DNA of 40,510 bases, from contig JALHRL010000029.1 of the NCBI GenBank assembly GCA_022841465.1, forward strand, positions 1-40,510, read 5' to 3'. Source of the DNA: Bacteroidia bacterium. Its GTDB lineage: Bacteria; Bacteroidota; Bacteroidia; B-17B0; Aurantibacillaceae. The translations under genes and the position numbers were made by a program. The notes beneath the pieces were generated by a model that worked only from the letters and a program-made list of their open reading frames with translations, did no database searches and was not told the origin of the DNA. Within the stretch, counting starts at the first letter, position 1, and every line of letters begins with the position of its first letter. Positions 1 to 40,510 of this stretch are shown in pieces.

Positions 1-34
1 TTTCTGCTTGTGTGATTAATAAAACATATTGAGA

Positions 35-119
35 ACTGAAGCAGAACTCCTTCGTCGTTCGCTACAGTCCCATGAAGCGAAAAACCCCTCCGAAATAAAT
101 CGAAAGGGTTTTTCTGCTT
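35..119. repeat. 85-bp direct repeat, copy 1
   Basis: This 85-bp stretch recurs, apparently base for base, at 144-228, 109 bp further on. The window's first nine bases (TTTCTGCTT) match the end of the unit, so a third copy probably lies just outside. The unit starts GAAGCAGAA and ends TTCTGCTT, so its ends are inverted, and it holds an inner hairpin of AAAAACCC and GGGTTTTT. No protein is credible here; an open frame through it is only a by-product of the repeat. It may be a dispersed intergenic repeat of this genome. Confidence 0.85.
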
Positions 120-143
120 ACGCTACAAATAAAAATATCAAGT

Positions 144-228
144 ACTGAAGCAGAACTCCTTCGTCGTTCGCTACAGTCCCATGAAGCGAAAAACCCCTCC
201 GAAATAAATCGAAAGGGTTTTTCTGCTT
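144..228. repeat. 85-bp direct repeat, copy 2
   Basis: Second copy of the 35-119 unit. The spacer between copies is short (24 bp) and AT-rich. In this copy the hairpin extends on both sides into the adjacent CATGGG, giving a longer foldback (178-234). Confidence 0.85.
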
Positions 229-234
229 CATGGG
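178..234. repeat. Imperfect inverted repeat around the end of copy 2
   Basis: CCCATGAAGC followed by GAAAAACCC on the left pairs with GGGTTTTTCTGCTTCATGGG on the right, with one unpaired base. The loop is about 20 nt and AT-rich. The foldback could act as a bidirectional transcription stop or as the fold of a mobile repeat. Nothing in the sequence decides between these. Confidence 0.6.
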
Positions 235-390
235 CGGGCTCAAATTTACCCTGTTCGAACCAAAAAACCAACGAAAACCCTGAAGAATTGAAAGATGCTG
301 AAATTCAGCGATTTTTAGCCGATTTACGGGCGATAAGTCACTTCTGCAAGGTGTTTAGGGTTGGTCAGAAATAGGGGATATTATCGTATT
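235..390. other. Intergenic stretch without a confident gene
   Basis: No complete gene is visible. A plus-strand frame with protein-like composition runs from about 258 to a TAG at 372-374 (NPEELKDAEIQRFLADLRA...) but has no start codon, because upstream it enters the repeats. It could be the 3' scar of a lost gene or chance. Confidence 0.35.
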
Positions 391-561
391 TTACGGTAAT
401 TTTACTGTAAAGCTCCCCCTTAGGGCAGGATCAATTTTAATTAACTTAACTCCGCCATTTGATAACTGAATGAATTCCTTTCCTAAAAACCCCTTTACTT
501 GACCTGTTTTCCATTCTAAATCAGTTACATCAACTTTGTAATTTTTAAGTTTATTTTTCAT
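391..561 (-). CDS. Hypothetical 56-residue protein
   Basis: Short gene reading MKNKLKNYKVDVTDLEWKTG and ending FTVKLP. It is probably cytoplasmic: there is no signal peptide, no membrane segment and no cysteine. Its start codon lies 2 bp after the stop of the ferredoxin-like gene at 564-794, so the two are probably cotranscribed and translationally coupled. The spacing and natural amino-acid composition are the main support. I do not recognise a family. Its stop codon lies inside a 17-bp near-palindrome (382-398). Confidence 0.55.
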   Translation of the reverse strand: MKNKLKNYKVDVTDLEWKTGQVKGFLGKEFIQLSNGGVKLIKIDPALRGSFTVKLP

Positions 562-563
562 GA

Positions 564-794
564 TTATAATTCTATTTCTATTAATTTAAAATTTTGGTCA
601 ATTACTATCTTGCAAGAAAGCCTATCATTTAAATTACTAAAATTGTGTTTTTTAAGAGTAGCTAATTCATTTCCTTCAAAATCGTTTACTTTATGGAATT
701 TAGAATTTAATTTAATCAGACAAGTACAACAACGTCCCATGCCTTTACATTCGCCAAAATTCTCTAGATACAATTTATACGATAAAAGCTCCAT
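564..794 (-). CDS. Small 2Fe-2S ferredoxin-like protein
   Basis: 76 residues, predicted cytoplasmic electron carrier. The cysteine pattern of plant-type 2Fe-2S ferredoxins is visible: C-KGMGR-C-CT-C near residues 16-25, and a fourth Cys in RLSCKIVID about 35 residues later. With 76 residues it is shorter than usual family members (about 90-110). The N-terminal strands before the cluster loop are trimmed, but all four ligands are present. It lies 33 bp downstream of the large secreted-protein gene and 2 bp upstream of a 56-residue gene. Its redox partner is not evident. Confidence 0.75.
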   Translation of the reverse strand: MELLSYKLYLENFGECKGMGRCCTCLIKLNSKFHKVNDFEGNELATLKKHNFSNLNDRLSCKIVIDQNFKLIEIEL

Positions 795-827
795 CAGGCT
801 TCTATACTGTACAAGTTTAAACCCTAT

Positions 828-3800
828 TTACTTCATTAAGGTTACGTGACCTGTAAATGCTTTGGCAATACCTTTATTTGTAGTTACATTGATTTTCCAG
901 ATATACACATCATCTTTGCACATTTCGCTTTTGTATAATCCATCCCAGCCTTTTGAACGAGGATCACTAGTGCTGAAAATTTGAGCGCCCCAACGATCAA
1001 AAATCATAAAGTTGTAGTTGTCGTCTTTGTAACCGTGTATAACGGGGTAAAAGAAATCGTTTAAATTATCATCGTTAGGCGTAAATGTGTTTGGTATGTA
1101 GAATAAGAACTCATCTTCGATGGTTATGACTTTAGACATTGTATCGGAGCACTGGCCATTGGATGCGATTAGAGTAACCAAAAACTTGCCCGGATCTTGG
1201 AAAATGTAAGTTGGGTTAGTTTGAGTAGAGAAAATAGTATTTATATTATACCAAGTATAAGAAGTTGCGCCTAAGCTTAAATTAGTAAAACTAACTGTAG
1301 GCTCAAGAATACTTGGTTTATCGGGAGAAGCAGAAAAATCAGCACTTGGTTTAGCATATACTGTAATAAGTGTATTGTAATTTATACTTGTTGTACAGCC
1401 AGCAGGTGTTGTAATTAATAAACCTGCATTGTAGGTGCCCGGTAGATTAAAGCAAAGCTCAGGATCATACAATGAAGAGGAAGTTATGCTACCAGTTAGG
1501 TTATTTGTAAACGACCAGTAATAAGAGTACCCTGTACCTTGAGTTTGAGATAAACTAAATGAAGCACACACAGGCGCACAACCGTATAACTTATTATTAA
1601 TTAAAGAAGCATTAGGTTTAGGATTAACAATAATAGCAACGTTAGCGGCAGTTTGGCAACCGTTATTATCGGTCACGGTTACCGTAAATGAAGTGTTAAT
1701 GCTTGGTGTTGTATTGAGCGTTGGTGATATGCCACCGATAGGAGACCATACAAACGCATAAGGTGCGGTACCACCTGAAACTGTTGAAGTTATTGCTGTG
1801 CTTTGACCATCGCAAATAGTAGTGTTGCCATTTAAGCCAATATTGAGTGCTGAAGGCTGATTAATGTTTGCAAAAAGTATTTGAGTGCAGCCATTAACAT
1901 CGGTAACTTGAATAGAATAGTTTGCAGCAGATAAACCACCCAAATTAACAGGAAAAGAGAATATATTATTTATGTTATTGCTATTGTTAAGATTGGTGAT
2001 GATAAAAGGAGGATTACCACCAGAATTACTTATTTGCATAACCCCATTATTGTTGCCAAAACAATTAATTTGATTTAAAACAGAAACATTAGCGGTGAAC
2101 ATTGGTACCGAATTTACTGTTACAATTGTTGAATTTGTGCAGCCGTTTAAAGGATCTATAGCTATACACGTATAATTGCCAGCACTTGTTGCGAGTGCAG
2201 TGTTAGTTGTTACATTTTGTGGCGACCAAGAATAAGTTGCACCACTTGTTGTTGAAGAACCTGTTAAGGTAACCGAAGTAGTGTTACAGTTTAAACTACC
2301 CGAAGAAATTGCAGACGCGTTTGGAGCAGTTGTATTTTGTGTAACAGCGGTTACCGAAGAAGAAGTACAGCCATTAGAAAGGTCGGTAGCAGTAACACTG
2401 TAAGACCCAACCACACTAACCACGGCTGGATTTGCAGCATTACTTAAAGCGCCACCATTCCACACAAATACAATGCCTGTACCACTAGCTGTAAGAGTAG
2501 CGGTAAGCAGTAGACAGTTTAAATTGTTACTTGATAAAGCAGTAAAGTTAGGAGGCGTGATATTTTGAGTAACTGCAACTACAGATGTTGAGGTACAACC
2601 ATTGCTTGGATCACTTACAAAAAACGTATAATTACCCGCGATTGTGGCAACGGCAGTATTGGTGTTTACGTTTTGTGGTTGCCATGAATACGTGACACCA
2701 CCTGTTGTTGATGTACCTGTTAAAATTACACTTGTGGTTAAACAAGTTAATGTACCGCTAATGCTTGCTGAAATATTGGGTACAGTTGTGTTTTGCGTAA
2801 CAGCAATTACTGAAGACGAAGAACAGCCACTTAGTGTATTTGTTACTGTTAAAGTGTAATTGCCAGCACTTGTTACTACTGCCGTATTAGTAATTACATT
2901 TTGTGGGGACCATGAATAGCTTACACCACTTGTAGTTGATGTGCCTGTAACAATTAACGAATTAGCTAAACAGGTAAGAGTGGCGGGTGGTGCAATACTA
3001 ATATTTGGCATTGTGCCTCCAGGCAAAATAGTTGCCGTAAAGGTTGTACTACAACCATTAGAACTTGTTATTATGTATGTATGTGTACCAACTGTGACAC
3101 TGGAAATAGTGTATGGTACATTTACATTTGCAGCCAAGGTAGTTGTACCCTCGGCTATTGTATAATTAGGAACACCATTGGTAACACTATTAATGGTTAC
3201 GCTACCAGTTGGATTTGTACAACTTGCATTAACAGTTATGATATTTGCTGTGAGTGTAGAAGCAGCGCCCGTAAGGGTATATGTTGTTGTATATGTATAG
3301 TTACAATTACTTGTTACTGTGACCTGGTAAACACCCGGACACAAACCTGAGATGCTATGAGTTGTAAGGGTTGTATTTAAAACACTAACCGCATTGCTCC
3401 AATAATAATTATAAGGAGCTTCGCCACAAGTTACACTTATTGTTGCAACACCATTACATGTACAGGCCGTTGGACTAACTTGTGTTTGAGTGTAAGTAGG
3501 GGGCACAGGAATAAATTTGGAAATAAAAATTTCGTCACTACCATTAGCTGTTGCATCATAGTAAGCACCACCTCCAGGATTTGCCAACGGGGAAGCTAAG
3601 CTTGCATTCCATTCACCCGCGAAAAATAAATTTCCTGCATTATCAGTAGTTAATGGTTCACGCCAATCATTAGAAGAGCCTCCAAAATATGTAGCCCAAA
3701 CAACCGAGTTTAATAAATTAAATTTGACTAAAAAAAGATCAGAAGCACCACTTATTGAAGGGCTATAAAAACCACAACTTGGGTTACCGAGCGCAAAGTT

Positions 3801-5903
3801 GTTTGTTGAATAAGTTCTAAAACTCATGTATACGTTTCCACAATTATCGAAAGCTAAATTATTACCAGCAACTCCATTCATGCTGATTGACTCGGCACCA
3901 TTACCGCCATATAATGTAGCCCAAGTGCGAATCCCACTACTGGTAAATTTCAAAATATACGCGTCACTTGAGCCACCAAAAACTGTTTGATTGTACGCTC
4001 CGGCAAGAACCTGAGTTGGAAAGTTTGAAGCACCTGTAGAGCCAACAACATAAATATTTCCAACAGGATCAACTTTAATACAATGTGCAGTACTAACTCC
4101 AGCATTACCTCCATAAAAAGTTGCCCAGGTGCGCACTCCGGCATTTGTAAAACGTAAAATAAAGGCATCGCCTGCGAAGGCTGCTAAAACCGACTGATTA
4201 TATGCTCCTGCCCAGTTTTGAATTGGGAAATTTGCAGACGAAGCTAAACCTGCTACATAAATATTTCCTGTGGGATCACAAGTTATTGAATTACCCTGTT
4301 CCTGACCTGTTATGCCATTACCACCGTAATACGTTGCCCATATTCGCACGCCCGCATTGGTAAATCTTAAAATAAAAACATCTCCTGTGCCTCCACCATA
4401 AACAGCCTGATTATAAGCACCTGCCCAATTTTGAGTAGGAAAAACATTTGATTGGGTATGACCAGTAACGTGTATGTTACCTGATCCATCAAGTGCTATT
4501 GAATTTCCCCAATCAGCAGCATTTCCTCCATAATAAGTTGCCCAAGTACGAACTCCAGTATTTGTAAAACGAAGAATAACCGCATCACTACTACCATTTA
4601 ATGTTGCTTGATTATAAGCACCTGCCAAATTTTGTAATGGAAAATTTGTTGACGAAGTTACCCCTGTAAGATAAATATTACCACTTGCATCAATAGCTAC
4701 CGAGCGGAATTCTTCCATACCATTACCTCCATAATAAGTAGACCACGTAAGTGCCATGGAACTATTGAAACGTAAAATAACGCCTTCCCATCCAGTTAAT
4801 GTTGCTTGATTATATGCGCCACCAAGATTTTGCAAAGGAAATGTTGATGAAGATGTGTAGCCAACTACGTATATATTACCTGCTGGATCTAATTTAATGT
4901 CGTATGTTCCATCGGCGCTATTTGAGCCAAAAAAAGTTGACCACGTTAGTTGAGGATCAATTATAAGAGTTTCATTTTTGTTATATTCATTAAGCTCAAC
5001 AGATACTTCATAAGAGAAAATACCCTTTTTGTTTTTCTTAAAATGTGATGACTCTTCAGATAAATTCCCTGCGCCTAAATATTTTGGAGATTCATTTTCT
5101 TTAATCGAGTAACTTGATTGAATTGCGTTGGATTCATTATCTTGATAACAAAGTAAATTTCCCTCTGTAATTTTGCCCAATTTATTTTCGAAAGAAATTT
5201 GATTATTTTTTACATTAAACTTTCCATTACCCTCATAAATTAATTTTATTTGGTTGGGGTCGGCCCATGGATGAACGATAAAATCGTATTTTATTCCACC
5301 GTCTTTTGATGTATATATTACCCAATCTATTCCTTTATATACTTCTTTGATGATTACTTTTGTGAATGTTTTTGCGTTAAAAATTCCGTTGGGACAATGG
5401 CCTAAGTAGTAATTTACTTCGCCTTGGGGAATATTGCCTTCCGTTATTATGTTTTCTTTTTTGATGTTAGCTCCTTTAAGAACCATATCAACTCTATACC
5501 AATTTGTTTTTGCATCTTTTTCACCTTGAGATTTATCAATATGTTCTTTCTTATGCTCTCTTTCTTCTTCCTCATTTTCTTCTATTTTAAAAAACTGATA
5601 GGTTAGACCCGTTTTGGTTACCCAAATATTTAAATTAGGCACTTCAGCTTTATACAAAACAAAGTCCGCAGGTTTACCATCATCACTGATTACCTGACCT
5701 TTATTTTCCAGAAAACCTAAAACTTTGGGTTGATTCATCCATTCGTTTACTTTTTGTTTTAGGGCAGGATCATTATTTGGCCCAACCGTCATCGGAACAT
5801 TATTAAAGTTGGTTAATGGATTATTATTGTTACCAGCAAAAATAGGAATGTAGGTTAGTAATAACATTACCTTACAACCCCAAAAAGTTAACCTATATTT
5901 CAT
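828..5903 (-). CDS. Giant secreted SBBP-propeller / Ig-PKD repeat protein, T9SS type B
   Basis: 1691 residues, predicted to be exported and anchored or released through the type IX system. Residues 1-23 are a signal peptide. A globular N-terminal domain (about 55-290, starting FLENKGQV) is the one usually found before SBBP repeats. Residues about 320-800 contain seven units opening W(S/A)T(F/Y)(F/Y)GG(N/S), each with a DxxGN(I/L)Y(V/L) strand, which fits one seven-bladed beta-propeller. After that come a Cys-rich SprB-like segment (C-T-C-N-G), about four Ig-like units of 80-90 residues (T-C-L...SYSW-P-N...AGNYT), a PKD-like region, and a C-terminal type B gliding-associated sorting domain (YIPNTFTPNDDNLNDFF...). 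A role in adhesion or surface structure is inferred; no catalytic residues are visible. Confidence 0.9.
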   Translation of the reverse strand: MKYRLTFWGCKVMLLLTYIPIFAGNNNNPLTNFNNVPMTVGPNNDPALKQKVNEWMNQPKVLGFLENKGQVISDDGKPADFVLYKAEVPNLNIWVTKTGLTYQFFKIEENEEEEREHKKEHIDKSQGEKDAKTNWYRVDMVLKGANIKKENIITEGNIPQGEVNYYLGHCPNGIFNAKTFTKVIIKEVYKGIDWVIYTSKDGGIKYDFIVHPWADPNQIKLIYEGNGKFNVKNNQISFENKLGKITEGNLLCYQDNESNAIQSSYSIKENESPKYLGAGNLSEESSHFKKNKKGIFSYEVSVELNEYNKNETLIIDPQLTWSTFFGSNSADGTYDIKLDPAGNIYVVGYTSSSTFPLQNLGGAYNQATLTGWEGVILRFNSSMALTWSTYYGGNGMEEFRSVAIDASGNIYLTGVTSSTNFPLQNLAGAYNQATLNGSSDAVILRFTNTGVRTWATYYGGNAADWGNSIALDGSGNIHVTGHTQSNVFPTQNWAGAYNQAVYGGGTGDVFILRFTNAGVRIWATYYGGNGITGQEQGNSITCDPTGNIYVAGLASSANFPIQNWAGAYNQSVLAAFAGDAFILRFTNAGVRTWATFYGGNAGVSTAHCIKVDPVGNIYVVGSTGASNFPTQVLAGAYNQTVFGGSSDAYILKFTSSGIRTWATLYGGNGAESISMNGVAGNNLAFDNCGNVYMSFRTYSTNNFALGNPSCGFYSPSISGASDLFLVKFNLLNSVVWATYFGGSSNDWREPLTTDNAGNLFFAGEWNASLASPLANPGGGAYYDATANGSDEIFISKFIPVPPTYTQTQVSPTACTCNGVATISVTCGEAPYNYYWSNAVSVLNTTLTTHSISGLCPGVYQVTVTSNCNYTYTTTYTLTGAASTLTANIITVNASCTNPTGSVTINSVTNGVPNYTIAEGTTTLAANVNVPYTISSVTVGTHTYIITSSNGCSTTFTATILPGGTMPNISIAPPATLTCLANSLIVTGTSTTSGVSYSWSPQNVITNTAVVTSAGNYTLTVTNTLSGCSSSSVIAVTQNTTVPNISASISGTLTCLTTSVILTGTSTTGGVTYSWQPQNVNTNTAVATIAGNYTFFVSDPSNGCTSTSVVAVTQNITPPNFTALSSNNLNCLLLTATLTASGTGIVFVWNGGALSNAANPAVVSVVGSYSVTATDLSNGCTSSSVTAVTQNTTAPNASAISSGSLNCNTTSVTLTGSSTTSGATYSWSPQNVTTNTALATSAGNYTCIAIDPLNGCTNSTIVTVNSVPMFTANVSVLNQINCFGNNNGVMQISNSGGNPPFIITNLNNSNNINNIFSFPVNLGGLSAANYSIQVTDVNGCTQILFANINQPSALNIGLNGNTTICDGQSTAITSTVSGGTAPYAFVWSPIGGISPTLNTTPSINTSFTVTVTDNNGCQTAANVAIIVNPKPNASLINNKLYGCAPVCASFSLSQTQGTGYSYYWSFTNNLTGSITSSSLYDPELCFNLPGTYNAGLLITTPAGCTTSINYNTLITVYAKPSADFSASPDKPSILEPTVSFTNLSLGATSYTWYNINTIFSTQTNPTYIFQDPGKFLVTLIASNGQCSDTMSKVITIEDEFLFYIPNTFTPNDDNLNDFFYPVIHGYKDDNYNFMIFDRWGAQIFSTSDPRSKGWDGLYKSEMCKDDVYIWKINVTTNKGIAKAFTGHVTLMK

Positions 5904-6179
5904 AGCAATGAATTTTTATTGAACTAATTTAAGCAGTAATAAACGTGCTCCGACAGCACTTTAACCTGAATGAGGTTTTAGGGTATTAACAGTGGCTTTA
6001 ACGGAATGAAATACCGGTAAAACTAGCTAAGAATTCTTCAAAATGATACCTATAGCATCAACTTGAATGAGAAATTAATTTTTCAATGGTTCAAAATACT
6101 TTAATTTACGTGCAAGAAACTACTACTCCAAAGAAGATTTGGTAGGGCATTTGCGAGAAGAATCAGGTGGGTTTTTGGT
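5904..6179. other. Intergenic region with two small hairpins
   Basis: No gene is visible. Two adjacent short stem-loops, GTGCT/AGCAC (5945-5959) and AACCT/AGGTT (5963-5977), lie 42 bp or more upstream of the giant gene. They could belong to its leader or be the stop of the gene before it. Neither has a strong T-run. Confidence 0.3.
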
Positions 6180-7766
6180 TTAGTGTTGTATTAAAAGTTT
6201 TTGCGTGCTATATCTGTTGGCAGTATAAATTTTTAACAGATATGCGCCGCTTGGGAATTTACTGATATCGATTTCAGATAGATTAGTTTTGTTTTCGGAT
6301 TTTATAATTTCATTGCCGAGTAAATCACAAATTGACACAGAAAAAACAGAATTGGAAGATTTAACTGTTACTTTAGCATTAGCCGGATTAGGATAGAATG
6401 AAAAACTTAAATTATCAGTATGATTTAATTCAGAGATAAAAGTTAATGTATCATTAACCACTTTTGTAAAAAAAATATTTAAGTTTCCAGTTCTAACATC
6501 GCCCCAAGTTGCATATACATCATTGTTCAACATTTGTGAACACATAAAAGCATTATCTGACAACAAAAGTGCGGTATCATGCGGTAAGGTATAACTTGTT
6601 AGAGGTTTATTTGTTTTGAAACTTGCTCCATTATTAGCAGATGTTGTATAATAAATATCTGTTGGTTGTGAAAAGCCCGTGCCGGCTGCGTTTCTTCTAT
6701 CTCTCCATGTAGCTAAAAGTGTTCCAATATTTGAATACGTGATCCAAATCAAATCCTGCCCTTTTCCATTTGAAATAGCATCATCATTTGCACGGACCGG
6801 CGCGGACCATGTTGATCCGCCATTGTTTGTTGTAGTTATAAACACATCAGGATCACCATACGCAGAACCTATGTAGGCAAAAGCTAATTGATTACTATTT
6901 GCCGGGTTAGCGGCAAGGTGCCATGCCTTTTTATAGTTTGGTTGGGCGGCAATAGTTGGACTAACAATTATATCGTTAAATGTAAAGGTGCCACCACGGT
7001 TGTTTGATTTTGCTAAAAAAAATTTCAGAAAAGGGGATTGAGATGTGTTATAACTTGGGTACGCTGCAAAAAAAGTACCAGTGGGGCCTACCGCAGGCGA
7101 GGCCATTGGACTTGTGTAGCTACCAACAAGGTAATTTGTTGTGTCGATGTATCTATACGTACTCCATGTTTGACCACTATCTGCAGAAAATTTTAAGTAT
7201 GGTCGATTTGAAGGGCTTGTTATCCAAGGTGCCGGCTTTGTAGTAAGGTATAACACTTTGTTGTTTACCGAGCCTGAATTATCCGCAACAATCCACGGCC
7301 TATCAAAGGGTTTTTTTGCAGCATCTTCAGTATTACCATTCCAAACTTGCACAGGAGGAATCCAAGAAATTCCACCGTTTGTTGAATGCGTATAATAAAC
7401 TCCACCCGAATCGGGGCTTTGTCGAAAGTCGACATAAGTAAGATGTAACATTCCATCGTTTGTGAACTGCATAGAAACATCCGCTGAATTCCATGTTGAT
7501 GAAAAATGGGGTTGAATACTTTGATTAGCCCAAGAAGTTCCGCCATCGAAACTGACCTTAGTTTTAATGGCCATTTTATAAACTGTAGAAGCATCTAACA
7601 CCATCCAGCTGACAACAATATTTAGTGTGTTAGTTGGGTTTATTGCCAAAAAGGGTTCACTAGCAACAAGAGTTGTAGTAGATAAGTTAATGTTAGTTGG
7701 TTGGGCTAATGCTGTTTGGGTTACAAATAACCAGAATAAAACATATTGTATTGCTTTTATTTTCAT
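6180..7766 (-). CDS. Secreted BNR/sialidase-fold protein, T9SS type A
   Basis: 528 residues. An N-terminal signal peptide (about 1-21, ending ALAQ) directs export. At least six Asp-box-like motifs are spread through the body (SFDGGTSW, STNGGISW, SADSGQTW, SNNRGGTF, TNNGGSTW, SANNGASF). These are the hallmark of sialidase/BNR propellers. The last about 75 residues form a type A Por sorting domain (FSFYPNPANAKVTV ... GAYLLKIY). True sialidases also need an Arg triad and a FRIP motif. I cannot confirm either, so glycosidase activity is unproven. It stands alone between other exported-protein genes. Confidence 0.85.
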   Translation of the reverse strand: MKIKAIQYVLFWLFVTQTALAQPTNINLSTTTLVASEPFLAINPTNTLNIVVSWMVLDASTVYKMAIKTKVSFDGGTSWANQSIQPHFSSTWNSADVSMQFTNDGMLHLTYVDFRQSPDSGGVYYTHSTNGGISWIPPVQVWNGNTEDAAKKPFDRPWIVADNSGSVNNKVLYLTTKPAPWITSPSNRPYLKFSADSGQTWSTYRYIDTTNYLVGSYTSPMASPAVGPTGTFFAAYPSYNTSQSPFLKFFLAKSNNRGGTFTFNDIIVSPTIAAQPNYKKAWHLAANPANSNQLAFAYIGSAYGDPDVFITTTNNGGSTWSAPVRANDDAISNGKGQDLIWITYSNIGTLLATWRDRRNAAGTGFSQPTDIYYTTSANNGASFKTNKPLTSYTLPHDTALLLSDNAFMCSQMLNNDVYATWGDVRTGNLNIFFTKVVNDTLTFISELNHTDNLSFSFYPNPANAKVTVKSSNSVFSVSICDLLGNEIIKSENKTNLSEIDISKFPSGAYLLKIYTANRYSTQKLLIQH

Positions 7767-7849
7767 TTTGTTATTATATCATTCATCAATATTAAGTAAA
7801 TATTAGATACATTTTTTACCCAATGGTTTAATCACAAAGGGTAAATTAT

Positions 7850-9886
7850 TTATTGAATTACTATTTTCCCGTTGCCGATTATTTTTTGCTGTGTTTTTAC
7901 TTCGAAAAAATAAATTCCAGCACCAGTGCTAAGGTTGACTTTGATTTTTGAATTATCGCTTTGGTTTTCAAATATTTTTTCACCAAGCATATTGTATATT
8001 TTAACCAGAAAATTTTCTGTTTTTTGAACTTCGATTGTAAATTGACCGTTAGAAGGGTTAGGATAAACTAAAAGCTGTTGCTTGCTAAGAAAATAATTTG
8101 TGATGCCAACGCCTGAAATAAATTCGTAAGGGCCGATTTCGGAAGTTATGCCGCTAAAAATGGGATTGCCATCTAAATCGTTAGTAAGGCCTGTGATTAC
8201 AATACCCGAATCAATACAAGGCGAAGTTACCTGCAAATGAAAATCATTTATGTAATTAACAAACAGTGGATCCATTTGAATATTATTTGTAATGATATTT
8301 CCGGCATTTCCGTTCTGAGAATTAAACTGAGCTACACTTTGCAAAGTACCGTAATATTTAATGGCGCTGGTTATTGGTTTACCGGGATTGTATATGCAAT
8401 TGTTTTGAAATGTATTATTAAACGCTTCAACGGTGGTAGTTAATTTAATTGCTAAACCAGAATCGGCCGCTAAAGCTGTTTTGTATCCGGTATTGTAAAA
8501 AATATTATTACGAATTAGATGATTCGTGGATTTATCAGGGTAGCCGCCATAAGATCTAAATACAAGAGCTGCTTCGGTAGTATTAATAAAAAGATTGTTA
8601 TCGATTTTATTATCATGGCTAACTAAACCTAATCCATAAACGGACATTTCAATAGCCTGTCCGCATCCATCAGTTCCATAATTTCTCGCAGGTGAAGTGG
8701 TTTGTCCATCAAAAATATTATGATGTATCCAATTGTTATTACCGTTAACCTGACTCCTTACTTTGTGGTTTTTCATCAGGTTATAATAAAACTCGTTATT
8801 GTAATTCTTACCCTCAAAACCGTCCAGTCCTATTGCGCGGTTGTACGAATTATTATTGCCTGTAAATGTATTGCTGTAAATTTTATTATCATGAATACCA
8901 CTAAAAGTATTATCCTTACAATAACCGTTAATTTCTGCATGGCCCCAACCATTGAATACGTTATTCCTGATAATGCAATTATTAACTGCAAATGACATAG
9001 TAATTCCATCTTCATTACCTCTATTAATAGCACCATCATTTAAAGCAGAGCTCATTCCGTACAAAAAATTAAATCCAGAATTGAAGGTGTTATTCTCGAT
9101 AGTAAAGTGATGGGTGGCCGTTAAAGAACTAGAAGAAGTTACGGAAATACCAGTAAGTCCATAGCCAATATTACAGTTTCGTATAGTACCGTATGAGGAT
9201 GCGCCAAGATAAATTGTACTCCATCTGCCCCCGCGAAAATCTAAGTCATCAACTATTACGTATGCACTACCAAACAAAGCAAAAACACCAGAAGGACTAT
9301 TTCCTTCAATTGCAGAATATGTTGTTGCAGGATTACCTGTGGCGTGAACATAGAGCGAAGAGTCAATGCTATTGTAAAACCATTTTTCGAAAGTACCTTG
9401 ACTATTTGTTGTACCTACATCGGCTAAAATTACTGAAACAAGTACTTCAGTACCATTTAACCATAAGCGATTAGGTGTTGTGCCCGGTAAATATTTCATT
9501 TTCCAAATATTAGTTGAGGTATTTGTCCAATTGGCGGTGACAGTAGATCCAATAAGTGGTAGAATGTCTGTAATTACCGGTTTAGCACCAGTACCATAAG
9601 ATGAAATTACAATGGGATTACTAGCCGTACCACTTTCGGTAAAAAAAAGATTGTTAGTTCCTTTCCAAACATCGCCCCGTTTAAATAATATAGAATCTCC
9701 CGGCAAAAAAGTTATTGCATTTACCTTTGAAATTGTTTTCCATGGCATGAGAGCTGACGTACCATTATTCACATCATTGCCCATGGAGGAGCTTACGTAA
9801 TAGGTTGTAGAAAAAGAATTTTTAACAAGTAAAAAACAAATTACAACTAACATTAAACGCAATGTTTCTAAAGTATATTTTTGCAT
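7850..9886 (-). CDS. Secreted right-handed parallel beta-helix protein, T9SS type A
   Basis: 678 residues. Signal peptide about 1-26, then TTYYVSSSMGNDVNNGTSA and PWKTISKVNAITFLPGDSI, the typical opening of Bacteroidota pectate-lyase-like beta-helix proteins. The middle (about 200-500) is full of short N-rich turns (IRNNVFNGW, IYSNTFTGNNNS, IDNNLFINT, IRNNIFYNT), as expected for stacked helix rungs. A type A sorting domain ends the protein (LLVYPNPSNGQFTIEV). It probably binds or cleaves a surface polysaccharide. No substrate or catalytic residue can be assigned by eye. Confidence 0.85.
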   Translation of the reverse strand: MQKYTLETLRLMLVVICFLLVKNSFSTTYYVSSSMGNDVNNGTSALMPWKTISKVNAITFLPGDSILFKRGDVWKGTNNLFFTESGTASNPIVISSYGTGAKPVITDILPLIGSTVTANWTNTSTNIWKMKYLPGTTPNRLWLNGTEVLVSVILADVGTTNSQGTFEKWFYNSIDSSLYVHATGNPATTYSAIEGNSPSGVFALFGSAYVIVDDLDFRGGRWSTIYLGASSYGTIRNCNIGYGLTGISVTSSSSLTATHHFTIENNTFNSGFNFLYGMSSALNDGAINRGNEDGITMSFAVNNCIIRNNVFNGWGHAEINGYCKDNTFSGIHDNKIYSNTFTGNNNSYNRAIGLDGFEGKNYNNEFYYNLMKNHKVRSQVNGNNNWIHHNIFDGQTTSPARNYGTDGCGQAIEMSVYGLGLVSHDNKIDNNLFINTTEAALVFRSYGGYPDKSTNHLIRNNIFYNTGYKTALAADSGLAIKLTTTVEAFNNTFQNNCIYNPGKPITSAIKYYGTLQSVAQFNSQNGNAGNIITNNIQMDPLFVNYINDFHLQVTSPCIDSGIVITGLTNDLDGNPIFSGITSEIGPYEFISGVGITNYFLSKQQLLVYPNPSNGQFTIEVQKTENFLVKIYNMLGEKIFENQSDNSKIKVNLSTGAGIYFFEVKTQQKIIGNGKIVIQ

Positions 9887-10007
9887 GATGTTTGGTTTTA
9901 AGTAGTAATTATTGTTTTATAACTTTTTCCAGAGTTAATTTATTGTTTGAATTTCCCTAAGGTAATGATAAAACTTAAAATTTCGACTAATTGATACTTC
10001 TAAAAAA

Positions 10008-11681
10008 CTAATTTTGTTTGACTAATTTAGTATAAGAAGATTTCTTGCCGTTATCAATTTTAATAAAATAGATACCATTTGCATAGTTGCTTAGCGGTAC
10101 TTTATAGTTAGTTTCAGAGTTGTTGTTTTGAAAAACAACTTCCCCAAACACATTAGTTATTTCCAATTTATGAATTCCAAAGTAGTTGTCAATTAATCGG
10201 ATTGAAAAGAAATCACTGCATGGGTTTGGATAGATTTCGACAAGGGGATTTTTACTTATAGTAATCATATTTGTTAGTTGAGATAACCCTATTTTAATCA
10301 GGAAATAATTTGCATTACCTGAAGTATTTGTTAAATTATTTGAGCCAAAGTTAATAGTTGAACTTGTAAAACTACCAGTAAGTACAATATTGCCACTTGC
10401 ATCGGTAGAAATTCCGTAACCCTCGTCATTAAGTGAGCCTCCCCAAGACTCGCTCCAAATTACATTTCCAGTAGAATCGTATTTTATAGCAAAAACGTCT
10501 GAGTTTCCTGTATTTGTATGTGTTGTTGAGCCAATTAAAATACTTGGACTTTGAAAGTAGCCAGCTAAAACAGCATTGCCGTTATTGTCATTCGTTATAG
10601 TTTGCCCATAATCATTTGATACCCCTCCATTTCCCTTTAGCCAAATAAGACTTCCAAAAGGATTATACTTTGCAATAAAAAAATCATTACCACCTGAATT
10701 AGTAATTGTAGTTGTGCCAATACTCATGCTCAATCCATCATAATTCCCCAATACAAAAATATTGCCATTACTATCAACTGAAACGCTTTGTCCGGATTCA
10801 TTTGCAGCACCATTAGCATTTTTTGCCCATAAAACATTCCCAAGTGGGTCAATTTTTACCACAAAATAATCAGAAGTACCTGTAGTACCTGCTGTATTAT
10901 TAAGGGTTGTTGATCCGAAAATTATAAGAGAACTATTAAAATAACCAGTTACAATGCTATTGCCTGTAGCATCAGTAGTAACGCCATACGCCACATCAGC
11001 TACAGAACCTCCTGCGCTCATAGCCCAAATAGTATTTCCTACTGAATCGTACTTTACAATAAATGCTTCAGCATTACCGGCATTGGTTAGCAAGAATGTT
11101 CCGAATGTAATGGTATTACTATAAAAGCCACCAACAACCGTAATATTGCCCATTACATCCACATCTACTGAATAACCATAATCATTTAGTGAACCTCCCG
11201 CACTTTTTGCCCACACTACATTACCTAGCGGATCATACTTTACAATAAAAACATCACGACTAGTGCCTGTATTGTCAGCGTTTGTCAGGGTAATTGTACC
11301 AAAAGTTATCGTTGGGCTATTAAAATAACCCGTGATTAAAATATTTCCGCTTGGATCTGTGGCTACACTTTTTACGTAATCATAATCACTACCACCTAAT
11401 CCTTTGGCCCAAATAATATTACCCGATGGGGAATACTTAACCATGAAAATATCGCCAAGACCACTATTATTAAGCGTTGTTGTGCTAAATGAAATATTAG
11501 GTCCACTAAAATCACCAACCACAATAATATTACCGCTATTATCAGTAGTAGTACTCTTGCCATATCCAGAGGAGATGGTGCTTGCGTTTTGTGCCCAAGC
11601 ATAATTTGTGATTTGACTTAGTGATAACTTAGTAAGACTTAGCAGAATTAAAGTAAATATTAAATTGCTCATTTTTTTCAT
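10008..11681 (-). CDS. Secreted SBBP-like repeat protein, T9SS type A
   Basis: About 557 residues from the chosen start; an upstream ATG at 11708 would add nine polar residues before MKKMSNLIFTLILLSLTKLS, which is the real signal-peptide opening. The body has repeated units of about 60 residues: DxxGN(I/V)xVxGxF, FGxxTLTN, (F/Y)xVKYDxxGNVxWAKxxGG. These are blades of a propeller related to that in the 1691-residue protein. The C terminus is a type A sorting domain (VEIYPNPCSDFFSIRL...YFIKIDNG). Function is unknown, probably cell-surface. Confidence 0.85.
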   Translation of the reverse strand: MKKMSNLIFTLILLSLTKLSLSQITNYAWAQNASTISSGYGKSTTTDNSGNIIVVGDFSGPNISFSTTTLNNSGLGDIFMVKYSPSGNIIWAKGLGGSDYDYVKSVATDPSGNILITGYFNSPTITFGTITLTNADNTGTSRDVFIVKYDPLGNVVWAKSAGGSLNDYGYSVDVDVMGNITVVGGFYSNTITFGTFLLTNAGNAEAFIVKYDSVGNTIWAMSAGGSVADVAYGVTTDATGNSIVTGYFNSSLIIFGSTTLNNTAGTTGTSDYFVVKIDPLGNVLWAKNANGAANESGQSVSVDSNGNIFVLGNYDGLSMSIGTTTITNSGGNDFFIAKYNPFGSLIWLKGNGGVSNDYGQTITNDNNGNAVLAGYFQSPSILIGSTTHTNTGNSDVFAIKYDSTGNVIWSESWGGSLNDEGYGISTDASGNIVLTGSFTSSTINFGSNNLTNTSGNANYFLIKIGLSQLTNMITISKNPLVEIYPNPCSDFFSIRLIDNYFGIHKLEITNVFGEVVFQNNNSETNYKVPLSNYANGIYFIKIDNGKKSSYTKLVKQN

Positions 11682-11924
11682 AGTTTTGTTATTTTGATTA
11701 TAGTTCATTCGCTGTTTTGTCCAAGTTAAGGATGTAAAGAGGTTTTTCGACTACGTTTTAACTGCACCACGTATTTAGGGAACAAACACCTATTAATAGG
11801 GAAGGAAATTGGATTGATATTTATCACCACTACCGCAATGCTATATTTTGTGCCATTTTGAATTAGGTAAATGCCCAAAACAATTGTAATTTAGTTTAAT
11901 CTCGTATACTATAGCCGATACCCC

Positions 11925-13925
11925 ATGATAAATAAATTTTTGTTTTTACTTACTGTATTGCTATCAGTTAAATGTTTATCTCAAAATAAAACTATTGATT
12001 CGCTACAAACTGTTTTAAAAACTGAGCTTAGCGACACAAACAAGATCAAAACGTTAAATGCACTTGGTTCTAAGCTTTATGAAAAAGCGGAATATGATTT
12101 GGCTTTGCAATACGTTGATGAAGCGAAACAATTAGCCAAAGAAATAAATTACAAGAAGGGTAGTGCAACATCGTACAAACTGACTGGTTATATTCTTATC
12201 AAAAAAGGTGAATATACAAATGCTTTAGATGCTATTGATAAATCTATAATTATCCAAAAGGCTTTAGGTGACAAGTTAGAAATTGGGGCAGGATATAATT
12301 TCAAGGGTAATATTTATTTAATGAAGGGGGATTTCCAAGAGGCGCTTACTTATCTATTACAGGGATTAAAAATTTTAGAAGAAACAAAAAACCGAAAGGC
12401 AATTGGTATGGCTTATAACGGTATAGGAATTGCATACTATAGCCAGCATAATTATGACAAAGCTACTGAAGCTTTTAAAAAATCGTTACGTTTTAAGGAT
12501 AGTATAAAAGATAAGCTTGGAATAGCTGTTGGGTATAATAATTTAGGAATTATATATCTTGATCAAAAGAATTATGTAGAGGCAATAGATAGTTACACTG
12601 CATCATTAAAATTAAGACAAGAAATTGGAGATAAGCAAGGAATTGCTGATTGCTATGACAATATTGGTATTGTTTACTATGAACAAGAGAAATACGATGA
12701 AGCTATTAAATACCATTTAAAAGCCCTTGAAATTGCAAAGGAATTGAAATATTTATATGTGATTTCGCATAGTTATATTAATATTGGTAAGGTTTATTTG
12801 AAACTCGGTAAGTTAAACGCTGCCGGAGAGTATTTATATTTAGCCGCCGATTTAGGAAAAAAATTAGAAGACAAGGCTTTTATAAAAGATGTGTACCAAC
12901 AGCTATCTGAATTAAATTACCTAAAAGGAGATTTCAAAAAGGCTTATGAATATCATAAAGTTTATTCGTTATATATCGATAAACTTTACGATATACAATC
13001 GAACAAACAGATGGCCGAAATGAGTGAGAAATATGAGTCAGAAAAGAAAGATAAGGAACTTTTAAAACTTGCCAAGGATAATGAGGTAAAGCAAATTGAA
13101 TTAGAACGAAAAGAGATTGAAAAACGAAACTTATTAATTATTGTTGTTGGAGTAATAGTTGTTTTGTTGATATTAGTATTGCTAGGAGTAATTTTAAAAA
13201 GATCAAATACAAAGATGAAGAATATAAATACCCTTTTGGTAAAACAGAGTGAAGAGATTGAACAAAAGAACAGGGAAATTAATACTCAAGCAGTTCAAAT
13301 TGCAAGGTATCAAAGCCAAATGAATCCTCACTTTATTTTTAATGCAATAAACGGGCTACAAAGTATGGTATTGGAAGAAGATAAATTTAAAGCTATAGAG
13401 CAAATACAATCCTTATCTAAATTATTGCGATTAACCTTGAATAACTCGGAAAGCGAATATATTACAATAAGTGAGGAAGAGAATTATTTAAACAAATATA
13501 TTGAATTTGAATTGTTACGATTTAAGAAAAAATTTAAGTTTAAGTTTGATGTGAATGAAGATGTAGATAGGGCTTTATTAATACCAACAATGATTATACA
13601 GCCTATGGTTGAAAACGCCATTAAACACGCAGGCTTAAATGAAATAAATAATGGCGAGATTGCTGTTAGGATATATACATTAAAAAACAATAAAGAGAAT
13701 CTATTAGGAATTGAAATCACGGATAATGGTACCGGTGTGAAGGTGAATACGGGGGGACATGAATCAAAGGGTTTGAAAATTACTAAACAACGTTTGTTAT
13801 TGGAATTAAGAAAAAATAGTATTTATATAGAAGAATACTTAAGTATTAGGAACAGAATTTACGATGAAAACAATATTATAAATGGGACGAGGGTGCAAAT
13901 TATTTGCCCTTATTATATGGAATAA
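11925..13925 (+). CDS. TPR-containing LytS-type sensor histidine kinase
   Basis: 666 residues. A signal peptide (1-19) is followed by about eight tetratricopeptide repeats (about 20-370: KLYEKAEYDLALQYVDEAK and similar units). Then come a short coiled coil, one transmembrane helix (about 402-426), a second coiled coil and a cytoplasmic kinase of the LytS/YpdA type. The phospho-acceptor is His469 in NPHFIFNA, and the ATP site has VENAIKHAG and DNGTGV. The TPR part is therefore periplasmic and probably senses a protein or peptide. The response-regulator gene follows after 24 bp, so the two form one operon. The inducing signal is unknown. Confidence 0.9.
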   Translation: MINKFLFLLTVLLSVKCLSQNKTIDSLQTVLKTELSDTNKIKTLNALGSKLYEKAEYDLALQYVDEAKQLAKEINYKKGSATSYKLTGYILIKKGEYTNALDAIDKSIIIQKALGDKLEIGAGYNFKGNIYLMKGDFQEALTYLLQGLKILEETKNRKAIGMAYNGIGIAYYSQHNYDKATEAFKKSLRFKDSIKDKLGIAVGYNNLGIIYLDQKNYVEAIDSYTASLKLRQEIGDKQGIADCYDNIGIVYYEQEKYDEAIKYHLKALEIAKELKYLYVISHSYINIGKVYLKLGKLNAAGEYLYLAADLGKKLEDKAFIKDVYQQLSELNYLKGDFKKAYEYHKVYSLYIDKLYDIQSNKQMAEMSEKYESEKKDKELLKLAKDNEVKQIELERKEIEKRNLLIIVVGVIVVLLILVLLGVILKRSNTKMKNINTLLVKQSEEIEQKNREINTQAVQIARYQSQMNPHFIFNAINGLQSMVLEEDKFKAIEQIQSLSKLLRLTLNNSESEYITISEEENYLNKYIEFELLRFKKKFKFKFDVNEDVDRALLIPTMIIQPMVENAIKHAGLNEINNGEIAVRIYTLKNNKENLLGIEITDNGTGVKVNTGGHESKGLKITKQRLLLELRKNSIYIEEYLSIRNRIYDENNIINGTRVQIICPYYME

Positions 13926-13949
13926 TTTATTCATACTAATTAAAAAATA

Positions 13950-14690
13950 ATGACAAGCATAATTATAGATGATAATGAACAAGCCATTAAAACACTTGAT
14001 GGTTTGCTTAAGCATTTTTGCCTACAGGTAAAGGTTGTTGGTAAAGCGCAATCTATTAGAGATGCCGTATTACTAATTAACGAGTTGAGTCCGGATATTG
14101 TTTTTTTAGATGTTGAGATGAATAATGAAACCGGATTTGACTTGTTTCCATTTTTTTCCAAACCGAATTTTATAGTAATTTTCACAACCTCACATGAGAA
14201 GTATGCTATAAAAGCATTTAAGACAGAATGTTTTGACTACCTACTAAAGCCAATTGACCCAATTGAATTAGCTAGTTGTATTGGAAGAATTGAAAAAGAG
14301 AAGAGTGACATACTTAATATACAACGAGACCAACTGTTATTGAATAGTATTAAACAAAATAATACCGGTAGTAAAAAAATAGCTTTTATTTCAGAAAAAG
14401 GTTATTCGTTTATTGATGAGGAAGATATTGTTTACTTTAATGCAGATGGCAAGTACACCAATATTTACACTAATAAAAAGGAAACTTTTACTTCATCTAA
14501 AAACATTGGAGAAATTGAAGGTACTTTATCAAATAATTTTTTTCGATGCCATAAATCGTGGATAATAAATTTAAAATATATTACAAAGTACTTAAAAGAC
14601 AAAAATCAGGTTTTACTATTAAATGATACTGTTGTGGAAATATCATCACTGAAGAAAAACGAGTTTTTTAAACTTTTTAATAAGCTATAG
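13950..14690 (+). CDS. LytTR-family response regulator
   Basis: 246 residues. The N-terminal receiver domain (about 1-120) has the acidic pair D7/D8, phospho-acceptor D54 in VFLDVEM and K100 in YLLKPID. The C-terminal LytTR DNA-binding domain (about 140-246) has the family's KIAFISEKGYSFIDEEDIVY and FFRCHKSWIINLKYI signatures. It is the natural partner of the upstream TPR kinase. Target genes are unknown; the T9SS cargo genes on the opposite strand are physically close, but a link is only a guess. Confidence 0.92.
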   Translation: MTSIIIDDNEQAIKTLDGLLKHFCLQVKVVGKAQSIRDAVLLINELSPDIVFLDVEMNNETGFDLFPFFSKPNFIVIFTTSHEKYAIKAFKTECFDYLLKPIDPIELASCIGRIEKEKSDILNIQRDQLLLNSIKQNNTGSKKIAFISEKGYSFIDEEDIVYFNADGKYTNIYTNKKETFTSSKNIGEIEGTLSNNFFRCHKSWIINLKYITKYLKDKNQVLLLNDTVVEISSLKKNEFFKLFNKL

Positions 14691-14791
14691 AAATCTCATG
14701 AAAGTTGATTGTTTTAAAAATGATAAAACGATACTACTATGGATGATTGATTCTGAAAAAAATAATTAATGAGTAAATTGAGTTGGAAAAT

Positions 14792-15400
14792 TTACATAAG
14801 CATTACTTCATGCTCCGCGCAATCAATACGAAGTTCTGATTTTTTAAGTGGGGCATTTAATAAATGGCAATAATGTTGCTCCTTTTTTAATTCGTGAAAG
14901 CGACAAGATAAACACATGCGGTTTATAGAAATAACACCAGTATTTTGAAGATTTGAAATTAAGCCAAGTAAACTAGAAAGCAAAAGCTCGTTTTGCGCAT
15001 TAGTTGAATTAGCTAAGGGCTCAAGAATTTTGTTTGCGAATAGCGACACCTTCTTCGCTAACAATCTCCCTGAATCAGTAAGTTTGATTGAATAACTTCT
15101 ATTGTCATCAGATTCAGTTTCTTTAATGATTAGTTTTTTACTCAATAAGGATTTTACAGAATCACTAATTGTTGACTTTGTCATATTAAACTCATTGGCC
15201 AAATGGCTAACTGTTCTCTTACCTGATTTATGGAATAAGCAAAAAATTAATATTTGCGTTTGTATCGGGCTTAAAGAATGTTCTTTACTTTCTTCCCATA
15301 ATAAAACTCTAAAAGCTTCAGAAATTCTTTCTAATGCCACTACTATTTTACTTTCAACACTTTCTTCTTGAAATTTATTATCGAAAACAGATCTCTTCAT
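14792..15400 (-). CDS. MarR-family regulator with C-terminal four-Cys motif (copy 1)
   Basis: 202 residues. A winged-helix MarR core (about 15-145) includes the recognition-helix region LANEFNMTKSTISDSVKSL and a DDNRSYSIKLT wing. Beyond the normal MarR end lies an added tail with C-x2-C-x11-C-x15-C (CLSC ... HYC ... RIDC). The second MarR gene in this window (18942-19538) has identical spacing. Four such cysteines are suited to holding zinc or an Fe-S cluster, which suggests a metal, redox or NO sensor (inference). It is the last gene of the operon starting at 16281, with its start directly abutting the previous stop, and probably regulates that operon. Confidence 0.85.
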   Translation of the reverse strand: MKRSVFDNKFQEESVESKIVVALERISEAFRVLLWEESKEHSLSPIQTQILIFCLFHKSGKRTVSHLANEFNMTKSTISDSVKSLLSKKLIIKETESDDNRSYSIKLTDSGRLLAKKVSLFANKILEPLANSTNAQNELLLSSLLGLISNLQNTGVISINRMCLSCRFHELKKEQHYCHLLNAPLKKSELRIDCAEHEVMLM

Positions 15401-15664
15401 TTAGTTGCAATTTTCCATTTCGTAAATATAATAACCATTTTTAATTATGGCATCTTCCCACATAGGTTTTATTGACTCTACGTGGCAAAAAGTACATTCT
15501 TTTGCTGTTAATGATTGCTCAGTTAGCCCTTTTGATGTTAAATATGCCTTGCCGTAAGCATATATAACTTCGCTGTCTTTTACTTCGGACGGTGCAATAA
15601 TATCAAAATGCATAACGGTGCCATCTTTTTTTGTTACATAAGTATCCCAAACGGCTATATTCAT
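15401..15664 (-). CDS. DUF2024-like protein, type a (copy 1)
   Basis: 87 residues, cytoplasmic, no signal peptide. It opens MNIAVWDTYVTKKDGTVMHF, which I recognise as DUF2024 family; the function of that family is unknown. A conserved ECTFCHVE segment (CxFCH) lies at about residues 56-63. The pattern resembles a c-type heme site, but the protein is not exported, so a metal- or thiol-based role is likelier. Paralog of the gene at 20960-21223. It sits directly before the MarR gene in the operon. Confidence 0.82.
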   Translation of the reverse strand: MNIAVWDTYVTKKDGTVMHFDIIAPSEVKDSEVIYAYGKAYLTSKGLTEQSLTAKECTFCHVESIKPMWEDAIIKNGYYIYEMENCN

Positions 15665-15716
15665 CTTATTAAATTTAAAATTGTGTTTATGTGAATTGTC
15701 TAGATTAAATTATTTT

Positions 15717-15980
15717 CTAAAACCCCCAATGTTTGAAAATTGAATATCCCTTCTCTTTTATTTCTCCTTTAACCTTTTCATTAGCAATTTCCATATGGCA
15801 AAAATCGCACTCCTCTGCACTAATTAATTTTTTAGCCATAATCCCCTCTTCTTTTAAGAATTCATTGCCAAATTGATAAATTATTTTTACATCCTTGAGT
15901 TCCGAAGGGACAATGATATCAAATTTTATGAGTTTCCCATCATCTTTTCTAAACACCGTATCGTATAATGATATTTCCAT
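15717..15980 (-). CDS. DUF2024-like protein, type b (copy 1)
   Basis: 87 residues from the preferred start at 15980; an upstream ATG at 16004 would add eight residues that its paralog does not share. It starts MEISLYDTVFRKDDGKLIKF and carries ECDFCHMEIA, the same CxFCH motif as the type a protein. It ends KHWGF, as does the type b paralog at 21322-21585. It is one half of a diverged gene pair (types a and b) kept together in both operons, so the two may form a heteromer (inference). Confidence 0.8.
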   Translation of the reverse strand: MEISLYDTVFRKDDGKLIKFDIIVPSELKDVKIIYQFGNEFLKEEGIMAKKLISAEECDFCHMEIANEKVKGEIKEKGYSIFKHWGF

Positions 15981-16014
15981 TTTCAAATTTTGCTTAAAAT
16001 GCATTTAAATGATA

Positions 16015-16042
16015 AACGCCCTGCTAATAATAGCAGGGCGTT
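16015..16042 (-). terminator. Strong stem-loop after the mini-thioredoxin gene (copy 1)
   Basis: Perfect 12-bp stem AACGCCCTGCTA / TAGCAGGGCGTT with a 4-nt loop, 5 bp after the stop of the gene at 16048-16281. The tail on the minus strand is only moderately T-rich, so it may be a partial terminator or an mRNA-stabilising end that sets the thioredoxin gene higher than the genes behind it. Confidence 0.6.
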
Positions 16043-16047
16043 ATTGA

Positions 16048-16281
16048 TTATCCTTTTACATCAGCCATTGATGCCCCAAAGTTAATGTGCAATACATTAC
16101 CATTCGGAGTTACTAATGCCGGAACAGATTTTACACCTGCTTTTTCGGCTTCTGCAATTCTTGATTTATCTGTACCAAAATGTACAATATCTACGTTGTT
16201 TGCACCAAGTAAATTAATGATGTCGTGTTCTGCGCTAACGCAAACAGAACAACCTGCGTGAAAGAAAACTGGTTTGCTCAT
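16048..16281 (-). CDS. Mini-thioredoxin / glutaredoxin-like protein (copy 1)
   Basis: 77 residues, cytoplasmic. The active-site pair is C11-SV-C14 directly after the first strand (PVFFHAGCSVC). The cis-Pro loop is GVKSVPALV, and a conserved end HINFGASMADVKG follows. It is much shorter than ordinary thioredoxins (about 105), like the small redox proteins of the glutaredoxin type. The paralog at 22442-22675 has CPVC. It is the first gene of an operon with a well-formed promoter and a palindrome upstream. It likely reduces a disulfide or passes electrons in the response controlled by the MarR protein at the operon's end. Confidence 0.82.
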   Translation of the reverse strand: MSKPVFFHAGCSVCVSAEHDIINLLGANNVDIVHFGTDKSRIAEAEKAGVKSVPALVTPNGNVLHINFGASMADVKG

Positions 16282-16321
16282 TTTTTTGTTTTTAAGTGTG
16301 ATTTATAATTTTAGTTACTGT

Positions 16322-16331
16322 AATTGCAATT
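16322..16331. promoter_or_regulatory. Conserved leader palindrome AATTGCAATT (copy 1)
   Basis: A 10-bp palindrome in the untranslated leader of the mini-thioredoxin operon, just downstream of the predicted -7 box. It is at the same relative place in the second operon (22713-22722), while the rest of the leader has diverged. It may be a second operator or mark the transcription start. Confidence 0.4.
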
Positions 16332-16337
16332 ATGTCA

Positions 16338-16368
16338 CAAATATAGTAAGGATTCCTTACTATGCAAA
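16338..16368 (-). promoter_or_regulatory. Promoter with palindromic operator, mini-thioredoxin operon 1
   Basis: On the minus strand, TTTG (16365-16368), 19 bp, then TATATTTG (16338-16345): a textbook Bacteroidota promoter. The spacer and first -7 bases form the palindrome TAGTAAGGATTCCTTACTA (16344-16362; 9-bp arms, one central base). A protein bound there would block RNA polymerase. The MarR protein encoded at the end of the operon is the obvious candidate. Confidence 0.8.
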
Positions 16369-16444
16369 AAAAACAGATGCGTTTTTTTTTGATGCGGAAA
16401 GATGATATAATTGAACTACTTGATGTTAGGTTGTAATAATCATA

Positions 16445-17113
16445 CTATTTAATTAAAGCTAAAAACTCCATTTTTAGTTTCTCGTCTTGGAACTTACCGG
16501 AATAATACGAGGTAATTGTACTACTATTTGTGTCCTTTATGCCTCTTGAACTGACGCAAAGATGAACTGCGTCAATTACTACAGCTACATGTTCGCTATT
16601 TAAAGCCGTCTTTAATTCGTTAGCTATCTGATTGGTTAAGCGCTCTTGCACTTGAGGTCGTTTTGCAAAGTATTCAACCAAACGGTTAATTTTTGATAGA
16701 CCAATTACTTTATTATTTGATGAGAAATAGGCTACATGTACTTTCCCGATGATTGGAACAAAGTGATGTTCACAATAGGAATATAGCGTAATATTTTTCT
16801 CAACTAACATTTCGTTGTATTGATACTTATTATCAAATAATGCCGCTTGTGGTTTATTAGCAGGGTTTAACCCACTGAAAGCTTCTTTAACGTACATCTT
16901 TGCTACTCTCAGGGGTGTGTCTTTTAAGCTATCATCTGTTAAATCTAAACCCAGCGTATGCATTATTTGTTGAAAATGGTCAGCAATAATTTTGATTTTT
17001 TGCGTGTCATTTAAGTTAAAAGCACCTTCACGCATAGGAGTATCTAACGAGCTACTGAAATGTTCCTCGTTTATTTCGGATAATAGTTTTTCTGTTAAAA
17101 CATCTTCTATCAT
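16445..17113 (-). CDS. folE: GTP cyclohydrolase I
   Basis: 222 residues. It converts GTP to 7,8-dihydroneopterin triphosphate, the first step of folate and pterin synthesis, in the cytoplasm. Zinc ligands are visible as C114 and H117 in YCEHHFVP and C186 in HLCVSSRG. The family motifs DTPLRVAKMY and RPQVQERLT are present. The length matches bacterial FolE. It is the last gene of a DoxX - cytochrome c - sigma factor - folE operon, 9 bp after the sigma gene. That is an odd setting for a housekeeping enzyme and suggests an inducible isoform. Whether a second folE exists elsewhere cannot be seen. Confidence 0.93.
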   Translation of the reverse strand: MIEDVLTEKLLSEINEEHFSSSLDTPMREGAFNLNDTQKIKIIADHFQQIMHTLGLDLTDDSLKDTPLRVAKMYVKEAFSGLNPANKPQAALFDNKYQYNEMLVEKNITLYSYCEHHFVPIIGKVHVAYFSSNNKVIGLSKINRLVEYFAKRPQVQERLTNQIANELKTALNSEHVAVVIDAVHLCVSSRGIKDTNSSTITSYYSGKFQDEKLKMEFLALIK

Positions 17114-17122
17114 TGTCCCTTT

Positions 17123-17785
17123 TTATTTATCAGTATTAATATTTGCCATTACTCGCTCTACCATTCTATCACAATAAACCAAGTTAAATTCGTAGATATC
17201 TTCGGGAGAATACATTTTTTCAATTTCTGATCGTAACATGGTTTTCGCTCTACTTAATCTAGCTTTCACATTGGTTTCAGTAATATTGGTCACTTCAGAG
17301 GTTTCTGCAACATTAAGTCCATTTAATTCTCGTAATGTAAATACTACCTGGTAATCTTCGGGGATTTTATTAAGTGCGTTTTCTAATACATGCCCCAGTT
17401 CTTTATTTAAAATAGTCTTTTCGGTACTAGCTTGATTTTGAAACATTGGATTATTTTTTTCGAGAGTTATTTCATGAACAGGGTTTTCATTTTTATAGCT
17501 GCTTCTTTTGTTTTTTTGATAACAGTTATTGAGCATTATTCTTGTAACCCATGTTTTAAAAGAGGATTTACCTTCAAATTTTGACAAACTATAAAATGCA
17601 TTAATATAAGTTTCCTGCATCAAGTCTTCTGTATCGTGATGGGTGTAATTATAAGACCTTCCAATTTTATATAAAAACGGATTGTTTCTACGAATCAGTA
17701 ATTCATAGAGTTTACTTTCACCCTCTAATATTTTACCAATTATTTCGGCATCAGAATAATGCTCAAATTCTTTTATACTCGTCAT
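17123..17785 (-). CDS. ECF-type RNA polymerase sigma factor
   Basis: 220 residues. Region 2 (about 15-90) has LYELLIRRNNPFLYKIGRSY, DTEDLMQETYINAFYSL and SFKTWVTRIMLNNCY. Region 4 (about 130-190) has IPEDYQVVFTLRELNGLNVA and TNVKARLSRAKTML. No anti-sigma gene with a recognisable zinc motif adjoins it; the neighbours are a c-type cytochrome lipoprotein (upstream, 16 bp) and folE (downstream, 9 bp). The cytochrome or DoxX protein may supply the signal (inference). Confidence 0.9.
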   Translation of the reverse strand: MTSIKEFEHYSDAEIIGKILEGESKLYELLIRRNNPFLYKIGRSYNYTHHDTEDLMQETYINAFYSLSKFEGKSSFKTWVTRIMLNNCYQKNKRSSYKNENPVHEITLEKNNPMFQNQASTEKTILNKELGHVLENALNKIPEDYQVVFTLRELNGLNVAETSEVTNITETNVKARLSRAKTMLRSEIEKMYSPEDIYEFNLVYCDRMVERVMANINTDK

Positions 17786-17801
17786 ACTATAAAGTTGAGG
17801 A

Positions 17802-18155
17802 TTATTTTGATGTTGCTCTCACTCCAACAGCAAATTTTATTAAGGATTGTTTTTCTTCTGCTGTTAATTTTGCTTTTACAGCCATCACATCCACTATTTC
17901 TAATAATCTAGGCTCTGTATAAACCGTTACATCTTTGGTGCCGTGACACTTTGTACAAGCACCCGTGTATATGGAATGCCCTTTTTTCAATTCTTCCATT
18001 GTAGTATTCGGAAACCGGGTATTTACAGCGGTTAATTGTGCATCCATACTAGAATCAGTGGAAGCAGTGGAAGCAGTTGAAGTTGCAGCTTTTTTTGATT
18101 TACAAGCTACTGTTATTGAGATTAGTACTGAAGCAATTACTATTATTTTTTTCAT
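17802..18155 (-). CDS. c-type cytochrome lipoprotein
   Basis: 117 residues. A lipoprotein signal ends in ITVAC (lipid-anchored Cys18). A Ser/Thr/Ala-rich linker (20-40) leads to a small monohaem domain with C67-TK-C70-H71; Met91 is a possible distal ligand. It is therefore a membrane-anchored periplasmic electron carrier. It is sandwiched between DoxX and sigma genes and is probably expressed with them. The partner oxidase or reductase is unknown. Confidence 0.85.
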   Translation of the reverse strand: MKKIIVIASVLISITVACKSKKAATSTASTASTDSSMDAQLTAVNTRFPNTTMEELKKGHSIYTGACTKCHGTKDVTVYTEPRLLEIVDVMAVKAKLTAEEKQSLIKFAVGVRATSK

Positions 18156-18217
18156 TTTATATATGGTTTATAGAGTATTAGAGTGGTGGTTGATGAAATG
18201 GGTTACAAGCAAACGGC

Positions 18218-18601
18218 TTATTTAACTAATTTAGCTATGCGAGCCATGGAGAAAGCTGCAATTGCCATAACAAGATCACGAACGGCTACATCCATGAATT
18301 TAAAACTTGCCAACAGAGTAAGTGCTATTAATGTTAACCATGCCGCAACAATATAACCACCTATTTCTGTTTTCTTTAGCACAATTATTCCGGCCACAAT
18401 TTCAATAACACCAACAATCATTATAAATAGGGATGCAGAAAAGGGTAACATGCTTCCAAGGCCTGGATGAACATATTGTTCCCAGTTTGTAAGGATATTA
18501 GTGAATTTATCTAATCCTGCAACAATAGGTACGATACCAAATGTTAGTTTAAGCAGATTAAATGTTGGTTTAATTGACTGATTTAGATTGATACTTTCCA
18601 T
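18218..18601 (-). CDS. DoxX-like integral membrane protein
   Basis: 127 residues with four hydrophobic helices (about 15-33, 54-75, 80-99, 105-122) and the DoxX-style first helix FGIVPIVAGLDKF. DoxX-family proteins are small membrane partners of respiratory or redox enzymes. It is the first gene of the operon running to folE. The name rests on length and topology, so it is less certain than its neighbours. Confidence 0.7.
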   Translation of the reverse strand: MESINLNQSIKPTFNLLKLTFGIVPIVAGLDKFTNILTNWEQYVHPGLGSMLPFSASLFIMIVGVIEIVAGIIVLKKTEIGGYIVAAWLTLIALTLLASFKFMDVAVRDLVMAIAAFSMARIAKLVK

Positions 18602-18941
18602 TTTAAATTTTTTTAGATTGTTAAATTAAGTTTTGACTTATACTGTATTAGAGTATATGACAAACGGAAAGGTTACGGAGTGTTTAAAATAATTTTTGGA
18701 GCTTAATTTATTAGCGAGAATACTTTCAGTAGGCTACAGTAAGGTTGTTTTATTTACCACCAAATGTATAACCTATTATATTGGAAGTTTAAATTTACTG
18801 GTATTATTTTTATAAAAGGCTATTTAACAGCGCTTACCTTATAAGATATATTATCAATTTGAAGCTGAGCATTCTTATACTATGGGTTTAGGTAGATACG
18901 TTTAGTTGATAAAACACAGGTCGATTTTGTACGCCAATGCT
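18602..18941. other. Intergenic region upstream of the DoxX operon
   Basis: 340 bp with no credible gene. The left part should hold the DoxX promoter (see 18639-18668); the right part follows the second MarR gene. It has a mixture of AT-rich runs and no clear terminator or repeat. Confidence 0.4.
18639..18668 (-). promoter_or_regulatory. Candidate promoter/operator of the DoxX - cyt c - sigma - folE operon
   Basis: An inverted repeat TATACT - 7 nt - AGTATA spans 18639-18657. On the minus strand a TTTG lies a few bases upstream of it and TATAAGTC overlaps its inner edge (weak -7). The arrangement mirrors the palindrome-in-spacer design of the mini-thioredoxin promoters, but with a different half-site, so a different regulator or the operon's own sigma factor may act here. 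Confidence 0.4.
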
Positions 18942-19538
18942 TTATGAATATTCAAAATCCATACAGTCAATTCTAATGTCTTTTGTATCTAACTTTTGGT
19001 TGAGTAAATTACAAATATGAATTTTATTTTGATTTGCGTAATGTTTACAATTGAAACAAGTCCGCTGAACACTAATAACTTCTAGTTTATTTAATTTAAT
19101 TATTAGTGTGGAAATGTTCTGCCATAATACAACTTTATCTTTTTCATTTGCCTTAGCAATTATTGTAGTAAGCGGATTAGCATAGTTCTCAGTTTGGGTT
19201 ACAATTTTTCCCCCTTCTATTGTAAGTTGTATACTATAGCTTCTTGTGTCAGTATTGTCAGTATATTTTTTGATTAGTTTTTTTTGTTCTAAAACCTTTA
19301 TTGCATCACTGATGGTTGGCTTAGTGAAATTAAACTCTTGAGCCAAATAGCTTATTGTTGTTTTTTCTTTCGAATGGTGTTGTATAAAGATGAGTAGTTG
19401 AATTTGTATTGGGCTTAAACTATATTCTTTGGCTTTCTCCCAAAGTAGAATTCTGAACACTTGGGATAGGCGTTCAAGACCAGCAACTATTTTATTGTCG
19501 AGACTTGCATTTTGATTATCTAAATTAAATACTGACAT
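18942..19538 (-). CDS. MarR-family regulator with C-terminal four-Cys motif (copy 2)
   Basis: 198 residues, clear paralog of the gene at 14792-15400: same opening (LDNKIVAGLERLSQVFRILL), recognition region LAQEFNFTKPTISDAIKVL, wing DTRSYSIQLT. The tail has C-x2-C-x11-C-x15-C (CFNC ... HIC ... RIDC), with spacing identical to copy 1. It is the last gene of the second operon, 2 bp after the amidotransferase gene. The shared cysteines argue for a metal or Fe-S site under selection. Confidence 0.85.
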   Translation of the reverse strand: MSVFNLDNQNASLDNKIVAGLERLSQVFRILLWEKAKEYSLSPIQIQLLIFIQHHSKEKTTISYLAQEFNFTKPTISDAIKVLEQKKLIKKYTDNTDTRSYSIQLTIEGGKIVTQTENYANPLTTIIAKANEKDKVVLWQNISTLIIKLNKLEVISVQRTCFNCKHYANQNKIHICNLLNQKLDTKDIRIDCMDFEYS

Positions 19539-19540
19539 AC

Positions 19541-20236
19541 TTATTTTGTGGCTAAGTAGTTTAATAATTGAAACATTCTTTGATTATTATCTTTTAAAAA
19601 TTCTTTTTGGTTTGACATTTCTTGAACTGTCTGAATGTACTTTTCTGTTGTTAATTCTGATCCTCCAAAGATAATCATTTGTTTTAAAGAATTTTCAGTG
19701 ACTTCTAAGTGAAATTGAAGCCCTATCACTTTGTCACTGTATATAAATGCTTGATTCGCACAAGCCTCACTTGAGGCCAAAAGTGCAGCGTTTTGCGGCA
19801 AATCAAATGTGTCTCCGTGCCAATGAAAAACTGGGTAACACTTTTCGTTATTGAATAAAGGATTTATGATGGCTTCTGAAACATTTATAGGAAACCAGCC
19901 AATTTCCTTTTCCTTATTTGGATATACTTTTGCCTTTAATGCAGAAGCAATAAGTTGAGAACCCAAACAAATGCCAATTACAGTTTTATTTTGCTCAATG
20001 GCTTGTTTAATAAATTCTTTTTCTACTGTTAACCAACTGTATCTTTCTTGTTCATAAACCCCCATTGGACCACCTAAAATAATTAGCCAATCATAAGTAG
20101 AATGATTAGGTAATACGTAGTCTTCATAAAACTTGGATGATGTAATTTTATACTCTTTTTCTATAACCCATTGTGCAATACAGCCTAAATCTTCATAGGC
20201 AACGTGTTGTAAATAGTGTATTCTAAATGTGTTCAT
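19541..20236 (-). CDS. Class I glutamine amidotransferase (GMP-synthase-like)
   Basis: 231 residues, single-domain enzyme. The nucleophile is C90 in GICLGSQ, with H176 and E178 in LQFHLEVT completing the triad and LGGPMG forming the oxyanion region. Such stand-alone proteins release ammonia from glutamine or act as gamma-glutamyl hydrolases. The GMP-synthase PPi-loop partner domain is absent. Its start overlaps the stop of the YggS gene by 4 bp, so it is translationally coupled. Being embedded between thiol proteins and a MarR gene, a role on gamma-glutamyl compounds is possible but only inference. Confidence 0.85.
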   Translation of the reverse strand: MNTFRIHYLQHVAYEDLGCIAQWVIEKEYKITSSKFYEDYVLPNHSTYDWLIILGGPMGVYEQERYSWLTVEKEFIKQAIEQNKTVIGICLGSQLIASALKAKVYPNKEKEIGWFPINVSEAIINPLFNNEKCYPVFHWHGDTFDLPQNAALLASSEACANQAFIYSDKVIGLQFHLEVTENSLKQMIIFGGSELTTEKYIQTVQEMSNQKEFLKDNNQRMFQLLNYLATK

Positions 20237-20967
20237 TTAATGTCTTTTTGTTCATCCCAATAATAAGAATCAGGGTAAATTCGGCTCCCAAAAATGGCGG
20301 TACCTACTCTTACAATTGTTGCACCTTCTTCAATTGCAATTTCTAAATCGTTACTCATTCCCATTGAAAGTTCCATCATATCAACGTTTCTTAAAGCTAG
20401 TTCTGCAATTTCGTTTCTTATGTTACTTAGTAATTTAAAGCATTTTCTTGTTTTTTCTTTCTCTGAATTAAAAAGACCAATAGTCATTAACCCTTTTACT
20501 TTCAAGGTGTCATACTGAGAAACTTCTTTTGCAAACGATAAAGCTTTTTCAGGGCTCACGCCGAATTTACTTTCTTCATAAGAGGTGTTTACTTGTATTA
20601 AAACATCCATACTTCTTCCCTCAAATTGCAATCGGTTATTAAGTTTTTGAACTAATTCAATTCTATCTATAGATTGAATGCAATTAGCATATTTTAAAAC
20701 TTCCTTAATTTTATTGGTTTGCAAGTGCCCAATAAAATGAAACTCGACACTTTCATTTTTAAGTAATGTGTGTTTTTGGGATAGCTCTTGGATTTTATTT
20801 TCTCCAATAAGATTGTTTTCAAATATTAAAGCTTGTTTTATTATTTCGGCAGGAACTGTTTTGGTAGCCAATAGAAGTTTAACCTCATCACCACTTCGCC
20901 CAACTTTTAAACAAGCCTTCTCTATTCTTTTTTTAATTACTTCAATATTTATTGCAATACTATTCAC
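20233..20967 (-). CDS. YggS/PLPBP-family pyridoxal-phosphate-binding protein
   Basis: 244 residues, single alanine-racemase-like barrel. K36 in LLLATKTVPA is the PLP lysine; GENKIQE, HFIGHLQTNK, IQSIDR, GLMTIG, LSMGMSND and VRVGTAIFG are family signatures. YggS proteins help keep vitamin B6 and amino-acid pools in balance and have no known catalytic reaction. It overlaps the preceding DUF2024 gene by 8 bp and the amidotransferase by 4 bp. It may be a second YggS in this genome, moved into the stress operon. Confidence 0.93.
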   Translation of the reverse strand: MNSIAINIEVIKKRIEKACLKVGRSGDEVKLLLATKTVPAEIIKQALIFENNLIGENKIQELSQKHTLLKNESVEFHFIGHLQTNKIKEVLKYANCIQSIDRIELVQKLNNRLQFEGRSMDVLIQVNTSYEESKFGVSPEKALSFAKEVSQYDTLKVKGLMTIGLFNSEKEKTRKCFKLLSNIRNEIAELALRNVDMMELSMGMSNDLEIAIEEGATIVRVGTAIFGSRIYPDSYYWDEQKDIK

Positions 20968-21223
20968 ATCCTTGCATTTCTATAATATAATATCCTATTC
21001 GTTCGATACTTAAAACCATTTTGTCCGTTGCTTGCTCAATATGACAAAATTTACATTCTTTAGATGTTAAGGCTTGATCCCCTTGATTTTTTAATTTTAA
21101 ATAATCCTTACCAAAGGCATAAATTATTTTTTCATCTTTTATATGGTCAGGCGCTATAATGTCGAAATGCATTATGCTACCGTCCTTCTTTGTTACATAG
21201 GTGTCCCAAACTGCTACTTGCAT
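20960..21223 (-). CDS. DUF2024-like protein, type a (copy 2)
   Basis: 87 residues from ATG 21223; the frame is open to an ATG at 21334 but the extra 37 residues look like leader translation and are absent from copy 1. It opens MQVAVWDTYVTKKDGSIMHF and has ECKFCHIE (CxFCH), nearly the same as 15401-15664. The stop overlaps the YggS start, indicating coupling. Confidence 0.83.
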   Translation of the reverse strand: MQVAVWDTYVTKKDGSIMHFDIIAPDHIKDEKIIYAFGKDYLKLKNQGDQALTSKECKFCHIEQATDKMVLSIERIGYYIIEMQGCE

Positions 21224-21321
21224 TTTATTTGATTTTAATTTGTTAAATGTTGGTTGACTTGTTTGCGTTGAGTAAAACCAATTTATCATTGTTAGATAGG
21301 ATATAAGAATATTTATCATCA

Positions 21322-21585
21322 TTAAAACCCCCAATGCCTTAAAATAAAATACCCTTTTTTATTAATGTCACTTATTATGCTGTCGGATGCCACTTCCATA
21401 TGGCAAAAATCACACTCGTCAGCACTAATTAATTTCTTTACTAAAATGCCTTCTTGTTTTAAAAACTCATTACCATAAGTATAAATTTTATTTAAGTCTT
21501 TTAAAGATGCAGGAACAATGATATCGAATTTTACCATGTTACCATTATCTTTTTTAAATACGGTGTCATATACTGATACTTCCAT
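21322..21585 (-). CDS. DUF2024-like protein, type b (copy 2)
   Basis: 87 residues from ATG 21585, matching MEVSVYDTVFKKDNGNMVKF with the type b paralog at 15717-15980. An ATG at 21621 would add residues that the paralog lacks and would place the start inside a hairpin. CxFCH is present in ECDFCHMEVA and the end is RHWGF. The upstream hairpin (21604-21637) lies in its leader. Confidence 0.82.
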   Translation of the reverse strand: MEVSVYDTVFKKDNGNMVKFDIIVPASLKDLNKIYTYGNEFLKQEGILVKKLISADECDFCHMEVASDSIISDINKKGYFILRHWGF

Positions 21586-21603
21586 GCTATTATATTTTAT
21601 TTC

Positions 21604-21637
21604 CCTAAATGCACTAAACATAGTTAGTGCATTTAGG
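21604..21637. terminator. Perfect 14-bp stem-loop between operon genes
   Basis: CCTAAATGCACTAA and TTAGTGCATTTAGG pair perfectly over a 6-nt loop, between the stop of the 246-residue gene and the start of the DUF2024 type b gene. No T-run follows on the minus strand, so it may pause or process the transcript rather than end it. Confidence 0.55.
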
Positions 21638-21651
21638 AAAGTTGGTTAATA

Positions 21652-22392
21652 CTATTTTACTTTTACCGAGTATGGTAAAGTCAATTTACCCGATGCTACA
21701 CTATATACATTCATTACGCCTAACATGGGCATCATCATATCAGAAGTATTTACTGCCATATAACAGGCAACTGCATCAAATTTAAAATCAGTTTTATTAT
21801 TTATTCTATAAGCCGGAATACTTACTTGAATTGTATTGCCTTTAGTCACAACTTGAAAGCCTGGACTATCCATATACATAGGCATATTTGGTGCGGTGGG
21901 AGGCAGTTTAACTGATTTATCTTCTTTTTTAAATTCTTTTACTGCCAAACCTCCTTTAACTCGTTCATCTTTAACAAGCAACACCCAATGTGGATGCCAT
22001 ACTCTGCCATCATCAGAATATACACCATTATTGTTTTCATCCCACAAAGGTGAATCATCAAAGTCAGGATGAGAAGTTAATGCTAATGCTAAAATCCCCT
22101 CCGTTTTATTAAATCCAACGTCTTCTGCTTTTAATGTAGTTGGAAACACATAACCTAAAACTCCTGCTCCGTCTAATTTTCCTGTTGAATCAGGCATTGT
22201 AGCACCAGCCTTTCCTTTTACTTGGATCGACATAACCAATTCCTTCAGATTAGGATTATATGTTGCTGTCGTGGAAACTATAACAAAGTTGTCGTTATTG
22301 AATTTTTCGCATTTATCACAAGCAAAAGCTGGAATTGCAAATAGCGATGAGATAAATGACATAGATAAAATTAATTTTTTCATTTTTTTCAT
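21652..22392 (-). CDS. Exported protein of unknown function
   Basis: 246 residues with a signal peptide (about 1-24, ending AFA before C25-DK-C28, a CxxC right at the mature N terminus). ATG at 22383 is an equally good start. The body shows an Asp/Asn loop (DENNNGVYSDDG) that looks like a calcium-binding turn, WHPHWVLLVKD, and Met-rich MDSPG and TSDMMMPMLG. I do not recognise the family by name. It is found only in the second of the two paralogous operons, directly after the mini-thioredoxin gene and a stem-loop. The CxxC plus nearby Met and His residues would suit metal binding, which is inference. Confidence 0.7.
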   Translation of the reverse strand: MKKMKKLILSMSFISSLFAIPAFACDKCEKFNNDNFVIVSTTATYNPNLKELVMSIQVKGKAGATMPDSTGKLDGAGVLGYVFPTTLKAEDVGFNKTEGILALALTSHPDFDDSPLWDENNNGVYSDDGRVWHPHWVLLVKDERVKGGLAVKEFKKEDKSVKLPPTAPNMPMYMDSPGFQVVTKGNTIQVSIPAYRINNKTDFKFDAVACYMAVNTSDMMMPMLGVMNVYSVASGKLTLPYSVKVK

Positions 22393-22410
22393 TTTAAAAG
22401 TTGATAATAA

Positions 22411-22433
22411 GCCCCACTATGTTTTAGTGGGGC
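22411..22433 (-). terminator. Stem-loop after the mini-thioredoxin gene (copy 2)
   Basis: GCCCCACTA / TAGTGGGGC with a 5-nt loop, 8 bp after the stop of the gene at 22442-22675. It occupies the same place as the hairpin at 16015-16042 although the bases differ, so the structure, not the sequence, is kept. Confidence 0.6.
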
Positions 22434-22441
22434 ATTAGGTT

Positions 22442-22675
22442 TTAAGCTTTTACATCTGCCATAGATGCACCAAAATTAATGTGAAGCACATTACCGTTTG
22501 GCGTTACTAAAGCAGGAACAGATTTTACACCTGCCGCTTCAGCTGCTGCAATTTTAGATTTGTCATTACCTAAATGTACTATCTCTACATTTGCAGGATT
22601 GATTAAACTAAGGATGTCATGTTCTGCGCTTACACATACTGGACATCCAGCGTGATAAAAGATTGATTTGCTCAT
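22442..22675 (-). CDS. Mini-thioredoxin / glutaredoxin-like protein (copy 2)
   Basis: 77 residues from ATG 22675 (an upstream ATG at 22720 adds 15 residues which lie in the conserved leader). The active site is C11-PV-C14 in IFYHAGCPVC, with the cis-Pro loop GVKSVPALV. The last 30 residues are almost identical to copy 1. It is the first gene of the larger paralogous operon. Confidence 0.83.
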   Translation of the reverse strand: MSKSIFYHAGCPVCVSAEHDILSLINPANVEIVHLGNDKSKIAAAEAAGVKSVPALVTPNGNVLHINFGASMADVKA

Positions 22676-22712
22676 TTTTTTGTTTTTAAAGATTAATAAT
22701 TTGATTAATGTA

Positions 22713-22722
22713 AATTGCAATT
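22713..22722. promoter_or_regulatory. Conserved leader palindrome AATTGCAATT (copy 2)
   Basis: Same 10-bp palindrome as at 16322-16331, again just downstream of the -7 box of the mini-thioredoxin promoter. Confidence 0.4.
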
Positions 22723-22728
22723 ACGATA

Positions 22729-22759
22729 CAAATATAGTAAGGAATCCTAACAATACAAA
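22729..22759 (-). promoter_or_regulatory. Promoter with imperfect palindromic operator, mini-thioredoxin operon 2
   Basis: On the minus strand TTTG (22756-22759), 19 bp, then TATATTTG (22729-22736): identical geometry to 16338-16368. The operator TAGTAAGGAATCCTAACAA (22735-22753) keeps one arm of the copy 1 palindrome exactly and 6 of 9 symmetric positions in the other. It may bind the same MarR protein more weakly, or be tuned to the second one. Confidence 0.78.
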
Positions 22760-22856
22760 TAAAAATGAAAATATTTTTTAAGTCAAATGATTAACTGTTA
22801 TAATGGTGAACTAAATAATTGTGATAAAATTATTTAATGTTCAAGTAAATTTAGCA

Positions 22857-23006
22857 TTAGAATGGAAAATTGTTGTAATTGTCCTTTCTCATTTCTTTAT
22901 TGTCTTCTGAATGTTCAAAATTCAATCTTGTTTTGGAGGTAAATGACATCAATGCCGTTGCTGTTAAAAACGTGCCTGTCATTTGAATGAATTTTCTACG
23001 TTCCAT
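22857..23006 (-). CDS. 49-residue protein with twin-arginine signal
   Basis: It reads MERRKFIQMTGTFLTATALM and continues with a short polar tail to PF and a stop. RRKF followed by a hydrophobic stretch is a Tat signal, but only about 25 residues follow it. It may be the remnant of a larger Tat enzyme that lost its catalytic part, or a genuine small exported or anchored protein. It starts 23 bp after the outer-membrane barrel gene and is probably in its operon. Confidence 0.55.
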   Translation of the reverse strand: MERRKFIQMTGTFLTATALMSFTSKTRLNFEHSEDNKEMRKDNYNNFPF

Positions 23007-23029
23007 GATAGTTTGATTTAATTATTTAC

Positions 23030-23695
23030 CTAAAAAGTATAACCGATGCTTACATTGAATAGAAATTGTGACCCTGCAATCCCAATATTTGATGCTTTAA
23101 GTGTTTCGTCTTTGTTTGTGATTTTATTGTGATAAATAAATTTATCATCTTTTAAACTAGTGCCTATATTTGGCCACCAACGCAAACTAGTACTGGTTGT
23201 TATACCTTGTAGCCAATTGTCTTTTTTATGAAAAGGCATGTATCTATAATAAGCACCAAGTCCGAGTGAATAAGTTTTATACGATTTTATTAAATTAATT
23301 TTGTTTTGTGTTTCTCCATCATAGTATACTTCCCAACTATGCATCTTAGGCTCTATTCGGATATCAAAAAAGGAAGTCAATCGATAGCCAATACCAAAAC
23401 CTGTAGAATATGGTAAATGATAGGCTAATTTTTGTGCCTTTGCATCACCCACCATTGTTTCCCCAGCCATGTTCAATAGAAAACCGTGAGAATAATCGAA
23501 GCTCATTCTTTTTGTGAAATAGGTTACCTCTATATTTCCGCCCTTTAGTACAACTGGCTGGATTAGCCCTGCTAATAAACTAAATCGATTAGAATAAAGA
23601 AAGGTTTTTTTCTGCTTTGTATCTTGTGCGAAACAGGTCTGAATAAGCAATAATGATGTTGTGATAACTATGAATGATTTTTTAAACTTTTGCAT
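23030..23695 (-). CDS. Outer-membrane beta-barrel protein
   Basis: 221 residues with a signal peptide (about 1-23, ending CFAQ), alternating aromatic strands throughout (YSTGFGIGYRL, YSLGLGAYYRYM) and a final Phe in FNVSIGYTF, the outer-membrane insertion signature. Length fits an 8- to 10-strand barrel. No substrate can be told. A 9-bp inverted repeat sits right at its start codon. The Tat-peptide gene follows after 23 bp. Confidence 0.75.
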   Translation of the reverse strand: MQKFKKSFIVITTSLLLIQTCFAQDTKQKKTFLYSNRFSLLAGLIQPVVLKGGNIEVTYFTKRMSFDYSHGFLLNMAGETMVGDAKAQKLAYHLPYSTGFGIGYRLTSFFDIRIEPKMHSWEVYYDGETQNKINLIKSYKTYSLGLGAYYRYMPFHKKDNWLQGITTSTSLRWWPNIGTSLKDDKFIYHNKITNKDETLKASNIGIAGSQFLFNVSIGYTF

Positions 23696-23728
23696 TGTGC
23701 CTTTTTTTATTTAATGATTAAGGCACAA
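23695..23728. promoter_or_regulatory. Inverted repeat at the start of the outer-membrane protein gene
   Basis: TTGTGCCTT (23695-23703) and AAGGCACAA (23720-23728) form perfect 9-bp arms 16 bp apart. The inner arm touches the start codon. It could be a Crp-type operator (a Crp-family gene is immediately upstream) or an mRNA stem that hides the start. Confidence 0.45.
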
Positions 23729-23779
23729 AATTCGTTGAACAAATTTAAATTCCACTGAACATTTGCGAAGAAAATAAAG

Positions 23780-24349
23780 CTAAGTGTTTTTTCTCAATCT
23801 ACTCAAATGTTGTGCTGAAATACCAAGATATGAAGCAAGATATTGTAGTGGAACTGTTTGGATTAGAATAGGATCATTCTTTAATAAAAGTTGATAGCGT
23901 TCATCCGCTGAGTTGTTTAAGAATAGTGAAATTCTTTTTTCCATAATAATGGTGAGATTTTCTGCTGCTTTTCTACCAAACTCTTGTGTTACAGGAATTT
24001 TTTGATATAACATTTCAAGGTCTTGTTTTTTTATAACGAATAATTCAGTTGGCAGAATTGCTTGTATGTTTTCTATTGACGGATTTCCTGTCGTAAAACT
24101 TGAAAATGAAGTTACAAATTCGTTAGGCATTGAGAAATAACAGGTAGTTTCTTCTGCTTTTTCATTAGGATAATATATCCGCAACATCCCTGATTTAACG
24201 AAAGCAACATGGTTGCATTTTTTTCCAATTTCCAAAAAATAGTCATCTTTTCTAAGTGTTAACGGCTTGAATAAGGATAACATAAAATTAATATCTACTT
24301 CCGAAATAGAAATTGTATTCTTAATTGTTTGTAGTAATGATTTATTCAT
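23780..24349 (-). CDS. Crp/Fnr-family transcriptional regulator
   Basis: 189 residues. A cyclic-nucleotide-binding-like beta-roll (about 25-120: FLEIGKKCNHVAFVKSGMLR) is followed by a helix-turn-helix at the C terminus (YLASYLGISAQHLSRLRK). There are no cysteine ligands in the first 30 residues, so it is not an oxygen-sensing Fnr. It resembles the many Bacteroidota Crp-like proteins of unknown effector. It lies between the outer-membrane protein and the two-component system and may control the former. Confidence 0.88.
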   Translation of the reverse strand: MNKSLLQTIKNTISISEVDINFMLSLFKPLTLRKDDYFLEIGKKCNHVAFVKSGMLRIYYPNEKAEETTCYFSMPNEFVTSFSSFTTGNPSIENIQAILPTELFVIKKQDLEMLYQKIPVTQEFGRKAAENLTIIMEKRISLFLNNSADERYQLLLKNDPILIQTVPLQYLASYLGISAQHLSRLRKNT

Positions 24350-24377
24350 CGTTTCTGATAATTGTTACTAACTAACT

Positions 24378-25076
24378 CTACTTAGTCGTGTTTAAAATAA
24401 ATCCAACACCAAAAATATTTTCAATATTTAAACTAGGATCGTCTTTGAGGTATTTCCTCATTTTAGTAATAAATACATCTAAACTCCGGCCTAAAAAATA
24501 ATCATTCTCGCCCCAAATTTCTTTTAAAAGGTCTTCTCTTTTTACAACTTTATTTTGATGCAGGCATAAAAATCTAAGGATGTCACTTTCTTTTTCAGTA
24601 ATTCGCTTTGTTTTACCAGCAATGGTTAGGGATTGGTTGTTATAGTCAAACAGGTATTTCCCTAACGTGATTATTTCAATCGGAGCATTCTTTTTTTCTA
24701 AAGGCACCCTTCTAACAAGTGCTTTAATTTTCCACAGTAACTCTTCCTCATCAAATGGCTTACTGATGTAATCGTCAGCTCCAATGTCGTACCCCCTTAA
24801 CTTATCTTCCTTCAGCGATTTTGCAGTAATAAAAACAATAGGAATATTTATATCTCTAGATCTTATTTCTTTAGCTAAGGTAAAGCCATCCATTTTCGGC
24901 AACATAACATCTAATAAGCATAAACTATATTGATTTGCGTGAAACATTTTAACCGCTTGTTCCCCGTCCTTACATAATTTCACGTTAAATCCTTCCGTTT
25001 CTAGGTAATCAACAAGCAAGACTCCCAAATTGAGATCATCTTCAACAAGCAATATATTTAAGACTTCCTTATTCAT
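24378..25076 (-). CDS. OmpR-family response regulator
   Basis: 232 residues. Receiver domain (about 8-120) with D13/D14, phospho-acceptor D56 in LLDVMLPKMDG, T84 and K106 in YISKPFD. C-terminal winged helix (about 135-230) with ITEKESDILRFL and RSLDVFITKMRKYL. It overlaps the upstream kinase gene by 8 bp. A tandem of 11-bp-spaced repeats before the Cys-rich protein gene (26592-26632) is a likely binding site. Confidence 0.93.
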   Translation of the reverse strand: MNKEVLNILLVEDDLNLGVLLVDYLETEGFNVKLCKDGEQAVKMFHANQYSLCLLDVMLPKMDGFTLAKEIRSRDINIPIVFITAKSLKEDKLRGYDIGADDYISKPFDEEELLWKIKALVRRVPLEKKNAPIEIITLGKYLFDYNNQSLTIAGKTKRITEKESDILRFLCLHQNKVVKREDLLKEIWGENDYFLGRSLDVFITKMRKYLKDDPSLNIENIFGVGFILNTTK

Positions 25077-26322
25077 TGTTTAATGGTAATGTGATTGTAA
25101 AAATTGTTCCTTCACCAATCTTGCTGTGAAGTTCGATTATTCCCCCATGTAATTCAACAACTTTTTTAACGTAAGCTAATCCTAAACCAAATCCCTTTAC
25201 ATCATGTAAATTGCCTGTAGGGACTCTAAAAAACTTTACAAATATCTTATTTAAATATTCTTTTTCAATGCCAATTCCTCTATCCGAAACAGTGAGTATA
25301 AATTTTTGGTCACTATTTTTTGTTCCTATATTTATCGAAGGAGATTCTTTTGAATATTTTATGGAATTATCAATTAAATTACAAAGCACGTTGGTTAAAT
25401 GATTTTTGTCTCCTAAAATATAATATTTTGTAGCATTTAAGTCTAATTTTAGAACTCCGTGTTTATTTTCTATTTGAACTCCAATACACTTTACAGCCTC
25501 GTTAATTAAATGATGAAAATCTAAAGTAGTTTTTGTTAATGGTATTTCACCTCTTTCTAAAGCAGTCATACTCAAAACCTGCTCAACTTGAATTCTCAAT
25601 TTTTCGTTCTCTTGAAGTATAATTCCAGAGTAGTGTCTAATTTTGTCTTCCTGTTTAATATTCGAATCTTTTACCATCATTTTACTAGCTAAAGCAATAT
25701 TAGTTAATGGCGTTTTAAATTCATGGGTCATATTGTTTAAAAAATCAGTAGTATGCTCTGAAATTTTCTTTTCTTTAATTAATCCGAGAACGGTTCTCCA
25801 AAACATAAAAAGTACAACAATTATAAGTATCACAGAGGTGGTGAATAAACGACCCATTTCTGCAATAATAAATTGTTTTTTCTCCGGAAATATTAATTTA
25901 AGTTCTAAGCCATTTTTATTAGCAACCTCTTCTAAACGTTTCTTAAAGACATTGTGATAAATTACAATATCACCTGTGTTCGAATTTTCTTTAATCACTT
26001 CAAATGAATAATCAATATGAAAATTATAAAACTGCATATAATTTTTAAGGAGAGAATCTATCTTATTTATTTCACCCTCTCTCAATTCCAATTTACAATC
26101 GGCTCTGTTGTCTTTCATACAACAGCTGCCCATGTTCATACAAGCTTCTTTATCAGAACATAAAGCCTCTACAGTTTTTGAAAGAACTATATTTGCTTTC
26201 TCATTAAACAATTCCTCCTTAATTTGAGCTGTTTGAATTATCCAATTAACTTGTATAATCAATACTGCTACTAATGCAATTGAAGATATAATAACGAATA
26301 TAGTTGTTCTGTATAATTTCAT
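25069..26322 (-). CDS. Sensor histidine kinase with Cys/Met-rich periplasmic domain
   Basis: 417 residues. TM1 at about 8-28, periplasmic loop 30-158, TM2 at about 159-181, then a HisKA/HATPase core with H200 in NMTHEFKTPL, NLIDNSIKYS, DRGIGI and GFGLGLAYVKK. The periplasmic loop opens with a cluster of five cysteines (55, 61, 67, 68, 76) and three methionines (62, 64, 69) within 22 residues. This is unusual and fits metal or thiol-redox sensing. It is translationally coupled to the response regulator; the tautomerase gene starts the operon. Confidence 0.9.
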   Translation of the reverse strand: MKLYRTTIFVIISSIALVAVLIIQVNWIIQTAQIKEELFNEKANIVLSKTVEALCSDKEACMNMGSCCMKDNRADCKLELREGEINKIDSLLKNYMQFYNFHIDYSFEVIKENSNTGDIVIYHNVFKKRLEEVANKNGLELKLIFPEKKQFIIAEMGRLFTTSVILIIVVLFMFWRTVLGLIKEKKISEHTTDFLNNMTHEFKTPLTNIALASKMMVKDSNIKQEDKIRHYSGIILQENEKLRIQVEQVLSMTALERGEIPLTKTTLDFHHLINEAVKCIGVQIENKHGVLKLDLNATKYYILGDKNHLTNVLCNLIDNSIKYSKESPSINIGTKNSDQKFILTVSDRGIGIEKEYLNKIFVKFFRVPTGNLHDVKGFGLGLAYVKKVVELHGGIIELHSKIGEGTIFTITLPLNNE

Positions 26323-26328
26323 ATCTAT

Positions 26329-26532
26329 TTACTTACTTTTGTTTCTATGAACCGAAACTTGTTCTCCTGCAATACCCCAATTATCAATATCTACTTCATC
26401 AATTATTACAAATGTAGTTGCCGGGTTTTTGTTTAATACTTTTTGCAATAAAGTAGTCACTCCCTTAATAAGTTCAGCTTTTTGCTGTGTTGTAACCCCA
26501 TCTTTTGTTATTTTAATATTTACATAAGGCAT
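26329..26532 (-). CDS. 4-oxalocrotonate tautomerase-family protein
   Basis: 67 residues. It begins MPYVNIKITK, so Pro becomes the N-terminal catalytic residue after Met removal, as in all 4-OT enzymes. Length is typical. The in vivo substrate of such stand-alone tautomerases is usually unknown. It lies 6 bp before the kinase gene and probably shares its transcript. Confidence 0.85.
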   Translation of the reverse strand: MPYVNIKITKDGVTTQQKAELIKGVTTLLQKVLNKNPATTFVIIDEVDIDNWGIAGEQVSVHRNKSK

Positions 26533-26591
26533 ATCTCTATATTTTTATTTACAAGGCTAAATTAGACAATTTTCGTGTTTAAATGTGGTCG

Positions 26592-26632
26592 TTAACAAGT
26601 CATTAACAAGGTAATAACTTCTTAATAACAAG
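26592..26632. promoter_or_regulatory. Array of 11-bp-spaced direct repeats, likely response-regulator sites
   Basis: Units begin at 26592 (TTAACAAG), 26603 (TTAACAAG), 26614 (ATAACTTC) and 26625 (ATAACAAG). The exact 11-bp phasing, one helical turn, is typical of OmpR/PhoB-type regulators binding head to tail. It ends just before the -33 box of the Cys-rich protein gene, the place expected for an activator. Confidence 0.6.
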
Positions 26633-26659
26633 TTGGCTATCTATTAGGAAGTACATTTG
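26633..26659 (+). promoter_or_regulatory. Promoter of the Cys-rich secreted protein gene
   Basis: TACATTTG (26652-26659) matches the Bacteroidota -7 box TAnnTTTG exactly; TTGG at 26633-26636 is a likely -33 element. The start codon follows after 26 bp. Confidence 0.6.
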
Positions 26660-26685
26660 TCGTATAACAATTAAAAAAACATATT

Positions 26686-26928
26686 ATGAAAAAATTAATT
26701 TTAACATCTGTAGCTATTTTATTTATTGGTTTTACTGCTTTTGCACAAGACGGTAGTAAATGTACTAAGAAATGCGAAAAAAAATGTGAAACAAAAGAAT
26801 GTACTACTAAAGGTGAAAATTGCTCCAAAAAGTGCACTACAGACACTAAGTGTAACAAAGAGACAAACGCTAAAGCATGCGCAAAAGCTTGTAAATCCGA
26901 AACCGGAAACAAAGAAACAAAAAAATAG
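26686..26928 (+). CDS. Small secreted Cys/Lys-rich protein
   Basis: 80 residues. Signal peptide about 1-20 (ending AFAQ). The mature part has nine cysteines in about 60 residues, spaced KC-xx-KC-xx-KC with Lys, Glu and Thr between (SKCTKKCEKKCETKEC...). The arrangement resembles a metal-binding or metallothionein-like peptide in the periplasm. Its own terminator follows. It is divergent from the tautomerase/kinase/regulator operon and carries the 11-bp repeats before its promoter, so it is probably a target of that system, and its cysteines echo the sensor's. Confidence 0.82.
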   Translation: MKKLILTSVAILFIGFTAFAQDGSKCTKKCEKKCETKECTTKGENCSKKCTTDTKCNKETNAKACAKACKSETGNKETKK

Positions 26929-26956
26929 GACTTTAAGACGTTCCGTTCTATTTTCA

Positions 26957-26991
26957 AAAGGTGGTTGCTCTGTTGCAATCACCTTTTTTAT
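26957..26991 (+). terminator. Rho-independent terminator of the Cys-rich protein gene
   Basis: AAAGGTG-G-TTGC pairs with GCAA-T-CACCTTT over a 6-nt loop and is followed by a T-run, 28 bp after the stop codon. Confidence 0.8.
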
Positions 26992-27021
26992 TCAAGCTAG
27001 GAATTATCAAATTTGAATTAT

Positions 27022-27900
27022 TTAATTCAAATCAAAAGTTTTTTTAATAGCGTCTGACGATAGTAATTTTTTAATAGATTTTAAACCATCCGGGCTTTCA
27101 ATAAAAGGATGCTCTTGATATAGTTTTTTGTACTCTTCAATAACCGATATATTATAATCATCTATTTTTTCGTGAACCAAATTAGAGATTGTACTAATTT
27201 TATTTTTTTGAAAATTGAGATGAATTGGATCTACATATCCAGCCTTTATAAACCCAACTGTTTTCTTTGCACATCTACAGGGATTATTTTTGTTTACTAG
27301 GCCGCATTTATTATTCATAAAACTATAGAGTTGGGTTTTCGCTCGATGCAGTTTAACCCTAAAATTTTCTTTACTAATTTCCATTACCTCACTACCAATA
27401 ACATCCGAAAATTCAAATATCTCTCCAATTATAAATATAAAACGTTGCTCTCTATCCAGACATAACAACATGCCCTTCATGCAACTTATTTTCGCTTCTT
27501 CTACTAACATTTTTTCATCAATTTCAAAATGATAATTTGATACCAATTCGTCTGGGATAGAATCAATTTCATTTCCAAAGTCAGAAAAAGACATGGACTG
27601 AGCCTCATATTTACTACGTTTCATATTTAAAAAATGATTTTTAGTAATCCGGTACAACCATGTACTAAAACTACTTCCATTTTTAAATGTGCCAAGCTTT
27701 GTTACCATCTTAATTAGAACCTCTTGTGTAATATCAGCCGCGTCATCTTTATCGCTAACCATTGATATAGCAACATTATAAACCCAGTTTTGATGTTTTT
27801 TAATAAGGTCTTCTAAAGATGTTTTATCTCCTTTTAAAGCCTTTTCTATAAGAACAGAGTCATCTGTTAGTATCTTATTGTTTTTAAATAAACTACCCAT
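27022..27900 (-). CDS. ECF-like sigma factor with Cys-containing C-terminal extension
   Basis: 292 residues, about 100 longer than a minimal ECF sigma. Region 2: IKKHQNWVYNVAISMV, DAADITQEVLIKMVTKL, FSTWLYRITKNHFLNM. Region 4: LDREQRFIFIIGEIFEFSDV and FRVKLHRAKTQLYSF. The extension carries C-x8-C-x-C (CGLVNKNNPCRCAKK), a pattern I have seen in a class of Bacteroidota sigma factors, and a further unassigned domain. It may bind a metal or act as a built-in switch. It is followed upstream by a membrane-protein gene whose stop abuts its start. Confidence 0.85.
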   Translation of the reverse strand: MGSLFKNNKILTDDSVLIEKALKGDKTSLEDLIKKHQNWVYNVAISMVSDKDDAADITQEVLIKMVTKLGTFKNGSSFSTWLYRITKNHFLNMKRSKYEAQSMSFSDFGNEIDSIPDELVSNYHFEIDEKMLVEEAKISCMKGMLLCLDREQRFIFIIGEIFEFSDVIGSEVMEISKENFRVKLHRAKTQLYSFMNNKCGLVNKNNPCRCAKKTVGFIKAGYVDPIHLNFQKNKISTISNLVHEKIDDYNISVIEEYKKLYQEHPFIESPDGLKSIKKLLSSDAIKKTFDLN

Positions 27901-28309
27901 TTATTTACTTTTTTGAAAATATGAAATGACCACTCCTGTTGCTATCGGTGCAAACATGTCTATTATACCAGACACAAACATAGGAAAAATAGGCAATCTT
28001 GACCATCCAGCTATTATTAAATGATCAGAAAAGATAGCTAATAATCCGCAAAACAAACCATAAATCATACCTTTCTTTTTATAACAATCAATGTTGATTG
28101 AAAAGTATTTAAAACCTAAACTCATTACCACCGTTAATGTAAAATACCCCCCCTAATAATGCGGGCATCAATAATCCGTCTTGTCCGTCTTTGCGAATGC
28201 TTTCTCCAAATAATTCTGCTAAAAATGGAGCAGATAATTTAGCCATTACTATTGCAAAGAGCAACATTACAATAAAACCTACACTTATGCTTAATATATA
28301 TATTTTCAT
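27901..28309 (-). pseudogene. Integral membrane protein, frame broken at a 7-base G/C run
   Basis: The first part (from ATG 28309) reads MKIYILSISVGFIVMLLFAI to MPALLGG and then runs into a false end. Removing one base from the C7 run at 28147-28153 joins it smoothly to the second part (TLTVVMSLGFKYF ... VISYFQKSK), giving about 135 residues with four membrane helices. I do not recognise the family. The break could be a sequencing error in a homopolymer, a recent mutation or phase variation. Confidence 0.7.
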
Positions 28310-28322
28310 TTTCTTAATTTTA

Positions 28323-28352
28323 AACCAAGTGCAAAATAATTTGCACTTGGTT
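28323..28352. terminator. 13-bp perfect stem-loop between genes
   Basis: AACCAAGTGCAAA / TTTGCACTTGGTT with a 4-nt loop. On the plus strand a T-rich tail follows; on the minus strand it lies between the SRPBCC-like gene's end (28362) and the membrane-protein gene's start (28309). Confidence 0.6.
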
Positions 28353-28361
28353 GATTGTTTT

Positions 28362-28825
28362 TTATTTTTCTAATACCTCTTTTAATTTTATAAGTTCTTG
28401 TGCTAACAATTGTTTTTGGGCAGATAGCGCACCTTCTAATTGCTCTAATGGAACAGGGGGGCAAGTAATACAAATTCATAAATGACACCTTCAATGTTTT
28501 TTGTTATTCTAGAATATGCTCTACCAATGCTGCCATCAGGCATGGTCATAATCCAATCAATAGTCCCTTTCTCATTTGAAACCGAAGTTTGTAATTTAAT
28601 TTGTAATTGTCCTTTTGGAGTTGACATCATAGCTGTCTTATCATCTGCTTTAGAAAAAGCATTAGTCCACAACGGAAGATTTTTTGGTTGAGAAATAAAA
28701 CTAAATGCTTTATCATAACTAACATTTATACCTACACTTTGAACATCATAATTTTTTTGTGCAGATAATTTCCCGGTTAATAAAATTAAACTTAAGACGA
28801 TTGTTTTTATGGTTATTGCCTTCAT
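28362..28825 (-). pseudogene. Secreted SRPBCC-like protein, frame broken at a 6-base G/C run
   Basis: A signal peptide (about 1-22, ending LSAQ) precedes a START/SRPBCC-like fold opening DVQSVGINVSYDKAFSFI. The uninterrupted frame stops at FVLLAPLFH (28445). Adding one base to the G6 run at 28456-28461 restores PPVPLEQLEGALS and a C-terminal helix ending LKEVLEK (stop 28362-28364). That matches the intact neighbour at 28846-29265 almost residue for residue. It is a tandem duplicate that gained, or kept, an export signal. Confidence 0.75.
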
Positions 28826-28845
28826 TTTTTGTATAATTTAAATTA

Positions 28846-29265
28846 TTAATTATTTTCTAGTATGTTTTTTAATTTTTTTAATTCCTCTGCAAGTATTAAC
28901 ATTTGTGATGATAACGCCCCTTCTAATTGTTCCAACGGAACTGGCGGTGCAAGTAATACAAACGAATAAATGCTTGAATCTCCATTTTGTGAAATACGAG
29001 AATAAGCTTTACCAACACTTCCATCTGGCATAGTCATAATCCAATCTATATTTCCTGCTTCTTTTGATGAGATTGTTTTTAATCCGATAGACATTTCTCC
29101 CATTGGGGTTGCCATGACTGCGGAACTTTCATCAGCTTTAGAAAAAGCGTTAGTCCACAGTGGTAAATTTTGGGGATTTGCAATGAATTCAAAAACCTTC
29201 TTGTAATCTAGATTAATTCCGATACTTTGAACATCAAAGTTGTTTTTTAACATGTTGTTTTTCAT
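28846..29265 (-). CDS. SRPBCC-like (polyketide cyclase/START-fold) protein
   Basis: About 139 residues from ATG 29265; an ATG at 29298 would add an implausible leader. DVQSIGINLDYKKVFEFIAN and PLWTNAFSKADESS are typical for SRPBCC ligand-binding cups, which hold hydrophobic small molecules. No signal peptide, unlike its duplicate, so the pair would act in different compartments. The ligand is unknown. Confidence 0.78.
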   Translation of the reverse strand: MKNNMLKNNFDVQSIGINLDYKKVFEFIANPQNLPLWTNAFSKADESSAVMATPMGEMSIGLKTISSKEAGNIDWIMTMPDGSVGKAYSRISQNGDSSIYSFVLLAPPVPLEQLEGALSSQMLILAEELKKLKNILENN

Positions 29266-29332
29266 ATTATTATTTTGGTTTATAATAGTTAGACACATGA
29301 AATCAAAATCTGTTACAGTTACTTAAATGTTC

Positions 29333-29367
29333 ACAAAAAAAGCACAACCTTTTTAGATTGTGCTTTT
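29333..29367 (-). terminator. Terminator downstream of the truncated SRPBCC gene
   Basis: On the minus strand AAAAGCACAA and TTGTGCTTTT form a stem over a 10-nt loop and end in seven T residues, 30 bp after the stop at 29397. Confidence 0.7.
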
Positions 29368-29396
29368 GGAAATAAGGATAAAAAATTTAGCCTTTC

Positions 29397-29891
29397 TTAT
29401 TTCTTCAATTTTCGAGTGGCTTTTAATTTAGCTTCGCTCGGTCTTCCATTTTCTACGTAGTATTTAAAATCGTCCGTAGTAATTTTTGCCATTTTCCCCA
29501 TCATCATTTTCATCATTGGCGCCATCATAAAACCCATTATGCCACCCAAGGTAACATTCATTTCCATATTTAGTTTTGTTTTGTCATACCCAATTGATGT
29601 AAGTTGCCAAGTGTTTGTAGCATATTTTACCATTGATGGCATCCCTTCGGGAACGGTGTAAGAAAGTAAATGTTCAGTATCTGAATATTTAATTAATTTC
29701 TCTCTCGTTTTTCCCATTCCTGATATATCGCAACCTCTTTCGCTACAAGTCGAACCGTTTAAACTTCCTCCTTTTGATTCTGAATGGTTTACAACTGAAG
29801 CCCATAAATAGGCATCCGCGAAGCCATGTCCTAAAACCTGCCAGGCTTTATCAATACTCTTGTTTATTATTAATTCTTTTACATTTATAGG
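29397..29891 (-). pseudogene. SRPBCC-like gene, 5' end lost
   Basis: An open frame of 165 codons encodes INVKELIINKSIDKAWQVLG ... LKATRKLKK, a second kind of SRPBCC fold with the helix GGIMGFMMAPMMKMMMGKMA. There is no start codon at its natural beginning: the first ATG is internal (29717), and a TGA lies directly before the family-like sequence (29892-29894). The N-terminal signal or start must have been removed, at the border of the integrated element. A shortened protein from 29717 (106 residues) would lack half the fold. Confidence 0.65.
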
Positions 29892-30094
29892 TCAAATGGA
29901 AATAATAGATGGACATTCGTACTTACCTAAGCATCCCTAAATATCATTTTACACCATTTCGAAGCACTTCTCGGCACTTTTCGCCCAAATCAGTAAAGTG
30001 AGTTAAAACTCTGCCGTTACTTTACGCTAAAATCAGAAAACATCCTAAATAATTTCAAATAAGATGAAAAAGTATTCAATAATAGTCAAAAATG

Positions 30095-30127
30095 CGGCAA
30101 ACGTAAAATACACTTGTTGCACCTTTG
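30095..30127 (+). repeat. Promoter-like repeat, copy A
   Basis: CGGCAAAC, then GTAAAATACA, then CCTTTG 27 bp from the start. The same three blocks at the same spacing recur at 30194-30226, 99 bp later. The CCTTTG end resembles a -7 box tail. Confidence 0.5.
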
Positions 30128-30156
30128 TTTTTGTAAACGAAAAGCACCAATACCCT

Positions 30157-30184
30157 TCAATAAGCATCAATAAGTGTCAATGCG
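30157..30184. repeat. Three 10-bp direct repeats
   Basis: TCAATAAGCA, TCAATAAGTG, TCAATGCG follow one another without a gap between the two promoter-like repeats, in an iteron-like manner. Confidence 0.5.
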
Positions 30185-30193
30185 TTCGGAAAT

Positions 30194-30226
30194 CGGCAAA
30201 CAGTAAAATACAGTAAACGACCTTTG
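30194..30226 (+). repeat. Promoter-like repeat, copy B
   Basis: Same blocks as 30095-30127. The CCTTTG end (30221-30226) lies 27 bp before the start codon of the first element gene, a plausible distance for a promoter. Confidence 0.5.
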
Positions 30227-30253
30227 AATTTTTAAACGTAAAATACAATAGCC

Positions 30254-30709
30254 ATGAAAGAAACGAAAGAAGAAAAAACAGAACAAAAACAAAGCGGAAA
30301 TAACACCGATAAAAGTTTATCAGGAACAGATGCGGAAAAAGGTGTTTGGGAAAAAGCAGCAGAAACCATTTCCGGAGACAATAAATTGATGGGAACAGTT
30401 TTAAAACTCATACTAAGTCCAATCATGTTATTGGTTGGCGTTGGATTGTTGATTTATGCCTTTATTAAAATGAAAGGGCAAAAAGATGAAATAGAAAAAC
30501 TGAAAGCAGAAAACCTAAAGCTAAAAGAAGATTATATCGAGCTTGAAGAAGATTTTGAAAAAGTAAAGAAAAAGTATAAGAAGATTAAAACGTTGACGGA
30601 AACAGAATCGGAAAGCCCACTCTTAGGAATTGGCATTACTAATCATAAATCTATACTACCAATAAATCAATCGGAGAAAAAGAAAACATATGAAACCGCA
30701 TATCTATAA
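30254..30709 (+). CDS. Membrane-anchored coiled-coil protein of the element
   Basis: 151 residues. A charged N terminus (1-45) leads to one transmembrane helix (about 53-72, LSPIMLLVGVGLLIYAFIK) and then a long Lys/Glu coiled coil (about 74-118). No enzyme motif. It may tether or assemble something at the membrane. First gene of the element. Confidence 0.7.
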   Translation: MKETKEEKTEQKQSGNNTDKSLSGTDAEKGVWEKAAETISGDNKLMGTVLKLILSPIMLLVGVGLLIYAFIKMKGQKDEIEKLKAENLKLKEDYIELEEDFEKVKKKYKKIKTLTETESESPLLGIGITNHKSILPINQSEKKKTYETAYL

Positions 30710-30719
30710 AACTAAAGAA

Positions 30720-31007
30720 ATGGAAAATAAAATTATTGTAAAACGCTATAAAGTACCTGAAGATCTACTAATGGATATTTTACGCATTTTGTTTGGTAAT
30801 AATATCAAGCATAAAATTATCGGAATTCAGGAGCGACAAAACATTGTATTGCTAAATGTGAGTTTTGATTTAAACTATATTAAGAATGGAGAAGCCAAAG
30901 AAAACATGGAGGGCATATTAACTGATTACTGCGAATATATGAAAGGTTTGCTTGGTGATACAGTTTTGATGTTGGATGAAGAAGAAGATGATGAAAACGA
31001 ATATTAA
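30720..31007 (+). CDS. Unknown protein of the element
   Basis: 95 residues from ATG 30720 (MENKIIVKRYKVPEDLLMDI); an ATG at 30690 would overlap the previous gene by 20 bp. It ends in an acidic tail (DEEEDDENEY). No family recognised. Its small size and acidic tail would suit a DNA mimic or protein-binding adaptor, which is only a guess. Confidence 0.65.
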   Translation: MENKIIVKRYKVPEDLLMDILRILFGNNIKHKIIGIQERQNIVLLNVSFDLNYIKNGEAKENMEGILTDYCEYMKGLLGDTVLMLDEEEDDENEY

Positions 31008-31027
31008 CCAGATTAGAATTTAAAAGA

Positions 31028-32056
31028 ATGGAGAGCACCTGTTTATATTGTAAAGGTCATTTTACTGCAATACGGTCGAGTAAAAAATATTGTAGTGATA
31101 ACTGCAAGCAAATGGCATATTTTAAAAGAAACGGGTTGGTGCTTTCGGGAACATCGGAGGGAGAACCAAATTTACAAGTGCCTGTAGTTGGTGTAAAGTC
31201 TATAAACACTAATGAAGTTATCGTAAAATACGATAAAGAAAGAGATACCGTAAAATACGGTAATGAAGAGCTTAACGTAAAATATGATAAGGATAAACGA
31301 AGTGAATTTGAATTCGTACCGCTGGCTGATGCTGAAGAGGAAAACGAAGCAGCAGAAACAAATGAACTTAAAGAAGCTGTTAAAGAAGCTCGGAAAAATG
31401 AGCCAATTAGAAGTGTAGTAAAAATTGAAGAAGAACAGAAAGAAGAAAACGAACCACGTTACAAATGGATCAATAGTAAACTTATCACCTTAATCGAAAA
31501 GAAATACAATCAGAATTCCGGAGGCGTAAAAATGAAAGAGCCTTTTGAGTATTGGGAATACGAAGATGCAAAATATATTGTATGGGTTAATGAACGATTT
31601 CGTTGTTTATCTGAGAGTTTAATTAAGCTAAGTAATTACAGTCGGATTGATCGTCACACCTTGCTTTGCATAACCGATGCGTTTAAACAATTGGTAACGA
31701 GTGCAACATTTAACCAGTTGCCAAATGATTACCCTTTTAAAGAATTCATAATTGAACTCTTTCTCGGATTAAATAAAATTCTTACTGATAAAGTGCATTT
31801 AAATATGCTCTCCTTTAAATTAACTAAAGAAAGAAAATCACAATTGATTTGTATTAGGCATCAATTAATGCTGCACACACCTGAAATAAAATTCACCGAA
31901 ATAGATTTTGTTGAAGAAAAAACACAGGAAGAAAAAGTGCAGCAATTAATAATCGGTAAAAACGAAACAGAAAAAAAGAATGATTGGAGATACAGATACG
32001 AATCATTAAAACGACAAGGATTATTAAATAACCAACAACAAAATAAAGCAGAATAA
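31028..32056 (+). CDS. Zinc-finger protein of the element with 9-residue repeats
   Basis: 342 residues. The N terminus has C5-x2-C8 and C22-x3-C26 (CLYCKGHF ... KKYCSDNCKQMAYF), a zinc-ribbon like those of small DNA-binding Bacteroidota proteins. Residues about 64-90 are three 9-residue repeats (VKYDKE-like), encoded by 27-bp repeats that are palindromic in DNA (31219-31289). An acidic linker (about 95-140) and a helical C-terminal domain follow. It may be the element's DNA-binding control or replication protein. Confidence 0.7.
   Translation: MESTCLYCKGHFTAIRSSKKYCSDNCKQMAYFKRNGLVLSGTSEGEPNLQVPVVGVKSINTNEVIVKYDKERDTVKYGNEELNVKYDKDKRSEFEFVPLADAEEENEAAETNELKEAVKEARKNEPIRSVVKIEEEQKEENEPRYKWINSKLITLIEKKYNQNSGGVKMKEPFEYWEYEDAKYIVWVNERFRCLSESLIKLSNYSRIDRHTLLCITDAFKQLVTSATFNQLPNDYPFKEFIIELFLGLNKILTDKVHLNMLSFKLTKERKSQLICIRHQLMLHTPEIKFTEIDFVEEKTQEEKVQQLIIGKNETEKKNDWRYRYESLKRQGLLNNQQQNKAE
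31219..31299. repeat. Three 27-bp tandem repeats, each with a 17-bp palindrome, inside a gene
   Basis: Palindromes TATCGTA-AAA-TACGATA (31219-31235) and TACCGTA-AAA-TACGGTA (31246-31262) are perfect; the third at 31273-31289 is 5 of 7 per arm. The period is exactly 27 bp. Lone GTAAAATAC cores also occur in the element's leader. Confidence 0.75.
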
Positions 32057-32280
32057 CATGAAACAGAAAATAAAAATCCGATCCCCTTGCTCATTATAGC
32101 AGAATAAAGTGTTCCGAAAAATGGTCATAAAACGATACCAACATACAGGCGTATTTAGGGCGTATTATGGTGATTTCTTTATTCCAAAAGATGTACGTAA
32201 ATTGGCTATTATATTGATAATCAATATACTGCAATAATAAAAAAGATGTTAAACGAATTGCGAGAAAGCAAAAAAGAGAA
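32057..32280. other. Spacer before the recombinase operon
   Basis: 224 bp without a convincing gene. It holds one 19-bp palindrome (32210-32228). A minus-strand open frame here (32094-32318) is a by-product. Confidence 0.4.
32210..32228. promoter_or_regulatory. Perfect 19-bp palindrome before the recombinase operon
   Basis: TATATTGATAATCAATATA has 9-bp arms around one base and lies 52 bp before the 86-residue gene. It is a candidate operator or recombinase binding site. Confidence 0.55.
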
Positions 32281-32541
32281 ATGAAAAGTGAGAGCGAAAA
32301 TAACAAAGGATTAACCATTGAAAAATTAAGAATGATAAAAGGTTATGAAAGTGTAAGCGATGAACAAGCAAACAAGATTGTATTATCAATCAAAAAACTG
32401 GCTGTTCTTTTATGCGAACATCTTTCAAAACTTAAAAAGAAAAAAGAGGTGGATGAATTAAATGATTCAGGAGGTGCGAAAATAATTTCGTTGAATACTG
32501 AAAATAATAATTCAGAAATTGAATACAGAAAACAAGCGTAA
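32281..32541 (+). CDS. Small hypothetical protein before the recombinase
   Basis: 86 residues, mostly helical, starting MKSESENNKGLTIEKLRMIK. No cysteine cluster or membrane segment. It lies 30 bp before the recombinase gene and is probably in one operon; a recombination directionality factor would be expected at this place, but nothing in the sequence proves it. Confidence 0.6.
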   Translation: MKSESENNKGLTIEKLRMIKGYESVSDEQANKIVLSIKKLAVLLCEHLSKLKKKKEVDELNDSGGAKIISLNTENNNSEIEYRKQA

Positions 32542-32571
32542 AAAATAAATAATAAAAAGAAAGGAGGCAAA

Positions 32572-34182
32572 ATGACAGAAGAACAAATAATCGACAATCG
32601 GTTTGGACGCTTTGGAAAAAAGGAAGTAAAACAGTCCACATCTAATTTAGCGGTAATGTACACAAGGGTTTCCGGCAAAGGACAGTTTGATAAAAACGAG
32701 TCTTTGGAAACCCAGCGAAAATCAATTGAAGAATATGCAAAGCGCAATAATCTTACAATTGTTTCAGCATTTGGTGATACTTATGAAAGTGCAAAAACTG
32801 ATGCACGGAAAGAGTTTCAGCGAATGTTAAGTTTTGTAAATACAAGCAAAGGAAAGATAAGCACCATTTTGGTTTACAAAATGACACGATTTAGCAGAAC
32901 GGGAGGCAAGGCTATTTCCATTGCTGATGAACTAAGAGAAAAACATGGGGTTCATATTAAAGCAGTAACAGAACCAATCGACACATCTAATCCAAACGGA
33001 GTTTTATTTCATGATATGCAATTGTTATTTGGGCGTTGGGATAACGAACAACGAAAGCAAGTGGCAATGGCAGGTATGAAAGCTAAGTTTGAAAAAGGAA
33101 TTTGGGTGGTTAAACCACCACAGGGTTATGATATTGTCAGAACAAGTGGTGAACGTAAAATTGTAGTGAATGCAGATGGAAAGAAAATTAAAAAAGCATG
33201 GGAGTGGAAACTAATGGGCATGAAGAATGAAGAAATTATTTTGAAACTTCAGGCTATCGGAGTAAAAATGTACAAACAGCAATTACATAAAATTTTCATT
33301 AACCCTTTTTATTGCGGATTAGTATCGCATGGAATGTTGAATGGAAAAGTAGTTGAAGGAGTGCATGAAAAAATGATCTCTAAAGAAACCTTTATGAAAG
33401 TGAATGAGGTAATTTCATCTTCAACTAAATTCGGAGTGCCACATAAAGCAGAGGATGTAAATATTCCATTAAAGGTTTTCATTAAATGCTCGGATTGTAA
33501 TCAGCCCTTTACAGGCTACATTGTAAAGAAGAAGAACTTGTACTACTATAAGTGCAGAACAAACGGCTGTAAGTGCAATAAAAGCGCAAAAGAAATGCAT
33601 CGTTTGTTTTCAGAGGAACTTGAAAAATACGAAGTAAAACCTGACTTGACCGAAGCAATTAAAATTGAATTAGAAAGCACCTACCATGAACTGAATAAAG
33701 ATTCAGTTGAAAAGGAGGTGATCCTTAAGGCGAGAATTGTCGAACTAACTGCGGATATTGAAACACTCGAAGAGAAGCACTTCATAAAAGAGGAGATGCC
33801 CAAGGAAACCTACGAACGTTTTAGAGTAAAATACGCTAAGGAATTTGATAAAATCCGAAAGGAAATGGCGACTTGTGGAATTTCCATTTCGAACCTTAAA
33901 GAAATGATAAATGAAGCAATAATTCTTTGCCAAAACCTGCGCCAACTGTGGCAAGATGGCGGGATAGCATTGAAAGAAGGATTGCAAAACTTGATGTTTC
34001 CTAACGGTCTGGTGTATGACAAGAAAAATGGGGCATTTCGAACCTCTGAAATCAATTTCATAATCGCACAAATCGCCCGACACACGGGCGATTTGGCGTT
34101 AATTAAAAAAGGACTTAGTTCTCTATTTGAGCCTAAGTCCCTTTCAGCGGAGAAAGAGGGATTCGAACCCCCGGACCTGTAA
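32572..34182 (+). CDS. Large serine recombinase
   Basis: 536 residues. Catalytic Ser34 in YTRVSGKGQ; MTRFSR and the helix of the resolvase domain follow (to about 160). A recombinase domain (about 175-290: PPQGYDI ... INPFYCGLVSHGML) and a zinc ribbon (C306-x2-C309 in IKCSDCNQPF with CRTNGCKC) precede a coiled coil. It cuts and rejoins attachment sites to move the element. The last residues (SAEKEGFEPPDL) are encoded by the tRNA-Ser gene read backwards, so integration or crossover took place at the tRNA end and rebuilt the reading frame's end. Confidence 0.93.
   Translation: MTEEQIIDNRFGRFGKKEVKQSTSNLAVMYTRVSGKGQFDKNESLETQRKSIEEYAKRNNLTIVSAFGDTYESAKTDARKEFQRMLSFVNTSKGKISTILVYKMTRFSRTGGKAISIADELREKHGVHIKAVTEPIDTSNPNGVLFHDMQLLFGRWDNEQRKQVAMAGMKAKFEKGIWVVKPPQGYDIVRTSGERKIVVNADGKKIKKAWEWKLMGMKNEEIILKLQAIGVKMYKQQLHKIFINPFYCGLVSHGMLNGKVVEGVHEKMISKETFMKVNEVISSSTKFGVPHKAEDVNIPLKVFIKCSDCNQPFTGYIVKKKNLYYYKCRTNGCKCNKSAKEMHRLFSEELEKYEVKPDLTEAIKIELESTYHELNKDSVEKEVILKARIVELTADIETLEEKHFIKEEMPKETYERFRVKYAKEFDKIRKEMATCGISISNLKEMINEAIILCQNLRQLWQDGGIALKEGLQNLMFPNGLVYDKKNGAFRTSEINFIIAQIARHTGDLALIKKGLSSLFEPKSLSAEKEGFEPPDL
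34069..34095. repeat. 11-bp perfect hairpin in the recombinase 3' end
   Basis: CAAATCGCCCG and CGGGCGATTTG around a 5-nt loop. There is no T-run after it, so it is not a usual terminator. It may be part of the recombination site. Confidence 0.5.
34105..34140 (-). terminator. Terminator of tRNA-Ser
   Basis: On the minus strand GGACTTAG pairs with CTAAGTCC and six T residues follow, 8 nt beyond the tRNA 3' end. It lies within the recombinase reading frame on the other strand. Confidence 0.8.
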
Positions 34183-34232
34183 CAGTCAACAGTTTTCAAG
34201 ACTGCCGCATTAGACCACTCTGCCATTTCTCC
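34148..34232 (-). tRNA. tRNA-Ser (anticodon TGA)
   Basis: 85 nt with discriminator G. Acceptor stem GGAGAAA / TTTCTCC, D arm with TGGCAGAGTGGTCTAATGCG, anticodon loop CTTGAAA centred on TGA, long variable arm, and a T arm GGGGGTTCGAATCCC. The long variable arm marks it as a class II tRNA. It serves as the integration end for the element to its right-hand reader's left. Confidence 0.95.
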
Positions 34233-34237
34233 GGGGG

Positions 34238-34245
34238 CAAAATTA
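34238..34245 (-). promoter_or_regulatory. -7 box of the tRNA-Ser promoter
   Basis: TAATTTTG on the minus strand is an exact TAnnTTTG match 6 bp before the tRNA 5' end. Confidence 0.6.
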
Positions 34246-34323
34246 GCATTTTTTTTATTATTAAAACCTCATTTTAAAAATAATTTTTACTACCTTTAAA
34301 AGCCTTACTGCACGCCATTTTTA

Positions 34324-35814
34324 ATGATATTCTTTAAAAAATACAATCTTTTTTTCGCTACTTTATTTTTGTTTAAAAGCTTTTTTGCGGTAGATGCTTA
34401 TTATAAACTCGCCTCTTTTTATGTCCCAAACCAAGGCCCCTTTATTGAAACATACCTTACAATTGGCGGTAAATCAGCTGAGCTATTACCTGTAAAAGGA
34501 GGATATCAAAGTTCTGTTAATGTTCAGTTATTAATTTCAGACATTAATAATAAAATTGTGGTTGCAAATAAGTATAATTTAAAAAGCCCTGTTTATTCCG
34601 ATACTAATAATATTTCTTCTTTTATTGATAATCAACGTTATCCACTTAAAAATGGCACCTACACGGTAGAAATTTCGGTTTCCGATAATTATTTAATTAA
34701 TACAAAAACCAGTAAAATTATTCAGGTTATTAAAATTTCGTATGCTAATTTTCCAATTCAGGCTTCATCCATTCAAATTTTAGAAAGTTTTAAAAAATCT
34801 GAAACTACATCTGCAATTACCAAAAGTGGATACGATCTTGTTCCTTATACAGTTGATTATTTTCCGGATTCTCAAAACAAATTGGCTTTTTATTTTGAAA
34901 GCTACAATACGGATACTGTATTAGGGAAAAACAAAGCTTTCATTTACAAATATTACATCGAAAGTAACGATAATTATAAACCCATTGAAGATTTTTCGTC
35001 TTTTAAAAAAGTAACAACAGCTAAGGTTAATCCCTTATTAGCTCAATTTGATATTACAAAATTAAAATCTGGTAACTATAATTTGGTTATTGAGATTCGC
35101 GACGAAAAAAACATTATCCAACTTCAGGAAAAATACTTTTTTCAAAGGCAAACAAAAACAGTTAGTAGTTACGATGTGAGCAATAAACCAATTAATGATT
35201 TAGAGAAGTTTTTTTACAATGTAAACAGTGTTGATACGCTTAAAATATATATAGAATGCTTGTGGCCAATTTCTGATATGTTAGAAAGAGATAGACAAAT
35301 TAACCAAACAGTGAAAAAAGACACCTCCTTAATGAGAAAATATTTGGTGAGTTATTGGACAAACAGAGCGGCAGATTCTGCAAACCCCATGTCGCTATGG
35401 TTAGACTATTTAAAAAGCGTTAACGAAACGGCTGCTTTATTTAAATGTGGTAAACAAAAAGGGTATTATACCGATAGAGGAAGGGTTTATTTGCAATACG
35501 GCAAACCAAACCAGCGCACAGTACAAGTTGCTGAAGCCAACACGTTTCCATACGAAATTTGGCAATATTACAGATTGTATGATAAAGTTAACGGGCAGTT
35601 TTTCTCTAACAGAAAGTTTGTTTTTGTAAATAAAAATATTGCTGATGATTGTTATATGTTAGAACATAGCGATATGCGAGGCGAGGTAAATAACGAAAGG
35701 TGGCGATTTGAAGTGATGAAGAGAAATTCAGACGGAATTCAAAACATAGACAATAATAATCCGGGAGGCTCCTCTAATAATCAGTTTAACGATTTGTATA
35801 ATAGTCCCCGATAA
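34324..35814 (+). CDS. GWxTD-domain protein
   Basis: 496 residues with a signal peptide (about 1-22). An N-terminal Ig-like region (about 25-290) is followed by the GWxTD domain (about 330-450: YLVSYWTNRAADSANPMSLW ... GYYTDRGRVYLQYGKPNQ). This family is common in Bacteroidota and is predicted to act in the cell envelope; its exact role is not known. It is followed after 5 bp by a glycosyltransferase gene. Confidence 0.88.
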   Translation: MIFFKKYNLFFATLFLFKSFFAVDAYYKLASFYVPNQGPFIETYLTIGGKSAELLPVKGGYQSSVNVQLLISDINNKIVVANKYNLKSPVYSDTNNISSFIDNQRYPLKNGTYTVEISVSDNYLINTKTSKIIQVIKISYANFPIQASSIQILESFKKSETTSAITKSGYDLVPYTVDYFPDSQNKLAFYFESYNTDTVLGKNKAFIYKYYIESNDNYKPIEDFSSFKKVTTAKVNPLLAQFDITKLKSGNYNLVIEIRDEKNIIQLQEKYFFQRQTKTVSSYDVSNKPINDLEKFFYNVNSVDTLKIYIECLWPISDMLERDRQINQTVKKDTSLMRKYLVSYWTNRAADSANPMSLWLDYLKSVNETAALFKCGKQKGYYTDRGRVYLQYGKPNQRTVQVAEANTFPYEIWQYYRLYDKVNGQFFSNRKFVFVNKNIADDCYMLEHSDMRGEVNNERWRFEVMKRNSDGIQNIDNNNPGGSSNNQFNDLYNSPR

Positions 35815-35819
35815 ATTTT

Positions 35820-36857
35820 ATGCAAGTTTCAGTAGCAGTAGTTATTTTAAATTATAACGGTAAAAAGTTTCTGGAACTGTTTATTGAAAAAGCTATAAAG
35901 TTTTCTTATCCGCATCAGGTTTATGTGGCAGATAATGCCAGTACCGATGATTCTATCGCTTACCTGGAAAAAAATTTTCCGCAAGTGAAAATTATTAGAA
36001 ACGATAAAAATTACGGATATGCAACAGGTTATAATATTGCTTTAAAGCAAGTAAAATCTGATTACATTGTTTTACTTAATAACGATGTAGAAGTAACTGA
36101 AAATTGGCTGCAACATGCAATTGAATTAATGGAAGCCGATAAAAAAATTGCGGCTTGCCAACCTAAGCTGTTAGATTATAACAATCGTACTAAATTTGAG
36201 TATGCCGGCGCAGCAGGCGGTTTTATTGATAAATTGGGATACCCCTTTTGTAAAGGAAGAATTTTTAATACAATTGAAACAGATAATAAACAATACGAAG
36301 GGAACCACGAAGTATTTTGGGCTTCCGGAGCATGTATGATTGTTAGAGCTGATTTATTTTGGAAATTAAATGGTTTTGATGACGATTTTTTCGCGCACAT
36401 GGAAGAAATTGATTTGTGCTGGCGGATAAAAAATTTAGGGTATAAAATTTATACCACTTCATTAAGCACTGTTTATCATGTTGGAGGTGGAACTTTAAAT
36501 AAAATTAATGCTCGCAAAACATTTTTAAACTTTAGAAACAGTTTAATTACACTTACAAAAAACCATCCTTCAAAAGTATTTTTACTTGTTATTTATTTTA
36601 GAATGTTGTTGGATGGTGTTGCAGGCTTAAAATTTTTATTAGAAGGCGAACCCAAACATTTTTTAGCAGTTATAAAAGCACATTTTAGTTTCTATAGTCT
36701 ATTAGGTTTAACACTTAAAAAAAGAAAGGCATTAAAACAATTACCCGGTTTTAAGCGTACCTTAAGTAATAGTTATAGTGGCTCTATTGTTTACAGCCAT
36801 TTTATTAAGGGAGTAAAAAACTTTTCTGATTTAAAAGGTAAGTTTTTATTACCGTAA
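35820..36857 (+). CDS. Family 2 glycosyltransferase
   Basis: 345 residues. GT-A fold: VAVVILNYNGKKFL, ADNASTDDS, NYGYATGYN, nucleotide/metal site LLNNDVEV, acceptor region GFDDDFFAHMEEIDLCWRI. It transfers a sugar (rhamnose-like in many relatives) to a cell-surface glycan. It is 5 bp from the GWxTD gene and presumably cotranscribed. Confidence 0.92.
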   Translation: MQVSVAVVILNYNGKKFLELFIEKAIKFSYPHQVYVADNASTDDSIAYLEKNFPQVKIIRNDKNYGYATGYNIALKQVKSDYIVLLNNDVEVTENWLQHAIELMEADKKIAACQPKLLDYNNRTKFEYAGAAGGFIDKLGYPFCKGRIFNTIETDNKQYEGNHEVFWASGACMIVRADLFWKLNGFDDDFFAHMEEIDLCWRIKNLGYKIYTTSLSTVYHVGGGTLNKINARKTFLNFRNSLITLTKNHPSKVFLLVIYFRMLLDGVAGLKFLLEGEPKHFLAVIKAHFSFYSLLGLTLKKRKALKQLPGFKRTLSNSYSGSIVYSHFIKGVKNFSDLKGKFLLP

Positions 36858-36858
36858 A

Positions 36859-37458
36859 TTATAATCCACAATTACAGGGTGGACTAAAATAAATTTTGGT
36901 TTTAGGTAATTGTAATTGTAAATTTTCTTGTTTTGTTTTAGAAATTAAAATATTTCGTAAATCCATTTTCTTTAAACTCACTAAATCACTCATTGTGCTC
37001 GGAAATTCATCTAAATTATTATCCCAAAAATCGGCATACTCTAGTTTGGTTAATCCACCGATACTATAAGGTAAAATAGCAATTTCGTTCTGACTTAAAT
37101 CCAAGTGTTTTAAGTTAGATAATTCACCAAAATTTGTAGGCACTCTTTCTAAACCAGTTTTGCTACAAATAAAAAACTGCAACTTTGTTAATTTAATAAT
37201 ACTATCAGGTAATTCTTTAATGCTGTTTTTGCTGATATCAAGAAACTGTAAATTTTTCATTTCCAAAATTTCCATCGGAAACGATTTTAATTTCTTTTTA
37301 CGTAAGCTTAATTTAACAACTCTGTCTTTATCTTCAATCGCAGCATCTAAATCAGTATACTCTTGGTAAGTGGCTAGTGTTATAGAGTCTAACAATTCGT
37401 TTTGAGCACTTAACAAGTGAGTTAACAATACCATTACTATTATTAAACATTTACGCAT
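36859..37458 (-). CDS. Leucine-rich-repeat protein, exported
   Basis: 199 residues. Signal peptide about 1-18. Five to six LRR units of about 23 residues (LKSFPMEILEMKNLQFLDIS, KLTKLQFFICSKTGLERVP). A short Cys-containing tail (PPCNCGL) closes it. Probably a protein-protein contact module in the envelope. Its start overlaps the ribF stop by 8 bp. Confidence 0.85.
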   Translation of the reverse strand: MRKCLIIVMVLLTHLLSAQNELLDSITLATYQEYTDLDAAIEDKDRVVKLSLRKKKLKSFPMEILEMKNLQFLDISKNSIKELPDSIIKLTKLQFFICSKTGLERVPTNFGELSNLKHLDLSQNEIAILPYSIGGLTKLEYADFWDNNLDEFPSTMSDLVSLKKMDLRNILISKTKQENLQLQLPKTKIYFSPPCNCGL

Positions 37459-38398
37459 TTATTTTTATTTCTTTTAGTAAAGCTAAACAATTTTCCTTAT
37501 CTCTTTTAAGTTGTTCAATCAAGTCTTCTAACGAATTAAATTTAATTTCATCACGTAGTCGCTCTAAAAATTTAATTTTTAAAGTTTCACCATAAATTTC
37601 TTTAGTAAAGTTAAAAATATTCACTTCAATTTTAACTAAATCATCGGTATCTGTTGTTGGGTTTTTACCAATGTTTAACATGCCAAAAAACTGTTCGTTA
37701 TAATAATTTATTTCAACAAAATATACTCCAATTTTTGGTGTAATTTTTTCGGGTTCTTCAATAACAATATTTGCAGTAGGAAAACCAATTGTTTTGCCTA
37801 ATTTTTTACCTCCAATAACTTTTCCGGTTAAGGAATAGGGGTAACCTAAAAAAGTGTTGGCTAATTTAATATCACCGTTATCAATTGCTTGGCGTATTTT
37901 ACTTGAACTTACTGCAATTGAATTGATATCTAACGCGCTTATTTCTTCAACGGTGTAATTAAACTTTTCGGAATAAGAATGCAGTGTGTTAATATCACCC
38001 TCTCTGTTTTTTCCAAATTTATGATCGTAGCCAATTATAATGTGCTTAACGTTTAAACTCTTTTTCAAAACGTTTTTAATGTAATCTTCCGACTCTAGTT
38101 GGGCAAATTCTTTAGAAAATGGATAAACCACCGTAATGTCTACTCCAAAATTTTCAAGCAATTCTAATTTTTCGGCCGTGCTGGTTAAAAGTTTTAAATC
38201 TTTTTGTTCCGGAAACAGAACTTTTCGGGGGTGTGGGGCAAAAGTTAAAATTACTGTGTTTAAACCATATAAACTTTTTAAATCTTTTAGTTTTTTTAAA
38301 AGCTTTTGATGACCTTCATGAACCCCGTCAAACGTACCAATGGTTAGAATTGTGGGTTTTTCTATCCTAAAATGTTCGGTATTTTTTACAATTAACAC
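37451..38398 (-). CDS. ribF: Bifunctional riboflavin kinase / FAD synthetase
   Basis: About 315 residues. N-terminal FAD synthetase (TIGTFDGVHEGH, IIGYDHKFGKNREGD) and C-terminal riboflavin kinase (GKTIGFPTANI). It makes FMN and FAD from riboflavin in the cytoplasm. I chose GTG 38398 rather than ATG 38416 because a good -7 box (38403-38410) falls between them; the mRNA would then have almost no leader. The database start may be the ATG. Confidence 0.9.
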   Translation of the reverse strand: MLIVKNTEHFRIEKPTILTIGTFDGVHEGHQKLLKKLKDLKSLYGLNTVILTFAPHPRKVLFPEQKDLKLLTSTAEKLELLENFGVDITVVYPFSKEFAQLESEDYIKNVLKKSLNVKHIIIGYDHKFGKNREGDINTLHSYSEKFNYTVEEISALDINSIAVSSSKIRQAIDNGDIKLANTFLGYPYSLTGKVIGGKKLGKTIGFPTANIVIEEPEKITPKIGVYFVEINYYNEQFFGMLNIGKNPTTDTDDLVKIEVNIFNFTKEIYGETLKIKFLERLRDEIKFNSLEDLIEQLKRDKENCLALLKEIKINA

Positions 38399-38402
38399 TG
38401 TG

Positions 38403-38410
38403 CAAAAATA
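38403..38410 (-). promoter_or_regulatory. -7 box of ribF
   Basis: TATTTTTG on the minus strand matches TAnnTTTG. Transcription would begin close to the GTG at 38398. Confidence 0.5.
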
Positions 38411-38459
38411 ACTCAATCATTTTTATTAACAACATTCTATTTATATAAATAAAAAGTAG

Positions 38460-40001
<1,542 letters not shown>

Positions 40002-40033
40002 TTAGCTAATTGTCTCATCAACTAATTAATATT

Positions 40034-40270
40034 ATGAAAATAGAAATTATAACTCCAGATAAAAAACTTTTCGAAGGTGAAGTTAAATCTGCTGTTTTTC
40101 CGGGTGCTGAAGGCAGTTTTGGTGTGCTAAATAACCATGCTGCATTAATTAGTATTTTAAAAGAAGGTAAAATTGAGTTAATTGATGAAAATAATGAACG
40201 CAAAGAGTTTGCCATTAAGGGTGGAGTTGCCGAAATAATTAACAGTAAAGTAATTGTTTTAGCAGATTAG
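40034..40270 (+). CDS. atpC: ATP synthase F1 subunit epsilon
   Basis: 78 residues from ATG 40034 (an ATG at 40010 would add eight non-conserved residues). MKIEIITPDKKLFEGEVKS and FPGAEGSFGVLNNHAALIS are the epsilon beta-sandwich. The C-terminal two-helix domain is missing, as in many Bacteroidota epsilons. It links the rotor to F1 and limits hydrolysis. Confidence 0.94.
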   Translation: MKIEIITPDKKLFEGEVKSAVFPGAEGSFGVLNNHAALISILKEGKIELIDENNERKEFAIKGGVAEIINSKVIVLAD

Positions 40271-40294
40271 TTTTTATTCAATTTATATTACATT

Positions 40295-40324
40295 AAAAAT
40301 CCCCGTTATAAGCGGGGATTTTTT
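40295..40324. terminator. Bidirectional terminator after atpC
   Basis: AAAAATCCCCG and CGGGGATTTTT around a 7-nt loop with T-runs on both strands, between atpC and the convergent osmC-like gene. Confidence 0.9.
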
Positions 40325-40344
40325 ATTTTACTATATAGCGCGGC

Positions 40345-40510
40345 TTATTGCCAAACAAACTCTAAAACCTGTTTTAAATCAGGGTGTAGGCTTTTGGCAA
40401 CCGGGCAGGTTAGGGCAGTGTGTTCGTATATTTTTTTTTCTTTTTCGGTATAGTTTTTTTTAGGAAACGTTAATTTAACATGAATTTCACCAACTCTGGT
40501 GGGCTCGGGG
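40345..40510 (-). CDS. OsmC-family peroxiredoxin, C-terminal part
   Basis: The gene runs off the right edge. The last 55 residues read HVKLTFPKKNYTEKEKKIYE and HTALTCPVAKSLHPD, with the family's second (resolving or catalytic) Cys in TCPVAKSL. OsmC/Ohr proteins reduce organic peroxides through a thiol pair. The first Cys lies outside the window. Confidence 0.8.
   Translation of the reverse strand, partial: PEPTRVGEIHVKLTFPKKNYTEKEKKIYEHTALTCPVAKSLHPDLKQVLEFVWQ

Follow-up and report, generated by a model that had tools for sequence, protein, structure and literature searches.

A sensor histidine kinase and a small, secreted, cysteine-rich protein encoded divergently from it in a member of the Bacteroidia appear to form a matched pair: across relatives of the kinase, Cys-rich sensors and Cys-rich divergent genes occur together, a coupling that is well supported by the sequence comparisons. 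As the cysteines of both proteins co-occur in relatives, kinase and small protein probably sense and soak up the same metal or oxidant, and the kinase very probably switches on the adjoining small-protein gene. The chances are about even that the genes make up an autoregulated, self-contained two-component module with one main output in this genome, its signal being a thiophilic metal or oxidant and its product a thiol buffer in the periplasm. A sequence-only reading had already treated kinase and small protein as one unit, and this view is upheld by the conservation of the divergent gene order and of the four-repeat box in the spacer, and by the sensor cysteines that are matched to the divergent gene.

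Gene layout and promoter region

The window, i.e. the complete stretch of 40,510 nucleotides that was analyzed, contains the features compiled in Table 1. The order of transcription on the minus strand is tautomerase, kinase, OmpR-type regulator; the secreted-protein gene lies on the plus strand. Kinase and regulator genes overlap by 8 bp, the H-, N- and G-box motifs of the kinase reside at positions 198, 315, 347 and 377, and the motifs of both kinase and regulator are complete. The top NCBIfam model for the regulator is RprY (NF051850) with 275 bits, under the cut-off of 370, and the protein is thus not taken as an RprY equivalog. Assignment of the pair to CzcS/SilS/CopS and CzcR/SilR/CopR was likewise rejected (TIGR01386, 99.5 vs 292.55 bits; TIGR01387, 125.5 vs 279.2 bits).

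Table 1. Features of the proposed module, with positions in the window
Feature	Position	Strand	Remarks
Response regulator, OmpR/PhoB type (receiver and winged helix), RprY-like	24378..25076	-	PF00072 and PF00486; phospho-acceptor D56
Sensor histidine kinase, 417 aa	25069..26322	-	H200; PF00512 and PF02518
Codons of the periplasmic Cys/Met patch, residues 55-76	26095..26160	-	C55, C61, M62, M64, C67, C68, M69, C76
Tautomerase-like gene, 67 aa, head of the operon	26329..26532	-	PF01361, 71.9 bits; TIGR00013, 84.7 bits (cut-off 56.9)
TAATTTAG, possible degenerate -7 element of the tautomerase-kinase-regulator operon	26557..26564	-	Proposed by eye; one base off TAnnTTTG
Four tandem 11-bp direct repeats TAAC(N7), candidate regulator-binding box	26593..26629	+	
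TACATTTG, TAnnTTTG -7 element of the small-protein promoter	26652..26659	+	22 bp after the box
Small secreted protein, 80 aa, Lys-rich	26686..26928	+	9 Cys; signal peptide ends near A20 (by eye)

Kinase and secreted protein had been placed by the sequence-only reading on the two sides of a shared upstream region. The divergence holds, with the correction that the tautomerase gene, and not the kinase gene, comes first on the minus-strand side. A tblastn comparison with the other kinase loci placed this gene in the window's own DNA alone, which suggests that it was inserted locally between the promoter and the kinase gene. In the relatives' spacers inspected, the kinase gene itself borders the repeat-bearing region, unlike in the window, where the tautomerase gene lies between spacer and kinase and positions 26533-26685 are thus the promoter region of the tautomerase-kinase-regulator operon.

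Of 54 kinase loci, 45 contain all four repeats (expectation in resampled sequence: none); the full set is missing in L053, L054, L063, L073, L084, L087, L094, L097 and L098. TAnnTTTG is the -7 element of Bacteroidota; of the 45 boxed loci, 36 have it exactly 22 bp past the box, 5 have it at 21 bp and 4 have none within reach. The distance from box to kinase start codon is 38-58 bp throughout these loci. A kinase-side -7 element (CAAAnnTA, other strand) was seen in 41 of the 45 (spacers L049-L102). For 32 of these the element precedes the start codon of the kinase by 8-10 bp, a position from which a nearly leaderless kinase mRNA is predicted. No exact CAAAnnTA was found on the operon side of the window's spacer.

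The box is retained where the divergent gene is not Cys-rich, which argues that it belongs to the kinase-regulator pair. Within the window's 3.77-Mb genome it occurs at a single site with up to one mismatch allowed. A stricter version is present in 20 of 395 genomes of the class, beside the kinase in 16 of the 20 and away from it in G025, G064, G069 and G207, and a control pattern read backward matched in four of the same 395 genomes (G069, G091, G280 and G310). On both counts, chance may explain as many as roughly one in five of such matches. A wider search for a regulon with only three repeats gave matches in 17 of 18 genomes. Beyond the modules' own boxes, most of these sites show the bare TAAC pattern only and several share identical, unrelated spacer letters; the extra sites were therefore rejected as regulator targets, a judgement made from the letters of the matches.

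A second four-repeat box is located in the Cys-type genome G333, just upstream of genes (L278, 2553-3468) for a DUF4920 lipoprotein and a CxxCH protein. Its first 26 bases are the same as in the main box, and it is possibly a second regulator target. A search of the open-access literature for DUF4920 gave no papers. The single-target claim is restricted to the window's genome, as G157 and G018 too contain second four-repeat sites.

Elsewhere in the window, two look-alike sets (14792-16004 and 18942-21621, by eye) each combine a MarR-type regulator with two small Cys-bearing DUF2024-like proteins, the domain check having covered one regulator and one DUF2024 protein, and a 92-aa open reading frame at 22442-22720 has a weak thioredoxin-like match. 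In the region 30254-34232, a serine recombinase look-alike (32572-34182, by eye) extends over the end of an oppositely oriented tRNA-Ser gene (34147-34232), an arrangement like that of an integrated element.

Sensor cysteines and Cys-rich partner genes in relatives

Five of the seven cysteines of the kinase (residues 55, 61, 67, 68, 76, 279 and 314) fall within 22 residues, a clustering with P = 0.00035 under random placement (20000 draws). The five Cys and three Met counted earlier within residues 55-76 proved exact on recheck. The patch lies between two transmembrane segments recognized by eye from the sequence (TM1, about residues 8-29; TM2, about residues 157-178), and a periplasmic location follows from this assignment. 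Variation within the kinase is concentrated in the sensor loop, the length and cysteines of which differ among relatives, and its flanks are conserved. AlphaFold models of the sensor (pLDDT 63.5) and of the small protein (pLDDT 44.7) have low confidence and are too poor for any structural argument to be drawn from them.

A search with the sensor in 41 genomes (its own and 40 relatives) gave matches in 20 of them at E <= 0.001, in ten besides its own at E < 1e-20. The scan of a genome collection provided 55 kinase loci, mostly from metagenome-assembled genomes of Bacteroidota/Bacteroidetes, and in an even draw across the class the kinase subfamily (E <= 1e-50) is present in 23 of 395 genomes. 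A divergent Cys-rich protein like that of the window is encoded in 10 of the 55 loci, about 140 bp from the kinase. Elsewhere, genes upstream within 4 kb encode a secreted family of unknown kind (16 loci) or a lipoprotein with one CxxCH (11 loci), which is directly divergent in some cases, e.g. L074, L081 and L082. A short CxxCH lipoprotein of similar general type is also encoded in the window (17802-18155), with Pfam cytochrome matches below cut-offs. Inspection by eye of four module neighbourhoods (L279-L282) revealed no recurring gene for metal transport or oxidant defence.

On a tree of 51 full-length kinases, computed without the patch columns, at least four patch cysteines are found in 10 kinases, all 10 with the Cys-rich partner, and the partner accompanies only one of the 41 others (L080). 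Partner status in this tree and in the 55-locus set was assigned by a Cys filter plus inspection by eye. When distant lineages are included, giving 69 kinases, all 17 partner loci have at least four sensor cysteines, and the count stays at three or fewer in 51 of the remaining 52. The class draw yielded 22 readable loci, for which a rule combining Cys number with Cys density decided on partners: a Cys-rich divergent gene is present in 12 of 13 loci with at least four sensor cysteines versus 1 of 9 with at most two (Fisher P = 0.0002, lineages treated as independent). Both the four-Cys threshold and the Cys-rich rule were fixed after the first loci had been seen.

Single positions differ in their distribution. 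Among the 69 kinases, C55 occurs in 11 of 17 partner loci and C76 in 12 of 17, each in 0 of 52 others, and C68 in 10 of 17 versus 1 of 52. C61 (15 of 17 partner loci, 37 of 52 others) and C67 (13 of 17 and 22 of 52) are widespread across the subfamily.

The one clear exception to the rule is L164 (= L046), which has five sensor cysteines with several SCMP motifs, no Cys-rich neighbour and only two repeats in its spacer. Its divergent neighbour, by eye, resembles phosphoenolpyruvate carboxykinase. L080 (= L227) has a partner and two patch cysteines, its sensor containing five in total with three outside the patch; L239 likewise has a partner and one patch cysteine, the remaining ones being located elsewhere in the sensor. 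The Cys-rich rule also flagged L228, a borderline lipoprotein beside a sensor with two cysteines that is counted as flagged in the 22-locus table and as non-partner in the 69-row table, and the outgroup L242; a looser rule flagged the CxxCH lipoprotein at L203. Truncated kinases (L060, L062, L077, L099 and L103) were left out of the tree and of the set of 69, as was L234 from the latter as a duplicate of L082. Also read, and placed outside the 69, were L191, L197 (with only 10 bp of upstream sequence), L038, L045 and repeat matches from genomes already included; L038 and L045 have few sensor cysteines and, by eye, no Cys-rich small gene. L229 and L245 were left out of the class-draw readings.

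Partner status changes four times on the tree of 51 kinases and five times on that of 69, and the sensor-Cys label three or four times. Independent-pair tests, with two pairs on well-supported branches, are not significant, and with only four to five partner changes the trees do not statistically show repeated co-evolution.

Cys-rich divergent genes also occur in other families, in five distant lineages (L147/L235, L216/L224, L219/L231, L218/L233 and L167/L239), the kinases of which share only 22-37% sensor identity with that of the window. All four repeats are present in L235 alone among these five, and their small proteins count as partners by Cys content, not as homologues of that of the window. 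No repeats were found upstream of five more distant kinases (L242, L243 and L246-L248), and the divergent gene of L242 is of another kind though flagged by the Cys rule.

The small secreted protein and known systems

The nine cysteines claimed for the secreted 80-residue protein are indeed present (C26, C30, C34, C39, C46, C50, C56, C65 and C69), and its start looks like a signal peptide by eye. A search with this single sequence in the 41 genomes returned only itself. The protein is nevertheless no orphan, a reading that was dropped when a profile built from 11 family members matched in genomes of other families. The proteins of the 10 related loci start with MKK, the 11 members contain 8-12 cysteines, and their alignment shows few conserved positions in the mature part besides Cys and Lys. 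In 395 genomes the profile matches in 45 at E <= 0.001. Only the seven strong matches (E < 1e-19) are counted as family members, since the coverage of weaker ones is often largely limited to the signal-peptide part; all seven adjoin the kinase just downstream of a four-repeat box. One weak match (E 5.3e-4), next to the kinase in G197, was entered as a Cys-rich partner by its own Cys content.

Neither Pfam nor NCBIfam contains a family for the window's protein, which was therefore not assigned to the ZraP/CpxP family; the single Pfam match among the 11 members (E 0.085) is to an unrelated family and at chance level, and Foldseek with the model gave nothing below E 0.3. Metallothioneins carry their cysteines mainly as CxC and CxxC. 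Among 93 pairs of neighbouring cysteines in the 11 members, 32 are CxxxC and none is CxC or CxxC, and 0 of 2000 shuffles reach either the CxxxC excess or the CxC/CxxC absence. Such spacing speaks against a classical metallothionein, a reading that was rejected. With cysteines spaced like helix turns, the protein would fit either an array of thiols of the Cu(I) type or a helical chain laced with disulfides. Csp1 carries CxxxC, and the Csp family (DUF326 of Pfam) was not matched at E <= 0.1 by any of the 11 members, so that the small protein is not regarded as a Csp. Csp1 and CutF resemble it as exported Cys proteins. For CxxxC, a role as Cu ligand is described in Sco/SenC chaperones and considered putative in CutF (PMC8456105, PMC7558416).

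By analogy, the architecture of the module is like that of ZraP/ZraSR from E. coli, built from unrelated parts. In both cases a two-component operon is divergent from the gene for an exported protein. In ZraSR the main site of the regulator is the shared zraP/zraSR spacer, according to PMC8249747, which also cites ChIP-seq work that adds 25 targets; in the module the site in the spacer is deduced from conservation. Differences concern the tautomerase gene at the head of the window's operon, the regulator (NtrC type in ZraSR, OmpR/PhoB type with only its two Pfam domains here) and the exported protein, ZraP being a periplasmic metal-binding protein and the window's a short Cys/Lys-rich chain. 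The likeness to RprX/RprY consists of the nearest regulator model and the adjacency of kinase and regulator genes; the excerpts of RprY accounts consulted (PMC6032018, PMC3646045) mention no Cys-rich partner. Searches of open-access literature on RprY/RprX and on Cys-rich proteins plus Bacteroidetes kinases, covering titles and abstract openings, gave nothing on the module.

Alternative readings and proposed working of the module

A first alternative, less likely than not, is that the small protein acts mainly as a feedback accessory of the kinase, in the manner of CpxP, ZraP or MgrB, its cysteines pairing with the extra ones of the kinase via a bridging metal or a mixed disulfide and docking switching the kinase. 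Direct contact predicts that C55, C68 and C76 should be almost confined to loci with the partner, as is the case, but a shared ligand gives the same pattern without contact and the mature small protein is poorly conserved. A precedent exists in MgrB, described in PMC10576120 as a small protein that depends on PhoPQ, has two essential cysteines in the periplasm and inhibits the kinase PhoQ. The putative likeness is that of a small Cys protein under its cognate system acting on the sensor kinase; MgrB, however, is membrane-anchored with two conserved cysteines, whereas the window's protein looks secreted, has more of them and is divergently encoded.

It is rather unlikely that the system is a purely redox-responsive one, in which the periplasmic cysteines would make or lose disulfides with the thiol-disulfide state of the envelope (HOCl, peroxide, failed oxidative folding), the small protein would be a sacrificial thiol/disulfide buffer and metals would act indirectly. 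The presence of C61 and C67 throughout the subfamily, whatever the divergent gene, agrees with it, as do the 11 loci with an upstream CxxCH (cytochrome c-like) lipoprotein, also thiol- or redox-linked, and the tie of RprY from P. gingivalis, a member of the regulator's wider family, to oxidative stress (PMC6032018, PMC3646045). The extra cysteines with neighbouring Met, however, suit a soft-metal site at least equally, and knowledge on RprY may not carry over to a regulator that scores under the model's cut-off. Improbable, finally, is a merely structural, disulfide-bonded loop associated with the small gene by shared ancestry only, that gene having stayed beside these kinase branches: the few label changes on the trees, the varying loop length and the Cys-rich loop of L164 without partner are in line with it, but Cys-rich divergent genes also lie beside the distant kinases, in other families, and the conserved box links both genes in the main clade.

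For the autoregulated module, the extra Cys and Met are consistent with a thiophilic metal or oxidant as signal, and we lean slightly towards a metal, a soft one such as Cu(I) being favoured. A thiophilic metal would bind to the periplasmic Cys/Met, or an oxidant would form disulfides there, and kinase activity would change. The phosphorylated regulator would then bind the four TAAC repeats, a site the geometry of which is given by conservation, and would activate the small-protein promoter plus its own operon. The many closely spaced thiols of the exported small protein would buffer the same ligand, and the signal would be turned down. Scavenging is the role we infer for the small protein, with feedback on the kinase equally possible.

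More tentatively, and with less than an even chance in our view, the module may exemplify a class of Bacteroidota sensors in which kinase thiols and the thiols of the divergent output evolve as a matched set. C61 and C67 would provide a basic response, extra cysteines would be gained with a secreted protein serving as ligand sink and co-receptor, and the output gene (Cys-rich protein, CxxCH lipoprotein or others) would be swapped under a largely unchanged four-repeat operator. If the module itself works as proposed, it would be an envelope circuit of Bacteroidota for thiol or soft-metal stress, small enough to move as one unit of gene, operator, kinase and regulator, with a built-in prediction of which sensor cysteines accompany which output. 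The strong box makes the circuit findable in other genomes, and a generic sensor kinase and a Cys-rich protein with no assigned function become a testable sensor-effector pair.
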